A stretch of 64,000 bases of DNA. Origin: Nitrospira sp. (lineage in GTDB: Bacteria; Nitrospirota; Nitrospiria; Nitrospirales; Nitrospiraceae). Shown piece by piece: positions 1 to 64,000 of this stretch. Within the stretch, counting starts at the first letter, position 1. Every line of letters starts with the position of its first letter. The notes below the pieces were generated by a model. That model had not been told where the DNA came from. It was given only the letters and a program-made list of their open reading frames with translations, and ran no database searches. The position numbers were made by a program, and so were the translations under genes. The DNA lies in contig SWDM01000022.1 of NCBI GenBank assembly GCA_005116835.1, positions 1-64,000 of the forward strand. Direction: 5' to 3'.

Positions 1-122
1 CGTCCGATCGTTGATCCTAGGGCCACGGTGTGCGAGACATGTTCGGCGCACGGCTGAAATAGGTGGAGAGAAGAACCGGACAGATCACGTGCTACAAAAA
101 CCGGACAAGTTAACTTGCTATC
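1..122 (+). mobile_element. 3' end of an insertion sequence: transposase tail plus terminal repeats (putative)
   Basis: Reading from base 1 gives an open frame of 18 codons ([18 protein letters not shown]) closed by TGA at 55-57, which looks like the tail of a protein entering from outside the window. It is followed by two imperfect direct repeats of about 24 bp, each starting AACCGGACA and ending in TGCTA (about 75-98 and 99-122). Tandem sites of this kind are typical of transposase-binding ends of integrase-type insertion sequences. Immediately afterwards a Calx-beta coding sequence starts in mid-domain. The IS family and exact boundary cannot be fixed from here. Confidence 0.4.
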
Positions 123-910
123 TACACCTGACGGGTCCGGTGCATGCAACCCTGAGTGACGGGCAAGGGATCGGCACGATCACCGACGACGATGCTCAGG
201 CTCCCTTCGTCATCCAAGGGACCGACCGCGGCGACAAGATTGTCGTCGAAGAGCGCTGTAATGGCGAAGTGAAGGTTATCGTCAATGGTAAAGTCTCGAA
301 GGTTCAATTAGAGCAGGGCCAGGAGATTCAGGTGTTGGGATTGGGTGGAGACGACCATATTGTCCTCAAGGGGTTGAACCGGAACGCCTTGGTCGATGGC
401 GGCGACGGGAATGACAAGATCGATGGCCACAAGGTTACCAATGCCTCGGTGTCACTCACCTTGCTCGGTGGCGATGGCAAGGATCGGCTGATTGGCGGGC
501 GCGGGAACGATATCTTACGTGGCGACGACGGCAAAGACTTCCTCAGCGGCGGGAAAGGCGACGACTTGCTCGACGGCGGGCTCGGAAACGATGTGCTCAT
601 TGGTGGGCCAGGCCAAGATGTCTTAATTGGAGGAGGTGGGCACGACATCTTGAAGCAAGGTAATCAGCACGACAAGCGTGATCACCACCACGGCGATCGT
701 GACCATGACGACGACAAGCGGGATCGGGATGACGACCATGGCCGACGGGATAGGGATAAAGATCATGACAGGCATGAGCGGGGTGACGGTCGTGGCGAAA
801 AGTCCCACGGAAAGAATAACCACCATGATAGCGAGAAGTCCGACTATTCCTCCGAGCACCATAGGGTGATCTCCTCCAGTAAGTCGTGGGTCAAGGAGTA
901 TGTAGGGTAA
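11..910 (+). CDS. C-terminal part of a Calx-beta / RTX (haemolysin-type calcium-binding) protein, 5' end probably lost to an IS
   Basis: The open frame gives 299 codons, but only from about residue 37 (base 119) does it look native. [17 protein letters not shown] (residues 45-61) is the closing strand of a Calx-beta domain whose first part is missing. Residues 129-214 carry several glycine-rich nonapeptides ([36 protein letters not shown] and similar), the calcium-binding beta-roll of RTX proteins. Residues 218-275 are a low-complexity His/Asp/Arg/Lys tail. RTX proteins are normally secreted by type I systems, so finding one beside HlyD-like and TolC-like genes is suggestive. The first 36 codons derive from the presumed insertion-sequence end, so this may be a truncated pseudogene or a fortuitous fusion. 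Confidence 0.6.
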
Positions 911-1270
911 GTGATAGGATCCATTGAATCCGGTGACGGCGAACAAGCTCAGTCGGGCCGTTATTAAGCGGCCTCCAGATTGGGGGGGCAGGATCTGGTC
1001 GCGATCCTGATATTTGCTAGCATGCGCTCTCCATTTATAATGACGAAGCTGCCTCTGCCTATGACATGTTAGTTTTCAGCAAGTTAGCGTAACATTCCTC
1101 ATCATTTTCATTACCATAGATCCTGTTAAAGTACGGAAAACATTGGACTACCTCGAAAGGGGGGGTCGAACTATGCTTTCGTATTATGGTACTCCTTTGC
1201 ACCCAGGGAGAGAGGGGCTGTAACCTCTCTAGTTCATCCACTTCTTTCACTCTTTCTCAAGGAGGTTGTT
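911..1270. other. Intergenic region with a short hairpin upstream of the DUF3467 gene
   Basis: No convincing gene. AGAGAGG (1209-1215) pairs with CCTCTCT (1224-1230) to form a 7-bp stem with an 8-base loop about 40 bases before the next start codon, possibly a leader hairpin. No clear sigma-70 promoter was identified. Confidence 0.3.
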
Positions 1271-1615
1271 ATGTCGCTCAAAGACGTTCAGGCAGAAACT
1301 GCTGCTCCTGCTGGTGCATCAAAACCTACGACAGGTCCAGTGGTGAAGTTCGACGATACAGGGATTACCAATGCCTACGCAAATGTCTGTAACGTGTCGA
1401 GCTCGCGCGAAGAAGTTGTGGTGGTGTTCGGCATGAACAACGCCTGGGAACGGGATGCGTCAGAAGTGCGGGTGAAGCTCAATAGTCGCGTCATTCTGAG
1501 CCCGTTTGCCGCCAAACGGCTGGGGTTGCTGTTGAATAGTGTTGTGCAGCAGTATGAGGCCCGCTTCGGCGCGATGGACGTCGGGATCGCGCAGACCGAC
1601 AGGGGAGCGAAGTAG
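1271..1615 (+). CDS. DUF3467 family protein
   Basis: A 114-residue soluble protein. A flexible Ala/Pro/Thr-rich N-terminus of about 25 residues precedes a compact domain with the DUF3467 pattern: ITNAYANVCNVSSSREEVVVVFG, then VILSPFAAKRLGLLLNSVVQQYEARFG. The ATG is chosen because AAGGAGG lies seven bases upstream, a near-perfect ribosome binding site. DUF3467 proteins have no established biochemical role. It stands just before the GAF-HlyD gene (45-base gap) and may be co-transcribed with the export cluster, so a cytosolic accessory role is possible but is only inference. Confidence 0.75.
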   Translation: MSLKDVQAETAAPAGASKPTTGPVVKFDDTGITNAYANVCNVSSSREEVVVVFGMNNAWERDASEVRVKLNSRVILSPFAAKRLGLLLNSVVQQYEARFGAMDVGIAQTDRGAK

Positions 1616-1660
1616 TCTGCGAGTCATAGAGACGAACAAGTTCGAGTTTTCTTACCTGGG

Positions 1661-3580
1661 GTGAACATGGACAGTCAAACCGACGTGGAGCGTGAGACCT
1701 CGCGTCGTGAAGCTGCGGCTCAGGTTGTGACCGAATCGGTTCAGTCGCTGGAACAGGAACAGGAGCATCAACTCTGGACTGCGTTTGCCGAAGCAGCGAC
1801 TAGTGAGGCATTCTGCCAGAGTTGGCTGGCGCTTCAATGCGGGATGATCGGCGGTGTGAGGGCTGGACTGGTATTGCTTGGTCCTCCTGATCGTGGCCCC
1901 TTTCGTCCGGTGACTACATGGCCAGCCGGCCGGCGTAATCTCAAGCATCTGACCAAAACTGCGGAACGCACCCTCTCCGAACGTCGTGGACTATTAGTCA
2001 AGGCCGAGGCCGCCACCGGTGAAGAGGCCGACGACTGTTACGAAGTCAGCTATCCAATTGAGGTCCGTGGGGTCCTCCACGGGGCGACGGTCTTAGAGAT
2101 CCCCACTCGATCAGACGCAAAGCTCAAAGACGCCATGCGCAGACTCCACTGGGGGGCGGCCTGGCTGGAATTGCTGTTTTCGCGCGAGACGATCACGGCG
2201 GAAATTGCCACGCGCGAACGGATCCAGTCCGCGCTGGAGCTGGTCTCATCCACGCTGGGGCACGAACGATGTTATGCCGCGGCGATGGCTTTCGCCACGG
2301 CTCTGGCGACGAAGTTGGAGTGTGAGCGTGTGAGCATCGGATTCGTCCATCGTGGCAGCACGCGTGTGTTCGCCATGTCGCATAGTGCGGAATTCAAGCA
2401 ACAGACGAACCTCATTCGCAGTATCTCCGAAGCCATGGATGAAGCGGTGGATCAACGAGAGACCATCGTCTATCCCAACGGTTCATCCGGGTCGATCGTG
2501 GTGGCGCGCGCACATGCCGAGTTGGCCAGGCAGCATCGGGCCGGAGCCTTGTGCTCGATTCCGCTGGAGGTCCTCGGGGTGCCGATCGGCGCGTTGATGC
2601 TCGAACGACCGATCGATCGGCCATTCGACAACAAGGCTGTCGAGCTGTGCCAATCCGTCGCTGCCCTGGCCGGCCCGATTCTGGACATGCAACGGCGAGA
2701 CGATCGCTGGCTGATCATCAAAGCGGTGGATTCGGTTAGAGCCTATTTCGTGTCGTTGTTCGGCCCGCGGCATGTCGCACTGAAGCTTGCGACATTGGGT
2801 GTGGTGGGCCTCATGCTGTTTTGCCTCTTGGTGAAGGGAGATTACCGCGTCTCGGCCAAGACGGTGCTGGAGCCGATTGTCCAGCGTGCCGCAGCGGCCC
2901 CATTCAACGGGTATATCCGTGAAGCGCCGGTGCGAGCCGGCGATCTGGTGCAGGCAGGCCAGGTGCTCTGTACGCTGGATGATCGGGAACTCAGGCTCGA
3001 ACGGTTGAAGTCGCTGAGCAAGTTTGAGGAATACCAAAAGGAATATCACAAGGCGATGGCCGAGGGGGAGGCGGCCAAGGTCGAAATCCTCACCGCCCAA
3101 ATCCATCAGGCTCAAGCGGAGATCGCACTGCTCAACGATCAGCTCGATCACACCACCTTGCTGGCGCCCTTCGACGGGATCGTCGTCACGGGCGATCTCA
3201 GTCAACAGTTGGGCGCGCCGGTTGAAAAAGGGAAAGTGCTCTTCGAGATCGCGCCGCTCGATAGCTATCGCCTGGTGATCGAAGTCGATGAACGGAACAT
3301 TGCGGACGTGGTGGTCGGGCAACGGGGCTCGCTGATGTTGTCGGCCTTTCCCTCGGAGGTCATCGACGTGACCGTGGAGAAGATCACGCCGGTGTCTACG
3401 GCGAAAGAGGGCCGGAACTTTTTCCGAATCGAAGCGCAGTTCGACCAGCCGCACGATCGCCTGCGCCCTGGGATGGAAGGAGCCGGCAAGATTGAGATCG
3501 ATCGCCGTTCCTTGATCTGGATCTGGACACATCAGATCGTGGATTGGATTCGGCTGGCGGTCTGGTCGTGGATGCCGTAA
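1661..3580 (+). CDS. GAF domain - HlyD fusion: membrane-anchored periplasmic adaptor
   Basis: 639 residues. Residues 40-175 and 190-345 look like two GAF-type domains (the second contains ERIQSALELVSSTLG and LCSIPLEVLGVPIGALMLE). A single membrane segment follows at 372-392 (LATLGVVGLMLFCLLV). The rest is a HlyD-type adaptor: first half of a barrel-sandwich hybrid at about 397-440 (AAAPFNGYIREAPVRAGDLV), a short coiled-coil hairpin at about 443-490, and the second half with LLAPFDGIVVTGDLSQQLG, then a beta-barrel. The GAF region would lie in the cytoplasm and the adaptor in the periplasm, so the protein could couple a cytoplasmic signal to an export channel. The start is GTG at 1661 or ATG at 1667. 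It ends with Trp-rich residues and is followed by repeat-filled DNA, then the M50 gene. Confidence 0.8.
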   Translation: MNMDSQTDVERETSRREAAAQVVTESVQSLEQEQEHQLWTAFAEAATSEAFCQSWLALQCGMIGGVRAGLVLLGPPDRGPFRPVTTWPAGRRNLKHLTKTAERTLSERRGLLVKAEAATGEEADDCYEVSYPIEVRGVLHGATVLEIPTRSDAKLKDAMRRLHWGAAWLELLFSRETITAEIATRERIQSALELVSSTLGHERCYAAAMAFATALATKLECERVSIGFVHRGSTRVFAMSHSAEFKQQTNLIRSISEAMDEAVDQRETIVYPNGSSGSIVVARAHAELARQHRAGALCSIPLEVLGVPIGALMLERPIDRPFDNKAVELCQSVAALAGPILDMQRRDDRWLIIKAVDSVRAYFVSLFGPRHVALKLATLGVVGLMLFCLLVKGDYRVSAKTVLEPIVQRAAAAPFNGYIREAPVRAGDLVQAGQVLCTLDDRELRLERLKSLSKFEEYQKEYHKAMAEGEAAKVEILTAQIHQAQAEIALLNDQLDHTTLLAPFDGIVVTGDLSQQLGAPVEKGKVLFEIAPLDSYRLVIEVDERNIADVVVGQRGSLMLSAFPSEVIDVTVEKITPVSTAKEGRNFFRIEAQFDQPHDRLRPGMEGAGKIEIDRRSLIWIWTHQIVDWIRLAVWSWMP

Positions 3581-3589
3581 GCGCCTTTG

Positions 3590-3625
3590 GCGAATTTTGA
3601 ATTCTGAATTGTGAATGTTGAATGG
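3590..3625. repeat. Dispersed repeat family C (GAATGTTGAATG type), single arm
   Basis: Tandem near-repeats of GAATTxTGAAT and GAATGTTGAATGG directly after the GAF-HlyD gene. The same motif builds the palindromes at 44.9 and 47.6 kb. Confidence 0.6.
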
Positions 3626-3632
3626 AAACGAC

Positions 3633-3810
3633 TGAGGTAGATAGGCTGAATGGAGCTAGCCAGGTAGATAGGCTGAAGGGGTTCAGACTGAGGGTAGGGG
3701 TTCAGACTGAATTGGGTAGGTGGATAGGCTGAAGGGGTTCAGGCTGAAGGTAAGAAATCGGAGGTCGTAGCTCCGAACCCTTCGGCCTGAACCCCTTCAG
3801 CCTGAATACC
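3633..3810. repeat. Dispersed palindrome family B (CTGAAGGGGTTCAGGCTGAAGG type)
   Basis: Several tandem copies of TAGATAGGCTGAAGGGGTTCAG in the left part face the inverted arm CCTTCGGCCTGAACCCCTTC at 3779-3810. The whole 250-base gap between the GAF-HlyD and M50 genes is made of this and family C, which would fold as a long hairpin in RNA. Confidence 0.75.
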
Positions 3811-3838
3811 TGAGCGGCTGCCATGAGGAACGTGCCCT

Positions 3839-5986
3839 ATGAGTGAAGCCTTTTTTAGTCCTTCCTGGTATCGCGTGGCGACGTTGGCTCCACGCTTGCG
3901 CAGCCATGCGCAGTTGCACCGCCACCAATATCGTGGCCAGATCTGGTATGTACTACAAGATAGGTCGAATGAACGGTTTCATCGCTTTTCTCCCGCCGCC
4001 TATGCCTTTATCGGCCTGATGGATGGGCAGCGCACGGTCCAGGATATCTGGGAACTTTCCTCCACGAAGCTGGGTGACGAGGCCCCGACCCAGCCTGAAG
4101 TGGTGCAGCTCTTGAGCCAGCTCCACGCAGCCGATGTGCTGCAGTGCGATATTCCCCCCGACATCGCGGAACTGCTGCATCGACACGAGCGCACGCAACA
4201 GAAGAAGTGGCAGCGCCGGGCGATGAGCATCTTTGCCTGGCAGTTCCCGCTCTTCGACCCGGAGCGGCTGCTTCAGACTTTTGCACCATTGGTTCGCCCC
4301 TTCTTTGGGTGGATCGGTGCGGTGCTGTGGCTCTGTATCGTGATTCCTGCTGTGCTGATCGGGGCCGCGCACTGGTCGGATCTGACGTCGAATATCATCG
4401 ACCGTATGACCACGCCGCAAAACCTATTACTCCTCTGGTTCCTGTTCCCGATCATCAAAGCGCTGCACGAGTTCGGCCATGCCTTTGCGGTGAAAGTCTT
4501 CGGCGGGGAAGTGCACGAGATGGGGATCATGTTGCTCGTGTTCTCGCCGGTGCCCTATGTCGATGCGTCCGCCTCGTCTGCTTTCCCGAGTAAGTGGCAG
4601 CGGGCAGTTGTTGGCGCGGCCGGCATGATCGTTGAACTCGTGATCGCAGCGGTGGCTATGTTGGTGTGGGTGAGCGCGGAGCCTGGTACCGTGCGCATGC
4701 TGGCCTATAACACCATCATGATTGCCGGGATTTCGACGGTCCTGTTCAACGCCAATCCCTTGCTCCGGTTCGATGGCTACTACATCCTCGCCGATCTCAT
4801 TGAGATTCCCAACCTGAGGCAGCGAGCCAACAACTACCTCGGCTATCTGTGCGAGCGGTATTTCTTCGGTCGAGCGGAGGCGCAGGTGGCGCATGCTATG
4901 CCGGGTGAACGTACCTGGTTTGTGGGGTATTCGGTCACCTCGTTTGTGTACCGGTTCTTCGTGGTCTTCGCCATTCTCATGTTTTTGACCGACCAATTCT
5001 TTGTGCTGGGCATGTTTTTCGCCATTTTGACGGCCTTCACCTGGTTCGTGCTCCCGCTGGGAAAGGGCCTGCGCTATCTGTTCACGAGCCCGCGTATCCG
5101 CCGCGTACGAGGGAGGGCATTGGCGGTGACGAGCGGGGCGATGGCCGTCATTGTGGTGGCGCTCTGTTTAATCCCGGTGCCCTTTCGCACGCGTGCGGAA
5201 GGGGTGGTGTGGATTCCGGAGGAAGCCATCGTGCGCGCCGGCGCCGATGGATTCGTCGAGCAGGTGGTGAGCTTGCCGGGGTCGGCTGTGTCGCCAGGCG
5301 ATGTGTTGGTGCTCTGTCAGGATTCCGTGCTGACGACGCAGGTCACAGTACTCGAGGGACAGCTTAGGGAGATCGAAGCCCGCATCAGGGAGCAGATTCC
5401 TGAGAGCATGGTCAAAGCGAAAATATTAGAGGAAGAGCAGCGCTACATCGAGGAAAAACTCGCCCGCGCGAGAGAACAGGTTCGTGATCTCGTGATTACC
5501 GCGAAGGTGGCCGGCACGCTGGTGTTACCCCGTGCGGAGGACTTGCCAGGCCGGTTCGTGCATCGCGGCGACGTGTTGGCCCACGTGGTGGACCTCAATA
5601 CGTTGACGGTCCGGACCATCGTGGACCAGACCGATATCGACTTGATCCGCCATAGCCTGAAGGCTGCTCAGGTTCGTTTGGCCGAACGGCTTGCGAACCC
5701 GATCGATGCAGTGGTGAAACGGCTGGTGCCGGCGGCGAGTGATGAATTGCCGAGTCCGGCGCTCGGGAGCGAGGGTGGCGGGCAGATGCCGATGGATCCG
5801 AAAGATCCCAAGGGTCAGAAGGCGTTGCGGAAAGTGTTTCAGGTGGATCTCCAATTACCCGTTGAGTTGGGTGTTGTGAATGTCGGCGGGCGCGTCTATG
5901 TGCGATTCGATCATGGATGGGAATCGCTCATGGCCCAGTGGTATCGCCAGGGACGACAATTATTCTTGTCGCGCTTCAATGTTTAA
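3839..5986 (+). CDS. PqqD-like / M50 zinc metallopeptidase / adaptor fusion membrane protein
   Basis: 715 residues. Residues 15-105 resemble a PqqD-type peptide-binding fold (IWYVLQDRSNERFHRFSPAA). Membrane helices follow, with the M50 zinc motif HEFGH at 210-214 and the second motif NPLLRFDGYYILAD whose Asp is D312, so ligands and catalytic Glu are intact. More helices run to about residue 447. Residues 450-715 carry a periplasmic barrel-sandwich and coiled-coil adaptor (VRAGADGFVEQVVSLPGSAV; later ITAKVAGTLVLPRAEDLPG). This PqqD-M50-adaptor architecture is known from peptide-processing or export clusters of uncertain substrate. The ATG has only a weak upstream binding site. Its 3' end overlaps the SecA-like gene by 8 bases, so the two are probably translated together. 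Confidence 0.85.
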   Translation: MSEAFFSPSWYRVATLAPRLRSHAQLHRHQYRGQIWYVLQDRSNERFHRFSPAAYAFIGLMDGQRTVQDIWELSSTKLGDEAPTQPEVVQLLSQLHAADVLQCDIPPDIAELLHRHERTQQKKWQRRAMSIFAWQFPLFDPERLLQTFAPLVRPFFGWIGAVLWLCIVIPAVLIGAAHWSDLTSNIIDRMTTPQNLLLLWFLFPIIKALHEFGHAFAVKVFGGEVHEMGIMLLVFSPVPYVDASASSAFPSKWQRAVVGAAGMIVELVIAAVAMLVWVSAEPGTVRMLAYNTIMIAGISTVLFNANPLLRFDGYYILADLIEIPNLRQRANNYLGYLCERYFFGRAEAQVAHAMPGERTWFVGYSVTSFVYRFFVVFAILMFLTDQFFVLGMFFAILTAFTWFVLPLGKGLRYLFTSPRIRRVRGRALAVTSGAMAVIVVALCLIPVPFRTRAEGVVWIPEEAIVRAGADGFVEQVVSLPGSAVSPGDVLVLCQDSVLTTQVTVLEGQLREIEARIREQIPESMVKAKILEEEQRYIEEKLARAREQVRDLVITAKVAGTLVLPRAEDLPGRFVHRGDVLAHVVDLNTLTVRTIVDQTDIDLIRHSLKAAQVRLAERLANPIDAVVKRLVPAASDELPSPALGSEGGGQMPMDPKDPKGQKALRKVFQVDLQLPVELGVVNVGGRVYVRFDHGWESLMAQWYRQGRQLFLSRFNV

Positions 5987-7970
5987 TATGGCCCGGCAAC
6001 AGACGGCGCTGCACAGCGCCTATCCGGAACGATCGGTCCCGCACGAGAGCTGGTTCGATAAGCAGGGGGTGAAGCTGGCGAGCCCCGTCATGCGACGGTT
6101 ACGCGAGCACAGGGCCATGCGGACTGAGGTGGTGGAGCCGGTCAACAAACTAGGGAGCCTGCTGGCCGCCTTGCGCGATGACCAGTTGTGCCAAGAGGTG
6201 GCCCACGTTCGAGAGCAACTCCGGCGCAACGGGTTGAGCGAAAAATTGGTATTCCGGTCCTTTGCCCTGGTACGTGAGGTAGCCCAGCGGACGATCGGCC
6301 AACGGCACTATGACGTGCAGATCCTCGGAGGCTGGGTCTTGCTCAACGGCTGTGTGGCGGAGATGGCGACGGGAGAAGGGAAGACCTTAACCGCCACGCT
6401 GGCCGCTGCGACGGCAGCCCTGGCCGGCGTGCCGGTGCATATTATCACCGTGAACGATTATCTGACGGCGCGCGATGCGGCTGAGATGGGTCCGATCTAT
6501 CGCATGATGGGCCTGACCGTCGGGGTGATCACCCACGAACAAGATCCCGCGGCACGCCGTGCCGCCTATGCCTGTGACGTGACCTATTGTACGAATAAGG
6601 AACTGGCGTTCGATTACCTGCGGGATCGTCTGGCGGTGGGACGGCAGCCCAATCGGATCCAACTCCAACTGGAGAAACTCTATGGCGATGCCACCAGGCT
6701 CCGCAATCTGGTGCTCCGGGGCTTGTGCTTCGGCATTGTGGATGAAGCGGACAGCATTCTGGTGGATGAAGCGCGTGTCCCGCTCATTATTTCCGCCAGC
6801 GGAGGGAAGGTGCCGGAGAAGCCGATCTACGAGATGGTATTGGTGCTGGCGCGCGCCCTCACCAAAGGATCGGATTTTGAAATTGACCCACGAGAGCGGA
6901 ACATTCGCCTAACGCCGGCAGGGCAAGCCTGGTTGGCGTCACGCACGAAGGATCTTACGGGCTTTTTGTCCGGACCACGGCGGCGTGAAGAACTCGTCCG
7001 TCAGGCGCTCACCGCGCTCCATCTGTTCCATCGGGATACCCATTATCTCGTCAGGGACGAAAAGGTTCAGATTATCGACGAGTATACCGGGCGCATCATG
7101 GGGGATCGGTCGTGGGAACAGGGGCTGCATCAACTGATTGAATTGAAGGAGGGCTGTCCGCTCACGCCCATGAACACCTCGTTGGCACGGATCACCTACC
7201 AGCGATTTTTTCGCCGGTATTTGTGGCTTGCCGGGATGACCGGCACGGCGCAGGAGGTTGCCGGCGAATTGTGGAACGTGTATCGCCTGGCCACCGTAAC
7301 GATTCCAACCAATCGTCCTCTGCAGCGGTATTGGGCTGGAGAGAGGCTGTTTGCGACGGCGGATGAGAAGTGGGACGCCGCTGTGGAACGGATCGCGGAG
7401 CTCCATCAGCTCGGACGGCCGGTCCTGGTGGGGACGAGGTCGGTCACGGCCTCCGAGCTCCTGAGCGAGAAACTCACTGCGGTAGGCATCCCGCACGTCA
7501 TCCTCAATGCCAGGCAGGACAAGGAGGAGGCCGACATCGTATCCAAGGCAGGCCAGCCAGGGCGTGTCACAGTGGCGACGAACATGGCGGGTCGCGGGAC
7601 GGATATCAAGTTGCTACAGCAGGTGGCACAGGCGGGGGGGCTGCATGTGTTGGCAACAGAACGACACGAAGCCGGGCGCATCGATCGGCAGCTCTATGGC
7701 CGCAGCGGCCGCCAGGGGGATCCAGGCAGTTTTGAGACGGTCGCATCCTTGGAGGATGAGCTGATGACCACGTCGCGGCGTCTGCTCTGGCGCTGGATGG
7801 CTCGCGCGCTGGTGACGAGCGGAAAGCCCCTACAGGGGAAATCGGCGGCATTTCTCGTGCGACAGGCCCAGCTGTCCGCCGAGTCCCTGCATGGACGGAT
7901 TCGACGGGATCTGTTGCAGCACGAGGACCAGTTGGAAACCTCGCTGGCATTTTCAGGGCGACTGGAATGA
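5979..7970 (+). CDS. Shortened SecA-like preprotein translocase ATPase
   Basis: 663 residues from ATG 5979 (ATG 5988 is equally possible; an upstream GTG at 5880 would overlap the M50 gene by over 100 bases and is unlikely). Walker A is MATGEGKTLTATL (GEGKT about 132-136), Walker B VDEADSILVDEARVPLIIS, and motif VI GRIDRQLYGRSGRQGDPG followed by SLEDELM. These are SecA hallmarks and appear catalytically complete. Normal SecA is about 850-900 residues. This one stops shortly after the start of the long scaffold helix (ESLHGRIRRDLLQHEDQLE aligns with the NFdiRKxLLxYDDV region), so the helical wing, the two-helix finger and the C-terminal zinc tail are missing. It overlaps the M50 gene upstream and the adaptor gene downstream (ATGA), which ties it to the export cluster. 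It is a paralogue, not the housekeeping SecA. Confidence 0.85.
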   Translation: MFNMARQQTALHSAYPERSVPHESWFDKQGVKLASPVMRRLREHRAMRTEVVEPVNKLGSLLAALRDDQLCQEVAHVREQLRRNGLSEKLVFRSFALVREVAQRTIGQRHYDVQILGGWVLLNGCVAEMATGEGKTLTATLAAATAALAGVPVHIITVNDYLTARDAAEMGPIYRMMGLTVGVITHEQDPAARRAAYACDVTYCTNKELAFDYLRDRLAVGRQPNRIQLQLEKLYGDATRLRNLVLRGLCFGIVDEADSILVDEARVPLIISASGGKVPEKPIYEMVLVLARALTKGSDFEIDPRERNIRLTPAGQAWLASRTKDLTGFLSGPRRREELVRQALTALHLFHRDTHYLVRDEKVQIIDEYTGRIMGDRSWEQGLHQLIELKEGCPLTPMNTSLARITYQRFFRRYLWLAGMTGTAQEVAGELWNVYRLATVTIPTNRPLQRYWAGERLFATADEKWDAAVERIAELHQLGRPVLVGTRSVTASELLSEKLTAVGIPHVILNARQDKEEADIVSKAGQPGRVTVATNMAGRGTDIKLLQQVAQAGGLHVLATERHEAGRIDRQLYGRSGRQGDPGSFETVASLEDELMTTSRRLLWRWMARALVTSGKPLQGKSAAFLVRQAQLSAESLHGRIRRDLLQHEDQLETSLAFSGRLE

Positions 7971-8908
7971 GACACGAGCGGCGGTTGGAAGTGGCGTATC
8001 GGGTTTCTCGTTTCAAGTTATTAGGGGCCGTTTCTGCAACCATGAAACAAGAAACACGAAACTTGAAACGCCCGAACGAGACAGGGCTGGGCCTGATGGG
8101 CAGCCTGACCGTTGCGGCTGGGCTTTGTGTTCTGGCGGCGCCACCCCTGTGGGCGGGAGACATGGCCTGCGTGATTAAACCCTCTGCCGAGATCTCTATC
8201 GGGACTCCGGTGGAGGGGCTGATTCACACGGTGCCGGTGGAACGAGGAGATTGGGTGACGAAGGGGCAGGTCATTGTGACGCTCGAATCGAGTCTGGAAG
8301 AGGCGACCGTTGCATTAGCGAAAGCTAAGGCGGACGCAGAGGCGGTGCTGAAGAGCAGTCAGCTGAAGGTCGGGTTCAGCAGCCGAAACCTCGAACGGGC
8401 TTTGGACTTGATCAAGAACAATTCGATTGCCCAACATGATGTGGATCAAGCTCAGACGGAAAAGGCTTTGGCCGAGATGTCGTATCAGGAGGCGTCGGAA
8501 AATAAACGATTGGCCAAGCTGGAATTGAACCGGACCATGGCGGCGCTGAACCTGCGCACGATTCGAAGCCCCATCAATGGCGTGGTGATGGATCGGCTAC
8601 TCTCTCCCGGCGAGCTGGCCCGCCAGACGCCGGTGATGAAGCTGGCACAGGTCGATCCATTGCGGGTGGAGGTCTATGCGCCGCTCTCGCTGCTTGGGAA
8701 ATTAAAGACAGGCATGAAGGCCGATGTGCGTCCAGAAGGCAAAGGGCAGCCGGCCTATCAGGCGACAGTGGTGGTCGTGAACCGGGTCGTCGATAGCGCC
8801 AGCGGCACCTTTGGTGTGCGCTTGGAAATACCGAATGCGAATAAAGCGATTGCGGCAGGCTTGGCCTGCACCGTCGACTTTCATCTTTCGTCGGCAGAGG
8901 GGCCGTGA
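7967..8908 (+). CDS. HlyD/RND-type periplasmic adaptor (membrane fusion protein)
   Basis: Up to 313 residues from ATG 7967, which overlaps the SecA-like stop. ATG 8042 or ATG 8096 may be the true start, because the segment 8003-8070 is a dispersed palindrome and a signal peptide begins at 8096 (MGSLTVAAGLCVLAAPPLWA). The mature part has the split barrel-sandwich (SIGTPVEGLIHTVPVERGDW and LRTIRSPINGVVMDRLLSPG), a coiled-coil hairpin rich in Lys/Ala/Glu between them, and a beta-barrel (VDPLRVEVYAPLSLLGKL). It would bridge an inner-membrane partner to the TolC-like protein encoded next. No RND or ABC pump gene accompanies it, so its partner is probably the M50/GAF-HlyD assembly or lies elsewhere. 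Confidence 0.8.
   Translation: MRHERRLEVAYRVSRFKLLGAVSATMKQETRNLKRPNETGLGLMGSLTVAAGLCVLAAPPLWAGDMACVIKPSAEISIGTPVEGLIHTVPVERGDWVTKGQVIVTLESSLEEATVALAKAKADAEAVLKSSQLKVGFSSRNLERALDLIKNNSIAQHDVDQAQTEKALAEMSYQEASENKRLAKLELNRTMAALNLRTIRSPINGVVMDRLLSPGELARQTPVMKLAQVDPLRVEVYAPLSLLGKLKTGMKADVRPEGKGQPAYQATVVVVNRVVDSASGTFGVRLEIPNANKAIAAGLACTVDFHLSSAEGP
8003..8070. repeat. Palindromic repeat (GTTTC/GAAAC type, family D-like) at the start of the adaptor gene
   Basis: GTTTCTCGTTTCAAGTT (8003-8019) faces GAAACACGAAACTTGAAAC (8050-8068). The palindrome lies across the possible N-terminus of the adaptor gene and is read through in frame if translation starts at 7967. Confidence 0.55.
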
Positions 8909-8910
8909 GG

Positions 8911-9038
8911 GCTGGTCTGTTTGGTTTGTTTTGTTCGTTTGGTTTATCTCGTTTGTTTGGTCGAACGGAACGTGCCGAAAGAACCAAATCAACCAGATGA
9001 ACAGAACAAACCAAACAAACCAGATCAACCAAATCAAC
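8911..9038. repeat. Dispersed palindrome family A (GTTTGGTTTGTTTT / CAAACAAACC arms)
   Basis: A T/G-rich arm of degenerate GTTTGGTTT units (8918-8960), a core GAACGGAAC-GTGCCGAAAG, and an A/C-rich arm (AACCAAATCAACCAGATGAA and further) to about 9038. It fills the gap between the adaptor and TolC genes. Six further loci in this window carry the same architecture. Confidence 0.8.
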
Positions 9039-9069
9039 GATCTGTTGTTCGTGAAGGAAATGTAATCGT

Positions 9070-10401
9070 ATGAAAAACTACAAAAGCTTCATGTGGGTGT
9101 TGTTTGTGGGAGGGCTTTTGTGTGTGGAGCGCAGCCTGGCTGCCGAGACGCCTCCGCAGATCCCTCAGGAGATGCCAGTCTTGAAACTGAGCTTACATGA
9201 TGCCATTGAGGCGGCGCTGGACAAGAGTCCACAGGTGCGACTCTACAAAGAGCGCATCGAAGCGGCGCGTAGCGCTTCGAGAACGCAACTCGGCGCGTTA
9301 TTGCCGAACGTGGCAGGATCCTCCAAGTTCACGAATCAAACCTTCTTTCTCGGCACCATCGGCGGTGCGCCGGTCCGTACCCAACCGTTCGATATCGCCG
9401 ATGCTCGAGGCACCCTGTCACAGTCAATCTTCAGCTGGAGTTTGATTGAGCGCTGGCGCGCATCACGCGCGGCCTTGGCTGTATCAGAAATGGAAGCAGA
9501 CACGACGAAGAACGACACGATGGCGACGGTAGCCTTGCATTACATGGAAGTCTTGCGGAACGCGGAGACCGCGAACGCGCGGACGGCGAATGTGGAGCTG
9601 TATAAAGAACTTGTGGCATTCATCAAGAGCCGACAGAGCGGCGGGATGGCCACGGGCCTCGATACGGCCAGGCTCGAAACTCAATTGGAAAACGAGCGGC
9701 AGCGATTGGAGTTGGCAAAGAGCGACGTAGAACGGACCAAGCTGATTCTGATCAACGCCCTGGGAGTCAACTTCGATGTGAATCTTGTTCTCACCGATGA
9801 ACTCACAGCGCCTGAGACGCCAATCCCAACGCAAGGCGATGCCATGGAGGTGGCGATGGCGAATCGACCGGAAATGAAAGCGCAGCAGCAGCGAATCCAG
9901 GTGTCACGACTGTCCCTCAGCTCGGTCAAAGGAGAACGGCTTCCGTCAGTGCAGGCCCAGGGAGATTATGGGCTCATCGGGAATCAGGTGAATAATTCGA
10001 CCAGCACCTACAACGTGGGAGTGACAATGTCGATCCCGATCTTCGACGGAGGCCAACGTGAAGGGCGGATCGGCGAAAGTCGAAGCCACCTCCTACAAGA
10101 AGAGATCAAGCTGGATGTGGTCACAAGACAGATCACGATGGAGTTGCGAGAAGCATTGGTCACGCTCACCTCTGCGAAAGAACAACTCAGGATCGCCAAG
10201 GATGGGCTCAAGGCCGCGATGACCGAAGTCCAGCTGGCCAGAGAACGCTTTCGCCTATTGAGCTCCAACAGTTTGGAACTCTCCAACGCGCTCTTTTCGC
10301 TGGTGCGCGCACGAGACAACATGATCGATGGACTATTTCGGGCGAATGCGTCGCGCGTGAATCTAGCCCGCGCGACCGGACAAGTCGAAGCACTGCGATG
10401 A
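9070..10401 (+). CDS. TolC-family outer-membrane channel protein
   Basis: 443 residues with an N-terminal signal peptide (about 1-24, cleavage near SLAAET). The mature protein shows the repeated TolC pattern: LSLHDAIEAALDKSPQVRLYKERIEAARSASRTQLGALLPNV, and a second half with EVAMANRPEMKAQQQRIQVS and VGVTMSIPIFDGGQREGRI. Length matches the family. TolC proteins form trimeric outer-membrane exit ducts that dock onto periplasmic adaptors. It is the last gene of the export cluster, separated from its adaptor only by a family A palindrome, and is followed by another half palindrome and a tRNA gene. Confidence 0.88.
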   Translation: MKNYKSFMWVLFVGGLLCVERSLAAETPPQIPQEMPVLKLSLHDAIEAALDKSPQVRLYKERIEAARSASRTQLGALLPNVAGSSKFTNQTFFLGTIGGAPVRTQPFDIADARGTLSQSIFSWSLIERWRASRAALAVSEMEADTTKNDTMATVALHYMEVLRNAETANARTANVELYKELVAFIKSRQSGGMATGLDTARLETQLENERQRLELAKSDVERTKLILINALGVNFDVNLVLTDELTAPETPIPTQGDAMEVAMANRPEMKAQQQRIQVSRLSLSSVKGERLPSVQAQGDYGLIGNQVNNSTSTYNVGVTMSIPIFDGGQREGRIGESRSHLLQEEIKLDVVTRQITMELREALVTLTSAKEQLRIAKDGLKAAMTEVQLARERFRLLSSNSLELSNALFSLVRARDNMIDGLFRANASRVNLARATGQVEALR

Positions 10402-10417
10402 GCCGTGGGTTCAGGGG

Positions 10418-10452
10418 CTGGTTCATCTCGTTTGTTTGGTTTGTCTTGTTTA
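10418..10452. repeat. Family A repeat, T-rich arm only
   Basis: GGTTCATCTCGTTTGTTTGG followed by TTTGTCTTGTTT after the TolC gene. The matching A-rich arm is not adjacent; one lies at 10774-10836 beyond the tRNA gene, so the pair may enclose the tRNA. Confidence 0.6.
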
Positions 10453-10498
10453 TGATGCCATTGGTCAGCGTTTCTTTTGCTCGGTTAAGCAATGACGA

Positions 10499-10527
10499 TT
10501 GACTTGGCGTCGAGGCCGGCGTAGGAT
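10499..10527 (+). promoter_or_regulatory. Sigma-70-type promoter of the tRNA-Gly gene
   Basis: TTGACT (10499-10504) and TAGGAT (10522-10527) separated by 17 bases, ending 12 bases before the first tRNA base. Confidence 0.6.
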
Positions 10528-10539
10528 TCGGAGCAGTGA

Positions 10540-10614
10540 GCGGGCGTAGCTCAGTGGTAGAGTCCTTGCTTCCCAAGCAAGTTGTCAGGGGTTCAAATCC
10601 CCTCGCCCGCTCCA
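10540..10614 (+). tRNA. tRNA-Gly (anticodon CCC), CCA encoded
   Basis: Cloverleaf is complete: acceptor GCGGGCG pairs with CGCCCGC, D arm GCTC-AGTGGTA-GAGT, anticodon stem CTTGC/GCAAG enclosing loop TTCCCAA (anticodon CCC, reads GGG), T arm AGGGG-TTCAAAT-CCCCT, discriminator T and encoded CCA at 10612-10614. Confidence 0.95.
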
Positions 10615-10619
10615 TCTAA

Positions 10620-10682
10620 GACGTGAAACGTAAAAAGTGAAACGTGAGGCGTTAGGCGTCACACGTAAGAGGTGAAGGACTT
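10620..10682. repeat. Dispersed repeat family D (GTGAAACGTGAGGCG type)
   Basis: Runs of GACGTGAAACGTAAAAAGTG and GAGGCGTTAGGCGTCACACG directly after the tRNA. Related arms occur at 11.5, 17.5, 20.5, 47.7 and 49.2 kb. Confidence 0.6.
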
Positions 10683-10773
10683 GAGAGGCATCTGCTTCCA
10701 AGTCCTTTGTTGTATCTCAGGGATGAGCCTGATCCCGTCGGTGGCTGGGGAGAAATTACGTTGGCATGCGAGA

Positions 10774-10836
10774 TGAGCGAGACTAGTTCATCTGGTTAAC
10801 CAAACAAACAAAACAAACCAGATCAACCAAACAACG
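10774..10836. repeat. Family A repeat, A-rich arm only
   Basis: AGTTCATCTGGTTAACCAAACAAACAAAAC and CAGATCAACCAAACAAC (read as units) downstream of the L28 gene (which is on the minus strand). It complements the T-rich arm at 10418-10452. Confidence 0.6.
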
Positions 10837-10859
10837 GTCCTCTTAGGACAGCGGTTTTC

Positions 10860-11051
10860 TCAAATAGATTTTTGGACTTTGCCGCTACGGAGACAGCGGG
10901 TACAGACCCGAAGGCGTTTGGTCTGTCCGTCGATCAACGCCCTCACTGGTTGGAGGTTGGGCTTGAAGATCCGCTTGGTCTTGTTATTGGCGTGACTGAT
11001 GTTATGGCCGGACTGACGGCGCTTGCTGCAGAGATCACAAGTAAATGCCAC
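10860..11051 (-). CDS. rpmB: Large ribosomal subunit protein bL28
   Basis: 63 residues with a GTG start preceded by GAAGGAG about 10 bases upstream. The sequence has the L28 hallmarks: CDLC near the N-terminus, [20 protein letters not shown] in the middle, and [17 protein letters not shown] at the end. Both Cys pairs (CxxC and CxxC) are present, so this is the zinc-binding form. Length matches short bL28 proteins. It stands alone between the tRNA and the SemiSWEET gene, transcribed toward the tRNA. The overlapping plus-strand reading frame has no recognisable features. Confidence 0.93.
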
Positions 11052-11184
11052 GGGTACACTCCTTCATCTAGTCGAATCAATAGACGATTGTAAGGTACGG
11101 AATGTATCACAGGCCCGTTCGTCTTGACAAGCAGGTCTGATGGATGAACGGGAGAATGTCAATATTACGGAAGGGTGACTGACG

Positions 11185-11445
11185 ATGACGACAATCGATC
11201 TGTTGGGGTTTGCCGCAGGGACGTTGACCACTTGCGCCTTTTGGCCCCAGTTGCAGAAGACCTGGGTCTCAAAGTCTGCCGGTGACGTATCGATGGGCAT
11301 GCTGACCATATTTTCAGCCGGCGTCTGCCTCTGGTTTCTATATGGATTGGTTCTCCAATCCTGGCCCATCATTCTGACGAATTTCATCACGTTGATTATG
11401 ACCGGGGCAATTCTAGTACTCAAGCTGCGCTATCGAGCCCAATAG
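11185..11445 (+). CDS. SemiSWEET family sugar transporter (PQ-loop/MtN3 protein)
   Basis: 86 residues with three hydrophobic segments (about 6-22, 38-58, 62-82). Motifs: GFAAGTLTTCAFWPQLQKTW with the PQ dipeptide, and KSAGDVSMGMLTIFSAGVCLWFLYG. This is the bacterial half-size SWEET arrangement, which dimerises to form a sugar uniporter in the inner membrane. Length matches the family. The TAG stop overlaps the first base of a MITE-like inverted-repeat end. Confidence 0.9.
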   Translation: MTTIDLLGFAAGTLTTCAFWPQLQKTWVSKSAGDVSMGMLTIFSAGVCLWFLYGLVLQSWPIILTNFITLIMTGAILVLKLRYRAQ

Positions 11446-11470
11446 GATGCTGAAAAAGCCCGCCAGCGTG
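11444..11470. repeat. Half copy of the MITE-like inverted-repeat end
   Basis: AGGATGCTGAAAAAGCCCGC matches the left end of the 210-bp element at 21814-22023 and begins at the stop codon of the SemiSWEET gene. No right end is visible here. Confidence 0.65.
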
Positions 11471-11473
11471 CTC

Positions 11474-11548
11474 TAAGTCCGTGAAGCGTATCTCGTGAAT
11501 CGTCGTTCGTTTTCGGATGAGGACGTTTCACGCTTCACGTTTCACGAA
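11474..11548. repeat. Dispersed palindrome family D (CGTGAAGCG / CGCTTCACG arms)
   Basis: GTGAAGCGTATCTCGTGAAT faces GTTTCACGCTTCACGTTTCA about 50 bases later. It lies between convergent genes. Confidence 0.65.
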
Positions 11549-11561
11549 TAACGGGGTTGGC

Positions 11562-12986
11562 CTAGCGGCGGTTAGTTCGTTTGGTTGGAGTAGTTGCCGT
11601 GGATTCATTAGGCCTTGGCGCGGGGGAAATAATAGCCGGCACGCTGATATCGAAGCTAACATCGCCCCCATCGTCATATCGGTCCTTTCCCACGCTATAA
11701 ATCTTCTGTTGTGTGGGGCTCCACAACATGGGTAAGCCGCTAAAGGGGTCATAGTAAGCCGAACCGACTTGAGCCAGTCGAGTGGGCACGGCGGCCTCTG
11801 TGTTCGAATGCCGCAAGACGGCCTGAAGCGAGGCGAGCCGTAGTCTGGCATCGGTTTCTCTTAGCTGAGATAGGAATGGATCCCAGTTCGGCTCAAAGGA
11901 GTCGGAGGTGAAGAGCTGTCCCACGAGGGTCTGACGCCTGGCGCCGACAAGATCGTGATATTGTTGCAAGGAGTTTTGTCCCACGTCTGCCGCCTGGATC
12001 ATCGCCTCGTAGTGGGTGGCATACCTTTCCCAGGTCGCGCTTGTCTGGAGAGGGATTCCTAGGAATGAACGTCCCTGATGGTGTGCGATTTGGAGAAAGG
12101 CCTGTGAGGGAAGGTGCGCAGTTCTCGTCAGCCACTCTTCTTGTGCATGGGGCGATTCGGTTTGATCCTGTGCGATGGCTGCGGCGAGGCGATCGCCACG
12201 GACGCCGAGTACAAATTGATGCTGAAGCGGCCAGCGGAACGATGATTCTGCCGCAGTGAGTGGAGGAGCGATGTTGTGGGTCATCGCCAAGAGAGTCTTG
12301 TCAATGGTGGGTTGCGACAATAAGTTCGAGAGCAAGCGGAGATCGTCGCTGATGATGACTTGCGCCATGGATTTCATCACGATAGTCGTCGCGCCTTGCA
12401 GTACGCTCCGCCACATCCGCATATCTTTCCTCAGTCGTTGCATGCCCAGGGTTGTGCTGTGAGAAAATCCGTCAGCGATATAGAGGCGATGCGCCGCGAA
12501 TATATCCAGAAGCCGTGGCGTTCCGTGGTATCCGAACCCTCGATCTTCGAACGGCATCTCGGTCCAGTGCGCATACCGGGCCAATAGGATGTGGTCGTGG
12601 CTGCTCACAGGCTGAAGCCATGTCTGCATATTTCTGAACTCACGCTCCGGGTTCTTAGAGTTCCAGGCAGGAAGGATCTGTTCGATCGGGAGCTGGATTC
12701 GTAGTCCGGCGCGACCCGGCTTGTCGTAATTGAATTCGCCGACGCCTGGAGAGGCAGATTCCAGCCACATCTCATGACCGACCTTGGCAGGATCGAGAGA
12801 AATATCCGCGGCAAATCCGAGAAGAAAGTAGTAGCCATTCTCGTAGGGGTTGGAGAGACGGTATTGCGGAGGTTCCATGAGTCGAGAGAATGCGGGGCTG
12901 GGAGGCTGCCCCTTCGATGACCAGACGAAGCTCGATATATAGAAGAGACCCCAGATAACGAGCACAACAAGGATGAGGCGCTTCAT
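11562..12986 (-). CDS. Membrane-anchored or secreted protein of unknown function
   Basis: 474 residues. The N-terminus is a signal anchor (MKRLILVVLVIWGLFYISSF), placing the rest in the periplasm. No catalytic motif was recognised. The middle contains many Trp and His residues (GHEMWLES, YAHWTEMPFEDRGFGYHGTP). The C-terminus has AYYDPFSGLPMLW followed by KIYSVGKDRYDDGGD, a pattern seen at the end of many large bacterial proteins of unknown role and reminiscent of the calcium-site region of secretion pseudopilins. It ends in a Pro/Thr/Arg-rich tail. It is transcribed away from the cobalamin island and shares no operon with its neighbours. Confidence 0.7.
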   Translation of the reverse strand: MKRLILVVLVIWGLFYISSFVWSSKGQPPSPAFSRLMEPPQYRLSNPYENGYYFLLGFAADISLDPAKVGHEMWLESASPGVGEFNYDKPGRAGLRIQLPIEQILPAWNSKNPEREFRNMQTWLQPVSSHDHILLARYAHWTEMPFEDRGFGYHGTPRLLDIFAAHRLYIADGFSHSTTLGMQRLRKDMRMWRSVLQGATTIVMKSMAQVIISDDLRLLSNLLSQPTIDKTLLAMTHNIAPPLTAAESSFRWPLQHQFVLGVRGDRLAAAIAQDQTESPHAQEEWLTRTAHLPSQAFLQIAHHQGRSFLGIPLQTSATWERYATHYEAMIQAADVGQNSLQQYHDLVGARRQTLVGQLFTSDSFEPNWDPFLSQLRETDARLRLASLQAVLRHSNTEAAVPTRLAQVGSAYYDPFSGLPMLWSPTQQKIYSVGKDRYDDGGDVSFDISVPAIISPAPRPNESTATTPTKRTNRR

Positions 12987-13187
12987 AGATAGGTAGTTAG
13001 TCTCTGCTGCCTGATAGGTGAATCATACGGCTGCCTATTTTATTTGTGGGAGTTGAGAACCAGATTGAGCAAAGCCTATGCCGGGAGTCGGCTTGAAAAG
13101 CCTTGGTCTTTCGCCCTCTTTGCCGATGAGCCTGTAGCCTGTTTATCAAGCAATGAAGCAGAAATGGACAGATGGACATTAATGAAC

Positions 13188-13217
13188 TTGACAACCTTCT
13201 TCACGGGCTCCTAAAGT
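13188..13217 (+). promoter_or_regulatory. Promoter of the first cobalamin-riboswitch transcript
   Basis: TTGACA (13188-13193) and TAAAGT (13212-13217) with an 18-base spacer, placed directly before the riboswitch. Confidence 0.6.
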
Positions 13218-13221
13218 GCAG

Positions 13222-13441
13222 GCCACATTGTGACTCCTGGGTAAGGGAAGAGGGCGCAAATCCCTCGCGGTCCCGCCGCTGTAAATGGGGACGAAACCCG
13301 TAGAAGCCACTGTCTGAGGAAGCCGTCAGTCATCAGCGGTCAGCATTCAGCAGAAGCTGATGGCTGAAAGCTGAGAGCTGATCGCTTCTAAGATGGGAAG
13401 GCACGGGGAGTAGGGTGAACCATGAGCCAGAAAACCTGCCC
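13222..13441 (+). ncRNA. Cobalamin (B12) riboswitch 1, upstream of btuF-like gene
   Basis: Conserved blocks appear in order: GGGCGCAAATCCCTCGCGGT, CCCGCCGCTGTAA, GGGGACGAA, AAGCCACTG, then after a variable arm GGGAAGGC, GGGGAGTAGG, and GAACCATGAGCCAG-AAAACCTGCC. These are the class I cobalamin riboswitch core signatures. It would repress the downstream uptake unit when adenosylcobalamin is plentiful. The peripheral arm between AAGCCACTG and GGGAAGGC is lengthened by a dispersed palindrome (13322-13385). Confidence 0.9.
13322..13385. repeat. Palindrome family E inside riboswitch 1 (CAGCTTTCAGCCATCAG type)
   Basis: GTCAGTCATCAGCGGTCAGC and CATTCAGCAG face GCTGATGGCTGAAAGCTGAG and AGCTGAT. This extends one peripheral arm of the riboswitch and leaves the core blocks untouched. 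Confidence 0.7.
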
Positions 13442-13491
13442 GGAGAGTTGACCGATATTCCCTCGAGGGCTGGGGAATTGGCGAGGATGAG

Positions 13492-14544
13492 TTGCGGGTG
13501 CAATCCTCAGGGTCTTTCCAGGCCTTGGGGATTTTTTATTTGGGCACCGCTCCACAATATCGGCAACGGTGGGCCTGGCTGCTTATGGCAGCGTCGGTCC
13601 TTCTCGTTGCAACAGTAGCGTATGCGGATTCAGATGATGAGAAGTCAGCCGTGAAACGTCGGCATCAAGGTATTCTCACCGGCATGCCGTTCATGGCACA
13701 CGTCTCTGAGCGTGCCTATGTCGATGATGCCGGTCGACGGATGTATTTTGCCAAGCCTCCCGCGCGGATCGTCTCGCTCGCTCCCAGTATTACGGAAATA
13801 CTGTTTGCCCTGGAAGCGGGAGATCAGATCGTCGGTGTCACAGACTTTTGTGACTTCCCACTTGAGGCTGCGAAGAAGCCGAAGGTGGGCTACTCGAATC
13901 CAAACTTGGAATCCTTGGCGGCACTCCAGCCTGATTTGGTGGTGGCACCCAACGATTTTCTCAAGCCCGATGCCATCGCCAAGCTCGAACAGCTCAAGAT
14001 CCCCGTGTTTATCCTGGCCGATAAGAACGTCGAGGGGATCTTTGCCCACATCCAGACGCTCGGACGCATCGTGGGACGATCGTCCAAGGCTGATACGGTC
14101 GCAATGCAGCTTCGACAACAGGTAGCGACGATCCAAGAACGTATCCAAGGAATGCCTCCTGTTCGCATGCTGTATGTCTTGAATAGCCAACCCCTGATCA
14201 CCGTCGGTCCTGGAAGTTTTATCGACCAGCTGATCGGGATGGCTGGAGGGGTGAACATTGCCGCAAAAAGCGCAACTCCCTATCCACGACTCAGTTTGGA
14301 GTCCGTCCTCCAGGAGGATCCTGAAGTGTTGGTGTTTCCTGTCGGCAAGGCAGAAGGCATCTCTGAGAGCGAACAGCAGACCTGGCGCCAATGGACGACG
14401 ATGACAGCCGTAAAGCAAGGTCGGCTTCACCAGATCTCCGCCGATTGGCTCAACCGGCCTGGTCCGCGAATCGCCCAGGGGCTTGAATCGCTTGCCGCAA
14501 TTCTACATCCGCACAGTGTGCCAACCAGTCGGGCCGAACGATAG
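13492..14544 (+). CDS. btuF: Periplasmic corrinoid-binding protein of the B12 ABC importer (BtuF-like)
   Basis: Up to 350 residues from TTG 13492; ATG 13585 is an alternative inside a hydrophobic signal segment (WAWLLMAASVLLVATVAYA). The mature part has the class III substrate-binding pattern: PPARIVSLAPSITEILFALEAGDQIVGVTDFCDFPLEA, then LQPDLVVAPNDF, a long connecting helix (IFAHIQTLGRIVG) and ITVGPGSFIDQLIGMAGGVNIA. Length matches the family. It follows a cobalamin riboswitch and precedes permease and ATPase genes, so corrinoid is the likely ligand; an iron-chelate ligand is excluded mainly by this context. Confidence 0.85.
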   Translation: MRVQSSGSFQALGIFYLGTAPQYRQRWAWLLMAASVLLVATVAYADSDDEKSAVKRRHQGILTGMPFMAHVSERAYVDDAGRRMYFAKPPARIVSLAPSITEILFALEAGDQIVGVTDFCDFPLEAAKKPKVGYSNPNLESLAALQPDLVVAPNDFLKPDAIAKLEQLKIPVFILADKNVEGIFAHIQTLGRIVGRSSKADTVAMQLRQQVATIQERIQGMPPVRMLYVLNSQPLITVGPGSFIDQLIGMAGGVNIAAKSATPYPRLSLESVLQEDPEVLVFPVGKAEGISESEQQTWRQWTTMTAVKQGRLHQISADWLNRPGPRIAQGLESLAAILHPHSVPTSRAER

Positions 14545-14556
14545 GGCTCACGCCGT

Positions 14557-15633
14557 ATGGCAGATATTGCATCACCATGGACAGAGGCAGGACCGGTGTT
14601 GACCGTTCATCGATGGGTGGCGGTGATCGGTGGACTGATGCTGGCATGCATAGGCGTGCTGGTGCTTTGCCTGCAATTCGGCGCGACATCTGTTGGCCTA
14701 GGCAGCGTCGCATCGGCGATCATGCACATGGTACGCGGAGACTTGGCTGATTCACCAAGCCTGGAGACATCCGAGATTATCATGGTTCAGATTCGATTTC
14801 CCCGCGTCCTCATGGGTTTTCTTGTGGGCGCCGGATTGGCATCGGTCGGCGTGACGCTTCAAGCGTTGCTAAGAAATCCCTTGGCCGATCCCTACGTGTT
14901 AGGGGTGTCGAGCGGATCTGCTCTTGGCGTGTCACTGGCCATCCTGTTCGGAATCGGGTCAACCTTCATGCTGTTGCCGGTACTGCAGTTTTTTGGATTT
15001 GCCGGAGGCCTCCTCGCTCTTCTTCTGATCTATCGTTTCGCACAGTCAAAAGGTCGGCTTCCGATCCACAGCCTCTTGCTGGCAGGCGTCATTCTGAATG
15101 CAATTTTGACGGCGCTCATCATGTTCATTACCTCGATCATGGAGCCGAATCGATCGGCAGGATTAATGGCGTGGTTGATGGGCTCGCTCACGGCGCCTGG
15201 CTATCCGGCATTAGGTGTCTTTTCCATATATGTCGTTGTGGTCCTCCTGGTCCTGATGCACAAAGCGCAGCTCTTAAATGTACTGACCTTGGGAGAAGAA
15301 ACGGCCCGCTCACTCGGTGTGGAGACAGAGAGAGTGAAAAAACACCTCTTCGCTCTCACCGCATTGCTGACCGGCGCCATTGTATCGGTCAGCGGCATGA
15401 TTGGGTTCGTGGGTATGGTCGTTCCACATGCTGTGCGGCTGCTGATTGGATCGGATCACCGATTGTTGCTTCCTGCGTCGGCGTTAGTAGGAGGGATGTT
15501 TCTCGTCTTGGCCGATACAGTCGCCCGAACAGTGTTAGCTCCTGCCGAAATTCCTGTTGGGATTGTGACGGCCCTTGCCGGTGGGCCGTTCTTCCTCTAT
15601 CTGCTTCTGTGGCGGAAAGATCGGATGTTCTGA
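14557..15633 (+). CDS. btuC: FecCD-family ABC permease of the B12 importer (BtuC-like)
   Basis: 358 residues with about ten membrane helices. Family motifs are clear: IRFPRVLMGFLVGAGLASVG, LQALLRNPLADPYVLGVSSG, LGVETERVKKHLFALTALL and VSGMIGFVGMVVPHAVRLL. It is coded 12 bases after the binding-protein gene. It would form a homodimeric channel in the inner membrane driven by the ATPase encoded next, overlapping in function with classic BtuC. Confidence 0.88.
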   Translation: MADIASPWTEAGPVLTVHRWVAVIGGLMLACIGVLVLCLQFGATSVGLGSVASAIMHMVRGDLADSPSLETSEIIMVQIRFPRVLMGFLVGAGLASVGVTLQALLRNPLADPYVLGVSSGSALGVSLAILFGIGSTFMLLPVLQFFGFAGGLLALLLIYRFAQSKGRLPIHSLLLAGVILNAILTALIMFITSIMEPNRSAGLMAWLMGSLTAPGYPALGVFSIYVVVVLLVLMHKAQLLNVLTLGEETARSLGVETERVKKHLFALTALLTGAIVSVSGMIGFVGMVVPHAVRLLIGSDHRLLLPASALVGGMFLVLADTVARTVLAPAEIPVGIVTALAGGPFFLYLLLWRKDRMF

Positions 15634-15634
15634 G

Positions 15635-16504
15635 ATGACGATCGATACCGTAGAGTCAACGAGGTTCTGGTTGTCGCCAGATGGGTCTGCCATCGAAGTT
15701 GATGGGCTGTCGTTTCGTTATCAGAGGATGCATGGGCGAGGGCGGCAGTGGACGCTGGATCATCTCACGTTCCTTGTCGGTGCCGGGGAAATTCTTGGGA
15801 TCGTCGGGCCGAATGGGTCGGGTAAGTCTTCGCTGTTAAAGGTTCTGTCCGGGCTCTTGCCGATCGGTGAGGGAGACGTCCGATTGGGAGGTCTTTCGAT
15901 CCAGAAACGGACTCAGGCCGATATTGCGCGGGTAGTCGCGGTAGTCCCGCAGGAATATCAGCAAGTATTTCCGTTTACCGTGGCCGAGACAGTGCTGATG
16001 GGGCGCTTCCCACATCGGACCGCCAGGTGGTGGAGTATGGGGATCGGAGATGAGACAGCCGGCGATCTCGCTAGTGCGCATCAAGCCATGGTCGTTACCG
16101 ATGTCCTCTCACTGGCTGATCGTCTGGTGTCTGACTTATCCGGAGGCGAACGGCAGCGGGTCATGATTGCAAGAGCCTTGGCTCAAGAACCAAAGATTCT
16201 TCTGCTCGATGAGCCGACGGCATTTCTCGACATCAATCACCAGATCGAGATTTGCTCGCTCATAACTAGACTACGGGCAGAGCGCCGATTGACGGTGGTC
16301 TTGGTGTCGCACGATCTGAATGTCGCGAGTCAGTATTGCGATCGTGTGTTGATGCTCAAGGAAGGCGGGCTCTGCCGTATCGGTTCGCCGGACGAGACCA
16401 TTCGTCCGGATGTCCTCCGAATGGTCTACGGATGTGATGTGGTCGTGGATGCCCATCCCCAGACGGGCCGGCCGCGTGTAACTATGCCGATGAGCATGGT
16501 GTGA
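15635..16504 (+). CDS. btuD: ABC transporter ATP-binding protein of the B12 importer (BtuD-like)
   Basis: 289 residues from ATG 15635, one base after the permease stop; a longer frame from 15575 would overlap the permease and is not favoured. Walker A GPNGSGKS (58-65), signature LSGGERQRV (168-176), Walker B ILLLDEPTAFLD (188-199) and the switch His (VLVSHDLNVA) are all intact. It is cytoplasmic and energises the permease. The gene is followed after one base by the nitrilase-family gene. Confidence 0.88.
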   Translation: MTIDTVESTRFWLSPDGSAIEVDGLSFRYQRMHGRGRQWTLDHLTFLVGAGEILGIVGPNGSGKSSLLKVLSGLLPIGEGDVRLGGLSIQKRTQADIARVVAVVPQEYQQVFPFTVAETVLMGRFPHRTARWWSMGIGDETAGDLASAHQAMVVTDVLSLADRLVSDLSGGERQRVMIARALAQEPKILLLDEPTAFLDINHQIEICSLITRLRAERRLTVVLVSHDLNVASQYCDRVLMLKEGGLCRIGSPDETIRPDVLRMVYGCDVVVDAHPQTGRPRVTMPMSMV

Positions 16505-16505
16505 T

Positions 16506-17276
16506 ATGAAGATCGGCAGAATTGCGCTCCTGCATCTTGAGACGATTCCTGGAGCCGTTGAGCACAATCAACAGGTGATTGTCGAAGCGATCAAACAAGC
16601 CGCTTCAGGCGGTGCACAGTGGATCGTGACTCCTGAACTGGCCACATGCGGGCTCCAGTTCGCAAGGGTCATTGGAACCGACTGGATCGAGCCACAACCA
16701 GATGCATGGATGCATCGCCTCTGCCGACTGGTAAAAGATTTGAAGCGGACTCTGTTTCTTGGTTGTCCGGAACGGGACTCGGGGCGGCTGTACAATTCTG
16801 TCTTTGTGATCAATTCACGAGGCGAGGTCATTGGAAGGCATCGCAAGATCAATGTCAAAAGCGATTCTCTCTCATGGTCAAGCCCCGGAGAAGCTGTCGT
16901 GCCGCTCCAGTGTGATGGGCTGAAAGTGGGCCTCTTGGTGTGCGCCGATGCCTTTACGCCCGGTATCGCCGCCACCTTAAAATCTGGGGGCGCACAAATT
17001 CTTGTTTCTCCCTCTTCCTGGGGCCCTGGCCTCCATGGGCCGAACGGTGAATGGGAAGAGCGAACCCGTGAGACTGGGCTGCCGCTGATCGTGTGCAATA
17101 GAACCGGAGCCGAGAAGACACTCGATTTCTGGAAGGCTCAAAGTCTGGTAGTGAAGAATGGGAGACGCCTGCTTTCACATGCCTCTGAGCAATCTGCTGT
17201 GCTGACATTCGATTGGAACTTCACGACCATGACTCCTTTGTCCACGGTCTACCAAACGGAGTACCTGAAAACATGA
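16506..17276 (+). CDS. Carbon-nitrogen hydrolase (nitrilase superfamily) in the B12 uptake operon
   Basis: 256 residues. The catalytic triad of the superfamily is present: Glu44 in VTPELATCG, Lys114 in GRHRKINV, and Cys146 in VGLLVCADAF. Downstream GGAQILVSPSSWGPG and PLIVCNRTG complete the fold. Length matches amidase-type members. The ATG follows the ATPase stop by one base, so it belongs to the riboswitch-1 operon. Substrate is unknown; corrinoid side chains or the lower-ligand linker carry amide bonds, so a corrinoid amidase role can be proposed but is only inference. The gene is followed by a hairpin and the second riboswitch. Confidence 0.82.
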   Translation: MKIGRIALLHLETIPGAVEHNQQVIVEAIKQAASGGAQWIVTPELATCGLQFARVIGTDWIEPQPDAWMHRLCRLVKDLKRTLFLGCPERDSGRLYNSVFVINSRGEVIGRHRKINVKSDSLSWSSPGEAVVPLQCDGLKVGLLVCADAFTPGIAATLKSGGAQILVSPSSWGPGLHGPNGEWEERTRETGLPLIVCNRTGAEKTLDFWKAQSLVVKNGRRLLSHASEQSAVLTFDWNFTTMTPLSTVYQTEYLKT

Positions 17277-17278
17277 TT

Positions 17279-17308
17279 CTGTGAAGACCATACCATTGGT
17301 TTTCACAG
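17279..17308. terminator. Hairpin after the B12 uptake operon (possible terminator)
   Basis: CTGTGAA and ACCA pair with TGGT and TTCACAG in a nearly symmetrical stem-loop three bases after the stop codon. There is no long U tract, so factor-independent termination is uncertain. Confidence 0.4.
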
Positions 17309-17419
17309 CGGTAGGCCGTCCGTACAGATGCCAATGAACATGGTGTGAATTATAAGACAGCCCGGGCTATGTCCCCGGCCAGGCTGTGATGGAGAAGGGG
17401 GACGGTCAACTTTTTAGGA

Positions 17420-17661
17420 AAGAGTGTTTTGGAGAAGCGACGCGGGTGACGGGGAAGATGGTGCAAGTCCATCACGGTGCCGCCACTGTAAGCGGGGAGC
17501 ATTCTTCCAGATAAGCCACTGGTTCGGTGCGTGAAGCGTTGTACGTGAAGCGTGAAGCGAAGGCCTCGAAGGTTTTTGCGGGATACGCTTCATGATATAC
17601 GCGATACGTTTCAACTGGGAAGGCGGAAGAAGGCGACGATCCGCAAGTCAGGAGACCCATC
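17420..17661 (+). ncRNA. Cobalamin (B12) riboswitch 2, upstream of btuB
   Basis: Core blocks in order: GACGGGGAAGATGGTGCAAG, TCCATCACGGTGCCGCCACT, GTAAGCGGGGAGC, ATAAGCCACTGG, a variable arm, CTGGGAAGGCGG, GGCGACGATCCGCAAGTCAG, GAGACC. These match the class I cobalamin riboswitch. It sits about 45 bases before the TonB receptor gene and would control the whole second unit. Its variable arm also contains a dispersed palindrome (17527-17614). Confidence 0.9.
17527..17614. repeat. Palindrome family D inside riboswitch 2
   Basis: GTGCGTGAAGCGTTGTACGT and GAAGCGTGAAGCG face GGATACGCTTCATGATATAC and GCGATACGTTTCA. It occupies the same arm, between the AAGCCACTGG and GGGAAGGC blocks, that holds family E in riboswitch 1. 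Confidence 0.75.
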
Positions 17662-17707
17662 CCGCAGTTGATTCGACTCAACCCTTCGAGCACGAGGGAG
17701 GTTCGTC

Positions 17708-19768
17708 ATGACGTGGTTTATTCGTTTGTGTGGTGTGTGGTGGTGTCTATTTCCGCTGTTTGCACTGAGTTCTCCCGTCTATGCTGCCCCGGACATCGAA
17801 GTGGCTTCCGCTGACCAACAAGATGTCATCGAAACCCGCGAAGTTGTGGTCAGCGCGACAAAAACACCAATTCCAGTCAGTCAAGTCACAAGCGCGGTCG
17901 AGATTATCACTGGAGAGGAATTGGAGCGGAAAAAGATCAAGACCGTTATCGATGGATTGCGTCTTGCGCAGGGTGTGTTCGCAACCTCAAGTGGAGGTCC
18001 TGGCACGGAAGCTACTGTAAAAATGCGAGGAGCGTTTGCAAGACACACCTTAGTGTTGATCGACGGTGTAATCGTCAATAGTCCAACGACGGGTGCGTAC
18101 GACTTTTCAAATCTGACGGCGGAGAATATTGATCGTATCGAGATCCTTCGTGGTGCGCAAAGCATGCTGTACGGATCCGATGCCGTCGGAGGGGTCATCA
18201 ATATCTATACGAAAAAAGGGACCGGCACACCTACGGCAAGCACTTTCATTGAGTATGGTTCCTTTGCAAGCCTTCGTGAAGGTGGCTCTGCGTCTGGCTC
18301 AAAGGGTCCATTCGATTTTTCAGCATCGATATCCCGTTGGGACACAAGCAGTTTTTCGGCAATCAATTACCGACGTGGAGCGTTTGAGCGCGATGGATTT
18401 CATAACTGGCAGGGTTCTGGAAAGCTCGGCGTCTCACTACCGAATGACGGACGGTTAGAGTTCAATGCTCGATGGTATAACTCGGACGGCGGCTTTGACG
18501 GATTCGCGGACAGCGGTGCGCCGGCAGACGTGTTCGGTGCTAAACAATCGACTCGCAATCTGATTCTCAGCGGCACCTATGAGCAGCCACTGACATCGTG
18601 GTGGACCCAAAAACTGACTTTGGCACAGGCCAATGAACGATCACAAAGTGTAAGTGGAAATGCCGGCTACAATCTCAATACAAAGCAGTTTATCTCCGCC
18701 AACCCACAATGCTCCGGCCCACCTTTTTTGATCAATACCGATACATGCTTTACCCCATTTTCGAGTGATCTGAAAATCCTGAACCGTCGGCTGGAGTGGC
18801 AACATAATTTTCAAATTGGTAAGCCACTGCTGCTATCTGCCGGGTATCAATTTCGAGAAGAGCAGGGTGACGCTCCTGCATTCTACGGACCTGCACAGCC
18901 GAATAAGCTCATCTCGTCGCATGCCGGGTTTGCTCAGGCTCAGGTGAGTCTCTGGGACCGTCTAGATGTGACGGGTGGGGTCCGCCAGGATAGTTACAAC
19001 ATTTTTGGAGATGCCACAACCTATCGGGTTACGGCTGGTTATTTAGTGAAAGAAACCGGGACAAAGTTTCGAGGCAGCTATGCCACCGGGTTTAAGGCCC
19101 CGACCTTTAACGATCTGTTCTTTCAGCTTCCAGGCCAAGATTTTGGCAATCCCAACCTAAAGCCTGAGAAGAGCAAAAGTATGGATGTCGGGATCGATCA
19201 AAGCTTGTTCCAGGGGCGAGTACAACTCAACGCCGGTTATTTTTGGAACCGGTTTCAGGACTTAATCCAATTTGCATCGAGTTTCACTCCGTTATGTCCT
19301 GCGTCTACGCTCGGGTTCTGTCCTATCAATGTTGCGGAAGCGAAGTCCCAGGGGTGGGAGCTAGGATTCAAAGCAACGATCATGGAGGGATTGCAGATAC
19401 GAGGACAATACACCTATACGATGACTCGTGCGTTCGATACTCCCAGCAACCCATTAGGGGGAGATAAACGACTTCCTCGTTGGCCTGTCGATCAAGCCAC
19501 TCTTGGTCTCACATATCAACCAATTGAACCGTTGCGGATCAATGTGGATTACCGATTCGTAGGGGCCAGAAATAATAATTTGTCCAATACTCCCAATCAG
19601 CAACTAGGCTCTTTTAATGTGGTCAATGCCTCAGCGACGTACGACGTCACGAGAAACTGGCAAGTATTCGGTCGGGTTGACAATATTTTCAATGCTCGAT
19701 ACGAAGAAATTCTCTACTTCGGCACGCCGGTCCGTTCTGTATACGGCGGCGTGAAATTCACGTACTAA
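17708..19768 (+). CDS. btuB: TonB-dependent outer-membrane corrinoid receptor (BtuB-like)
   Basis: 686 residues with a signal peptide (1-27, ending SSPVYAAPD). TonB-box-like ETREVVVSATKTPIPV begins the plug, followed by VKMRGAFARHTLVLIDGVIV and IDRIEILRGAQSMLYGSDAV with GGVINIYTKKG. The remainder is a beta-barrel of alternating aromatic strands, including FRGSYATGFKAPTFNDLF and NPNLKPEKSKSMDVGID, ending in YGGVKFTY with a terminal aromatic as expected for barrel insertion. An insert with two Cys pairs (NPQCSGPPFLINTDTC; PLCPASTLGFC) may cap the loops. The riboswitch upstream and the B12 genes downstream support cobalamin as ligand. Confidence 0.9.
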   Translation: MTWFIRLCGVWWCLFPLFALSSPVYAAPDIEVASADQQDVIETREVVVSATKTPIPVSQVTSAVEIITGEELERKKIKTVIDGLRLAQGVFATSSGGPGTEATVKMRGAFARHTLVLIDGVIVNSPTTGAYDFSNLTAENIDRIEILRGAQSMLYGSDAVGGVINIYTKKGTGTPTASTFIEYGSFASLREGGSASGSKGPFDFSASISRWDTSSFSAINYRRGAFERDGFHNWQGSGKLGVSLPNDGRLEFNARWYNSDGGFDGFADSGAPADVFGAKQSTRNLILSGTYEQPLTSWWTQKLTLAQANERSQSVSGNAGYNLNTKQFISANPQCSGPPFLINTDTCFTPFSSDLKILNRRLEWQHNFQIGKPLLLSAGYQFREEQGDAPAFYGPAQPNKLISSHAGFAQAQVSLWDRLDVTGGVRQDSYNIFGDATTYRVTAGYLVKETGTKFRGSYATGFKAPTFNDLFFQLPGQDFGNPNLKPEKSKSMDVGIDQSLFQGRVQLNAGYFWNRFQDLIQFASSFTPLCPASTLGFCPINVAEAKSQGWELGFKATIMEGLQIRGQYTYTMTRAFDTPSNPLGGDKRLPRWPVDQATLGLTYQPIEPLRINVDYRFVGARNNNLSNTPNQQLGSFNVVNASATYDVTRNWQVFGRVDNIFNARYEEILYFGTPVRSVYGGVKFTY

Positions 19769-19775
19769 AGCATGC

Positions 19776-21212
19776 ATGAAGAAAATGAAGTTTTCACGAT
19801 TGGTCATCGCCGGTACCCACAGCGGTGTCGGCAAGACGACGGTTACCTTGGCGATTCTGGCGGCCCTGAAAGCTCGGGGCCGCCAGGTGCAGCCGTTTAA
19901 GGCTGGTCCTGATTTTATTGATCCGAGCCATCACAGCGCAGCAACCGGTCGTCTCTCTCGTAATCTGGACGGTTGGATGCTGGGGGAGTCGATCAATCGT
20001 GAGATCTTTGCCCGAGCTGCCGTCGATGCAGACATTTCGGTCATCGAAGGGATGATGGGGCTGTTCGACGGTAGTTCGCCGGTGAATGAGATCGGCAGCA
20101 CGGCTGAACTGTCGAAGCAACTGGATGCGCCGGTGCTGCTGGTCATCGACGGGAGCGCGATGGCCCGCTCCGCTGCCGCCATGGTGTTGGGGTATGCGAA
20201 GTTCGATCCGTCTGTACGGGTGGTCGGAGTGCTGTTCAATCGAGTCAGCAGCGAAGGCCACTACAAGCTGCTGAAAGACGCAGTGGAACAAGCCACTGAT
20301 GTGGTGGTTGTAGGATATCTGCGACCGGATCCAGCTTTGACGATTGCCGATCGCCATCTTGGGCTTGTGACGGCGATGGAACAGGGGACCGGCGAACTCT
20401 ATGATCGGCTGGCGAAGGCAGGGGTAGAGACGATCGATCTAGATCGAATCGAGGAATTGGCAAGATCGGCCCCTGAGTTCGTGAGGCGTAAGGGGTTAGG
20501 CGTGAGGGGTGATGAGATTGCTGCCACTCGCCTGACGCCTAACGCCTCACGCCTTACGGTTAAAGTGGGCATCGCCTACGATCAGGCATTTTGCTTTTAC
20601 TATCCAGACAATCTGGAGTTGCTTGAAGCAGCAGGGGCTGAGTTGGTCAAGTTTTCGCCCATGAACGATCAGACGCTACCAGACGTGGATATGCTGTACC
20701 TCGGTGGCGGCTATCCGGAACTGCATGGCGAACGGCTGGCAGGAAATGTCGCGATGCGAACGGCTATTAAGCAATTTGCCGAGCGAGGCGGAACGATCTA
20801 TGCGGAATGCGGAGGGATGATGTATCTCACGAACACCATCCGCGATTTCGCCGGCCAATCGCATGAGATGGTCGGGTTGTTTTCTGCTGAAACGGTCATG
20901 CGGAAGCCGGGGTTGACCTTGGGATATAGAACGATGGAACTCGCGCAAGATTGCATCCTCGGTGTGTCCGGTACCGTTGCGCGAGGGCATGAGTTCCATT
21001 ACTCCATGCTGGTTCCAAAAGGAAGGCTCGACTATGCCTGCGCGCTCCGTGATGCGAAGGGGCTATCGACGGGGCAGGACGGGCTCATTGCGGGCAACAC
21101 GACGGCGCTCTATACCCATCTGCATTTTGCCAGTCAGCCGAAGATTGCAAAGTCTTTGGTGGCATCTGGGCGTCGGAATTCCCCACGATTAATGATGGCT
21201 CAGAAGGGTTAA
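19776..21212 (+). CDS. cbiA: Cobyrinate a,c-diamide synthase
   Basis: 478 residues; ATG 19776 (or 19785). The N-terminal ATPase half starts with VIAGTHSGVGKTTVTLAILA (P-loop 13-21) and FKAGPDFIDPSHH. The C-terminal glutamine amidotransferase half carries LYLGGGYPELHGERLA and the nucleophile Cys345 in YAECGGMMYL. It amidates the a and c side chains of cobyrinate using glutamine and ATP. Residues about 236-261 (RRKGLGVRGDEIAATRLTPN and following) are coded by a palindromic repeat inserted in frame in the linker between the two halves. The catalytic parts look intact, so the gene is probably functional. It begins 7 bases after btuB. Confidence 0.9.
   Translation: MKKMKFSRLVIAGTHSGVGKTTVTLAILAALKARGRQVQPFKAGPDFIDPSHHSAATGRLSRNLDGWMLGESINREIFARAAVDADISVIEGMMGLFDGSSPVNEIGSTAELSKQLDAPVLLVIDGSAMARSAAAMVLGYAKFDPSVRVVGVLFNRVSSEGHYKLLKDAVEQATDVVVVGYLRPDPALTIADRHLGLVTAMEQGTGELYDRLAKAGVETIDLDRIEELARSAPEFVRRKGLGVRGDEIAATRLTPNASRLTVKVGIAYDQAFCFYYPDNLELLEAAGAELVKFSPMNDQTLPDVDMLYLGGGYPELHGERLAGNVAMRTAIKQFAERGGTIYAECGGMMYLTNTIRDFAGQSHEMVGLFSAETVMRKPGLTLGYRTMELAQDCILGVSGTVARGHEFHYSMLVPKGRLDYACALRDAKGLSTGQDGLIAGNTTALYTHLHFASQPKIAKSLVASGRRNSPRLMMAQKG
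20481..20557. repeat. Palindromic repeat inserted in frame inside cbiA
   Basis: GTGAGGCGTAAGGGGTTAGG with CGTGAGG (20481-20507) faces CGCCTGACGCCTAACGCCTC with ACGCCTTAC (20529-20557). It belongs to the GTGAGGCG branch of family D otherwise found in intergenic DNA, and keeps the reading frame. Confidence 0.8.
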
Positions 21213-21213
21213 G

Positions 21214-21813
21214 ATGACGGAGCAGGACGAACACAAGGCGAAGATGGAACGGCTGAAGGCGTCAGTGGATCGTCGCATTGAGGCGGCGCAGGAAGAGAAA
21301 GGGCTGTTGATTGTCTATACTGGCGCAGGTAAAGGAAAGACGACCGCTGCGCTGGGGATGGCTCTTCGCTGCCTCGGTCATGGGATGAAGATCGCGGTGG
21401 TCCAGTTTATCAAGGGGGCGATCGATACAGCGGAAGAACGGGCGCTCAAATCTTTCGGCGACCGCGTCACCTTTCTTCGCATGGGAGAAGGCTACACCTG
21501 GGAAACCCAAGATCGCGAGCGGGATACGAAGTTTGCGCAACAGGCCTGGGCTGAGGTCTGTGGGTTTTTGCGCGATCCCTCGTACGCGATGGTCATTCTG
21601 GATGAGTTCAATATCGCCCTCCAGCACGACTATGTCTCCCTAGACGATGTGCTGCCGGCACTGCGCTCGCGTCCTTTGATGCAGCATGTCGTGATTACCG
21701 GTCGCGGCGCCAAAGAATCGTTGATTGAGGCAGCCGATCTGGTGACGGAGATGAAACAGGTTAAACATCCTTTTCGGAAAGGCGTGAAGGCGCAGCCGGG
21801 GGTGGAGTTTTAG
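21214..21813 (+). CDS. cobO: Corrinoid adenosyltransferase, CobO/BtuR (CobA) type
   Basis: 199 residues. The P-loop TGAGKGKTTAALGMALRCLG (GAGKGKTT at 37-44), VVQFIKGAIDTAEE, GEGYTWETQDRERD and VILDEFNIALQHDYV are characteristic of the CobA/BtuR adenosyltransferases, which attach the adenosyl ligand to cob(I)alamin or cob(I)yrinate. Length matches the family. ATG lies one base after the cbiA stop. The TAG stop is directly abutted by the 210-bp inverted-repeat element. Confidence 0.92.
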   Translation: MTEQDEHKAKMERLKASVDRRIEAAQEEKGLLIVYTGAGKGKTTAALGMALRCLGHGMKIAVVQFIKGAIDTAEERALKSFGDRVTFLRMGEGYTWETQDRERDTKFAQQAWAEVCGFLRDPSYAMVILDEFNIALQHDYVSLDDVLPALRSRPLMQHVVITGRGAKESLIEAADLVTEMKQVKHPFRKGVKAQPGVEF

Positions 21814-22023
21814 CAGGATGCTGAAAAAGTCCGCCAGCAGGGGAGGGATGGCTCGGTGAGTCCCCTGTGCTCGCGCAACGCGCGGTCTCAGAAGACCCTC
21901 GTTGGACGCGCGCAGTGGGGGACTCATCCGGGCCATCCTAGGGGCAACGAAATAAGCAAGCTTGGAGTAACTATCTTTAGTCACTCGCTGCGGCCTTGCT
22001 GGACGGCCTTTTTGAGCATCCTG
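21814..22023. mobile_element. MITE-like 210-bp element with terminal inverted repeats
   Basis: The left end CAGGATGCTGAAAAAGTCCG and CCAGCAG is inverted at the right end as TTGCTGGACGGCCTTTTTGA and GCATCCTG. Inside, GGATGGCTCGGTGAGTCCCC is inverted as GGGGGACTCATCCGGGCCAT. No protein is coded. It begins immediately after the cobO stop codon. A related left end sits at 11444-11470. Confidence 0.75.
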
Positions 22024-22090
22024 TGTGCCAACATAGTTTTTCCGTAGTCTGATATTCGGCTTGCGTAAGAGAGAGGAGCGTTCTTCACCC

Positions 22091-22327
22091 ATGAGAGGTC
22101 CGGTGACAAAGACCTGCGAGGCCTGCGGGGAGATGTTCGAGTGCGGTGGATACCAATGTTGGTGCGGAAAGATCGGTATTACAGAGTCACATATGGATTG
22201 GATTGCCGCTCGGTTTCAAGACTGTCTATGTTTGATCTGTCTTAAGAAGGTCGGAGCCGGCGATGTGGGGCTTGTTCCGCTCAAAACAGCCGCTCCGGCA
22301 TATGCCGAGCACAAGGAGCCCTCATGA
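22091..22327 (+). CDS. Cysteine-rich CWC family protein
   Basis: 78 residues from ATG 22091; TTG 22061 would add ten residues. Cysteines form CEACGEMFECGGYQCWCGK and later CLCLICLKK, the CWC family pattern, suggesting a small metal-binding protein, probably cytoplasmic. No function is established. Its stop overlaps the bluB start (ATGA), which ties it to the B12 operon. Confidence 0.75.
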   Translation: MRGPVTKTCEACGEMFECGGYQCWCGKIGITESHMDWIAARFQDCLCLICLKKVGAGDVGLVPLKTAAPAYAEHKEPS

Positions 22328-23145
22328 CTGTGCGTCCGAGCATCAACAATGCCGGCAACGGAAGATTCTCGGACCCTGAGCGCGCGGCGGTCTACCGGGT
22401 GATTTTTGAACGGCGGGACGTACGCAAGAATTTTGTGAGAAAACCGATAGCCGATGAGGTCCTTGAGAGGATCTTGACTGCGGCGCATCACGCCGGATCG
22501 GTCGGCTTTATGCAGCCATGGGACTTTGTCGTGATCCGTGAACGTTCGACCAAACGCGCGGTCAAACAGCTCTTTACTCAGGCGAATACGGAGGCAGGCA
22601 AGCAGTACGAGGGTCTCCGCGCGACGCTGTACCGGAGCCTGAAGCTCGAAGGGATTGAAGAAGCGCCGGTCAATGTCGGTGTCACATGCAGCCGTCAGCG
22701 GGGTGGCCCTCATGTGTTGGGCCGGTCCACGGTACGGGACACGGATTTGTATAGTACCTGCTGCGCGATTCAAAATCTCTGGCTCGCCGCGCGAGCGGAA
22801 GGTATTGGGGTCGGTTGGGTCAGTATTCTTGACCATGGAGCCATGAAAAAGATCCTGGGTATCCCCAGGCCTGTCAAGCTATTGGCCTACCTCTGTCTCG
22901 GCTACGTCTCAGACTTCGCGGCGAAGCCTGAGCTGGAAACAGCAGGATGGCGAGCCAGGATTCCGATAGAGGAACTTATTCACTACGAGTCATGGGGAAT
23001 GACAATACAGGGCGATGGGAGGAAGGGCGATGCGCATTACAAAGGTCTACACGAGAACCGGGGACGCGGGAAAAACCAGACTGGCCGGGGGCCAGCAGGT
23101 ATGGAAGGACAGTCTGCGAGTCGAGGCCTACGGCACCCTCGATGA
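22324..23145 (+). CDS. bluB: 5,6-dimethylbenzimidazole synthase
   Basis: 273 residues. Nitroreductase-like flavin fold with BluB hallmarks: VIFERRDVRKNFV, HHAGSVGFMQPWDFVVI, ARAEGIGVGWVSI and KLLAYLCLGYV. BluB cleaves reduced FMN with oxygen to make the lower ligand of B12, so an oxygen-dependent route is implied. The conserved part ends around IPIEELIHYESWGM (about residue 223). The last 50 or so residues are Gly/Arg-rich and overlap the next gene by 116 bases in another frame, so the tail is probably not native and may reflect a lost stop codon. Confidence 0.9.
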   Translation: MTVRPSINNAGNGRFSDPERAAVYRVIFERRDVRKNFVRKPIADEVLERILTAAHHAGSVGFMQPWDFVVIRERSTKRAVKQLFTQANTEAGKQYEGLRATLYRSLKLEGIEEAPVNVGVTCSRQRGGPHVLGRSTVRDTDLYSTCCAIQNLWLAARAEGIGVGWVSILDHGAMKKILGIPRPVKLLAYLCLGYVSDFAAKPELETAGWRARIPIEELIHYESWGMTIQGDGRKGDAHYKGLHENRGRGKNQTGRGPAGMEGQSASRGLRHPR

Positions 23146-23626
23146 GTTGAATGCAGTAGTGGGGGTGGTGCGGGTGATGAACGCCGAGATGGTCGGGAGC
23201 CACGCCGAGGCGGAACAGCTGGAGGAGAATCTCCGATGGATCCAGAACAAACTGTTCGATCTCGGTGGGATCCTTGCGACAGCTCCAGGCCAAACGTTTA
23301 AGAACATGCCCCAGGTCACGGCGACAGACGTGACGAAGCTGGAGAAGATGATCGATCGTTGTCAGAAAGACTTGGCGCCGCTCAAAGAATTTATTTTGCC
23401 TGGCGGGGGAAAAGTATCGGGGTTTCTGCATCAAGCGAGGACCGTCTGCCGACGGGCAGAGCGACTATGCGTGCATCTTTCGCGGGAAGAGCCGGTCGAC
23501 CCGGTGAATATTAAGTTTGTGAATCGCCTGAGCGATGCCCTGTTTGTCTTGGCACGTTGGGCTGCCAAGACTCAGGGGGAACCGGAGTTTCTCTGGCAGC
23601 GCGACGTGAAGAAGGTTGCGGGTTGA
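23030..23626 (+). CDS. Cob(I)alamin adenosyltransferase, PduO/MMAB type
   Basis: 198 residues from ATG 23030 (MRITKVYTRTGDAGKTRLAG, with the conserved N-terminal TRTGDxGxT motif). It continues with EAYGTLDELNAVVGVVR and ends with the family signature LPGGGKVSGFLHQARTVCRR, AERL, and NRLSDALFVLARWAAKTQGE. This all-helical enzyme is unrelated in fold to CobO, so the operon encodes two non-homologous adenosyltransferases. The start overlaps the bluB tail by 116 bases. A remnant of another copy lies at 30347-30463. Confidence 0.9.
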   Translation: MRITKVYTRTGDAGKTRLAGGQQVWKDSLRVEAYGTLDELNAVVGVVRVMNAEMVGSHAEAEQLEENLRWIQNKLFDLGGILATAPGQTFKNMPQVTATDVTKLEKMIDRCQKDLAPLKEFILPGGGKVSGFLHQARTVCRRAERLCVHLSREEPVDPVNIKFVNRLSDALFVLARWAAKTQGEPEFLWQRDVKKVAG

Positions 23627-23630
23627 CGGC

Positions 23631-24167
23631 ATGAAGAAGCCGCGCAGGGGACGTTCGAGACTCATTCTCGTGCTTGGCGGTGCTGCGTCAGGCAAGAGCC
23701 AGCTGGCGCTCGAGCTGGCAGGTGAGAAGGGGCCGAGGGCCTTTGTGGCAACTGGCCAGGCATTGGATCGAGAAATGAAAGTACGAATCGAGCGGCATCA
23801 GGCTAGTCGGTCGCCAGACTGGGTGACGGCAGAGGTTCCCGTGAATCTCGCCGAATGGTTTACCGATAATAGCACAAGCTATCATACGGTTGTGCTTGAC
23901 TGCCTCACGTTATGGTTGAGTAATTTAACCGGCCATAGACGGACTGATGTGGATGTGTTGGAAGCGACAACCGACCTGCTTCAGACCATCCGGAGGACGC
24001 CATCTCTGGTTGTGATCGTGAGCAACGAACTAGGATTAGGGCTCGTGCCCGCGACAAAACCGGTTAGGGCATTTAGGGATCTGGCTGGGCGGGTCAATCA
24101 ACAGGTGGCGGCAGAGGCAGATGAAGTCTACTTGGCAGTCAGTGGGCTGCCGCTGAGATTGAAGTAA
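23631..24167 (+). CDS. cobU: Adenosylcobinamide kinase / cobinamide-phosphate guanylyltransferase
   Basis: 178 residues from ATG 23631, four bases after the adenosyltransferase stop. P-loop GGAASGKS (16-23), ERHQASRSPDW with the guanylylated His region, VVLDCLTLWLSNL and VSNELGLGLVP are CobU hallmarks. It phosphorylates adenosylcobinamide and transfers GMP to it. Length matches the family. Confidence 0.92.
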   Translation: MKKPRRGRSRLILVLGGAASGKSQLALELAGEKGPRAFVATGQALDREMKVRIERHQASRSPDWVTAEVPVNLAEWFTDNSTSYHTVVLDCLTLWLSNLTGHRRTDVDVLEATTDLLQTIRRTPSLVVIVSNELGLGLVPATKPVRAFRDLAGRVNQQVAAEADEVYLAVSGLPLRLK

Positions 24168-24181
24168 GAGGGGTGGTGAGT

Positions 24182-25237
24182 ATGTTATTGCACGATACGA
24201 TCGACCGGATTCAACCGGCCAATCCTAGCCTCCTGGCGCAGGCCCAGGCGCGTCTTGATCGATTGACGAAACCGATCGGTAGTCTGGGTCGGCTTGAGGA
24301 GTTGGCCGCGCGCTACGTCATGATCACGGGCGAGATGAAGCCGAAGGTCCCGCAGGGAGCGGTCTTTACCTTTGCCGCCGATCATGGTGTGACGATGGAA
24401 GGGGTGAGCGCCTATCCGTCCGCAGTGACTCCTCAGATGGTCTTGAATTTTTTACGCGGCGGCGCAGGCGTCAATGTGCTGGCGCGCCATGCCGGGATCG
24501 AGGTTCGTGTGGTGGACATCGGTGTGGCGTTTGATTTTGAGGGGGTTCCAGGGCTCATTCATAAGAAGGTCATGCTCGGCACGAACAATCTCATGGTGGA
24601 ATCGGCGATGAGTCCTGCACAAGCGGAGCAAGCGTTGACCATCGGGATTGAGTTGGCTGCAGAAGCGGCTCAGGAGGGCATCGGCGTGATCGGTACAGGA
24701 GAAATGGGTATCGGCAACACGACCGCCAGTTCAGCCATTACAGCCGTGATGACACGACGTCCGGTCTTCGAGGTCACCGGTCGCGGAACGGGAATCGACG
24801 ACACCGCCCATGCACACAAGATCGATGTGATTCAGCGGGCGCTCGACTTCCATCGGCTCGACTCCACAAATGCCATGGAGGTGCTTGCTAAAGTGGGCGG
24901 GCTGGAAATCGGTGGGCTGGCTGGGTTGATACTTGGCGCAGCGGCGGCTCGTATTCCGGTCGTGTTGGACGGATTCATCGCCGGAGCTGCAGCCTTGATT
25001 GCCGTGGGGCTGCAACCTCGCTGCAAAGACTATCTCATTGCATCCCATCGGTCGGTCGAACGAGGCCATCAGGTGATATTGGATCGCCTGGGGTTGAAGC
25101 CGCTCTTCGATCTCGATCTTCGTCTGGGAGAAGGCACCGGCGCCTGTCTCGGCATGGGTTTGGTCTTTGCCGCGATCAAGATTTTTACGGAGATGGCCAC
25201 ATTCGACGAAGCCGGTGTATCGGAACGTAATACGTGA
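24182..25237 (+). CDS. cobT: Nicotinate-nucleotide--dimethylbenzimidazole phosphoribosyltransferase
   Basis: 351 residues from ATG 24182 (GTG 24173 is possible). Motifs: RLDRLTKPIGSLGRLEELA, TFAADHGVT, YPSAVTPQMVLNFLRGGAGV, GTGEMGIGNTTASSAI and DLRLGEGTGACLGM, the last holding the catalytic Glu. It makes alpha-ribazole phosphate from the BluB product. Length matches the family. Stop overlaps the cobS start (GTGA). Confidence 0.93.
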   Translation: MLLHDTIDRIQPANPSLLAQAQARLDRLTKPIGSLGRLEELAARYVMITGEMKPKVPQGAVFTFAADHGVTMEGVSAYPSAVTPQMVLNFLRGGAGVNVLARHAGIEVRVVDIGVAFDFEGVPGLIHKKVMLGTNNLMVESAMSPAQAEQALTIGIELAAEAAQEGIGVIGTGEMGIGNTTASSAITAVMTRRPVFEVTGRGTGIDDTAHAHKIDVIQRALDFHRLDSTNAMEVLAKVGGLEIGGLAGLILGAAAARIPVVLDGFIAGAAALIAVGLQPRCKDYLIASHRSVERGHQVILDRLGLKPLFDLDLRLGEGTGACLGMGLVFAAIKIFTEMATFDEAGVSERNT

Positions 25238-25995
25238 TCACGGTGCTGCGAACGTTTCTGTTCGCCTGGCAGTTCCTCACGGCTGTTCCGCTTAGCCGTT
25301 CGACGCACGATGCCAAACCTGAGGAGCTGGCTGCCTCCATGAGCTGGTATCCCATTGTCGGCTGCCTGCTTGGGGCGATGTTGGTCGCAGCAGACATGGC
25401 CATGGGGCAGGTCTTCTCTTCACAGGTCACCAATATCATATTGATCATCCTCCTTGTTGCCGTCACGCGAGGCCTCCACCAGGACGGTCTTGCCGATACG
25501 GTGGACGGGTTAGCGGGCGGACGAACGGCTCAGGCGCGTCTTGCAATCATGAAGGATGGGCGTATCGGTGCGATCGGAGCAACGGGGCTGTTTCTCGCGC
25601 TCGGTCTCCGATACGCCGGGCTCAATACCATGCCGGAGGGTGAGCACATCGCGTTGCTGATCGGCATGCCGGTGGTCGGTCGATGGGCCATGGTGGTGGG
25701 GGCCTTTCATGTAACCTATGCACGATCCGAAGGAGGGCTCGCCCAACCGTTCCTCGCGCATTTGTCCTGGCAACATCTGTGCGCGGCAACTATCACGACT
25801 GGACTGGCGTTGACGCTGTTGTTGGGGCCATGGACGGCGCTGGGTTGTCTCCTTATCGGCGCGATTCTCGTTCGCCTTTCGACGATTTGGTTTCATCGGA
25901 TGTTCGGCGGGGTCACGGGTGATTTGCTCGGGGCGACGAACGAAGTCGCAGAGATTCTTTTTATCGTGATCGTTCCAGTGGTGCTTTCCCGATGA
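25234..25995 (+). CDS. cobS: Adenosylcobinamide-GDP ribazoletransferase
   Basis: 253 residues from GTG 25234, overlapping the cobT stop. Typical features: FAWQFLTAVPLSR at the N-terminus, hydrophobic helices throughout, and HQDGLADTVDGLAGG with KDGRIGAIGATGLFLAL, the Asp-rich active-site signature. It is an integral membrane enzyme that joins alpha-ribazole to adenosylcobinamide-GDP. Stop overlaps the cbiB start (ATGA). Confidence 0.92.
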   Translation: MITVLRTFLFAWQFLTAVPLSRSTHDAKPEELAASMSWYPIVGCLLGAMLVAADMAMGQVFSSQVTNIILIILLVAVTRGLHQDGLADTVDGLAGGRTAQARLAIMKDGRIGAIGATGLFLALGLRYAGLNTMPEGEHIALLIGMPVVGRWAMVVGAFHVTYARSEGGLAQPFLAHLSWQHLCAATITTGLALTLLLGPWTALGCLLIGAILVRLSTIWFHRMFGGVTGDLLGATNEVAEILFIVIVPVVLSR

Positions 25996-26954
25996 CTGGA
26001 GGCGAATTGGCGATGGCCTGTTTGTTAGACGCAGCGGTCGGAGACCCGCGTTGGTTTCCGCATCCGGTGCGATGGATGGGGACTCTCATCGGTTGGTACG
26101 ACCAGAGGATCTATCGACTTTCTCTGTCTGCCGCCAACCAACGTGCGGCAGGTGTGCTGCTGGCGGTTATCTTGCCGGTCGGAGCCTATGCGGCCGGAGC
26201 GTTGTGCATTTGGCTTGGCAACTCGATCGATTCTCTCTGGGGAACGGCAACTGCGGTGCTGCTGGCGTGGACGACGCTTGCGGCGCGGGATCTCATCGAT
26301 CATGTTGTCTCTGTGCAACGGGCGCTCCAATCAGATTCCTTGGTGGAGGCGCGATCGGCAGTCGCCAAGATTGTCGGGCGCGATACGGAGCAGATGGACG
26401 AGTCTGAGATCGTCCGTGCAACGGTCGAGACGGTTGCGGAAAGCACGGCTGACGGGATCGTGGCGCCCTTGTTCTATCTGGTCCTTGGAGGCGCTCCATT
26501 GGCGCTGGCCTATAAGGCCGTCAGCACACTGGACTCGATGGTTGGCCATTTGGACGACCGGTATCGATGGTTTGGCTGGGCGTCGGCGCGATTGGATGAT
26601 GCGGCCAATTTTATTCCGGCTCGCATCACGGCGGTCCTTTTTGTTCTCTCCGCGGGAATCGTTTCCTGGTCGTGGCCTGCGATGCAACGTGCCTGGCACA
26701 TCCTGCTTCGTGACGGTGGGCGACATCCAAGCCCGAATAGTGGACGGCCAGAAGCCGCGATGGCCGGCGCGCTCGGAGTTCAACTGGGAGGGATCAATCG
26801 TTATGATGGTCTTGCCGTTGAACGCCCATGTCTGGGCGACCCGGATCAACCCCTGACGAGGGCCCATATCGGTATGGCGATCACGCTCATGTTCTGGACC
26901 AGTCTTGCAGGAGTTCTTTTAGGCATGGGATGGCTGCTGATGGTGAAGGGATGA
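25992..26954 (+). CDS. cbiB: Adenosylcobinamide-phosphate synthase
   Basis: 320 residues, with start and stop both overlapping neighbours by four bases. LDAAVGDPRWFPHPVRWMG near the N-terminus, VGRDTEQMDESEIVRATVET, VAESTADGIVAPLFYLVLGG and SPNSGRPEAAMAGALGVQLG are signature segments. Several membrane helices. It attaches aminopropanol phosphate (from CobD) to adenosylcobyric acid in the inner membrane. Confidence 0.92.
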   Translation: MTGGELAMACLLDAAVGDPRWFPHPVRWMGTLIGWYDQRIYRLSLSAANQRAAGVLLAVILPVGAYAAGALCIWLGNSIDSLWGTATAVLLAWTTLAARDLIDHVVSVQRALQSDSLVEARSAVAKIVGRDTEQMDESEIVRATVETVAESTADGIVAPLFYLVLGGAPLALAYKAVSTLDSMVGHLDDRYRWFGWASARLDDAANFIPARITAVLFVLSAGIVSWSWPAMQRAWHILLRDGGRHPSPNSGRPEAAMAGALGVQLGGINRYDGLAVERPCLGDPDQPLTRAHIGMAITLMFWTSLAGVLLGMGWLLMVKG

Positions 26955-28042
26955 CGCAACCTTCTCATGGCGGAAATGTCTACAAGGTCGCTCGGGACCG
27001 ACGCGTTCCCGTCGAGCGAATTGTGGATTTTAGCGCCAGCATCAATCCCCTTGGCACCCCGGCAACAGGGCTTCGCGCGATTCGCTCGGCGCTCAAGCAG
27101 GTCATGCACTATCCGGATCCGGACTGTTGGCAGCTCAGACAAGTGTTGGCGCGGCAGTGCGGCATCGATCCAGAGATGATCCTCGTCGGCAATGGCTCGA
27201 CGGAGCTGATTCATCTGTTGCCCCTCACGCTTGCAATCGAGTCCGCTCTCATCGTCGGTCCCACGTTCGAAGAATATGCGCGCGCGCTGATCGGCACAGG
27301 AAGTTCGGTTCAGTATATCCACGCCAGGAGGGAGGAACGGTTTCGCCCTCCAATAAAAAACATCCTCCGGCAGTTATCCGCCAAAGAAACGAGATTCGAC
27401 GCTGTGTTTTTATGCAATCCCAACAATCCGACCGGGCAGGTGATGACCCGCGCGTCTGTCTGCGAGCTTGCTGAGGCCCTCGATCGCCGACAAGCCTGGC
27501 TGATCGTGGATGAAGCGTTCATCGACTATTGTCAGGCCCATTCCGTCGTCTCGATGCTGAGCACATATCCACGGATGTTGGTGTTGCGCAGTCTGACGAA
27601 ATTCTATGCCATGCCGGGGTTACGAATCGGTTACTTGGCCGGCGCGAGCAAGGTTATGGATCGTCTGAAAGATCGGCAACCGCCCTGGTCGGTCAATTCA
27701 TTGGCTCAAGCGGCCTCCTGCGCGATGTTGCTTGACGATAGCTACGTCACACGAAGCCGCACATTCATGGAAAACGAGCGTGTGCGATTCGTGCAAGCGC
27801 TTCGTTCATTGTCCGGTATACGTGTCTTCCCATCAGCTGCGAATTTTGTTCTGATGGAGCTTCCTGTCTGGACCTCTGTCGGCGAGGTGACCGACCGGCT
27901 GGCTTCCAAGCGATTGCTTGTCCGCGACTGTTCGTTACTGCCGGGCCTGAACAGGCAGATGATTCGCGTGGCAATCAGGACGAGGAAAGAGAACCGAAGG
28001 TTGATTGCCGCGCTCGGCATCTGTGTAAAAAAGAAAAAATGA
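26951..28042 (+). CDS. cobD: L-threonine-O-3-phosphate decarboxylase (CobD type)
   Basis: 363 residues from ATG 26951, which overlaps the cbiB stop; a longer frame from 26828 lies inside cbiB and is rejected. Class I/II aminotransferase fold: HGGNVYKVARDRRV, DFSASINPLGTP, FLCNPNNPTGQVM, LIVDEAFIDY and the PLP lysine in LRSLTKFYAMPGLRIGYLAG. HisC is the closest relative, but the start (HGGN) and B12 context favour CobD, which makes aminopropanol phosphate. Stop overlaps the cbiZ start. Confidence 0.9.
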   Translation: MTQPSHGGNVYKVARDRRVPVERIVDFSASINPLGTPATGLRAIRSALKQVMHYPDPDCWQLRQVLARQCGIDPEMILVGNGSTELIHLLPLTLAIESALIVGPTFEEYARALIGTGSSVQYIHARREERFRPPIKNILRQLSAKETRFDAVFLCNPNNPTGQVMTRASVCELAEALDRRQAWLIVDEAFIDYCQAHSVVSMLSTYPRMLVLRSLTKFYAMPGLRIGYLAGASKVMDRLKDRQPPWSVNSLAQAASCAMLLDDSYVTRSRTFMENERVRFVQALRSLSGIRVFPSAANFVLMELPVWTSVGEVTDRLASKRLLVRDCSLLPGLNRQMIRVAIRTRKENRRLIAALGICVKKKK

Positions 28043-28800
28043 TGAAGAGGCTAAGAAGGCAGACAATGCTGACGACGTTCAGTGTCAGAGAAAAGACCTT
28101 GATCGTCGACCTGGGAGTTCTCCGAGTCGTTCTCTCATCTGCGCCCAAGGCCGGGGGCATTACACGAGCCCGGTACATCCTGAATCATCAAGTCGAGGGC
28201 AGGCCGATCGGAAGGGACAATCATGGCAAGGGTGCCGGCGCGCGATACGCCGATCCTGCCAGGACGCTAAGCAAACTGGCTACGTCCCTGGGCATCAAGG
28301 GTCGATGTGTCGGCCTCATGACCGCTGTTTCGCTGGCGGATGTCGTGACCGTCCGAGAAGGCGATGACCAGATTTGGGTTGAAGGGTTTGTCACAGTCGG
28401 AACGTCGAACGCCGTGCGAGCAGGGGAGCCAGTGACATCGGAACAGCGCGCTAACAGCGATACTTGTCCAGGCACAATCAACTTGATCCTCGTAACCAAT
28501 GCCTGTCTGCCCGCTTCGGCGATGGTTGGTATGGTGCAGGTGGCGACTGAAGCCAAAACGGCTGTTCTCTTGCGTGCGAAGGTGAAGAGTTGGACCGGAC
28601 GCCCCGGAGCGACGGGAACCGGGACAGACGCGGTCGTGGTGGTGAGTGGAGATGGACCTCCTCAGCGATACAGCGGTACCCATACGATTCTCGGTGAACT
28701 CGTCGGGCGGGTGGTTGAGAGGGCTGTGACAGAGGGGCTTGCCCGCTATATGAGGTGGCAGGCTCGTCGCCCTGAAGTTAGCCGCGTGAAGAACGTATGA
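28039..28800 (+). CDS. cbiZ: Adenosylcobinamide amidohydrolase
   Basis: 253 residues (ATG 28039; later ATGs possible at 28042 and 28066). CbiZ-family segments: VVLSSAPKAGGITRARYILN, GTSNAVRAGEP, INLILVTNACLPASAMVGM, VQVATEAKTAVL and TGTGTDAVVVVSGDG. The enzyme removes the aminopropanol side from incoming corrinoids to give cobyric acid, allowing remodelling of foreign cobamides. It is embedded with four-base overlaps between cobD and cbiP. Confidence 0.9.
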   Translation: MMKRLRRQTMLTTFSVREKTLIVDLGVLRVVLSSAPKAGGITRARYILNHQVEGRPIGRDNHGKGAGARYADPARTLSKLATSLGIKGRCVGLMTAVSLADVVTVREGDDQIWVEGFVTVGTSNAVRAGEPVTSEQRANSDTCPGTINLILVTNACLPASAMVGMVQVATEAKTAVLLRAKVKSWTGRPGATGTGTDAVVVVSGDGPPQRYSGTHTILGELVGRVVERAVTEGLARYMRWQARRPEVSRVKNV

Positions 28801-30332
28801 CGATGTCCAGCAAGCGAATGAAGGCCCTTGCCGTTCTGGGGACAGGTTCCGATGTGGGGAAAAGCCTCATCGTCACCGGACTTTGCCGACTCTTGTTTCG
28901 CAAGGGTGTACGGGTTGCGCCATTTAAAGCGCAGAATATGGCGTTGAATTCGTTCGTGACACTCGATGGTGGGGAAATCGGTCGAGCGCAGGCGTTACAG
29001 GCCCAGGCTTGTGGAATCGAGCCGACCGTGGACATGAATCCGATTTTACTGAAGCCAGAATCCGACTCACGGTCTCAGGTGGTCGTGAAAGGCAAGGTCT
29101 ATGAGGCGTTGGATGCGCTCGCGTATTTTGAACGGAAAGAAACGCTCTTCAATATTGTTCGAGACTGTTATGCGCGATTGGCCTCTGAGTACGAATGTGT
29201 CGTAATCGAAGGGGCTGGGAGTGCGGCTGAGATCAATCTCCGGGACCGAGACATCGTAAACTGGCCCGTAGTCGAGTTGGCCGATGCGTCAGTCTTGTTG
29301 GTGGCGGATATCGATCGAGGCGGGGTCTTCGCGCAGATCATCGGAACGCTCGACTTGTTAGCGCCTCAGGAGCGTCAATGTGTACGAGGGGTGATCGTCA
29401 ACAAGTTTCGCGGAGATCGTCGTCTATTTGATGATGGCGTCCGCCTCCTTGAATCCCGCACAGGCCTTCCGGTATTGGGAGTCGTTCCCTATCTGCGTGA
29501 CCTTCGGTTAGATCAAGAGGATAGCCTGGATCTTGCTCGCTCACGATCGGTTCAATTTAAGCCGGGGCTCACAAACGTGGCCGTGGTCTTGCTTCCTCGT
29601 ATGAGTAACTTCACAGACTTCAATGTGCTCGCTGCTGAGAAGGATGTGGCACTCCGGTTTGCTGCTTCACCGGATGATCTTAGAGGAGCCGACGTGGTGA
29701 TTCTACCTGGGAGCAAGAATACGCTCGAAGACCTCGAGTATCTTGTAACTTCAGGATTCCGTGGTGCCGTAGAGTCGCATGTGCAAAGGGGAGGTGAGCT
29801 GATCGGGATCTGTGGAGGCTACCAGATGCTTGGACAAGAGATCGCCGATCCTAAGGGTTTTGAGCGTGGAGGGACGTCATTAGGATTAGGGTATCTTGAT
29901 GTGGCGACGGAGCTCGATGAGCCAAAGATCTGCCGACAAGTTCAGGCTACGTCACTTCTTCATGACGTAGAACTGGGCGCGTCAGTCCGCGGTTATGAAA
30001 TCCATATGGGGCGCACTAGTCGCGGGGCTGCCCAACCCTGTTTTCGCATTGCAGCATCTGAAACCTTGGAAGGCAGTGTGATGAGTGAGGAAGGCGCTTC
30101 AAGTAAGAACGGCCGCATCTGGGGCACTAGTATTCATGGTCTATTCGATCAGGCAGGGTTCCGCCGGGGGTGGGTGAATCGCGCAAGAGGCAGGAAAGGG
30201 CTATTACCTATTTCATCAAGTGTGTCTGATCTTGTGACGACACAACTCCAGACAGAGCTGGATCGATGGGCTGAACATATTGGGAGGCACCTGAATATGG
30301 ATAGGATCTATACTCTGTGTGAGGGCCGTTGA
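28797..30332 (+). CDS. cbiP: Adenosylcobyric acid synthase
   Basis: 511 residues (ATG 28797 or 28803). N-terminal ATPase half: VLGTGSDVGKSLIVTGLCRL, APFKAQNMALNSFVT, and EGAGSAAEINLRDRDIVN. C-terminal amidotransferase half: VVILPGSKNTLEDLEYL, GICGGYQMLGQEI with the nucleophilic Cys, and SIHGLFDQAGFR with the catalytic His. It amidates four side chains to give cobyric acid, the CbiZ product. Also named cobQ. Last intact gene of the operon. Confidence 0.93.
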   Translation: MTMSSKRMKALAVLGTGSDVGKSLIVTGLCRLLFRKGVRVAPFKAQNMALNSFVTLDGGEIGRAQALQAQACGIEPTVDMNPILLKPESDSRSQVVVKGKVYEALDALAYFERKETLFNIVRDCYARLASEYECVVIEGAGSAAEINLRDRDIVNWPVVELADASVLLVADIDRGGVFAQIIGTLDLLAPQERQCVRGVIVNKFRGDRRLFDDGVRLLESRTGLPVLGVVPYLRDLRLDQEDSLDLARSRSVQFKPGLTNVAVVLLPRMSNFTDFNVLAAEKDVALRFAASPDDLRGADVVILPGSKNTLEDLEYLVTSGFRGAVESHVQRGGELIGICGGYQMLGQEIADPKGFERGGTSLGLGYLDVATELDEPKICRQVQATSLLHDVELGASVRGYEIHMGRTSRGAAQPCFRIAASETLEGSVMSEEGASSKNGRIWGTSIHGLFDQAGFRRGWVNRARGRKGLLPISSSVSDLVTTQLQTELDRWAEHIGRHLNMDRIYTLCEGR

Positions 30333-30346
30333 GAAGGGAAGCTGGG

Positions 30347-30463
30347 ATGGTTGTTCTGAACCGACTCAGCGATACCTTGTTCGTCTTGGCCCGTTGGATG
30401 TTGAAAAAAGAAGGCCTACCTGAGTTGTTATGGCAGCGGGATCAGTCAGAACAAAAGGAATGA
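30347..30463 (+). pseudogene. C-terminal remnant of a PduO-type adenosyltransferase gene
   Basis: A 38-codon frame, 14 bases after cbiP, starts with ATG and reads VLNRLSDTLFVLARWMLKKE followed by GLPELLWQRD. This matches the last segment of the adenosyltransferase at 23030 (VNRLSDALFVLARW, then EPEFLWQRD) at most positions. The rest of the gene is absent. It is best explained as a degraded second copy or the trace of a rearrangement, though its own start and stop codons might let it be translated. Confidence 0.75.
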
Positions 30464-30475
30464 TGTCGGATATGC

Positions 30476-30509
30476 GAGTGGAGGGATGACCCGGATCATT
30501 CCTCCACTC
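30476..30509. terminator. Palindrome between the B12 operon and the PepSY gene
   Basis: GAGTGGAGGGATGA faces TCATTCCTCCACTC, a nearly perfect 14-bp stem with a short loop between convergent genes. No U tract; possible bidirectional terminator. Confidence 0.5.
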
Positions 30510-30538
30510 ATCTAGGATTGATTATAGAGGACAGCGGA

Positions 30539-30859
30539 TTACTTGCCGACGACATTATCGACAGTCGCGATGATGTTCCCGGATTTCGGGTCGATTCGAA
30601 CGAACGAGACATTGCGATTACCTTCTTCGATCGCCACTTCCCATACGACTTGATTGTCTCGTTTCTCCAGGCTTGCCTTACGTACGACACCCTGCTTCAC
30701 CTTGGTAGCCAGGGCGACCGCTTGATCCTTGGTTAGGCGTTGTTCGACTTTGGTTCCGAGTTGAGCGAGCAGAAGGGGCTGCTCTTCCGCAAAGACTGGA
30801 GCGGCAAGCCCTACCACGAGTCCGACTGCTGCAAAGTAACTGAATATATGTGGTTGCAT
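30539..30859 (-). CDS. Secreted PepSY-domain protein
   Basis: 106 residues with a signal peptide (1-24, ending APVFAEEQ). The mature part fits one PepSY domain: LTKDQAVALATKVKQGVVRK, VVWEVAIEEGNRNVSFVRID and SGNIIATVDN. PepSY domains are small periplasmic or extracellular modules thought to modulate peptidases or bind ligands. It is convergent with the B12 operon and has no operon partner. Confidence 0.82.
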   Translation of the reverse strand: MQPHIFSYFAAVGLVVGLAAPVFAEEQPLLLAQLGTKVEQRLTKDQAVALATKVKQGVVRKASLEKRDNQVVWEVAIEEGNRNVSFVRIDPKSGNIIATVDNVVGK

Positions 30860-30989
30860 GTATCCTCCTTCAGATTGTGTGGCGTGGGAGACACTCTTAC
30901 CGTTGTCGAGAACGCACTACTGTTGTCAGGATACTCCTACGTCATCCTGATAGGTAGCCTAGCGCACAATCGATGCTTGTCAACAGGAT

Positions 30990-31530
30990 GACAAGGCCAG
31001 GATCGCCACAAGCGGAAACCCCAGCCGGCCTTACTATCTGTGACTCCCCTGGCAACTCTCTGGGAGCATCAGCGCACAGGCAAACCTTCCACTCATACGA
31101 CAGTGTCGAACAGGCAAATCCTCCGAGCCCTCTCAGCCCTCCGAGAATATTTCCAGAACTGTGTGAGTAAGGAATCTACTACGTTGTCGCGCAGCCGGGG
31201 ATCAGATCTTCGTGTCAGGGCTTCCCCCATTTCCCTTAGCCTGTAGGAGCGCAAAATTCTCGCGGTCTCCTTGCAGCGCGGAGGCCTTGCCGATTTCGGT
31301 ATCCACTCGTTCCCGTACATTCGTGATCGCCGTACCTGTCGTTGGAATGTATCGACCAGGCTCTGTCTGTCTTGTTGATCACGACCCCGCTCTGGTGGTG
31401 AGTAATAGACTGCGTCCGTGAAATTCATGAGCGTCGAAATTATTGATTCGCTTGCTAATAGGGAATGAACGGCTACACTCAGGTTCGATTAGCGTTCCAT
31501 CGAGGGATGAACGAACGTTACTGATGCCGA
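30990..31530. other. 540-base gap with no convincing gene; weak minus-strand frame at 31093-31428
   Basis: The only sizeable frame is 111 codons on the minus strand (31428 to 31093), basic and Arg-rich (RPPRCKETARILRSYRLREM), without a recognised domain or good ribosome binding site. It may be a decayed gene. Nothing else was seen except a possible binding site AAGGAG at 31541 serving the next gene. Confidence 0.25.
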
Positions 31531-31555
31531 TTCACTCGGGCCAAGGAGAAACAGT

Positions 31556-32359
31556 TTGAGCGAACCGATTCTCATGAGAGTCGCGATAGGGCTGACGGCA
31601 ATTGTATTGCTGTGGGGCGCGCCGGTTCACGCTGCAAACGAAATAGAAGTTGAAGCGGCGAAACACTTGATCGAGCTGATCAAGATCGGGCGTGTGATCG
31701 TGTCGGAACAGATGGCGACGATTAACGACTCGTCGAAGTCCTACAAAGGATTTACCGGGGACTACATGGCAGGCCATGCCATGGAACGGTTTAGAAAATC
31801 CACGAACCTCGATCTGAGAGACCCTGACGATGTTCCCTATGCGGATCTCTATCTGTCGTTGATTAAGACGGAAAAGGATGTGGTGGATGAGGCGCAACCG
31901 ATCATTAACAGGCCTGGCATTGGCTTCAAAGGTTTTACCCCCTCCGTGTTTGCAAGGAGAGTGAGCGAACGGTTCTATCTGGAGTTCGGTGTTCGGATGA
32001 GACTGACCGCGATCGACTACCGGAATACCAACACGAAACCGGACGATTTCGAGGCGGAGGTGTTGCGCATGTTCGGCGATTCGCGTCGCCCGAAAGGGCA
32101 GCCCTATGTGAGGAATTTTGTGACGATGGAAGGACGACCGGTCCTTCGCGTCATGGACCCGGAATATGCAGGCCCGACTTGCCTGACTTGCCATGGCGGG
32201 CCCAAAGGCGAATTGAATGTGACAGGTACAAGGAAAGAGGGCTGGAAGGAAGGGGATTTAGCCGGGGCAATCAGTATCGTGATGCCATTGAAAGCTGTGC
32301 AGACTGAAGTTTCGAAAGCGCGCGGTCAGGCGACATTATCAAAGGAGCGAACAAGATGA
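31556..32359 (+). CDS. Periplasmic c-type haem protein, Tll0287-like (DUF3365) domain
   Basis: 267 residues. TTG 31556 is preceded by AAGGAG nine bases upstream; ATG 31574 is the alternative. A signal peptide (AIGLTAIVLLWGAPVHAA) leads to a DUF3365-type sensor region, with FVTMEGRPVLRVMDPEY and the haem attachment motif C209-L-T-C-H213 followed by GGPKG. Such domains act as haem-based sensors, often as the input part of kinases; here the protein is separate. Its stop overlaps the CheY start (ATGA), making it the first gene of the chemosensory unit and suggesting that haem or redox state feeds the MCP. Confidence 0.85.
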   Translation: MSEPILMRVAIGLTAIVLLWGAPVHAANEIEVEAAKHLIELIKIGRVIVSEQMATINDSSKSYKGFTGDYMAGHAMERFRKSTNLDLRDPDDVPYADLYLSLIKTEKDVVDEAQPIINRPGIGFKGFTPSVFARRVSERFYLEFGVRMRLTAIDYRNTNTKPDDFEAEVLRMFGDSRRPKGQPYVRNFVTMEGRPVLRVMDPEYAGPTCLTCHGGPKGELNVTGTRKEGWKEGDLAGAISIVMPLKAVQTEVSKARGQATLSKERTR

Positions 32360-32718
32360 GCAAGATTGTCGTGGTGGACGATTCCTATGCAGAATTGCAG
32401 TTGATCGAAGGCTGCCTGAAGGCGGCCAATTATACCGTGGTGTCTTTCCCGAGCTCTGACAAGCTCGAAGAAAAAGTAGCCACAGAGAAGCCGGATGTCA
32501 TCGTCATGGACGTGGTGATGCCGGGCCGCAACGGATTCCAAGCCTGTCGAGACTTGAAGGCCGATGACCGGTTCAAGGATATCCCCATCATCCTCTGCAC
32601 CTCAAAAGGCAATGAGAGCGACAAGTTCTGGGGGCAACAGCAAGGGGCGAACGGCCACATCGTCAAACCGTTTAAGAACGAAGACTTACTGGCCGCCATC
32701 AAGCGAGTGATCGGCTAA
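32356..32718 (+). CDS. CheY-like single-domain response regulator
   Basis: 120 residues. Acidic pair DD8-9, phospho-acceptor Asp52 in VIVMDVVMPGRNGF, Thr in ILCTSKGNESD and Lys in GHIVKPFKNEDL. All key receiver residues are present and nothing else is attached. It is similar in size to the PilH/CheY regulators of Chp systems. It overlaps the haem protein gene and precedes CheW by four bases. Confidence 0.88.
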   Translation: MSKIVVVDDSYAELQLIEGCLKAANYTVVSFPSSDKLEEKVATEKPDVIVMDVVMPGRNGFQACRDLKADDRFKDIPIILCTSKGNESDKFWGQQQGANGHIVKPFKNEDLLAAIKRVIG

Positions 32719-32722
32719 TCCC

Positions 32723-33247
32723 ATGGCAGCGACACAGCCTATCGTGAGCGTGGATTCCAATCGGCCTGCGCCGGGCGCTACGGGGTCCGGAGGTAGCGCG
32801 GCGCATGGGACAGGTGCGCTGGCCGTTCGCGTCGCGGTGGTCTCGATTGGGAAAGAGCTCTTCACGATCGATTTGCGCAATGTGCGCGAAGTCTTTGTCG
32901 TGGACTTTATCACTCCGGTTCCCGGAATGCCGTCAGGCTTGGTCGGAGTGACGAATCTGCGTGGGACCGTGATACCGCTGCTGGATCTGCGTCCGCTATT
33001 TGCCCTTAATGCGGACGACAGGCTGCAGTATGCCGTAGTAGTCAAACACGGAAACTGGCAAGTCGGAGTGTTGGTAGACACGGTGCCTGAAATTCGAACC
33101 CTTGCGAAGAGTCAATTCTTGCCGGCCCCGACGGGCACAGGGGAAGGGACGTTTCCCTTTGTGTCGTCTGTGGTCAAACTCGAAGACCGGTTGCGAGGGG
33201 TATTGGAAACCTCCGCCTTGCTCTCTCATTTCGAGGGCGCAGGCTGA
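32723..33247 (+). CDS. cheW: CheW-type coupling protein
   Basis: 174 residues. A Pro/Gly/Ala-rich leader of about 30 residues precedes a CheW domain: VVSIGKELFTIDLRNVREVF, PSGLVGVTNLRGTVIPLLDL, and VGVLVDTVPEIRTLAKSQFL. It would link the MCP to the CheA kinase. It lies between the CheY and MCP genes. Confidence 0.88.
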   Translation: MAATQPIVSVDSNRPAPGATGSGGSAAHGTGALAVRVAVVSIGKELFTIDLRNVREVFVVDFITPVPGMPSGLVGVTNLRGTVIPLLDLRPLFALNADDRLQYAVVVKHGNWQVGVLVDTVPEIRTLAKSQFLPAPTGTGEGTFPFVSSVVKLEDRLRGVLETSALLSHFEGAG

Positions 33248-33313
33248 AAGGTACGCTTCACCTTGGTATAGGATCCGACGGCATCGACCGCTAGCTATAA
33301 AGAGGAGGTTCCC

Positions 33314-35188
33314 ATGTTCAGGTTCAATCCAGTCCGATGGTTTGAAGACTTAAAAACGAAAGCGAAGCTGCTAACGGCATTCGGCCTGGTCAGCGTCATC
33401 ATCGTCGTGATGACGACACTGGGCGTATGGACGAACGAACGGCTCAGGCAACATGCCGAGGCGATTTATGTCGACTACACCGTGCCGCTCATCGACTTCA
33501 ATACCATGTTGTCGAACGCCGGCAAATACAACAAGACGCTGCAGGATCTTGCGAAAGCGACCCATGCCAACGACTTCAGAGTCGACCTTGGCAAGCTCGA
33601 TCAGTATAAAAAGGGGGTTGAAACGACGATTCTTGTCTATGAAGCAACCCTCTTGCGTGTGTCGAGCACAGGGCGCGACGAAACGAAAGATCTTGTAGAA
33701 CTCAAAAGCGCTATCGATAACTATTTCCGTCAGGCTGATGCTGGCATTGCCGCGCTTGCGGAGAGCTTCGAGTCAAAATCGTTGAGCGCGCCGCAGGCTC
33801 AGCAGATGCGTGAGTTAGGACAACTGGCTGTGACCGTGGGAATTGCCCCGGCATACGAGCAGGTCTTGTACCGGCACAGCGAACAGATTCTGACGCTGCA
33901 GGCCGTAGCGAAAGACCTGAGCGATGAGGCAGCGGAATTGGCCACCAACGGCACCCTGGCGCTGACAGTCGGCGGTACGATTGCGGTGTTGTTAGGATTG
34001 GGTATCGGATATTGGGTCGCTCTCAAGATGGCGTCAGGGCTGAGCCAAGTTGCGCGTGTGGCTCAATCGGCTGCAAACGGCAACTATCAGGCCCGCGCAA
34101 CGGTCAACTCGAAGGACGAACTTGGACAGATGGCCGTTTCCTTCAATACGATGTTGGATCGTATTACAGCCCTGGTGACCTCAGAGTCCGAACGAGACGA
34201 CATGCAGAAGCGATTGATGGGCTTTCTCGTCTTGGTATCGGATGTCAGTAAGGGAGACCTGACGAAGAGAGGAGAGGTCACTGCCGACATGTTCGGGAAC
34301 ATGGCCGACGCGTTCAACCTCATGATTCAGCGTTTTTCTCAGTTGATGAAACAGGTACGAGAAGCAGCCGACGGCGTCAATAAGTCGGCCGGTATGTTGC
34401 GAGACAACGCCAGCCAGATGGCAGGCACGGCACGGCATCAAGCCGATGAATCGGTCAAGACCCTGGGAGAGGTCGAACTCCTGACATCTCAAATGCGCCA
34501 GGTGGCAGAGACCGCCGGCACGTCTTCCGAGTCGGCCAAGCAAGTGTTGCAGGCAACCGAGCGTGGGCGTGTGGCGGTCCAAGCGACCATGCAAGACATG
34601 CAGGGGATCCGGTCTTCGGTGCAGCGCATGTCCAAACAGGTTAAGGCGCTAGGTGACCGTTCGGTGGAAATTTCGCAAATCGTATCGACGATTCGAGATA
34701 TTGCCAATCAGACCAACTTGCTTGCCTTGAACGCTGCGATCGAGGCGGCAGGCGCCGGAGAAGCCGGCGCCCGGTTTGCTGTCGTCGCAGACCAGGTCAG
34801 AAAGTTGGCTGAAAGCTCGACACAGGCCACCAGAGAAATCGGAGAGCTGGTGAAGGTGATTCAGACGGAAACGCAGGATGCGGTGGTGACGATGGAGCAT
34901 GAAACTCAAGCGGTGGAAGCAGGATCGGCCTCCGCGCTGCGTACCGGTGAAGTATTCAACGAAATTTCAGAGATTGCCAAGCGCTCGGCGGAGTTGGCGC
35001 TGTCGATCGCCAATGCCGCGGTGAATCAAACCGCTTCGACGGACAAGGTGGGCCGCTCGATCAAGGACTTCGCCGGCGGCGCGGCGGAGACGCAAAAGGC
35101 GACGGACTCGGCGCGTGTGACTGTCGAAGACATGGCGACATTGGCCGCAGGACTGACATCTTCAGTCGACCGGTTTAAGTTATCCTAG
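33314..35188 (+). CDS. Methyl-accepting chemotaxis protein (PilJ-like arrangement)
   Basis: 624 residues. Membrane segments at about 19-41 and 213-237 enclose a periplasmic helical sensor of about 170 residues. A HAMP domain follows at 238-290 and a second HAMP-like segment at about 300-347. The signalling domain to the C-terminus contains the conserved tip [20 protein letters not shown], then [20 protein letters not shown] and [11 protein letters not shown] ribosome binding site GAGGAGG precedes the ATG. No CheR or CheB gene is present nearby. The sensor region may receive input from the haem protein encoded upstream, which is inference. Confidence 0.92.
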
Positions 35189-35235
35189 GCCCGTATTTCT
35201 AGTTTCACCAGGCGCTCCGATCAGAAAGGATCGAG

Positions 35236-38200
35236 ATGAGTTCCGAACTTGACCGACAGGGCCTCGTGGATATTTTTGTCTTCGAGGCGTCGGAAGCGAT
35301 GGCGGTGCTCAGGAAGGCATTCCATCCGCCCGATGGGTCAGAGCCCACCCCGGCACAACTGCAAGAGCAGTATGTGTGGGCTCATAAGGTCCGAGGTGCA
35401 TCGGGGCTGTATGGCTATGAGGGTTTGGCCTTGATGGGGTGCTTACTTGAATCGGCGTTGGAAGATGCGCCATCTATAGAGGCATCGCTGTGGCCGAAGG
35501 CCTTGGAAGTAATGCGTGGGCTGGTTGCCTCGTTCGAGTCTCAGCTGAAAATCGTTGCGATCGGGGGTGCCGAAGACCTGTCGATCAGCGCGCAATGGAA
35601 ACGCGAAGTGGCCGGATTATTCCCGTCACTGCCTGCTGCAGTCCCATCGCCACCCTCGTTACTTGCGCCGGACTATCTCGTGCCGCCCCTTGAGGACGAA
35701 GTGCTGTCATGTTTTGTTCCGGAGTCGCAAGAGATTTTGCAATGCATGGAGTCATTGCTTCAGCGTCTGCGCGAGGACTCAAGGGATAGGGAAACCATCC
35801 ATAGGCTCTATCGCGTGGCCCATACGGTCAGAGGCTCTGCTCATTCGATCGGGTTCAAAGCAATCAGCGATGTGGCGCGTTCGGTAGAAGACTGCATGAT
35901 TGCGGTGCGTGAGGGAAGGGTTTCCATTTCATCGGATGTCATCGGGGTCTTCAGTCGCGCCGTCGAGGTCATTCGTCTGTTGGTCAGCAGAAACGAGGCC
36001 GCGATAGCCCAGTTGCAACGCGATGTGCCGGAAGTGACTCAGGCCCTGACGAAGATCCGAAACGGAGAACAGATGGCGGGAACAGCTCAGGCTATGGAGT
36101 CGAGCGCTCCGGCTTCTCAGGTAGCCACGGCTGTCATGGACCGTCCCGACGAGCCTGCTGCTGCGAGTCAATCGACGATTGCTCAGGCAACGGAACCGAA
36201 TGCTCCGGCCTTTGCAAGAGAAACCGACGTCCTAGAGCTTCCAGCAGAGTCTGCCGAAGCCTGGAGCCAGCCGATGGCGGCTCAAGCTGTAGAACCGACC
36301 GTTCCGGTGATTCATTCAGCGCCAGAGGTTCCGGATCGTTCCCCTGAGTCTGCCGGCGTTGGGGCGGCAGCGATACCTGTATCGACTCCGCTCGCGGACG
36401 CATACTTAATACCTCATCTCGATCTCGAAGTGTTGTCCTATTTTGCCCCGGAAGCGCAGGAGTACCTTGAGGCGCTCGAAGCCCAGCTGCTTGGCCTGGA
36501 GAAGGAACCGCAGAATTTCGAGTTGATCGATCGACTTTTCCGAACAGCGCATACGCTCAAGGGGTCCGCCTATACCGTTGGATTTCAGTCGATCGGCGAT
36601 CTGACGCACTATGTCGAAGATTTCATGATGGCAGTGCGAGAGGGCCGAGCCAAGATTCTTCCCGGGCATTCGGATGTGCTCTTGCGATCGATCGATGTGG
36701 TCCGCCTCTTGATGCGGCTCGACACCGAGTCCCTCGACACATTGCGCCTGAGATTCGGCGATGTGATCAACGAACTCAAACAGCTGGATCAGCCGATGGC
36801 CGCTCAGGTTGTGGAGCAGGGGGAGCCGGTCGTTCGCGCAGCAGCGGCTGCCGAGGACCATGCCGAGGAATCAGACGCCGCAACGGCAGCATCGGTATCG
36901 GATCTATTGACGGACGAATACCTGGTGCCGGATCTCGACGCCGAAGTGTTGTCCTACTTCGCTCCGGAAGCGCAGGAGTATATCGAGGCGCTAGAGACCA
37001 GGCTGCTTCGCTTGGATAAGGAACTGCTGAGCCCTGAGGTGATCGACCAACTCTTCCGGACGGCGCATACGCTCAAGGGATCCGCCTATACCGTCGGATT
37101 TCAGTCGATCGGCGATCTGATGCATTATGTCGAAGATTTCATGATGGGAGTGCGCGAAGGGAAGGCTCAGTTTCTGCCAGGCCATTCGGATACGCTCTTA
37201 CGCTCGCTGGATGTGATCAAGTTGTTGATGCGGCGGGATCCCACGTCTCTCGACATGCTACGCCGACGTTTCACCGGCTCGATGGCGGAACTCAAACAGC
37301 TGGATCAGCTGAAGGCGGCTCAGGCACTGGAGCTGGAGTCTGCGCCAGTCGCGCATCCTATCGACGCATCGCTGGGTGAGTCGGCACAGAGGCAGGAAAC
37401 CGTCGAGCCTGCAAAGGCGACGGAAGGTAAAACGGCGGATGGAAAAGTGGTAGAAGATCGCGAAGTCATCCGAGTCAGCCGCGATCGGTTGGAACGGTTG
37501 TTGAACCTGGTTGGTGAGCTGGTCATCGGCCGAGGACGGCTTGAACAGCGATTACACACGCTGGAGCAGCTTTCGCAGCAAGTCGTGGCCTATAAGGGGC
37601 GGCTGGTGGAATCGGTCCATACGTTCGCGGAGAAACATACCTTTACGCTTCCTGCCGCATCGTCCGGCCCATCGACCACCCAAGCTCAAGGAGCTGCAGG
37701 CCTAACCGATTTCGGCAGCCTCGAGTTCGACAAGTACGACGACTTCAATATCTTGGCTCGCCGGATCGGCGAAGTGACAGCGGATATCTCGGAATCGATG
37801 ACGCAGTTGAGCGGGTCGATTCACCGATCGCATGACGACATGAGGCATCTGGCGCAACTCACCCTCGGTATGCGGGATGAAATTGCCCGAGCCCGCATGG
37901 TGCCGATCGGCACGCCTTTTACAAGATTTCACCGGGCCACGCGCGAAATGGCTCGCGCGACAGGAAAAGAAGTGACGTTGGTCACGTCCGGCGAACATAC
38001 CGAAGTCGATACGGGCGTGGTAGAGCGATTGGTCGATCCGCTGATTCACCTCGTGCGCAATGCGGTCTATCATGGAATTGAGCCTGCCGCTCATCGCGTT
38101 TCGAAAGGGAAGCCTGCAGCCGGCACGATTTATCTTCATGCGGCTCATCGCGGGAGCGTAGTGGTGATTGAAGTGGAAGACGATGGGGCGGGGCTCGACG

Positions 38201-39333
38201 TTGAAAAGATCCGTTCTAAGGCGGTAGAGCGAGGGTTGATTCGAGCGGAACAGGCCCGTATGACATCTGAATCTGAAATCATCAAGTATATATTTATGCC
38301 GGGATTTTCAACGGCCGACCGGATCGACGACCAGGCAGGGCGTGGAGTCGGCATGGATGTGGTCAAGCGCGCCATTGAAAGTATGAACGGCCGCATCGAG
38401 GTCGAATCCGTTCGCGGCATGGGGACGAAGTTTACCTTAAGTCTCCCGCTAACGCTGTTGATCGCGACGGCCCTGATGGTTCGAGTCGGGTCGGAGCACT
38501 ATGGTATCCCGCTGCCGGCAATACGCGAAGTGACCATGTTGACCGTGGGTACACATCATCGGATAGGAGAGCGTTCGATCTTGCATATCGGAGAGGAAGC
38601 GATCGAAGTGCAGCCGCTCCGGCAACTCCTCATCCAAAGTCATGTGCCGGTGGAGATGGGAAAGCCGGTTGTCATCGTGCGGACGACCGATGGGATGTTA
38701 GGCTTGCTGGTCGATGAATTGCTCGGCCGCCAGGAAATCGTCATTAAATCGTTGGGATCGTTCAAGTCCATGAACCGTTCCTACTTCGGCGGCGCCACCA
38801 TCGACCCGGAAGGACGAGTGGTGCTCGTGTTGGACCCTGCCAGACTGTTGGCACGGGGGGGGCATGCGGTGGCAGCTCCGGAGTCGTTGCAGGAAGCGAT
38901 TGCGGACTCGCGGGTTCCACAGATCGAGGCGCCTGATTCAATAACGTCAGACCAGGCGATTCTCTTAGTCGACGACTCCTTGAGCATCCGAAAGTTCGTG
39001 AGCAGGATGTTGGAGTCGTCCGGGTATAGAGTCGAGACAGCGGTGGACGGAGAAGACGGTCTTCGAAAGGCGTCGGTGAAAAACTATCGGCTGATCATTA
39101 CGGATCTTGAGATGCCGAAGCTCAACGGTTATGAAGTAATCCAAGGGCTGCGCAGCAGGCCACAGACGCAGCAGACACCCATCATCGTCATGACCTCGCG
39201 AGCGGGCGACAAGCATCGGCAAATGGCTATCAATATCGGAGCCAGCTCTTATATTGCCAAGCCGGTAGACGAACGCGCTCTGATTCAGGAAGTTGAGCGC
39301 TGGATTGGCAAAGAAACCGTAGCGCGCAAGTAA
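35236..39333 (+). CDS. ChpA/PilL-like hybrid CheA kinase with four Hpt domains and a C-terminal receiver
   Basis: 1365 residues. Four Hpt domains keep their histidine: His50 (WAHKVRGASG), His196 (VAHTVRGSAH), His439 and His611 (both FRTAHTLKGSAYTVGFQSIG). Ala/Pro/Glu-rich linkers separate them. The kinase core follows: dimerisation segment VSRDRLERLLNLVGELVIGR, N box HLVRNAVYHGIEP, G1 VEDDGAGLDVEKI, G2 GRGVGMDVVKRAIE. Next come a CheW-like domain (LPLTLLIATALMVRVGSEHY) and a receiver (ILLVDDSLSIRKFVS, phospho-acceptor Asp1290 in IITDLEMPKLNGYE). The architecture matches the ChpA kinases that control type IV pili or second messengers rather than flagellar CheA. Hpt3 and Hpt4 are almost identical, suggesting a recent duplication. 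Confidence 0.93.
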   Translation: MSSELDRQGLVDIFVFEASEAMAVLRKAFHPPDGSEPTPAQLQEQYVWAHKVRGASGLYGYEGLALMGCLLESALEDAPSIEASLWPKALEVMRGLVASFESQLKIVAIGGAEDLSISAQWKREVAGLFPSLPAAVPSPPSLLAPDYLVPPLEDEVLSCFVPESQEILQCMESLLQRLREDSRDRETIHRLYRVAHTVRGSAHSIGFKAISDVARSVEDCMIAVREGRVSISSDVIGVFSRAVEVIRLLVSRNEAAIAQLQRDVPEVTQALTKIRNGEQMAGTAQAMESSAPASQVATAVMDRPDEPAAASQSTIAQATEPNAPAFARETDVLELPAESAEAWSQPMAAQAVEPTVPVIHSAPEVPDRSPESAGVGAAAIPVSTPLADAYLIPHLDLEVLSYFAPEAQEYLEALEAQLLGLEKEPQNFELIDRLFRTAHTLKGSAYTVGFQSIGDLTHYVEDFMMAVREGRAKILPGHSDVLLRSIDVVRLLMRLDTESLDTLRLRFGDVINELKQLDQPMAAQVVEQGEPVVRAAAAAEDHAEESDAATAASVSDLLTDEYLVPDLDAEVLSYFAPEAQEYIEALETRLLRLDKELLSPEVIDQLFRTAHTLKGSAYTVGFQSIGDLMHYVEDFMMGVREGKAQFLPGHSDTLLRSLDVIKLLMRRDPTSLDMLRRRFTGSMAELKQLDQLKAAQALELESAPVAHPIDASLGESAQRQETVEPAKATEGKTADGKVVEDREVIRVSRDRLERLLNLVGELVIGRGRLEQRLHTLEQLSQQVVAYKGRLVESVHTFAEKHTFTLPAASSGPSTTQAQGAAGLTDFGSLEFDKYDDFNILARRIGEVTADISESMTQLSGSIHRSHDDMRHLAQLTLGMRDEIARARMVPIGTPFTRFHRATREMARATGKEVTLVTSGEHTEVDTGVVERLVDPLIHLVRNAVYHGIEPAAHRVSKGKPAAGTIYLHAAHRGSVVVIEVEDDGAGLDVEKIRSKAVERGLIRAEQARMTSESEIIKYIFMPGFSTADRIDDQAGRGVGMDVVKRAIESMNGRIEVESVRGMGTKFTLSLPLTLLIATALMVRVGSEHYGIPLPAIREVTMLTVGTHHRIGERSILHIGEEAIEVQPLRQLLIQSHVPVEMGKPVVIVRTTDGMLGLLVDELLGRQEIVIKSLGSFKSMNRSYFGGATIDPEGRVVLVLDPARLLARGGHAVAAPESLQEAIADSRVPQIEAPDSITSDQAILLVDDSLSIRKFVSRMLESSGYRVETAVDGEDGLRKASVKNYRLIITDLEMPKLNGYEVIQGLRSRPQTQQTPIIVMTSRAGDKHRQMAINIGASSYIAKPVDERALIQEVERWIGKETVARK

Positions 39334-39389
39334 GATTCGACTATTGAAATGGTTTCCGGGATTGGATATTTGAACAGGATCTGTCGATT

Positions 39390-39908
39390 ATGGCTTTACG
39401 AGGGCTCCAGAATTCAACGATCGCTAGTGTAGATACGGCCAGGCTCCTGATCCTTCGATTGGGGGCCACCTATGTCGCCCTACCGGCAGTGGGGGTGCAG
39501 GGAATCCTCACCCGATCCGAGGCTGCCGACGGACAGGCTGTGACGGCGGCAGGGGTTGTCTACCCACCGGTCGATCTTGCGGGGCAGTTTTCACTGGCTC
39601 CTGACTTCTCAGGTATGGAGATGCGGACGGTACTGTACTCAACCGGCCGCTCCCAAGGTGCGATTCCTGTAGAGCAGGTGGTGGGCCTGGCTGATGTGGA
39701 ACGGAAGGATTGTTTTCCTCTCCCACCACAGTTTCAACGAGACGAACGGAGTTGGTTCGGGGGGATGATGCTGCACCAAGATCAATTAGTCTTGATCCTC
39801 AACCCTGCATGGGCGCTGGGAGAATCGGACGACGCAGGCGCTGCATCCATCGGCCTGGCAGGTCAAATGTGTGGGGCAACCTCGGCGGCAAGCGGTGGAT
39901 CATGCTGA
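39390..39908 (+). CDS. CheW-like protein
   Basis: 172 residues. The CheW fold is recognisable in LLILRLGATYVALPAVGVQG, YPPVDLAGQFSL, and GAIPVEQVVGLADVERKDCF with WFGGMMLHQDQLVLILNP at the end. It is more divergent than the CheW at 32723. It overlaps the next gene by seven bases, so the two CheW-like proteins are probably made together as alternative couplers or array components. Confidence 0.78.
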   Translation: MALRGLQNSTIASVDTARLLILRLGATYVALPAVGVQGILTRSEAADGQAVTAAGVVYPPVDLAGQFSLAPDFSGMEMRTVLYSTGRSQGAIPVEQVVGLADVERKDCFPLPPQFQRDERSWFGGMMLHQDQLVLILNPAWALGESDDAGAASIGLAGQMCGATSAASGGSC

Positions 39909-40369
39909 GAGCAGCTCGCGGACAGCAGCAAGCTCAAACGGCGAAACGATTATGGAACCTCTTGGTCTTCTCCGTGGATGGATTGAGGTTGGCCGCCAGG
40001 ACCGAAGATGTGGGAGGAGTATCGCCCTGGACTGAGAGCATTCCGGTGCCGAGTCGGACTCCATTCGTGCAGGCGATGATGAAGCGTGGCGATCAGGTGA
40101 TGGCTGTCTACGATTTAGCCGCCAGACTGAACCGCCGGCTGCAGGGACAGTCGTTCCTCTGTCTGGTGGCTCGCCAATTCGATGGACCGATGGCCATTCG
40201 TATCGATGCAGAACTGCCGACTCTTGAAACTGTGGATGCGACAGCGATCCGAACGGACAGCAGCGGGCAACTTGAAACACTGGGCTCGGTGACGATACAG
40301 GGGGAAGACGTGACGATTGTGGCGTTGCAGCGTCTTGGCCGGTTGTCTCAACACGTTGCCTTACATTAA
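39902..40369 (+). CDS. Second divergent CheW-like protein
   Basis: 155 residues from ATG 39902, which overlaps the previous stop; a longer frame from 39710 runs inside the preceding gene and is rejected. Segments LLVFSVDGLRLAARTEDVGG, VPSRTPFVQAMMKRGDQVMA with VYDLAARL, and a final VTIQGEDVTIVALQRLGRLS fit a divergent CheW domain. The gene is followed by the receiver/coiled-coil gene. Confidence 0.7.
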   Translation: MLRAARGQQQAQTAKRLWNLLVFSVDGLRLAARTEDVGGVSPWTESIPVPSRTPFVQAMMKRGDQVMAVYDLAARLNRRLQGQSFLCLVARQFDGPMAIRIDAELPTLETVDATAIRTDSSGQLETLGSVTIQGEDVTIVALQRLGRLSQHVALH

Positions 40370-40392
40370 GGATACAGGGGAAGGAATCTGCC

Positions 40393-41712
40393 ATGCAGAC
40401 AGTGTTGATTGCAGACGACAGTATTGCGGTTCGGAAAGTGGCCGAACGACTGCTGGTCGAGGCTGGATTTGGGGTTACACTGGCCGCGAACGGTGAAGAA
40501 GCCTTGGCTTACTTGGCGAAAGAAAAGCCTGACTTGATCGTGTCCGACGTGATCATGCCGGATAAGAGCGGGTATGAGGTCTGCGCCTTTGTGCGAGCGC
40601 ACAGTTCATTGGCGAACACACCGGTGCTCTTGATATCTGGCATTGTGAACGACGAGGTGACAAAGCAGGCTGAATCTTGTCATGCCGACGGGGTGTTGAA
40701 AAAGCCGTTTCAAGGCACTTCCCTCAAGGACCGAGTGGTCGAACTCTTGGCCAAGCGTCAAGCAGCAGCGATGTCCGGGACGAAGCCTATCGAGAAGGCG
40801 GCTGTATCCCCCTCGACGATTCACAGTTCGCGTGTAAGCGACGAGGAAATAGAAGCCTATCGTCAGGCCACCGCTCGGCTGAAGCCGCTCGAAGAAGAAT
40901 TGCGGATCGAACGAAATCGGGTGGCATTCAGCGCCCAACGAGTGGTGCAGCTGGAAGGAGAGCTGGGAGGTCTCAAGGATCTTGAGGCGACGCTGTCAAG
41001 GGAGCGGGAGCTGACTGCTCAACTGAAACATCAACTCGCGGCGGCGGACAGCGCGGCCGCCCGGGTGCAGGAGCTTGAATCCCTCCTAAAAGCCGAACGA
41101 GAGCGGGCGGTGGAAATCAAACTGCAGGCGTCAGCGGCAGAGGGTCTTGCCAGGCGCGTCGAGGAATTGGAGGCATCGCTTCAAAGAGAACGGGACGACA
41201 AAGCTCAACAGGCGGCTCGTTTGGCCGAGATGCAGCAGAACGTCGGTCGTATCCAAGATTTGGAGGCATCGCTGCAAGCAGAACGCCAAGCCGCCGCTCA
41301 ACTGGTCGAGCAAATGACCGGGATGGAGCAGGCGGTGACCCGATCTCAGCAATTAGAGCAGCAGCTCACTCTGGAAAAGGCTCGTACGAGCGATCTGACT
41401 CAGCGTGTGGCGGCAGGTGAACTGGCCGTTGCGCGAGTCTCGCTGTTAGAGCAAACGCTCGCCGCTGAACAGGAAAAAACTAAGGGTCTTTCCGCCCGTT
41501 TTTCAGGAGTGGAGTACACAGCGCAGCAAGTCAAGGAGGTTGAAACATTGCTTCAGGCGGAACGAGATCGCAACAACCTCCTGACGAAGCGTGTCGCTGA
41601 AACCGAACAGGCGACTGAGCAAGCCAGCAAGCGGTTTGAAGAGATGGCGAAAAAGCTTGGCGAGATTGCCGGATTGGCTTCCCAGCTGGGGGCCGGAAAA
41701 CGGCAGCCCTGA
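40393..41712 (+). CDS. Receiver domain fused to a long coiled coil
   Basis: 439 residues. The first 120 form a receiver: VLIADDSIAVRKVAERLLVE, phospho-acceptor Asp52 in LIVSDVIMPDKSGYEV, and Lys in GVLKKPFQG. A short linker follows, then residues 150-430 are almost wholly heptad-type helix with repeating units such as LESLLKAERERAVE, LEASLQRERDDKAQQAARL and LEASLQAERQAAAQLVEQM, suggesting internal duplication of about 35-45 residues. No output enzyme domain is seen. It resembles the PilG position in Chp clusters but with a structural, possibly localising, extension. An ATG with GGGGAAGGA upstream starts the gene. Confidence 0.8.
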   Translation: MQTVLIADDSIAVRKVAERLLVEAGFGVTLAANGEEALAYLAKEKPDLIVSDVIMPDKSGYEVCAFVRAHSSLANTPVLLISGIVNDEVTKQAESCHADGVLKKPFQGTSLKDRVVELLAKRQAAAMSGTKPIEKAAVSPSTIHSSRVSDEEIEAYRQATARLKPLEEELRIERNRVAFSAQRVVQLEGELGGLKDLEATLSRERELTAQLKHQLAAADSAAARVQELESLLKAERERAVEIKLQASAAEGLARRVEELEASLQRERDDKAQQAARLAEMQQNVGRIQDLEASLQAERQAAAQLVEQMTGMEQAVTRSQQLEQQLTLEKARTSDLTQRVAAGELAVARVSLLEQTLAAEQEKTKGLSARFSGVEYTAQQVKEVETLLQAERDRNNLLTKRVAETEQATEQASKRFEEMAKKLGEIAGLASQLGAGKRQP

Positions 41713-41762
41713 TCCCGTACGATCCATACCCTGGATCGCCGCTATTGTGAAAGACTGACGCC

Positions 41763-42716
41763 ATGGCTGCCGACATCACAGACGATTTTCAAAAAGAGTT
41801 GGTCCAACTCTTTGTCCAGGAAGCTCAGGAATGGCTTGAGAATATTCATGTCGCACTCGATGAGTTGCAGCAGGGTCCTGCGCTTGAGCGTCATACCAAG
41901 CTGGTTCAGATGATTTCCGGTGGGGTGACCAATCTCGGAGGGTCTGCCGCGACGATCAATCTGCAGGACGTCACCCAGGCTAGTTTTGCAACGCTCCCCT
42001 TCATCGAAGCGCTACAAGATCCACAGAAGGGCTGCTCCGCCCAGAACTTCCTTTCGCTTTGTAAACAGCTGGGACAGATCCAGAGGGCCTTGACCAATGC
42101 GACCGGCATGTCCTTCGATGGCAGCGGGAGTGGCGCGCCGGAAGAGACTGTGGATGTCGGTCTCTCTCCGAGGAAGTTTCTTCATGCGCTTCAGGCGTTA
42201 CAAGAAAAACAGTCTTCCGAAGGAGGGTCCGGATTCAATGTTATCCGAAACCTGATCGAGCAGACGGAAGGGCTGGTCCAGGCTGGTGTCGAACGTGTCG
42301 ATGCTACGAATGTTCAAGGATACCTTGCCCGAGTGTCCGAAGCTGAAGAATCGTTTCTGAGAACGATCGACGAAGGGTTGCCCGAGATCATCAAAAAGAT
42401 GAGCGCACTCACGCGGGAGGGGGCCGATGCCTCTATGCGCACCCTCCTCCTTGAGGCATCTCTTCAAGACGTTTCGCGTCTCTGGACAGAGGCACAGCAG
42501 GTCAATGCCGGTTCGGCCGTCATGTTTTTTACAGGCTTGCACAGTTTTCTGACTGTGGCGGCGCAACGGCAAGTGGATCTGGCCGCCAGCAGGGTGGAAT
42601 TGGTGATGGCTCGGCTGCGCACAATGGATGGCGCTATCCGGCTCTGGGTGGAACAGGGACGAGCGCAACGAGCGGAAATCAATCAGGCGCTCCCGACTCA
42701 GGGTCAAGGGGTTTAG
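41763..42716 (+). CDS. Hpt-like protein lacking the phospho-histidine
   Basis: 317 residues, all-helical in appearance. The N-terminus (FQKELVQLFVQEAQEWLENI, then GGVTNLGGSAATINLQDV) aligns with Hpt domains such as those of the adjacent CheA (FRTAHTLKGSAYTVGF), but the His position is replaced by Thr. The rest (LLEASLQDVSRLWTEAQQV, then FFTGLHSFLTVAAQRQVDLA) is shared with the C-terminus of the HD-GYP protein encoded next. It may bind receivers or CheA without phosphotransfer. Its last codons and stop come from a family B repeat. Confidence 0.7.
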   Translation: MAADITDDFQKELVQLFVQEAQEWLENIHVALDELQQGPALERHTKLVQMISGGVTNLGGSAATINLQDVTQASFATLPFIEALQDPQKGCSAQNFLSLCKQLGQIQRALTNATGMSFDGSGSGAPEETVDVGLSPRKFLHALQALQEKQSSEGGSGFNVIRNLIEQTEGLVQAGVERVDATNVQGYLARVSEAEESFLRTIDEGLPEIIKKMSALTREGADASMRTLLLEASLQDVSRLWTEAQQVNAGSAVMFFTGLHSFLTVAAQRQVDLAASRVELVMARLRTMDGAIRLWVEQGRAQRAEINQALPTQGQGV

Positions 42717-42795
42717 GCTGAAGGCTGAAGGTAAAACATAGGATGAATTGTTCGGAGCATCGAGATTCGACCTTCAGCCTTCCCAGCTTCAGTCT
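42709..42795. repeat. Dispersed palindrome family B
   Basis: GGGGTTTAGGCTGAAGGCTG and AAGG face CGACCTTCAGCCTTCCCAGC and TTCAGTCTT. The left arm begins inside the last codons of the Hpt-like gene. Confidence 0.7.
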
Positions 42796-42839
42796 TGGGT
42801 GATACTTATTATTATGTTGTGTGAGGACGGTTCCAGCCT

Positions 42840-44924
42840 ATGAGCGAGCATAGCAAAACGGACTGGTATCGTCTTGCGGAGGAGCGACTGACGGCAGTGG
42901 CTCTTGCCGTGCAACGGCAAGACGACTTCGATATGGAGGCCCTGTCGTCTGTGGCAACGGGGATCGTGGAGTCGCTCAAACGAACTGACCAATTGCTGGT
43001 GCAAGCGATGAGCGGTCCTACAGGCCCTCCGCTGATTACGAACCTCGTGAATGTCGGGATTCTCGCGACGAAGGTCGGCGCGGGGTTGGGATATCATGGG
43101 AAAGAGCTGGAACAGCTTGCCTTTGCAGGGCTTGTGCACGATATCGGTCTCTTTGCCGTGCCGCAGTCGGTGATCACAAAGTCCGGCCGCTTGACTCAAG
43201 ACGAACGTACGATGATCGAACTGCATCCGGAGCTCGGTTATCAAGCGATTCGAAAGGCAGGTCAGGAATACGACTGGCTGGCGCAGGTCGTGCGTCAGGC
43301 GCATGAGAGATGGAACGGGCTGGGGTATCCGAACAAGCTGAAGGGGCGGCAGATCAGCGAATTTGCCCAAATCATCGGAGTGGTAGATATCTTCGACGCC
43401 CTTGTGAGCCCACGCGGGTATCGGCGTCGATTTTTCCCCCATGAGGCAGTGCGTGAATTGATCGTGGCGGAACGGACGGCGTTTCCTCGCGAGATCGTGA
43501 AGGCCTTGGTCCAGCAACTGTCTGCCTATCCGCTCGGAACCTCGGTGCAATTAACCACCGGCGAGGCGGGGTCGGTCGTGCGGACCAATACCCGTTATCC
43601 ACTCCGTCCTGTGGTGAAGATTCTGGGTGATTCTGTCTCCGGCCCGGAGGCGCGGCAGGTGGACTTGAGCCTGACCCCACTAGTGTCGATCGTCGAAACA
43701 CTGGAATCGCCCGATAGCGCGCGCATGTCGTTTCCAGACCCTCCGCTGGTCGAGCAGACGTCCGGCGCTGTTCCCACCGCCTCCTCTCAATTTACGGCGC
43801 TCTTGGAAGGACTGGACGCCCTTGCGATCGCGATTCAAGATGCTGTGGAATCCATCAAGCCAGTGCCTGCAGGCGGATTTCCAGCAGCCTCTGCCGAGCC
43901 TCGGTGGGCGGTACGACCTCCGGTGGAGGAGCTTGCCGATGCCAGTTTTCAAAAAGAAGTCATCGGATTATTCGCTCTGGAAGCCCATCAATGGATGGCT
44001 CAAGTTCAGGCGGCGTTGAAACAGCTTGCAGAAGGGGTGAACGGAACCCTTCGCCCAAAGCTCTACGGGATTCTCCTGCACGGCATTACGAACCTCGCCA
44101 AATCTGCCTCGACGGTTCAGCTCAGCTCTATCGAGCAGATGGCCTCGGGTCTGCTTCCTATTCTTCATGATGTGGGAGGCCAAGAACCAGGCGCGGCGAG
44201 GTCAGCGCTTCAATCCCTCCAGACTGGGTTGGATCGGATCGGTCTGGCCGTGCGCCGCTTGACAGAGGACCAGGGGGATGAACCTATCTTAGACGATGAC
44301 GTTCATGTGGAAACGACGCCCGAACCGTCGACGGCTATTCCTATAATTGAAATCGAGCAACCTGCGGAGCCCCAGCCACCGCCGCCGATTATTGTGAACA
44401 TCCGTGTCCCGCTCATCCAAGCCCTTCGGGATTTGCAAGAAGCCCGCGCCAGATCGTTGCAGCCGACCAGAGACGTGTTGGAAGCGGTGATTCAGAGGGC
44501 CCAGAAGGACGCGGATCATCTCGACGTCGCCCAAGTCGGGCGCATCTTAGGAGAACTGAACGCGCTCGACGACGCCTTCGTGCAAGAGGTCCAACGCCGG
44601 GTCCCCATCATCAGTTCCACCCTTGCGCATATACGATTGAGCGGGGCGAAGAATTTCGTTACGGCCTCTCAGCTCGATCCGATTTTTGAACAGGTTGAGG
44701 CTCTCTACGACCTGGCCGACCGCGTGCAAGCAACGACGATCACCATGTTTTTGCAAGGGCTGCGGGCGTTTCTCACGGTGTCGGCCTTTCGGAAAACCTC
44801 CACCTTGGCGCAGCGGCTGGGAGCGGTCGAGTCGAGGATTCATGCTTTGATTCCGATGGCCGAGCAGTGGAGCAATATCGGGCGGGTTGAACGATCGGCG
44901 ATCAGCGAGATTCTTCCGAACTAG
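42840..44924 (+). CDS. Degenerate HD-GYP domain fused to a histidine-less Hpt-like region
   Basis: 694 residues. Residues 60-210 form an HD-GYP-type domain: GLVHDIGLFAVPQSVITKSG with HD at 100-101, MIELHPELGYQAIRKAG, QAHERWNGLGYPNKLKG and VVDIFDALVSPRGYR. Canonical HD-GYP has HHExxDGxGYP; here it is AHExxNGxGYP, and the first upstream His is not seen, so cyclic-di-GMP hydrolysis is doubtful. Residues 370-440 repeat the Hpt-like pattern (FQKEVIGLFALEAHQWMAQV, HGITNLAKSASTVQ) without the usual His. The C-terminal helices match the previous protein. It probably acts with the chemosensory array in second-messenger binding or signalling. Confidence 0.78.
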   Translation: MSEHSKTDWYRLAEERLTAVALAVQRQDDFDMEALSSVATGIVESLKRTDQLLVQAMSGPTGPPLITNLVNVGILATKVGAGLGYHGKELEQLAFAGLVHDIGLFAVPQSVITKSGRLTQDERTMIELHPELGYQAIRKAGQEYDWLAQVVRQAHERWNGLGYPNKLKGRQISEFAQIIGVVDIFDALVSPRGYRRRFFPHEAVRELIVAERTAFPREIVKALVQQLSAYPLGTSVQLTTGEAGSVVRTNTRYPLRPVVKILGDSVSGPEARQVDLSLTPLVSIVETLESPDSARMSFPDPPLVEQTSGAVPTASSQFTALLEGLDALAIAIQDAVESIKPVPAGGFPAASAEPRWAVRPPVEELADASFQKEVIGLFALEAHQWMAQVQAALKQLAEGVNGTLRPKLYGILLHGITNLAKSASTVQLSSIEQMASGLLPILHDVGGQEPGAARSALQSLQTGLDRIGLAVRRLTEDQGDEPILDDDVHVETTPEPSTAIPIIEIEQPAEPQPPPPIIVNIRVPLIQALRDLQEARARSLQPTRDVLEAVIQRAQKDADHLDVAQVGRILGELNALDDAFVQEVQRRVPIISSTLAHIRLSGAKNFVTASQLDPIFEQVEALYDLADRVQATTITMFLQGLRAFLTVSAFRKTSTLAQRLGAVESRIHALIPMAEQWSNIGRVERSAISEILPN

Positions 44925-44929
44925 GCTGA

Positions 44930-45090
44930 GGAGGAAATGAGGAATTAGGAATGTGGAATTAGAAATTAGGAATGTTGAATCATTGGAATTGTGATCATTC
45001 CACATTCCACATTCAAAATTCCACATTCAGGCTCGACGTACCTTCAGCCTTCAGCCTGAATCCCTTCAGCCTATTCCTAGCCTTCAGCAT
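44930..45090. repeat. Palindrome family C followed by a family B arm
   Basis: GAATTAGGAATGTGGAATTA and GGAATGTTGAATCATTGGAA face ATTCCACATTCCACATTCAA and AATTCCACATTCAG (44930-45028). Family B units CCTTCAGCCTTCAGCCTGAA then follow to about 45090. Confidence 0.75.
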
Positions 45091-45094
45091 TCTT

Positions 45095-45532
45095 TCAGTC
45101 TGGAGTTTTCCCTTCCTGCCAGCGGTACTTCAGCACACCATGGTGTACTTTGGTCACGGTGGCGACTTCTTGCTTCAATCGGAGGGCTACTCGCTCACGA
45201 TGCCGATGCCATGTTTGGTAGGCGGCGAGATCCATCGGCACCCCACCGCACTCGGAGTTAGCTCTCTGCCATTGCAGCCGTTTCATGACAATCAGCCTTG
45301 CCTGGTCGAGCGAACAATTCAAATCGGTCGCTTCCTTTTGCGCGACTCGGTCTAAATTGTCGAGAGAGATGGGCCATGGTCGACCGGCTCGATAGATGGT
45401 GGAGACAACAGGCAGCAGGAGGTTCACCAGGCGGCTCACATATTCTTTGGTTGCAGTGTAAGTCGGTTCGGAAGTTGATGGTCCATCGGAGGTGCTTTCC
45501 ATGGCTGACATATAGGCAGAGACACTCGACAA
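45095..45532 (-). CDS. Hypothetical protein
   Basis: 145 codons if read from TTG 45532; ATGs at 45511 or 45502 are equally likely starts. The composition is protein-like: a Ser/Thr-rich leader, helix YVSRLVNLLLPVVSTIYRAG, then DLNCSLDQARLIVMKRLQWQ and a basic C-terminus. No family recognised. Its beginning overlaps the likely start of the divergent roadblock-like gene, which makes at least one of the two starts doubtful. No good ribosome binding site was seen. Confidence 0.45.
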   Translation of the reverse strand: MSSVSAYMSAMESTSDGPSTSEPTYTATKEYVSRLVNLLLPVVSTIYRAGRPWPISLDNLDRVAQKEATDLNCSLDQARLIVMKRLQWQRANSECGGVPMDLAAYQTWHRHRERVALRLKQEVATVTKVHHGVLKYRWQEGKTPD

Positions 45533-45569
45533 GATTCAAGGCGAGGTAACTGGCTTCATCGCCATCGCC

Positions 45570-45863
45570 TTGGTCGATCTGGAGACCGGGATGACCATGA
45601 CGACCAAGTCGACCCGCCCGGATTTCGATCTGAATGTTGCAGGGGCATTCAATGCGGAACTCGTCAAGCAGAAGCAGCAGACGATGAAGGCCTTGAACCT
45701 CAAGTCGACGTTGGAGGATATTCTGCTGACCCTGACCGATCAGTTGCACATCATCAAGTTTGTGACGCCGAAGCTCTTTGTGTACATGGCAGCCGACAAG
45801 GGGCAGACCAACTTGGCGGTCGTGCGAGCAGCAGTGACTAAGCATCTGGGATCGTTGGCATAG
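45570..45863 (+). CDS. Roadblock/LC7-like protein with a disrupted 5' end
   Basis: 97 residues from TTG 45570, but homology-like sequence begins earlier in the same frame: AETLDKIQGEVTGFIAIALV lies upstream. An ATG at 45501, with GGAGG eight bases before it, would be the natural start, but codon five is TAG (45513-45515). The body fits the roadblock fold: VDLETGMTMTTKS, FDLNVAGAFNAELVKQKQQT, LEDILLTLTDQLHIIKFVTP and LFVYMAADKGQTNLAVVRAA. MglB-type roadblock proteins regulate small GTPases or polarity, fitting a chemosensory or type IV pilus context. Translation would need readthrough or a downstream start. Confidence 0.65.
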   Translation: MVDLETGMTMTTKSTRPDFDLNVAGAFNAELVKQKQQTMKALNLKSTLEDILLTLTDQLHIIKFVTPKLFVYMAADKGQTNLAVVRAAVTKHLGSLA

Positions 45864-45973
45864 ATCCATATAGGCCCATTCGGAATTGGCCGGATAGGTT
45901 CTGATCGATTGAGAACATTCTGCGCGAGCAATCACCGGGGCGAGCGAACCGGTTGACATGAAAGGAGAAAAAT

Positions 45974-46219
45974 ATGGCAAAGGTGATACAGTTTCAAGTG
46001 GTGGAGGCGGTAGGGGCGCAGGGCGTAGCCGGTGCGAAGATCAAGGTCGATGGCTCTGCGACGGAGCAAGTCACCAATCAGGACGGCGTGGCTCAATTGC
46101 TGTTAGACGACGGCGAGGTGGCGATTCAGATCAACGGTGCTCCAGGCTATAAGGGCCCGGTGGCTAGTCTGAAGCAGAAGGAAGTGTTTACGAAGACCGG
46201 CCAACGGCTTGCAGCTTAG
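45974..46219 (+). CDS. Small beta-rich protein of unknown function
   Basis: 81 residues with a strong ribosome binding site (AAAGGAG, seven bases before ATG). The sequence alternates short strands and turns: VIQFQVVEAVGAQGVAGAKI, KVDGSATEQVTNQDGVAQLL, LDDGEVAIQING, a pattern like a carboxypeptidase-regulatory or Ig-like sandwich domain (GVAGAKIKV, TNQDGVAQLLL). No signal peptide, so probably cytoplasmic. Function not recognised. It follows the roadblock-like gene and ends the chemosensory region. Confidence 0.7.
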   Translation: MAKVIQFQVVEAVGAQGVAGAKIKVDGSATEQVTNQDGVAQLLLDDGEVAIQINGAPGYKGPVASLKQKEVFTKTGQRLAA

Positions 46220-46263
46220 CCTTCCCCTGCGTTTAGGTGTGAAGCGTGGATGGATTGAGCGAT

Positions 46264-46298
46264 GGGGACAGGCGTCCTTCTTCTTGACGCCTGTCCCC
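46264..46298. terminator. Strong 13-bp stem-loop
   Basis: GGGGACAGGCGTC (46264-46276) pairs perfectly with GACGCCTGTCCCC (46286-46298) around a nine-base loop, 44 bases after the preceding stop codon. The following bases are not a U tract, so it may be a terminator or a mobile hairpin. Confidence 0.5.
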
Positions 46299-46314
46299 GT
46301 CTCGCTTGCCCAGC

Positions 46315-46372
46315 CCTTCAGTTTTCCCATCATCATCCTTCAGCCTGAACCCCTTCAGCCTAACCCCCTTCC
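46315..46372. repeat. Family B repeat arm
   Basis: CCTTCAGCCTGAACCCCTTC and AGCCTAACCCCCTTCC. Only one orientation is seen, so half of a palindrome. Confidence 0.6.
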
Positions 46373-47046
46373 CCTCTAAACCCCATCTCCATGAATTTAC
46401 ACGGATTGCACTGCCTATCGAATAGGCAATGTGTAAGGGACTGCGGTACTGGGCGCTATGGACCCTTCATCCACATGCTTATCCACACCCCATACACAGA
46501 TTTTGTGGACACAGTATTAAGAGGCGACAACACCCAGCCAGGCTATCGCCTTTTGCTGCGCAGAATTTCATAGGGATAGGGCCGCAAAGGCTATCTGGGC
46601 AGGCTGTTTCATCGTAGATGCCTCCCTCCGTGCCATTGCATATGCCGATGCCTGCGCATGAGAAGAAAACGAGGCCTGCTGCTTACCTTTCATGATCCAC
46701 TATCCACAATATGTCCACTAATCAGTGGGATTGAAGGGGAGGAGCGGCAGGAACCATTATCATCTGCCGTAGGGACCAGCTGACGACATTTTTGAACGAT
46801 TACTATGTCGAGGGTGGAGGTGGGGAGGCAGATTCACGCCTGAGTGATTCTGGTTACAGGTGGTCAGTGTGGTAGAGATATGCCGAGGGAGAATCTCTTG
46901 AAAGGGAAAAGGCCGATCGCCGCAGAATAATGCGATCTTATCCTGCTATGCAACCAGTCGTGGAAGGATGGTATGATGCCGCCCGTTTGGAGAACGCTGA
47001 GGCTGGCGACAGTGAAGTGTGAATCTGACTCGTTGGGAGACTATCG
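46373..47046. other. 670-base non-coding region with DnaA-box-like sites
   Basis: No gene was found. TTATCCACA (46479-46487) is a perfect DnaA box; TCATCCACA (46467-46475) and CTATCCACA (46700-46708) differ at one base, and TGTGGACAC (46504-46512) at two in the other orientation. No dnaA or dnaN gene is near, so this is a weak candidate for an origin or DnaA-titration site. The rest may hold the promoter of the next gene. Confidence 0.3.
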
Positions 47047-47574
47047 ATGCCGAAACTTGTGACCGTGCTGAAGCCGGAGAAGATCGACGAGCAAGCACGC
47101 TACTATGTGCGATCCCATATCCTTCTGCCCGCCGGGACGATTGGGCTGGTCAGCATGGTCGGCGGGATAGGGGCGCTGGCTTATCAGCTGCTGGCGAGCC
47201 ATACATACAGTTGGATCACATTTCTGAGCAGCTCGCTCTTGATCGTCATCGGCGCCTCTTGCGGGTTTGGGCAGGCTCGCTATCACCGTTATCTCTTCAA
47301 AACGTTTCCCGAGTTCTATGCGGCAAAGATGAGGACCGCTGTAGCTCAACGTAACAAAAAGACGAGGGGGAAGGCTGAGGCTGAGGTCCCGGCAATCGAA
47401 CATCCTGGGCGTGGCTTTGTCACGGCAATCTCCATCGCAGGAGCGGTTCTGGTCTTCGGCTCGTCAGCCGGAGCCTACATGTACGGCGATCTCGAAATTT
47501 TGCCCTCTGCCTTGGTGCCCTGGGCTGGATTCTACTGGGCGAAGTTGTTTTGTTGGCGTGGAGTAGTGGACTAG
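47047..47574 (+). CDS. Membrane protein of unknown function
   Basis: 175 residues. Hydrophobic segments at about 26-48 (LLPAGTIGLVSMVGGIGALA), 56-75 (WITFLSSSLLIVIGASCGFG), 125-147 (FVTAISIAGAVLVFGSSAGA) and 150-168, with a basic Lys/Arg loop between the second and third. No family was recognised. It stands alone between repeat-rich gaps. Confidence 0.65.
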   Translation: MPKLVTVLKPEKIDEQARYYVRSHILLPAGTIGLVSMVGGIGALAYQLLASHTYSWITFLSSSLLIVIGASCGFGQARYHRYLFKTFPEFYAAKMRTAVAQRNKKTRGKAEAEVPAIEHPGRGFVTAISIAGAVLVFGSSAGAYMYGDLEILPSALVPWAGFYWAKLFCWRGVVD

Positions 47575-47599
47575 AGGCGAAGCGGCAGGGGTACAGTGA

Positions 47600-47766
47600 T
47601 ACAGGCTGAAGGGATTCAGGAATTTGTCGAATATCAAATGTTGAATTTTGAATGGTAAATGTTTTGAAATCAGGAGGTCGAGGGCGATTCCAACCATTCA
47701 CCATTGAACATTCATCATTCAGAATTCAACATTCTTCCTATCGCCTCACGCCTAACCCCTAACGTA
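47600..47766. repeat. Compound palindrome: families B, C and D-like arms
   Basis: CAGGCTGAAGGGATTCAGG opens it, then GTTGAATTTTGAATGGTAAA faces ACCATTCACCATTGAACATT and CATTCAGAATTCAACATTC, then CGCCTCACGCCTAACCCCTA. The lpxD stop codon lies in the adjoining family B sequence (GGGTGAGTACG on the plus strand is its complement region). Confidence 0.65.
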
Positions 47767-47767
47767 C

Positions 47768-48850
47768 TCACCCTTCAGCCTTTACCCCTCTCTTCTTCCC
47801 CCGTTTCCCTTGCGACGCTTCGAGCGTTTTCACCCGCTCTTCCAGGGTGCGTATGGCCTGTCGGAGCTCAGGAAGTCGTGGGATCACGGCTTGGGCTTTC
47901 ACCCAGACCTCATGAGGCATCACGGGAGCTCCAGAAACAATTTGGTTTGGTTCGAGGCTGCGGTTGACGCCGGCGCGGGCAGCGATCATGACTTGATCGC
48001 CGATGACGAGGTGGTCTGCCAGCCCTGCTTGCCCACCGATCATGACGTGATGCCCCACCTGAGTGCTGCCGGCAATCCCGACCTGCGATACCAGGATTGA
48101 ATGGGCGCCGATCGTCACATTATGGGCGATCTGGACAAGGTTATCGACCTTGGTCCCTTGCTTGATGACGGTTTGGCCGAGAGTGGCTCGATCCACTGCG
48201 ACATTGGCCCCAAGTTCAACGTCGTCTTCGATCGTGACCCCGCCGAGCTGAGGAATTTTTACATGCCTTCCTTGGTCCTGTACGTAGCCGAATCCATCGC
48301 TTCCGATGACCGTCCCACTGTGAACGATGACTCGCGCGCCGATCGTACAGCCTTCCCTGACAACCACGTTGGGGTAGAGCAGGGTATCGTCTCCGATCGT
48401 CGTATCGTTGCCGATAAATACGCCCGGATACAGTGTCACCCGCGCGCCGATGGTCACCCGATCGCCAAGAGTGACTCCCGGCCAGATTGAGACATCCGGC
48501 CCGACGTGAGTATCGAGGCCACGGACAACCGCTTTGTCGATTCCACGGGGTGGGGCAGCGGGGCAAAAAAATGTCTTGGCGACTTGCGCAAAGGCCAGAC
48601 CTGGATTGGCGACGACGATGTGTGGATTGGCGATCTCAACCAGACGCCGATGGGCGAGGAGTATCCCGGCTCTCGTTGGCCCACCCTTCTTGAGCATCCG
48701 ATCTCCGGTGAGAAAGGTCAGATCTTGCGGTCCGGCCGACTCAAAGCCTGACAGGCTTGTAATGGTCGCTTGCGGCAAGCCGACAAGTTCTCCTCCAACC
48801 AGGTCGTGGATCTGTTTCAACGATATCGGGCTGTGCGTCTTGGTCGCCAT
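47768..48850 (-). CDS. lpxD: UDP-3-O-acylglucosamine N-acyltransferase
   Basis: 360 residues. The N-terminal uridine-binding part (ISLKQIHDLVGGELVGLPQA) leads to a left-handed beta-helix of hexapeptides (VGPDVSIWPGVTLGDRVTIG, ARVTLYPGVFIGNDTTIGDD) with the catalytic His in DNLVQIAHNVTIGAHSILV. A C-terminal coiled segment (LPELRQAIRTLEERVKTLEA) and basic tail follow. It adds the second acyl chain in lipid A synthesis, using an acyl carrier protein, which is encoded just upstream (three-base gap). The final residues AEG and the stop codon are in family B repeat sequence. Confidence 0.9.
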   Translation of the reverse strand: MATKTHSPISLKQIHDLVGGELVGLPQATITSLSGFESAGPQDLTFLTGDRMLKKGGPTRAGILLAHRRLVEIANPHIVVANPGLAFAQVAKTFFCPAAPPRGIDKAVVRGLDTHVGPDVSIWPGVTLGDRVTIGARVTLYPGVFIGNDTTIGDDTLLYPNVVVREGCTIGARVIVHSGTVIGSDGFGYVQDQGRHVKIPQLGGVTIEDDVELGANVAVDRATLGQTVIKQGTKVDNLVQIAHNVTIGAHSILVSQVGIAGSTQVGHHVMIGGQAGLADHLVIGDQVMIAARAGVNRSLEPNQIVSGAPVMPHEVWVKAQAVIPRLPELRQAIRTLEERVKTLEASQGKRGKKRGVKAEG

Positions 48851-48853
48851 GAG

Positions 48854-49195
48854 CTAGGACTTCTTCTTGTTCTTCGGCTTCGGTTGCTTCGCCGGTTTCT
48901 TGGGTTTCATGGGCTTGGCTGGTTTCTTGGTCGGCGCAGCTGAGGCTGGTTTTCCCAACCGCTTCTCGACATAGCCGACAACATGGCCGACGGTCGTCAG
49001 CCCCATCAGGTCTTGGTCGGGGATCTGGAGGTCGAAGGCTTCCTCGATGCGATACAGCAATTCGATCACCGCCATCGAATCAAGACCTAAATCTTCACGG
49101 AGATGCTGTGTGACGAGTATGGCAGCAGGGTCACGTTTCAAATACTCGCCCAGGGCAGTGCGGATTTTCAATGATATGGTGGGGTCGGTTGCCAT
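48854..49195 (-). CDS. Acyl carrier protein with a Lys/Pro-rich tail
   Basis: 113 residues. The carrier domain has the phosphopantetheine site DLGLDSMAVIELLYRIEEAF with Ser40. Ordinary acyl carrier proteins are about 80 residues; here residues 84-113 form an extra tail of Lys, Pro and Ala (KKPAKPMKPKKPAKQPKPKN). The tail makes the protein bifunctional in charge and could bind membrane lipids or LPS enzymes, which is inference. It sits between fabF and lpxD, so it is probably the dedicated donor for hydroxyacyl chains. A second housekeeping copy would be expected elsewhere. Confidence 0.85.
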   Translation of the reverse strand: MATDPTISLKIRTALGEYLKRDPAAILVTQHLREDLGLDSMAVIELLYRIEEAFDLQIPDQDLMGLTTVGHVVGYVEKRLGKPASAAPTKKPAKPMKPKKPAKQPKPKNKKKS

Positions 49196-49216
49196 CGATC
49201 GTTAGTCTCCGTCTTT

Positions 49217-49300
49217 AATCGTGAAAGGTAAAAGGTGAAACGTAGGATTTCCGAGCTATCTTCTTCCGAAACGCTTCACGCTTCACGTATCACGTTTCAC
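49217..49300. repeat. Dispersed palindrome family D
   Basis: GTGAAAGGTAAAAGGTGAAA and CGTAGG face AAACGCTTCACGCTTCACGT and ATCACGTTTCAC. On the minus strand the last codons of fabF (GAA ACG TGA) are part of this repeat. Confidence 0.7.
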
Positions 49301-50546
49301 ATCTTCTGAATACCACAGCGGCATTATTGCTGCCAAATCCGAAGGCGTTCAGCATGGCCACTTTCACGCGACGTTCCTGCGCCGATCGGGAGAGTCCCCC
49401 CAATGAGCAGGCAGGGTCCGGATCGTCGTAGTTGGCGGTCGGATGGATCTTGCCTGTGTAGAGCGCCATCACTGAGGCGATGCCTCCGATTGCGCCGGCG
49501 GCTCCGAGCGTGTGGCCGATCAACGATTTGGTGGCGCTGATCGCAATCTTGTCTGCGCGAGACTTGAAGAGTTGCCTGATGGCCTTGACCTCGACTGCGT
49601 CGCCGATGGTTGTCGAGGTGGCATGCGCATTGATGTAATCCACCTGGGCCGGGGTCAAGCCTGCGTCCGCGAGCGCCAACTTCATCGTATTGGCCACTTC
49701 CAATCCGTCTTCGCGAGGGATGACCATGTGATAGGCCTCGCTGGTGGCGGCATAGCCGGAAATTTCCGCATAGATTCTCGCCTTGCGTTTCTTGGCATGA
49801 GAGGCCGATTCCAAGATAAGCGTTCCGGCGCCTTCTCCCATGACGAAACCGTCTCGTAGCCGGTCGAATGGCCTGGAGGCCTTCTGTGGGTCATCGTTGT
49901 ATTTGGACGAGAGGGCGCGCAGGGAGCAAAATCCGGCGAAGACGAGCGGGGTAATGCTGGCGTCTGCTCCTACGGCGATGACGACATCGGCGCGTCCCTC
50001 GCGGATACAGTGGAGCGCCTGTCCAAGCGCATGGGCGCTGGAGGAGCAGGCGGTCGAAATCGTCAAATTTGGACCCTTGGCGCCGTACGCCATCGCAATA
50101 ATGCCGGAGGCTGAATTGAGGGTGATGGTTGGAATAAAGTTTGGATGGACGCGATGGGGTTTCTGCTGCTGGTAGAGCTGCGTGATTTCACGCTCGCCCA
50201 TCACCATCCCACCCATACCGGCTCCCACGATGACACCGACGCGGTGAGGATTCTCCTTCGCCATCCGGAGGCCTGAGTCTGCCAGCGCTTCCTTCGCTGC
50301 CACGAGGGCAAATTGCGCATAGCGATCGACTCGTTCGCCATGATTGCCGTCGAGAAACCGTTCCACGGCAAAATCGCGCACCTGGCCGGCAACTTTGGAG
50401 CGGTAGCCATCCATGAGAAATGGTTCAAACGATGTGATGGCTGAGATACCTGATTGGCCGGCGAGGGCGGCTTTCCAAAAATCACCGACCCCGATGCCGA
50501 TCGGAGATACGACTCCCAGCCCTGTGACGACGACTCGCTCCCGCAT
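49290..50546 (-). CDS. fabF: Beta-ketoacyl-ACP synthase II (FabF type)
   Basis: 418 residues. Thiolase-fold condensing enzyme with the nucleophile Cys167 in TISTACSSSAHALGQAL and the two active-site histidines in DYINAHATSTTIGD and LIGHTLGAAGAIGG. Starts VVVTGLGVVSPIGIG; length matches the family. It elongates acyl-ACP in fatty acid synthesis. The C-terminal residues ET and the TGA stop are coded by a family D repeat. Its place between lptG and acp suggests a role in supplying acyl chains for lipid A. Confidence 0.92.
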   Translation of the reverse strand: MRERVVVTGLGVVSPIGIGVGDFWKAALAGQSGISAITSFEPFLMDGYRSKVAGQVRDFAVERFLDGNHGERVDRYAQFALVAAKEALADSGLRMAKENPHRVGVIVGAGMGGMVMGEREITQLYQQQKPHRVHPNFIPTITLNSASGIIAMAYGAKGPNLTISTACSSSAHALGQALHCIREGRADVVIAVGADASITPLVFAGFCSLRALSSKYNDDPQKASRPFDRLRDGFVMGEGAGTLILESASHAKKRKARIYAEISGYAATSEAYHMVIPREDGLEVANTMKLALADAGLTPAQVDYINAHATSTTIGDAVEVKAIRQLFKSRADKIAISATKSLIGHTLGAAGAIGGIASVMALYTGKIHPTANYDDPDPACSLGGLSRSAQERRVKVAMLNAFGFGSNNAAVVFRRCET

Positions 50547-50620
50547 TTTTTATAGTCCCTTTAGTACACTCTGTCTCTACTTACCGGATGCGCTTGGATC
50601 AGTCAACCCGCCATGGGGCG

Positions 50621-50692
50621 AGTTGATCTGGTTTGTTTGGTTGAACGAAACTAGCCAGATGAACCAAATAAACAAAACAAACCAAATAACGG
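50621..50692. repeat. Dispersed palindrome family A
   Basis: GTTGATCTGGTTTGTTTGG, core TTGAACGAAACTAGCCAGAT, then GAACCAAATAAACAAAACAA. Lies between fabF and lptG. Confidence 0.8.
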
Positions 50693-50693
50693 T

Positions 50694-51785
50694 TTAGTAT
50701 CTCACCTTAAACATCAGATAGAGGCCGAAACTCATGAAGACGATGTTTCCCATCCAGGCAGCGAGCATGGGTGTCAAGGCTCCTCCGCGGCCGAGGGCGA
50801 TGGCGATGGAATGGGTCGTCCAAAAGCAGAAGCCGACAGCAAGGGCTTGCCCGATGCCCATGGCCATACTGCCCCCTCTGCTCCCGCTCCGGCGCAGGCT
50901 CAGCGCGATGCCGACCAGGACCATGACGATGGTGACAAAAGGGAAGGCGATACGGCTGTAATAGTCTGTCTTCAGCCGCGCGGCCTGAGTGCCCTGCTGT
51001 TGCCTGCGTCTGGAGTAGGCCCGAATATCGTGGAAGGTCATCAACTCGGAATCGCCGGCCAGCCATGTGGTGAAGTCGTCCGGTATCAAGGTGAGCGCGA
51101 TGGGCCGGCTTTCAAAGCTGGTCGTCGCTACGGTGCCATCTGAGGAAAACTGTCTATGCAGTCCCTGGAAGAGGGTCCAGGTGGAATCGCTGTAGCGGGC
51201 CTCGGCCGCTTCGATCATGTCGGCAAGTTGGAAGTCACGACCGAATTGAAACAGACTCACGCCGCCTAAGAGCTCCCCTCCGACAGACACTGTCGTGACA
51301 TGCATGAGGCTGTCGGTTCCCACCCTTGTCCATGGCTGCGAGAGTTTGACGGCTGCGGCCGGCGGTTTTTTCTCGATGCGCAGGATCCTAATTTCTTCGG
51401 ACTTGTTCGCTGCCAGCGGGATGACGGTGGAGCTGAATATCAACAGCACAAGAGAAATCGCCGCTGCAAACACGATAAAGGGGGAGGTGATCCAAAGTAA
51501 GCTGATGCCGCAGCTTCGCATTGCCGTGACCTCGTGACCTCGCGCGAGCAGTCCGAACGTCAGCAATGTGGCCATCAGAATGGCCAGCGGCGCAATTTGA
51601 AAGGAGATCGCGGGAACTTTCAGAAGGAAATAGGTCAAGACATCGAGCCAGTTTGCATCGTAGCGCAGGAACCGTCGAACCTTCTCGAAGAAGTCGATGA
51701 CGAGGTAGACCGTCATCAGGCCACTGAAGCACATCGTGAAGATTTTTCCATATTCGCGAAGGAGATAGCGGAAGAGAATGGGCAT
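50694..51785 (-). CDS. lptG: LPS export ABC permease LptG
   Basis: 363 residues. Six membrane segments in a 3+3 arrangement around a central periplasmic beta-jellyroll. MPILFRYLLREYGKIFTMCF at the N-terminus, LLTFGLLARGHEVTAMRSCG (the coupling region), and C-terminal ALAVGFCFWTTHSIAIALGR are typical. With LptF it forms the inner-membrane part of the LPS transporter (with LptB and LptC, not in this window). It is coded three bases after lptF. Confidence 0.88.
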   Translation of the reverse strand: MPILFRYLLREYGKIFTMCFSGLMTVYLVIDFFEKVRRFLRYDANWLDVLTYFLLKVPAISFQIAPLAILMATLLTFGLLARGHEVTAMRSCGISLLWITSPFIVFAAAISLVLLIFSSTVIPLAANKSEEIRILRIEKKPPAAAVKLSQPWTRVGTDSLMHVTTVSVGGELLGGVSLFQFGRDFQLADMIEAAEARYSDSTWTLFQGLHRQFSSDGTVATTSFESRPIALTLIPDDFTTWLAGDSELMTFHDIRAYSRRRQQQGTQAARLKTDYYSRIAFPFVTIVMVLVGIALSLRRSGSRGGSMAMGIGQALAVGFCFWTTHSIAIALGRGGALTPMLAAWMGNIVFMSFGLYLMFKVRY

Positions 51786-51788
51786 GGG

Positions 51789-52880
51789 TTACCGGCGACT
51801 CATGACGTAAAACCAGACGACGGTGGTCAGGGCGAAGAGGCCGTTCGGCGCCCAGGCTCCGGCGAAGGGAGGAAGGTTTGCCGTGGTGACCAGAAATTCA
51901 CAGCCGACATTCAGCACGTAGTACAGGATGACGACGAACACGCCGACCGCAAATCCACCCACACGGCCCGATCGTTTCGAGGCGATGCCGACGGGGACGC
52001 CTAACAAGCAAAACACCAGCGAGGCGGTCGGGAAGGCCAGATCTTTGTAATACTCCATCAATCGCCGGAGCGCGCCTGTATCGCGCCATTGAGACTCGGT
52101 GAGCTGAGCGATAATGGCCGCGTAGGTCGGACGCTCTTCGGTGGCAGAGTAGCCGCTTTGATTGAGCGAGAGTTTGAGGTCGTAACTGGCGAATGAGGCC
52201 TGCTCGTACTGATCGCTCTGGTTGGGGCGGCTATGGATGACTCCATGCTGGAGGCGTAGGGCGACTTGATCGGCCGCTGTGTCCATGAACACTTCGTACT
52301 GTTGGGCCACGATGATACGGGGCTCGTCGTCGTTCCGCTCGTCAGAGATAAAGATACCGGCCGTGGGATGTTCCGGAGTGCCATCAGGCACATAAATCGT
52401 CATCTTGGGAATGGGTTCGTTGAACGTTCCCCGCTCAAGCGCCAGCACGAGCTGATCGCGAAGCAAATTGAGCGCGACTTTCTTGAGATTGATGGAACTC
52501 CAGGGTTGCCCCCACTGCGCCAACCAGAGGGTTAACCCGAACACGAGCAAGGCAAACAGCAAGACAGGCCGGGCCAGTCGCATGAGGCTCAAGCCGGCGG
52601 TCTGCATCGCCACCAGCTCCTTGTCGAAAGACAGCCGCCCGAATGCCGTGATCGAGGCGATGATTCCGGCGATCGGGAGGGTCAAGACCAGAAACGACGG
52701 CATCAAATGGGCGAAGACTTCCAATACCGCGAGGATCCCGACACCTTTGGAGACGAGCAGCTCGACGAGGCGCAACAGTTCGCGCGTGAGCATGACAAAA
52801 CACAGAGCTCCAAGGCTGATACTAAAGGGAGAAAGGAGTTCCGCGAAAATGTATCGATCCAGCAGCGTTCGTAGAAACAT
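51789..52880 (-). CDS. lptF: LPS export ABC permease LptF
   Basis: 363 residues. LDRYIFAELLSPFSISLGAL, RELLRLVELLVSKGVG, and FGRLSFDKELVAMQTAGLSL (coupling segment) match LptF, followed by a periplasmic domain and three C-terminal helices (FPTASLVFCLLGVPVGIASK). It heads the minus-strand cluster lptF-lptG-fabF-acp-lpxD and has a good promoter directly upstream. Confidence 0.88.
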   Translation of the reverse strand: MFLRTLLDRYIFAELLSPFSISLGALCFVMLTRELLRLVELLVSKGVGILAVLEVFAHLMPSFLVLTLPIAGIIASITAFGRLSFDKELVAMQTAGLSLMRLARPVLLFALLVFGLTLWLAQWGQPWSSINLKKVALNLLRDQLVLALERGTFNEPIPKMTIYVPDGTPEHPTAGIFISDERNDDEPRIIVAQQYEVFMDTAADQVALRLQHGVIHSRPNQSDQYEQASFASYDLKLSLNQSGYSATEERPTYAAIIAQLTESQWRDTGALRRLMEYYKDLAFPTASLVFCLLGVPVGIASKRSGRVGGFAVGVFVVILYYVLNVGCEFLVTTANLPPFAGAWAPNGLFALTTVVWFYVMSRR

Positions 52881-52904
52881 TGGAAATCGTCCAGTTTGTC
52901 CCTA

Positions 52905-52933
52905 TATATAGGCGAGCGGGCTTGGCTTGTCTA
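52905..52933 (-). promoter_or_regulatory. Sigma-70-type promoter of the lptF cluster
   Basis: On the minus strand, TAGACA (52933-52928) and TATATA (52910-52905) are separated by 17 bases, about 25 bases before the lptF start codon. Confidence 0.65.
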
Positions 52934-52977
52934 CCTTGTGGCCCTTATCCATAGGCTCAAAATGCGCAAAGAATGGC

Positions 52978-53007
52978 TTGACAAGATTTGAAACGCCATG
53001 GTACATG
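52978..53007 (+). promoter_or_regulatory. Possible promoter of the cold-shock gene
   Basis: TTGACA (52978-52983) with a weak TACATG (53002-53007) at 18 bases. It would give a leader of about 165 bases, in keeping with the long leaders of cold-shock transcripts. Confidence 0.4.
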
Positions 53008-53178
53008 CTGCTCGAATTCTAACCGAGATGGGTTTTGTGGTTGATCTTGTCTTTTCAATGAACCCGTCATTCCAGTCTGATTATCTTCCTGTCCATAGCT
53101 ATTCAGCATCCGCGCGGCAACTGTGTTCCGGAGTTGGCCACGTAACTTGGCGTGGCCGTTAAGGAAAGGGGGGTTCTT

Positions 53179-53397
53179 GTGAAAAGCAAAGGTACGGTAA
53201 AGTGGTTCAATGACCGCAAGGGGTTTGGGTTTATTCGTCTTGATAGCGGGGATGATGTCTTCGTTCATTACTCCGCGCTCCAAGGAGAAGGATTCAAGAG
53301 CTTGAAAGAGGGAGAAAATGTCGAGTTCGAGGTTGTGCAAGGGGCCAAGGGGCCTCAGGCTTCGAACGTGCTGAAGGCGGCTGTTGCCGAGCCGTAA
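53179..53397 (+). CDS. Cold-shock domain protein (CspA family)
   Basis: 72 residues from GTG 53179, with AAGGAAAGGGGGG just upstream; an earlier frame start at 53152 lacks support. [20 protein letters not shown] contains RNP1 and DVFVHYSAL contains RNP2. The domain ends [18 protein letters not shown], as in CspA proteins, which bind single-stranded RNA. Followed by a strong terminator. Confidence 0.93.
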
Positions 53398-53432
53398 CTT
53401 ATTCATTCTGTAATCTTGTTCATCGCATAGGG

Positions 53433-53470
53433 AGGCCTGCCTATTAGTTAGGCAGGCCTTCCTGTTTCTG
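53433..53470 (+). terminator. Intrinsic terminator after the cold-shock gene
   Basis: AGGCCTGCCTA pairs with TAGGCAGGCCT around a short loop, followed by TCCTGTTTCTG. Confidence 0.75.
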
Positions 53471-53490
53471 TTGTAATCGTCGACGATTTG

Positions 53491-53588
53491 ACTAGAGGCG
53501 CGAGGCCAGAGGCTAGGGGTGAAGATTCCCTGTCGTAAGCACGGCTCTTTCCTCTAGCCCCTGGCCTCGCGCCCCTCGCCCCTCGCCT
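53491..53588. repeat. Dispersed palindrome family F
   Basis: ACTAGAGGCGCGAGGCCAGA and GGCTAGGGGTGAAG face CCTCTAGCCCCTGGCCTCGC and GCCCCTCGCC. The only copy in the window with this arm sequence. Confidence 0.7.
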
Positions 53589-53691
53589 GATCTGATGCGA
53601 CACACCTTGAAGAACAACGTGGGCTAAATGCCCAGTTTCGTTGACAACTCCTATCGACACTGTTAGCGTTTGATTTTCCTGGAGGTTCGTC

Positions 53692-55938
53692 TTGCCGATC
53701 GACCGAAGCAGCGTCCTGAAGAACGCGCAACTCTTTGCGTCACGGGGTCAATTCGACGCCGCCATTTCTGAATGGAAGAAACTTTCTGCCGAATCGCCTG
53801 GCGATGGGAGTGTCTTCAATTCAATCGGGGAGTTACACCTCAAACGCAATGCCACCAACGACGCCGTCGCTGCCTTTATGCAAGCGGCTAATGCCTTCCG
53901 TGCCGAAGGCGCCACCCTCAAGGCCATCGCGACATATAAGAAGATCCTAAAGCTAGACCCTGCCAGGTACGATGTGTTTCTGCATCTGGGCGATCTCAAT
54001 GCCGAACGTGGTCTGCTGAGCAGCGCGGTTCAAGACTATCTCACCCTCGGGAAACACTACATCAAATCGGGCAAAAGCAAAGATGCGTTGCAGATCTATA
54101 AGAAGATCGTCAGTCAGGATCCCACGAACCTCGATGCCCAGCAGCGTGTGGCGGAATTATGCCTGCAAGAGAACATGCAGGAGGAAGCGGCGAAGGTCTA
54201 TTTGCAGTTAGGGAGGGAGCGGTCCGCGCAGCAACGTTATGCCGAGGCCAAGGAGGCCTATCAAGCAGTCTTGAGGATCGATCCTGCCAATAGCGAGGCA
54301 GCTCAGTTTATCGAAAACTTCAAGCGAACCGCCGGCAATCCCGGTCCCCTGCTCAAAACGGAGAGTCGCTCTACAGGAAGTCAGACCAAGAGCGCCGAGC
54401 CACCCAATCTACTGTCGGAAGCGACCCGCCGGATTGCAGACAAACAATTTGCCGGGGCTGAGGCGATTCTCAATCAATTGCTGACCCAGGAACCTGGGAA
54501 TCCAGAAGTCTGCCAATTGCTCGCGAAGTTGCATCTGCAACGCGGAGATCTTCAGGTGGCGCTGGGCGAGTATCGATACCTTGCCGGGGCAGCCTTACGC
54601 GCCCAGCATTATGAGCAGGCCGAATCGCTGATCGTCGAATTTCTTGCCATCGCCCCAAACTCTGTGCCGATCCTCGAACTCTATGGGGAGCTCTGCGAAG
54701 AGAAGGGCGATGTGGCCAAGGCGTTGCCGCACTATGGAAAAGCGATCGAACTATTGATCGAGCATCCTGAGCCAGGGATGCCCACCCTCCACGAAGAATT
54801 GTTCGAGAAGGTCAAGTCTCTCGCTCCCGACAATCCCATCGTCGCTAAGCTTGCCGGCTTGATGAAGAGCGAGAATATCATGGACGCGCCTGCAGCAGCG
54901 GAGCCTGAGGTCTCAAACGATAGGGCCACTGTGGCGCCACAGGAATCGCCAGGGTTTTCCTGGACCGGAGTCGAGTCCGATGATGTCTGGAGAAAAGCTC
55001 AGAAAGTTATCCCAATCGATGATGCGGGGATAGTGGTTCCCGAACCGGACCCTATATTTCCAGAACGGAAGCCGCTCGCTCAGGCCAGCGCAGTTTCCTG
55101 GTCGAACACCGAGCCGGATCAACTATGGGTAGTGGCGGCGAAGGCGGCAGGTCCGGCTACTTCCGGCCCCGCTGTCCTTTCGACGCACGATCAGTTCCAG
55201 GTCTATATGAAGGCGGGTCAGCAGATTGAAGCTGAAGCATGGCTCAACCACTTGGTCGTGGCGCAGCCTGATGATGCGGAAGCTCGCGAACTGTTCGGCT
55301 CGCTGCTTGAAGCCAAGGGCGATACTCCCGGCGCAGCCGTGCAATATTCGCGCGCGCTGGAACTGCTCTTGGCCCATCCAAACGCGGCGAGTCCGACTCA
55401 AACATCAAGTCTCTATGCGAAAATTACAGCACTCGCTCCGGCCAGCCCATTGGTTGCCAAATGGGCTTCGAAGTTTTCACCGAAGCCCCAGGCGACCGGC
55501 TCTGCCGTCGAGAAGCCGATTTCAGGCACACAGGTAAATGGGATCAACCCGGAGACCCACTATACGCTCGGTGTGGCCTACAAGAACATGGGATTGCTGG
55601 AGGAAGCGAAGGAGGAGTTTTCTCTTTCGATGAAGAGTCAGAGCTTTTTCTCGGATTCCTGTTTCATGATCGCGATCTGTTTGAAAGAGCAGGGTCAATG
55701 CCGGCCTGCGAGCGTGCAACTCGAATTGCTGCTGAAGGATCCCAAGTGCCAAGGGACGAAAGCGCAAGCCGTCCGCTATGAGCTGGGGTTGCTCTACGAA
55801 GTCCAAGAACTCTGGAGTCAGGCCGCCGAAATCTACGAATCGATTCCGACCTTTCACGATGTTCCGAAACGACTGGAATCGATCCGTGGACAGAGCGGCT
55901 CTTCTGCGCCAGTTACCACGCTTCGCTACGGAAGCTAG
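53692..55938 (+). CDS. Tetratricopeptide repeat protein
   Basis: 748 residues from TTG 53692, with GGAGG eight bases upstream. N-terminal half is a run of about eight TPR-like units (AAISEWKKLSAESPGDGSVF, AIATYKKILKLDPARYDVF, LQIYKKIVSQDPTNLDAQQR, AKEAYQAVLRIDPANSEAAQ). The middle (about 400-480) is Pro/Val-rich and carries the duplicated FSWTGVESDDVW / VSWSNTEPDQLW. C-terminal TPRs follow (LGVAYKNMGLLEEAKEEF). No signal peptide, so probably a cytoplasmic scaffold. The duplication suggests a docking motif. Neighbours give no further clue. Confidence 0.82.
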   Translation: MPIDRSSVLKNAQLFASRGQFDAAISEWKKLSAESPGDGSVFNSIGELHLKRNATNDAVAAFMQAANAFRAEGATLKAIATYKKILKLDPARYDVFLHLGDLNAERGLLSSAVQDYLTLGKHYIKSGKSKDALQIYKKIVSQDPTNLDAQQRVAELCLQENMQEEAAKVYLQLGRERSAQQRYAEAKEAYQAVLRIDPANSEAAQFIENFKRTAGNPGPLLKTESRSTGSQTKSAEPPNLLSEATRRIADKQFAGAEAILNQLLTQEPGNPEVCQLLAKLHLQRGDLQVALGEYRYLAGAALRAQHYEQAESLIVEFLAIAPNSVPILELYGELCEEKGDVAKALPHYGKAIELLIEHPEPGMPTLHEELFEKVKSLAPDNPIVAKLAGLMKSENIMDAPAAAEPEVSNDRATVAPQESPGFSWTGVESDDVWRKAQKVIPIDDAGIVVPEPDPIFPERKPLAQASAVSWSNTEPDQLWVVAAKAAGPATSGPAVLSTHDQFQVYMKAGQQIEAEAWLNHLVVAQPDDAEARELFGSLLEAKGDTPGAAVQYSRALELLLAHPNAASPTQTSSLYAKITALAPASPLVAKWASKFSPKPQATGSAVEKPISGTQVNGINPETHYTLGVAYKNMGLLEEAKEEFSLSMKSQSFFSDSCFMIAICLKEQGQCRPASVQLELLLKDPKCQGTKAQAVRYELGLLYEVQELWSQAAEIYESIPTFHDVPKRLESIRGQSGSSAPVTTLRYGS

Positions 55939-55943
55939 CCGCA

Positions 55944-56032
55944 GTTGGTTTATTTCGTTTGTTTGGTTTGTTTTGTTTTTTTGGTTGAACGAAACTAACC
56001 AAATGAACCAAATCAACAAAACAAACCCAATA
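55944..56032. repeat. Dispersed palindrome family A
   Basis: GGTTTATTTCGTTTGTTTGG, then TTTGTTTTGTTTTTTTGG, core TTGAACGAAACTAACCAAAT, then GAACCAAATCAACAAAACAA. Lies between convergent genes. Confidence 0.8.
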
Positions 56033-56039
56033 CATCCCG

Positions 56040-56999
56040 CTAGTCAACTTGGTTCGGCGCGGAACGCCCTTCCATCACTGCTTGAATATTCTTCAAACAG
56101 ACCATTCCCATTTGCACCCTTGCGCGCAGTGTGGCGGAGCCAAGGTGGGGAAGCAGCACCACCTGTTTGAGCTGTGCCAGCTCTGGATGTATGGCCGGTT
56201 CCTGTTCAAAGACATCGAGTCCCGCTCCTGCGATGGTTCCGCGTTTCAGGGCGTCGACCAACGCTCCTTCATCAACGATGGGGCCGCGAGCGGTATTGAG
56301 GAGCAGGGACGTGGGACGCATCGAGGACAATTCGCGCGCGCCGATCAGATGGTGAGTGGTTGGTGTGAGGGGCGCATGGATCGTCACGATATCGGCTTCT
56401 CCGAGGAGGTCTTGGAACGATCTCTGTTCCCATTCACAAGGGAAAGACGAGTCCGCTAGAGGCTTGCCGGTGTGATAGATCACCGGCATGCGAAATCCCA
56501 CAGAACGGCGGGCCACTGCTTGCCCGATCCGCCCCATCCCGATAATTCCCAATGTTTTTCCCGACACCTCCGCCCCCAAGAGTTGAGTGGGACTCCAGCC
56601 GCTCCAACTCCCGGATCGTGCGAGTGCGTCGCCTTCGACGACACGGCGCGCCGTCGCCAGGAGTAAGGCCCATGTTAGATCCGCGGTGGCATCCGTCAAG
56701 ACGTCAGGGGTGTTGGTGACGATCAAACCACGCTGTCTCGCGGCAGCGAGATCGACGTTGTTATATCCAACCGCATAGTTCGCCAAAATTTTCAGTCGAG
56801 TGGCCGTGCGGATGGTCTCTGCATCAATGCGATCGCCCAGGGTCACGATCGCGGCATCGGCTTGGCAGAGTCCCTCACGAAGAGCCGATGGAGTCGGCAG
56901 CTCATCAACCGGTTCCTGCACTAGCTGAAACCGATCCCTCACGATGACCATGACAGGATCGGGGAGAAGGCGTGAAAGGTAGAGGGTGGGACGTGTCAC
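56040..56999 (-). CDS. D-isomer 2-hydroxyacid dehydrogenase (glyoxylate/hydroxypyruvate reductase-like)
   Basis: 319 residues. NAD-binding motif TLGIIGMGRIGQAVARRSVG, the substrate Arg in LLLNTARGPIVDEGALVDAL, Glu in GLDVFEQEPAIHPEL and catalytic His in VVLLPHLGSAT form the usual triad. NYAVGYNNVDLAAARQRG and GWSPTQLLGAEVSGK point to the glyoxylate reductase/D-glycerate dehydrogenase branch. It is divergent from the FAD/Fe-S gene, and both may act on glycolate-type 2-hydroxyacids, which is inference. Confidence 0.88.
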   Translation of the reverse strand: MTRPTLYLSRLLPDPVMVIVRDRFQLVQEPVDELPTPSALREGLCQADAAIVTLGDRIDAETIRTATRLKILANYAVGYNNVDLAAARQRGLIVTNTPDVLTDATADLTWALLLATARRVVEGDALARSGSWSGWSPTQLLGAEVSGKTLGIIGMGRIGQAVARRSVGFRMPVIYHTGKPLADSSFPCEWEQRSFQDLLGEADIVTIHAPLTPTTHHLIGARELSSMRPTSLLLNTARGPIVDEGALVDALKRGTIAGAGLDVFEQEPAIHPELAQLKQVVLLPHLGSATLRARVQMGMVCLKNIQAVMEGRSAPNQVD

Positions 57000-57054
57000 G
57001 GATATGTACTCCGAATTGAAGCCATCTTAGCAGGGTGTCAGCGGAAGAAGAGCG

Positions 57055-57147
57055 TTATTTGGTTTGTTTTGTTTGTCTGGTTTTTTTTGGTTGAACGAAA
57101 CTTACCAGATGAACAAAATAAACTGAACAAACCAACTCAACCAGACA
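57055..57147. repeat. Dispersed palindrome family A in a divergent promoter region
   Basis: TTATTTGGTTTGTTTTGTTT, GTCTGGTTTTTTTTGG, core TTGAACGAAACTTACCAGAT, then GAACAAAATAAACTGAACAA. It lies between two genes transcribed away from each other, so it cannot act only as a terminator. Confidence 0.8.
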
Positions 57148-57178
57148 GCCTTGTGTTGCTCTCAAACGTCCATCTAGA

Positions 57179-60022
57179 ATGGACAATCTTTCAACTATGA
57201 CTGCACCAACACTCATTCTGCCTGAACGTTCCCGCGCTATCGCTTCGGATCTCCGAGCTGCCATCGGCGTCGACAAGGTCAAAGACGACTATTCAACGCT
57301 CACTGCCTATGCGGTGGATGCGAGTATCTATCGGATGATGCCGAAGGCGGTCGTCCTGGTGGAGTCCGAGCAGGACATCGCAGCCACGGTGCAGTATGCC
57401 GTACAGCGGGGCATCCCTCTGACGCCGCGCGCGGCCGGGACGAATTTGACCGGCTCGGCAGTCGGGTCTGGGATTATCCTGGACGTCTCACGTTTGAATC
57501 GGTTGCTGGAGTTGAATCGGGAAGAGCGATGGGCTCGGGTGCAGCCGGGGATCGTGCTGGCGGAATTAAATAAGCAGTTGGGACGGGATGGACTCCTCTT
57601 CGGTCCCGATCCTTCCAGCGGCGATATGTGCAAGCTCGGCGGGATGTTGGCGAACAACTCATCCGGTCCCCATACGCTACGGTACGGTGCCGTCAAAGAC
57701 AATGTGGAGGCCCTCCGGGTCTGCCTGCAATCCGGCGAGTGGCTGGATGCCAAGGCCTATGGCCTGGACGATCCGATCTGTCTCAATCTACTCAAAGAAA
57801 TAAAGCCGCTTAGGGATTTGCAGTTGCTGCTGCAAGACAATGCCGCGTTGATTGGAGCGAAACGTCCGACTGTCAGTAAAAACAGCTGCGGCTATAATCT
57901 CTTCGGCCTTGCCGATGGGTTGGCCCGAGGATGCTTCGACCTTCCTAAGCTCTTTGTCGGGAGCGAGGGGACGCTCGGCCTCTTCAGCGAAGCGACAATT
58001 CGACTGGTTGAGAAACCCCGCGCCACCCTCACGGCGCTCATCCATTTTCACCGGTTGGAAGATGTGGGTGATGCGGTGCCCAAGCTATTGGAGTTGAATC
58101 CGAGCGCGTTGGAAGTGATGGATGCTAATACGCTGAATTTGATTGGGCGGGCGAAACACGGTATCCCGATCGATGCAGCAGCCACCCTTCTCGTGGAATT
58201 GGATGCGGACGGTGTTCAGACCGATCTTCGCGAGCAGGCAGAGCGTATGACCGGAATCTGCAGGCGGTACCGTCTTACCTCTGATCCTGTCATTGCCTTC
58301 GACCCAGCGCAGCGGGATCAATTGTGGAAGGCCCGCAAGGCGCTCTATCCCACGCTCTATCGATTCGACCCCAAGAAGAAGCCCATCAACTTCGTGGACG
58401 ACGTGGTGGTGCCGGCAGGGCGGATCAGCGAACTCATTCGGTATCTCGAAGAATTCTTCACCGGGCAACATGTGCCTGTCGCGATTTTCGGCCATATCGG
58501 AAATGGGAATGCCCACATCATTCCCTTGCTCGACGTGAACGATCCAGGAGATTTTCAGAAGATGGTGCAGGGCTATCACGAGATCCACCAAACCGTTTTG
58601 AGCCGCTTCGGCGGCTCGATCTGCGGGGAGCATGGGGATGGCCGGGTACGAGCTGAATATGTGAAGACCATGTTCGGCCCGGAACTCTACGACCTGTTCG
58701 TGCAGGTCAAGCAGAGCTTTGATCCCACTGGGATGCTCAACCCAGGGATCAAGATCAGCGACAAGCCCTTCACGGACCATATCGATTATGAGCGGCTCTC
58801 GAAACCCTGCGCGACTTGCGCCAAGTGCAATGCCGTCTGCCCGGTCTACGATGTCTTTCAATCAGAAGATATGAGTTCACGGGGCTGGTTCGAGATCGTC
58901 ACGGACAAGAACTATAGCTACCTCAATTCGAAGCGAGTGGTGGAGGCCTGTCTCAACTGTAAATCCTGTCGGACTGCCTGTCCTGCCGGCGTCGATGTGT
59001 CCCAGCTCATTCTGGACCGTCGCGCTGAGCAGCCCAATGCCACAGCAGGTGTCATCTTTAAATTCCACGCCCAGACAGAGAAGTTTGAGAGGTTCTTAAA
59101 GGTATTAGCGAGGTATCAATCGATATGGGATCGGCCTTTCATCCGGCGCGTGATCGACCGTCTCACACGACCATTCATGCGTGGCCTGGCGGAGTCGGCC
59201 AAATTATCCCCTCAGTTGATATTGCCACGACTTGCCCCGCGTCATCTCAGAGACCGCTATCCCGAACTGATTCCCCAGGCCAAGCAAACGGCTCGTTCCC
59301 CGGTGGCCTATTTCCACGGCTGCGCGGCCAACTACTTCAACGATGGGGTGGGGGATGCCGTGATCGCCGTGTTGCGGAAACATGGAGTCGAGCCGGATCT
59401 GCCGCCGCAACGCTGTTCCGGGACGCCGATCGAAACCTACGGGCATCGGGAGTTGGCCAAAGAAGGGGCGAGGGTTAATCTCGCATCTATGGCAACATAC
59501 GAAAAGGTGGTAACCGGCTGCGCCTCCTGCACCCTCATGCTGAAGGACTATCCCACCCTATTTGCCGGTGAGCCGGAGCAAGCGGCGGCCCAGGCCCTGG
59601 CCAAACGAGTCACACATATTTCGGAGTTCGTATCCCAATCGCCGGTGAAACCGGCCATGGCCAGTCAGCAATCCACGAAGTGCAAGGTGGCCTACCATTC
59701 CTCTTGCCACCTGCGGGCTGCGGGAGTGACCAAAGAACCTCGTGCGGTTCTTGCCGCTCTGCCCGGCGTCGAGTATGTGGAGATGCAAGACGCGGATCGT
59801 TGCGCCGGCGGAGCGGGCACCTATCTCGTGAAGGATTTCGACACGTCTCAGCGTATTGTCGAGCGTAAACGCCGGGCTGTCGAACAGAGCGGCGCAGAGG
59901 TCGTGGCGACGAGTTGCCCTGCCTGCATGATCCAATTACGCACGGGGTTGCAAGGCACAGCGGAGGTTAAGCACGTAGCCCAACTGCTTCAAGAGGCCTA
60001 TGAGGCGGCAGATAGGTTGTAG
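57179..60022 (+). CDS. FAD-binding and Fe-S-binding oxidoreductase (glycolate/D-lactate dehydrogenase-like fusion)
   Basis: 947 residues. The N-terminal half is a GlcD-type FAD domain: PRAAGTNLTGSAVGSGIILD, GMLANNSSGPHTLRYGAVKD, HGDGRVRAEYVK. Two Fe-S clusters follow, with C544-x2-C-x2-C-x3-C (CATCAKCNAVCPVYD) and C591-x2-C-x2-C-x3-C (CLNCKSCRTACPAGVDV). The C-terminus has two CCG-type cysteine domains (VAYFHGCAANYFNDG, YHSSCHLRAAG, ATSCPACMIQLRTG). The fusion joins what GlcD/GlcE and GlcF do in separate chains: oxidation of a 2-hydroxyacid with electrons passed to the quinone pool. Exact substrate is open. ATG 57179 or ATG 57197. Confidence 0.88.
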   Translation: MDNLSTMTAPTLILPERSRAIASDLRAAIGVDKVKDDYSTLTAYAVDASIYRMMPKAVVLVESEQDIAATVQYAVQRGIPLTPRAAGTNLTGSAVGSGIILDVSRLNRLLELNREERWARVQPGIVLAELNKQLGRDGLLFGPDPSSGDMCKLGGMLANNSSGPHTLRYGAVKDNVEALRVCLQSGEWLDAKAYGLDDPICLNLLKEIKPLRDLQLLLQDNAALIGAKRPTVSKNSCGYNLFGLADGLARGCFDLPKLFVGSEGTLGLFSEATIRLVEKPRATLTALIHFHRLEDVGDAVPKLLELNPSALEVMDANTLNLIGRAKHGIPIDAAATLLVELDADGVQTDLREQAERMTGICRRYRLTSDPVIAFDPAQRDQLWKARKALYPTLYRFDPKKKPINFVDDVVVPAGRISELIRYLEEFFTGQHVPVAIFGHIGNGNAHIIPLLDVNDPGDFQKMVQGYHEIHQTVLSRFGGSICGEHGDGRVRAEYVKTMFGPELYDLFVQVKQSFDPTGMLNPGIKISDKPFTDHIDYERLSKPCATCAKCNAVCPVYDVFQSEDMSSRGWFEIVTDKNYSYLNSKRVVEACLNCKSCRTACPAGVDVSQLILDRRAEQPNATAGVIFKFHAQTEKFERFLKVLARYQSIWDRPFIRRVIDRLTRPFMRGLAESAKLSPQLILPRLAPRHLRDRYPELIPQAKQTARSPVAYFHGCAANYFNDGVGDAVIAVLRKHGVEPDLPPQRCSGTPIETYGHRELAKEGARVNLASMATYEKVVTGCASCTLMLKDYPTLFAGEPEQAAAQALAKRVTHISEFVSQSPVKPAMASQQSTKCKVAYHSSCHLRAAGVTKEPRAVLAALPGVEYVEMQDADRCAGGAGTYLVKDFDTSQRIVERKRRAVEQSGAEVVATSCPACMIQLRTGLQGTAEVKHVAQLLQEAYEAADRL

Positions 60023-60024
60023 GT

Positions 60025-60118
60025 CTATTTGGTTTATTTGGTTTGTTTGGTCGAGCGAACTCAACCGGATGAACCAAAGCAACCAAACAAACAAGACAAA
60101 CTAAATAAACCAAACAAC
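60025..60118. repeat. Dispersed palindrome family A
   Basis: CTATTTGGTTTATTTGGTTT, core GTCGAGCGAACTCAACCGGA, then GAACCAAAGCAACCAAACAA. It begins three bases after the oxidoreductase stop and ends about ten before the next start. Confidence 0.8.
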
Positions 60119-60127
60119 GAGGAAGCT

Positions 60128-60406
60128 ATGGTTACAGTGCTGGTCTTTGGATTGACGTTGCGCGATGCAGTCGGTGAAACAGAATTCGAGATCGCGGTCT
60201 CGGAGCCGACCACGGTCAGAAAACTCATTGAATCGAATCAGGATCGAATGGGTCCATTGCTGCAGTTCCTCTTGAACCGAGAAGTGATGGTTGCGGTGAA
60301 CAAAAAAGTGAGCGGAGAGGATACGGTGGTCAAGAACGGCGACATCGTGAAGCTCTCTCACCAGTCGAGAACGTCGTATGACGGGACTCGCGACATCCCC
60401 ACCTAA
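60128..60406 (+). CDS. MoaD/ThiS-like ubiquitin-fold protein lacking the terminal Gly-Gly
   Basis: 92 residues from ATG 60128 (GAGGAAG upstream); a longer frame from 60029 would translate the repeat. VTVLVFGLTLRDAVGETEFE, VSEPTTVRKLIESN, LQFLLNREVMVAVNKKVS and VVKNGDIVKLSHQ fit the beta-grasp fold of sulfur carriers. The C-terminus runs on as SYDGTRDIPT and has no Gly-Gly, so thiocarboxylate formation is unlikely as encoded. It may be a binding partner of the preceding oxidoreductase or an atypical carrier. Function uncertain. Confidence 0.7.
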   Translation: MVTVLVFGLTLRDAVGETEFEIAVSEPTTVRKLIESNQDRMGPLLQFLLNREVMVAVNKKVSGEDTVVKNGDIVKLSHQSRTSYDGTRDIPT

Positions 60407-60439
60407 CCGAATGCTGGCGAAGCGCAGCACGTAAGACTG

Positions 60440-60512
60440 TTATTTGGTTTGTTTGGTTTCTTTCGTTTGTTTGGTTGAACGAAACTAACCCGGTGAACCA
60501 AATCAACCAGAC
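60440..60512. repeat. Dispersed palindrome family A reaching into the hrpB 3' end
   Basis: TTATTTGGTTTGTTTGG, TTTCTTTCGTTTGTTTGG, core TTGAACGAAACTAACCCGGT, then GAACCAAATCAACCAGACCG. On the minus strand TCT GGT TGA, the last codons of hrpB, are part of it. Confidence 0.8.
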
Positions 60513-63037
60513 CGCCGTTTGGCTTTGGCGGTCGGCGGGGCAGTGAGGGGATCGTCTGGCCAGGAATGTTTGGGATAACGGCCGCGGAGTTCTTTCCTCA
60601 CTTCGAGATAGGCCGATTTCCAGAAGCTTGAGAGATCCCGTGTGATCTGGACTGGCTTGCGGGCCGGTGAGAGAAGATGCAGCATGACGGGAACCTTTCC
60701 ATCGACGAGACGGGGGGTGTCCTTACAGCCGAACATTTCTTGCAACCGCACAGCTAGGATGGGTAGATCCGGCGTCTCATATTCCACGCGAACGCTCGAT
60801 CCGCTTGGGACCGCCAGGTGGGTGGGGGCCCACCGATCGAGTTGGCGCGATTGTTCCCAGGAGAGGAGCGCGTGCAACGGTTGGGTGAGGTCGAGTCGCG
60901 AGACACGGTCGAGCGTCGTGACGCCGGATAGAAAAGGAGCAAGCCAATCGTCCAGTGTTCGCAGCAAGGACTCATCAGAGAGATCGGGCCACCGTGACTC
61001 TTGTCCTTCTATTCGACGGAGAAAAGCCACTCGCGCCCGCCACTGACGATGCTCCGGAGTCCAGGCCAGCCGGTTGAGTCCCGCCCGGCGAATGCCTTGC
61101 AATAATGCCGTCGACATCTTCGAAGGATCCGGCTTCGAGAGCCCCTGCTCTGACAGAATAAGTTGGCCCAATCGGCGTTGTCTTGTCGCGCATACCGCCT
61201 GAGCTGTCTCGTCCCACAACACCTCATCGATCGTTCGAATCTGGTTTGCATAGAGGGTGTCGAGATCGCGAAGGCCTACTGGCGCGGCCAGATCGATCCT
61301 AGCCCATTGCTGACCTCCGTCCAAATCGGCAATGACCAGATAGTCTTCTGCGCCAAGCGGATCGGGATTGGCAAAGAGGGCGCCTCGGCCATTGGCCATG
61401 AGATAGCGCGCGTCCTTCCCACTTTGGCGTTGAGCGATGCGATCAGGATAGGCGAGCGCGAGTAATAGACCGACCTCCTCGAGGCTGTCCTGCCGATTCG
61501 AACGGGCAGACCGTGGAAGTTGTCGTTGCCACAAGTCTGCGGCGCGTTTGACGCGTTGGCAGGCTGAGCGGTCAACGGTGGCGCCTGCAGCGTGATCGTG
61601 TTGCCCATGCAAGACATCCACACGGAGCCGCAGATCTGCATTGCGCCAGCCGGAGGGGCCGCGCAGAATGTCTCGCTCGCTGAGAAGGGCCGCCAATTCA
61701 CAGGCAAGGTCGCCGAGCTGCAACGGCACAGACTTGATCAGCATCTGCGCGAGACGCGGGTGGAGCGGGAGTTCTGCCAACTGTCTTCCATGTGGAGTGA
61801 TTTGTCCCTCTGGATTGAGCGCGCCGAGGCGGGTGAGTAGTTCTCTTGCTTGAGCGACAGCGCCGGGCGGTGGAGGCGTGAGCCAGGACAAGTCGTTTGG
61901 ATCTGCTGTGCCCCAGAGGGCTAATTCGAGCAACAATGGCGCAAGGTCCGCGTCGAGCATTTCCGGCGGACGACGAAGGGCTAAGGATTGCTGCTCTGCA
62001 GCCGTCCAGAGGCGAGAACAGACGCCTGGCTCCAGACGACCGGCCCGGCCACGACGTTGCTCGGCGGAATCTTGGGTGACGCGAATGGTTTCCAGCCTGG
62101 TCAGTCCCGATCGCGGGTCGAACCGAGGCACGCGCAACAAGCCGGCATCGATCACGACGCGAATGCCGTCGATCGTCAAGCTGGTCTCGGCGATGGAAGT
62201 AGCCAGCACAATCTTTCTCCTTCCCGATTCGGTGGGAGCGATCGTTCGGTCCTGCGCTTCTTGTGGCAAATCTCCATGGAGCGGCGCGATGAGGATACTC
62301 GATCCCAAATTCAGATCGAGGAGCTTTCGTTCGACGCGGCGGATCTCTGCCATGCCGGGCAGAAAGACGAGGAGACTGCCTTGGTCCTGCGCAAGCGAAC
62401 GCCGGATCGATTGGACCACTGCCACATCCAGATGGCCGGAGAGGGGCTGATCCAAATACCGGGTCTCCACGGGAAACATCCGTCCATCGGAGGCAATCAC
62501 CGGCGCATTGCCTAAGAGATCTGCAACCGGCCCACAATCCAACGTGGCCGACATGACGAGCAGGCGGAGATCCTGGCGGAAGAGCCGTTGCGCTTCGAGG
62601 CAGAGGGCCAAACCTGTGTCGGCTTGCAGGCTCCGTTCGTGGAATTCATCGAAGATCACGATCGCATAGTCGCTGAGTGCCGGATCCTGTTGGAGCAGGC
62701 GAGCGAGGATGCCTTCCGTCACCACTTCGATTCTCGTCTTGGGCCCCACCTTCGTATCGAGCTTCATGCGATATCCGACCGTTCCGCCGACCGGCTCACC
62801 AAGCGTAGATGCCATGCGTTGGGCCGCGGCTCGTGTGGCAAGCCGCCGAGGCTCCAACATGAGCAGCTTCTTTCCCTCGCACCACGAGGCATTGAGCAAG
62901 TCCAGCGGCACCCGCGTCGTTTTCCCTGCGCCTGGCGCTGCGGTCAGCAGCGCATTCCGTCCCTCTGTCAGCGTGCGACGTAGAGTCGGCAGCACATCTT
63001 CTATTGGAAGCTTGGACATGATAGGTTCGATGCTCAT
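60503..63037 (-). CDS. hrpB: ATP-dependent helicase HrpB
   Basis: 844 residues from ATG 63037 (MSIEPIMSKLPIEDVLPTLR); a frame reaching 63226 would overlap the divergent small gene and is rejected. DEAH/RHA family motifs: ALLTAAPGAGKTTRVPLDLL, VIFDEFHERSLQ, LLVMSATLDCGPV, VLATSIAETSLTIDGIRVVI, and QRRGRAGRLEPGVCSRLW. The C-terminal HrpB-specific part ends FGCKDTPRLVDGKVPVMLHL, LSPARKPVQITRDLSSFW and RYPKHSWPDDP. Length matches HrpB. The role in RNA metabolism is not well defined. Confidence 0.92.
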   Translation of the reverse strand: MSIEPIMSKLPIEDVLPTLRRTLTEGRNALLTAAPGAGKTTRVPLDLLNASWCEGKKLLMLEPRRLATRAAAQRMASTLGEPVGGTVGYRMKLDTKVGPKTRIEVVTEGILARLLQQDPALSDYAIVIFDEFHERSLQADTGLALCLEAQRLFRQDLRLLVMSATLDCGPVADLLGNAPVIASDGRMFPVETRYLDQPLSGHLDVAVVQSIRRSLAQDQGSLLVFLPGMAEIRRVERKLLDLNLGSSILIAPLHGDLPQEAQDRTIAPTESGRRKIVLATSIAETSLTIDGIRVVIDAGLLRVPRFDPRSGLTRLETIRVTQDSAEQRRGRAGRLEPGVCSRLWTAAEQQSLALRRPPEMLDADLAPLLLELALWGTADPNDLSWLTPPPPGAVAQARELLTRLGALNPEGQITPHGRQLAELPLHPRLAQMLIKSVPLQLGDLACELAALLSERDILRGPSGWRNADLRLRVDVLHGQHDHAAGATVDRSACQRVKRAADLWQRQLPRSARSNRQDSLEEVGLLLALAYPDRIAQRQSGKDARYLMANGRGALFANPDPLGAEDYLVIADLDGGQQWARIDLAAPVGLRDLDTLYANQIRTIDEVLWDETAQAVCATRQRRLGQLILSEQGLSKPDPSKMSTALLQGIRRAGLNRLAWTPEHRQWRARVAFLRRIEGQESRWPDLSDESLLRTLDDWLAPFLSGVTTLDRVSRLDLTQPLHALLSWEQSRQLDRWAPTHLAVPSGSSVRVEYETPDLPILAVRLQEMFGCKDTPRLVDGKVPVMLHLLSPARKPVQITRDLSSFWKSAYLEVRKELRGRYPKHSWPDDPLTAPPTAKAKRRSG

Positions 63038-63085
63038 GAGGCAGACTGTAGCAGACTCTCGGCGGGGACAAAAGGAAGCGAACGC

Positions 63086-63292
63086 ATGGCTGAGTATCGA
63101 TGGAGCATGGAGAAACCCGCCGCCGCCGGTTGGTACTGGTTCCGCGGTCCGGCTCACGAAGCGGACCCCTTTATTGTGCAAGTCGATGAGGTCGGCCAGT
63201 TTCAATGGCCAGACGGCGGGTTTCAAGAGGTGACACTGGCAAAAGGGGAGTGGGCGGGGCCTATCCAGCAGCCAGGAGAGACAGGCGAGTAG
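63086..63292 (+). CDS. Small Trp-rich protein of unknown function
   Basis: 68 residues: WSMEKPAAAGWYWFRGPAHE, FIVQVDEVGQFQWPDGGFQE, and GEWAGPIQQPGE. Small beta-rich composition with seven Trp; divergent from hrpB by 48 bases. It does not match a family I recognise. No signal peptide. Confidence 0.6.
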   Translation: MAEYRWSMEKPAAAGWYWFRGPAHEADPFIVQVDEVGQFQWPDGGFQEVTLAKGEWAGPIQQPGETGE

Positions 63293-63427
63293 CGGGAGTC
63301 GTGTTGAAAGATTGTTTCCTGACCGCTATCTCTTCAGGGGTGAACCGCAGTAGTATACCCACTTGTTTCCCATAGCCCGACATTCGTTCGACCGATATAC
63401 AATTCTAAAAGGCCATCGAGGCAATCT

Positions 63428-64000
63428 ATGAAACATGACACCACTTCCCCGCCGGCTGAACCGCCGGCGAAGGGTTTCTCACCGGGCTTCGCGGCACTGG
63501 GACTGGAAGCTGCCCTGCTGACGACGCTCGATACATTGGGCTATGAAGAGCCGACACCGATCCAGCGTGAGGCCATCCCTCCGTTGTTGGCCGGCCGCGA
63601 TCTCCTGGGTCAAGCGGCGACTGGAACCGGCAAGACGGCAGCCTTCACGCTGCCGCTGCTCCAACGCATTGCCCATTCTGCGCGGCGTTGTCCCTCTGCT
63701 CTTGTCCTGGTGCCGACCAGAGAGTTGGCGATGCAGGTCGGTGAAGCCGTCACGCGATATGGCAAAGAGCTCAAAATCTCCGTGCTCCCGGTCTACGGAG
63801 GTCAGGCGATGGGCCTGCAGCTCCAGGCCCTCAGACGCGGTGTCGATGTCATCGTGGCCACGCCTGGACGGGCGCTGGATCATATCCGTCGAAAGACCTT
63901 ACAGCTCAAGACGATTCAGATGGTCGTGCTGGATGAGGCCGATGAGATGCTGGACATGGGATTTGCCGAGGATCTGGATGCCATTCTCGAACAGACACCT
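63428..64000 (+). CDS. DEAD-box RNA helicase, N-terminal part (runs off the window)
   Basis: 191 codons from ATG 63428, preceded by GAGG, and still open at the end of the window. Q motif and surroundings FAALGLEAALLTTLDTLGYE with PTPIQREAIP, motif I AATGTGKTAAFTLPLL, motif Ia VPTRELAMQV, GG motif YGGQ, TPGRALDH and motif II VLDEADEMLDMGF are all intact. A Pro-rich leader of about 18 residues precedes the helicase core. It resembles the DeaD/RhlE group; the missing C-terminus would decide which. Confidence 0.9.
   Translation, partial: MKHDTTSPPAEPPAKGFSPGFAALGLEAALLTTLDTLGYEEPTPIQREAIPPLLAGRDLLGQAATGTGKTAAFTLPLLQRIAHSARRCPSALVLVPTRELAMQVGEAVTRYGKELKISVLPVYGGQAMGLQLQALRRGVDVIVATPGRALDHIRRKTLQLKTIQMVVLDEADEMLDMGFAEDLDAILEQTP

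Follow-up and report, generated by a model that had tools for sequence, protein, structure and literature searches.

Heptamer palindromes of the host genome occupy one peripheral arm of cobalamin riboswitches in Nitrospira and in other phyla

The window analyzed here, a 64,000-nt stretch of a Nitrospira sp. genome, carries exactly two Rfam cobalamin riboswitches, both on the + strand, and these are also the only two in the entire genome. Matches to RF00174 (Cobalamin; cmscan) were obtained at 13188-13457 (89.5 bits) and 17408-17678 (84.4 bits), against a gathering score of 31.5, and both span the whole model (positions 1-189). Riboswitch 1 is the leader of a btuFCD-like operon with Peripla_BP_2, FecCD and ABC_tran genes, closed by a carbon-nitrogen hydrolase, while riboswitch 2 leads a btuB-like TonB-dependent receptor gene (17708-19768) accompanied by a CobB/CbiA-type gene; both thus have the location that characterizes RF00174, upstream of B12 transport/synthesis genes. 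Because an intrinsic-terminator-like hairpin followed by a T-run, the candidate expression platform, lies at 13502-13533 (+), riboswitch 1 plausibly acts as a transcriptional OFF switch, judging from its sequence. A promoter-like pair (TTGACA ... TAAAGT, 13188-13217), apparently conserved in relatives, overlaps the Rfam 5' end of riboswitch 1, and the P1/P2 part of that match may be promoter DNA.

Relative to the model, the riboswitches have insertions of 74 nt (riboswitch 1) and 86 nt (riboswitch 2), each in the loop of the CCACUG...GGGAAGG hairpin. Measured between CCACTG and GGGAAGGC, the arm is 82 nt long in riboswitch 1 and 95 nt in riboswitch 2, compared to the usual ~15. In riboswitch 1, the arm base consists of GCCACTG (13306-13312) and GGGAAGGC (13395-13402) and encloses a long arm at 13313-13394; in riboswitch 2, the same two strands (17515-17521 and 17617-17624) enclose a long arm at 17522-17616, all on the + strand. 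The first arm is a family E heptamer palindrome of GTCAGCN/AGCTGAN units (CAGTCAT-CAGCGGT-CAGCATT-CAGC ... AGCTGAT-GGCTGAA-AGCTGAG-AGCTGAT-CGC) predicted to form one hairpin of -45.6 kcal/mol, and the second is a family D palindrome, in which GTGAAGC units stand opposite GATACGC/GCTTCAC-like units in one predicted hairpin of -41.7 kcal/mol. A sequence-only reading of this DNA had placed palindromes of two different families in the same peripheral arm of both riboswitches, and the Rfam covariance model agrees, setting both repeats inside rather than outside the riboswitch. The arm is the apical hairpin of the P6 extension of a class-I-type cobalamin aptamer, an extension that has been described with a second junction of P7, P8, P10 and P11 (PMC11260477).

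Families E and D are each multi-copy in the genome, with ~30-35 further dispersed places apiece (E<0.05), and they belong to a larger population of such elements. Among 464 kb of this genome surveyed, 59 palindromes scored ≥13, 49 of them intergenic, versus 0 in a 200-kb shuffle. Intergenic short-lag repeats peak at lags 7, 9 and 14, and the units comprise many heptamer variants together with a nonamer class (TTTGGTTTG). Dispersed palindromes of 9-nt, TTTGGTTTG-like units are present in the window at 8912-9023, 55962-56030 and 60022-60111, the heptamer class being equally common in the 464-kb sample. In genome G000, a family E palindrome (C16:211296-211358) is located ~60 nt downstream of the aptamer of the sole TPP riboswitch of that genome (C16:211417-211519, minus strand), outside the aptamer. 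No carrier enzyme was identified: the three Y1 transposase (Y1_Tnp) genes of this genome had no palindrome of score ≥28 within the surrounding 2.3-3.3 kb, and mobilization by RAYT was accordingly rejected.

The same arm was compared across the genus in 32 Nitrospira genomes, which yielded 56 arms of two riboswitch types (btuF-side, rs1, and btuB-side, rs2). Long arms accounted for 36 of the 56 (64% occupancy) and short arms for 20, and lengths were bimodal, at either 11-15 nt or 81-103 nt with none between 15 and 81 nt, the exception being one 201-nt arm with an N run. Short arms terminate in strong small hairpins (e.g., GUGC-UUCG-GCAC). In riboswitch 2 of G008 (L087), an N run interrupts the long arm, a gap of the kind expected when hairpin repeats disrupt assembly. 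The flanking segments are near constant in both types (22-25 nt before the arm and 23-24 nt after it), and aptamer length minus arm was 153-193 nt in all matched cases except one partial match; no other part of the aptamer has therefore taken such an insert, in keeping with the earlier suggestion that only this site is open.

Long arms in the genus belong to at least five sequence families (GTGATNA, CGTTAAA, GTCAATN, GTGAAGC and GTCAGCN/AGCTGAN). Among 41 long arms of the genus and family, 39 had a lag-7 periodicity of z≥3, none reached this value at lags 4-6 or 8-13, and lag 14 was the only other lag to do so. One unbranched hairpin was likewise predicted for 39 of the 41, with heptamer units pairing as helices of 4-5 bp separated by internal loops of 2-3 nt. 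For GTGATNA, the one family in which arm family was compared with host copy number, dispersed GTGATNAGTGATNA was commoner in genomes with GTGATNA arms (median 10 vs 1; Mann-Whitney p=2e-4).

Other structured RNAs of the same genomes are without inserts: RNase P RNA measured 426-428 nt in nearly all copies and was never longer, complete tmRNA copies measured 346-350 nt, and every TPP riboswitch match measured 103-104 nt, so structured RNA has not been invaded across the board. A further class of cobalamin riboswitch (12-13-nt arm and 39-41-nt second segment) had short arms in all cases seen, in a sample biased to high-scoring, short matches.

The sequence-only reading also held that the arm tolerates length change and that the core is spared, which is what folding calculations predict. 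RNAs were folded in silico carrying the native arm, a 15-nt replacement or a shuffled arm, and the predicted pairing of the core was scored. In the window pair, Rfam core pairs had a mean probability of 0.434/0.423 (native) and 0.433/0.422 (short), which fell to ~0.27 when the insert was shuffled and to 0.26 when it was random genomic sequence, although some of the P1/P2 pairs counted may lack transcription given the promoter-like pair at 13188-13217. The result was the same for 39 long-arm riboswitches folded as RNAs starting nearer the core, in which native inserts retained a median of 0.976 (mean 0.88) of the core ensemble seen with short arms, compared to 0.59 for shuffled ones. Native outperformed shuffled inserts in silico in 35 of the 39, the four in which they did no better being G010 rs1, G013 rs1, G015 rs2 and G027 rs1. 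Self-complementarity is therefore predicted to act as insulation.

Independent arrival of the two families at one structural position had been proposed as well, and this stood in part: the arm has been occupied recurrently and independently at the scale of the genus and of phyla, but the two arms in the window did not arrive recently. Arms at the corresponding riboswitch of other Nitrospira (L278, L357, G065) share 83-86% identity with the E arm, whereas the dispersed home copies compared reach ≤76%, and the D arm is 86% identical to the G018 arm vs ≤71% to home copies. Since they are closer to arms of other species than to home copies, both look like old, inherited residents here. On an operon tree of 27 tips, arm state changed at least 11 times in rs1 and at least 13 times in rs2, counts that are approximate because the tree has long branches and operons may have been transferred. 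Close relatives can differ clearly, as where G008 (both arms long) sits beside G009 (both short). A palindrome occupied the orthologous place in 9 of 81 comparisons (11%) for dispersed copies versus 56 of 80 (70%) for arms, for each switch; these comparisons are not independent, although the contrast is large, and benefit, repeated refilling, or a trap (the leader being harmed by imprecise loss) could each account for it. An intergenic spot ~1-3.5 kb upstream of riboswitch 1 repeatedly carries palindromes in several relatives (G002, G003, G019, G028) and stands out as the chief exception to the rapid turnover seen for dispersed copies.

Repeats of other families also fill the arm beyond the family, as shown by a pattern scan for a 60-90 nt arm in 84,980 species. 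Among the matches listed were 96 genuine long arms, 40 of which had lag-7 periodicity (Bacteroidota 17/38, Nitrospirota 15/22, Ignavibacteriota 2/3, Thermodesulfobacteriota 2/5, Myxococcota 2/5, Pseudomonadota 1/4, unplaced 1/3); lag 8 was found in 8 arms, mostly of Dyadobacter, and the remaining lags in 0-4 arms each, lag 14 excepted. As a control, 80-mers drawn at random from these loci reached z7≥3 in 0.6% of cases. Different phyla use unrelated heptamers (e.g., CAGTTAT in Alkalitalea, CAATTGA in Marinilabilia and GAATGCA in Ignavibacteriales), and host-genome dispersal was found for every arm family tested, CAGTNNTCAGTNNTCAG having 31 occurrences in Alkalitalea and 37 in SCN18_30_10_14_R2_B_71_11 (reversed control, 0). 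Long arms are not always repeats, since those of Bacillota (0/11 with lag 7 among the matches listed) resemble ordinary long hairpins. Four Dyadobacter arms (L250, L275, L276, L281) are palindromes of 8-nt (4+4) units and not heptamers. The arms of L344, L345 and L341 hold self-pairing sequences without 7-nt units (e.g., CTTCGACAAGCTCAGG in L344), and the arm may for this reason be a general site for host palindromic repeats.

These results establish the repeat-filled riboswitch arm as a real, recurrent and unusually clear case, which we consider probably best read as resident heptamer repeats lengthening the P6-extension hairpin in a tolerated, self-insulating way. This reading draws together the position, identity and periodicity of the insert, the dispersal of its families, its restriction to the arm, its in silico insulation and its longer persistence. 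The genome holds hundreds of dispersed imperfect palindromes (~60-120 nt) whose tandem, degenerate short units are mostly heptamers or nonamers; heptamer elements would repeatedly insert into the apical hairpin of the P6 extension in class-I-type cobalamin riboswitches or take its place, by a route that we infer. As each heptamer contributes 4-5 paired and 2-3 internal-loop bases, the insert would fold on itself as one long hairpin that extends the existing peripheral helix, so that the aptamer core still folds and the variant survives. Inserts elsewhere in the aptamer, or inserts lacking self-complementarity, would be expected to break it. Once resident, an element persists far longer than the copies that lie in free intergenic DNA, probably because imprecise loss would damage an important leader, and the ligand response would be left unchanged. 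Tolerance alone fails to predict 64% occupancy, however, as the arm holds repeats far more often than neutral intergenic DNA does; a target preference, a trap against deletion or some benefit must therefore contribute as well.

Such a target preference is the core of one alternative, possible though doubtful, in which the elements favor small hairpin loops (through a transposase or template switching on folded single-stranded DNA), the arm is a hot target and selection clears harmful cases. The strong small hairpins that end the short arms (GUGC-UUCG-GCAC) suit this explanation, and TnpA-REP may mobilize REP-type palindromes (PMC8266576). Against it, the small hairpins of RNase P RNA, tmRNA and TPP riboswitches are untouched (although constraint there may be tighter), no flanking target duplication was recognized, and the entire distal stem differs between long and short arms, which simple loop insertion would not bring about. 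Growth of the palindromes in place from the native hairpin, by slippage or template switching and with a convergent likeness to the dispersed elements, would draw on the tendency of degenerate tandem units to slip and on the slight arm-length differences within a family. We rejected it as very improbable because the genus has no intermediate lengths (none between 15 and 81 nt); moreover, arms match dispersed copies of their own genome at 70-76% over their whole length, which contradicts convergence, and GTGATNA arms track the GTGATNA count of the host genome. The chance that repeats were misassembled or mis-binned into the riboswitch is negligible. Most of the genomes are draft assemblies and the riboswitch 2 arm of G008 contains an N run, but closed or isolate genomes carry the arms too (N. 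defluvii chromosome FP929003, Marinilabilia, Anaerophaga, Alkalitalea, Dyadobacter), always at the same arm base in the named genomes. The concern that relatives with normal arms would expose an assembly error is likewise met, as such relatives coexist with independent assemblies that bear long arms, and misassembly is excluded on that account.

The earlier suggestion that the extra stem is useful deserves separate weighing. Here the stem would tune the switch, e.g., because it slows polymerase, guides folding during transcription, shields the leader RNA or docks onto a different part, and selection would recruit whatever palindrome the host has. The 64% occupancy, the persistence of 70% vs 11%, the fact that one family has repeatedly taken the place of another instead of simply being lost, and the independent filling of the same arm in several phyla all speak for this. 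Nonetheless, we regard it as unlikely: short arms are common, which argues against the stem being necessary, and they adjoin long ones on the tree (G009 vs G008), which points to a dispensable stem. In 11 E-type arms, paired columns were less variable than internal-loop columns (0.199 vs 0.479, p=1.5e-5), but dispersed copies have the same asymmetry (paired 0.096 vs internal-loop 0.524), so that it is a property of the element, and its interpretation as RNA-level selection was rejected. Two-sided changes (covariation) in family E arms were also no more frequent than in shuffles. A more specific version, in which selection made this apical hairpin a docking site and several phyla independently recruited their own heptamer palindromes to it because a long helical extension improves or tunes B12 switching, seems quite unlikely; if true, host repeats would be interchangeable structural parts of an RNA sensor.

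With many unrelated inserts at one position, and with close relatives with and without inserts available (e.g., G008 and G009), the arm offers a large natural experiment on how an RNA sensor tolerates or uses repeats. It also exposes under-described dispersed heptamer palindromes in distant phyla, and suggests how RNA genes can accommodate self-complementary repeats but not other inserts.

Our search of the open-access literature, whose coverage is incomplete, returned no report of such repeats in a riboswitch. The host RNAs share their core, B12 box, P6 extension and controlled genes (btuFCD-like, TonB receptor) with other class-I-type members of RF00174, but the apical hairpin of the P6 extension is ~15 nt there and, by way of the repeat element, 81-103 nt here. 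High-copy dispersed intergenic palindromes are also typical of REP/REPIN elements with TnpA-REP (RAYT) (PMC2817692, PMC3116915, PMC8266576, PMC3733652); the last of these gives REP palindromes as 20-40 bp, mostly with GTAG or CGTC tags, whereas the genus arms are longer (81-103 nt) and heptamer-phased, and no Y1 transposase was found associated with the elements here. In Geobacter metallireducens, an element of four tandem heptanucleotides occurs at 49 places (PMC2700814). In heterocyst-forming cyanobacteria, STRR heptamers are reported within the gene for RNase P RNA (Vioque 1997, cited in PMC2858038), likewise a case of dispersed genomic short tandem repeats in a structured RNA; in Nitrospira, by contrast, RNase P RNA is insert-free and the cobalamin riboswitch is invaded instead. 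The features of STRR/heptanucleotide arms, namely 7-nt periodicity, units pairing into a peripheral hairpin and dispersal of the repeat in the genome, were all found in the arms described here. The closest known case is P6b of the cyanobacterial tRNA-Leu (UAA) group I intron, in which degenerate heptanucleotide repeats of two classes pair into a hairpin (PMC3488679, citing Costa et al. 2002). Both have pairing degenerate heptamers in a peripheral, length-variable stem, with different repeat classes at one place, but the host RNA there is a Nostoc intron rather than a riboswitch, and two repeat classes are described for it, whereas here a single bacterial family has at least five and other phyla have unrelated ones.
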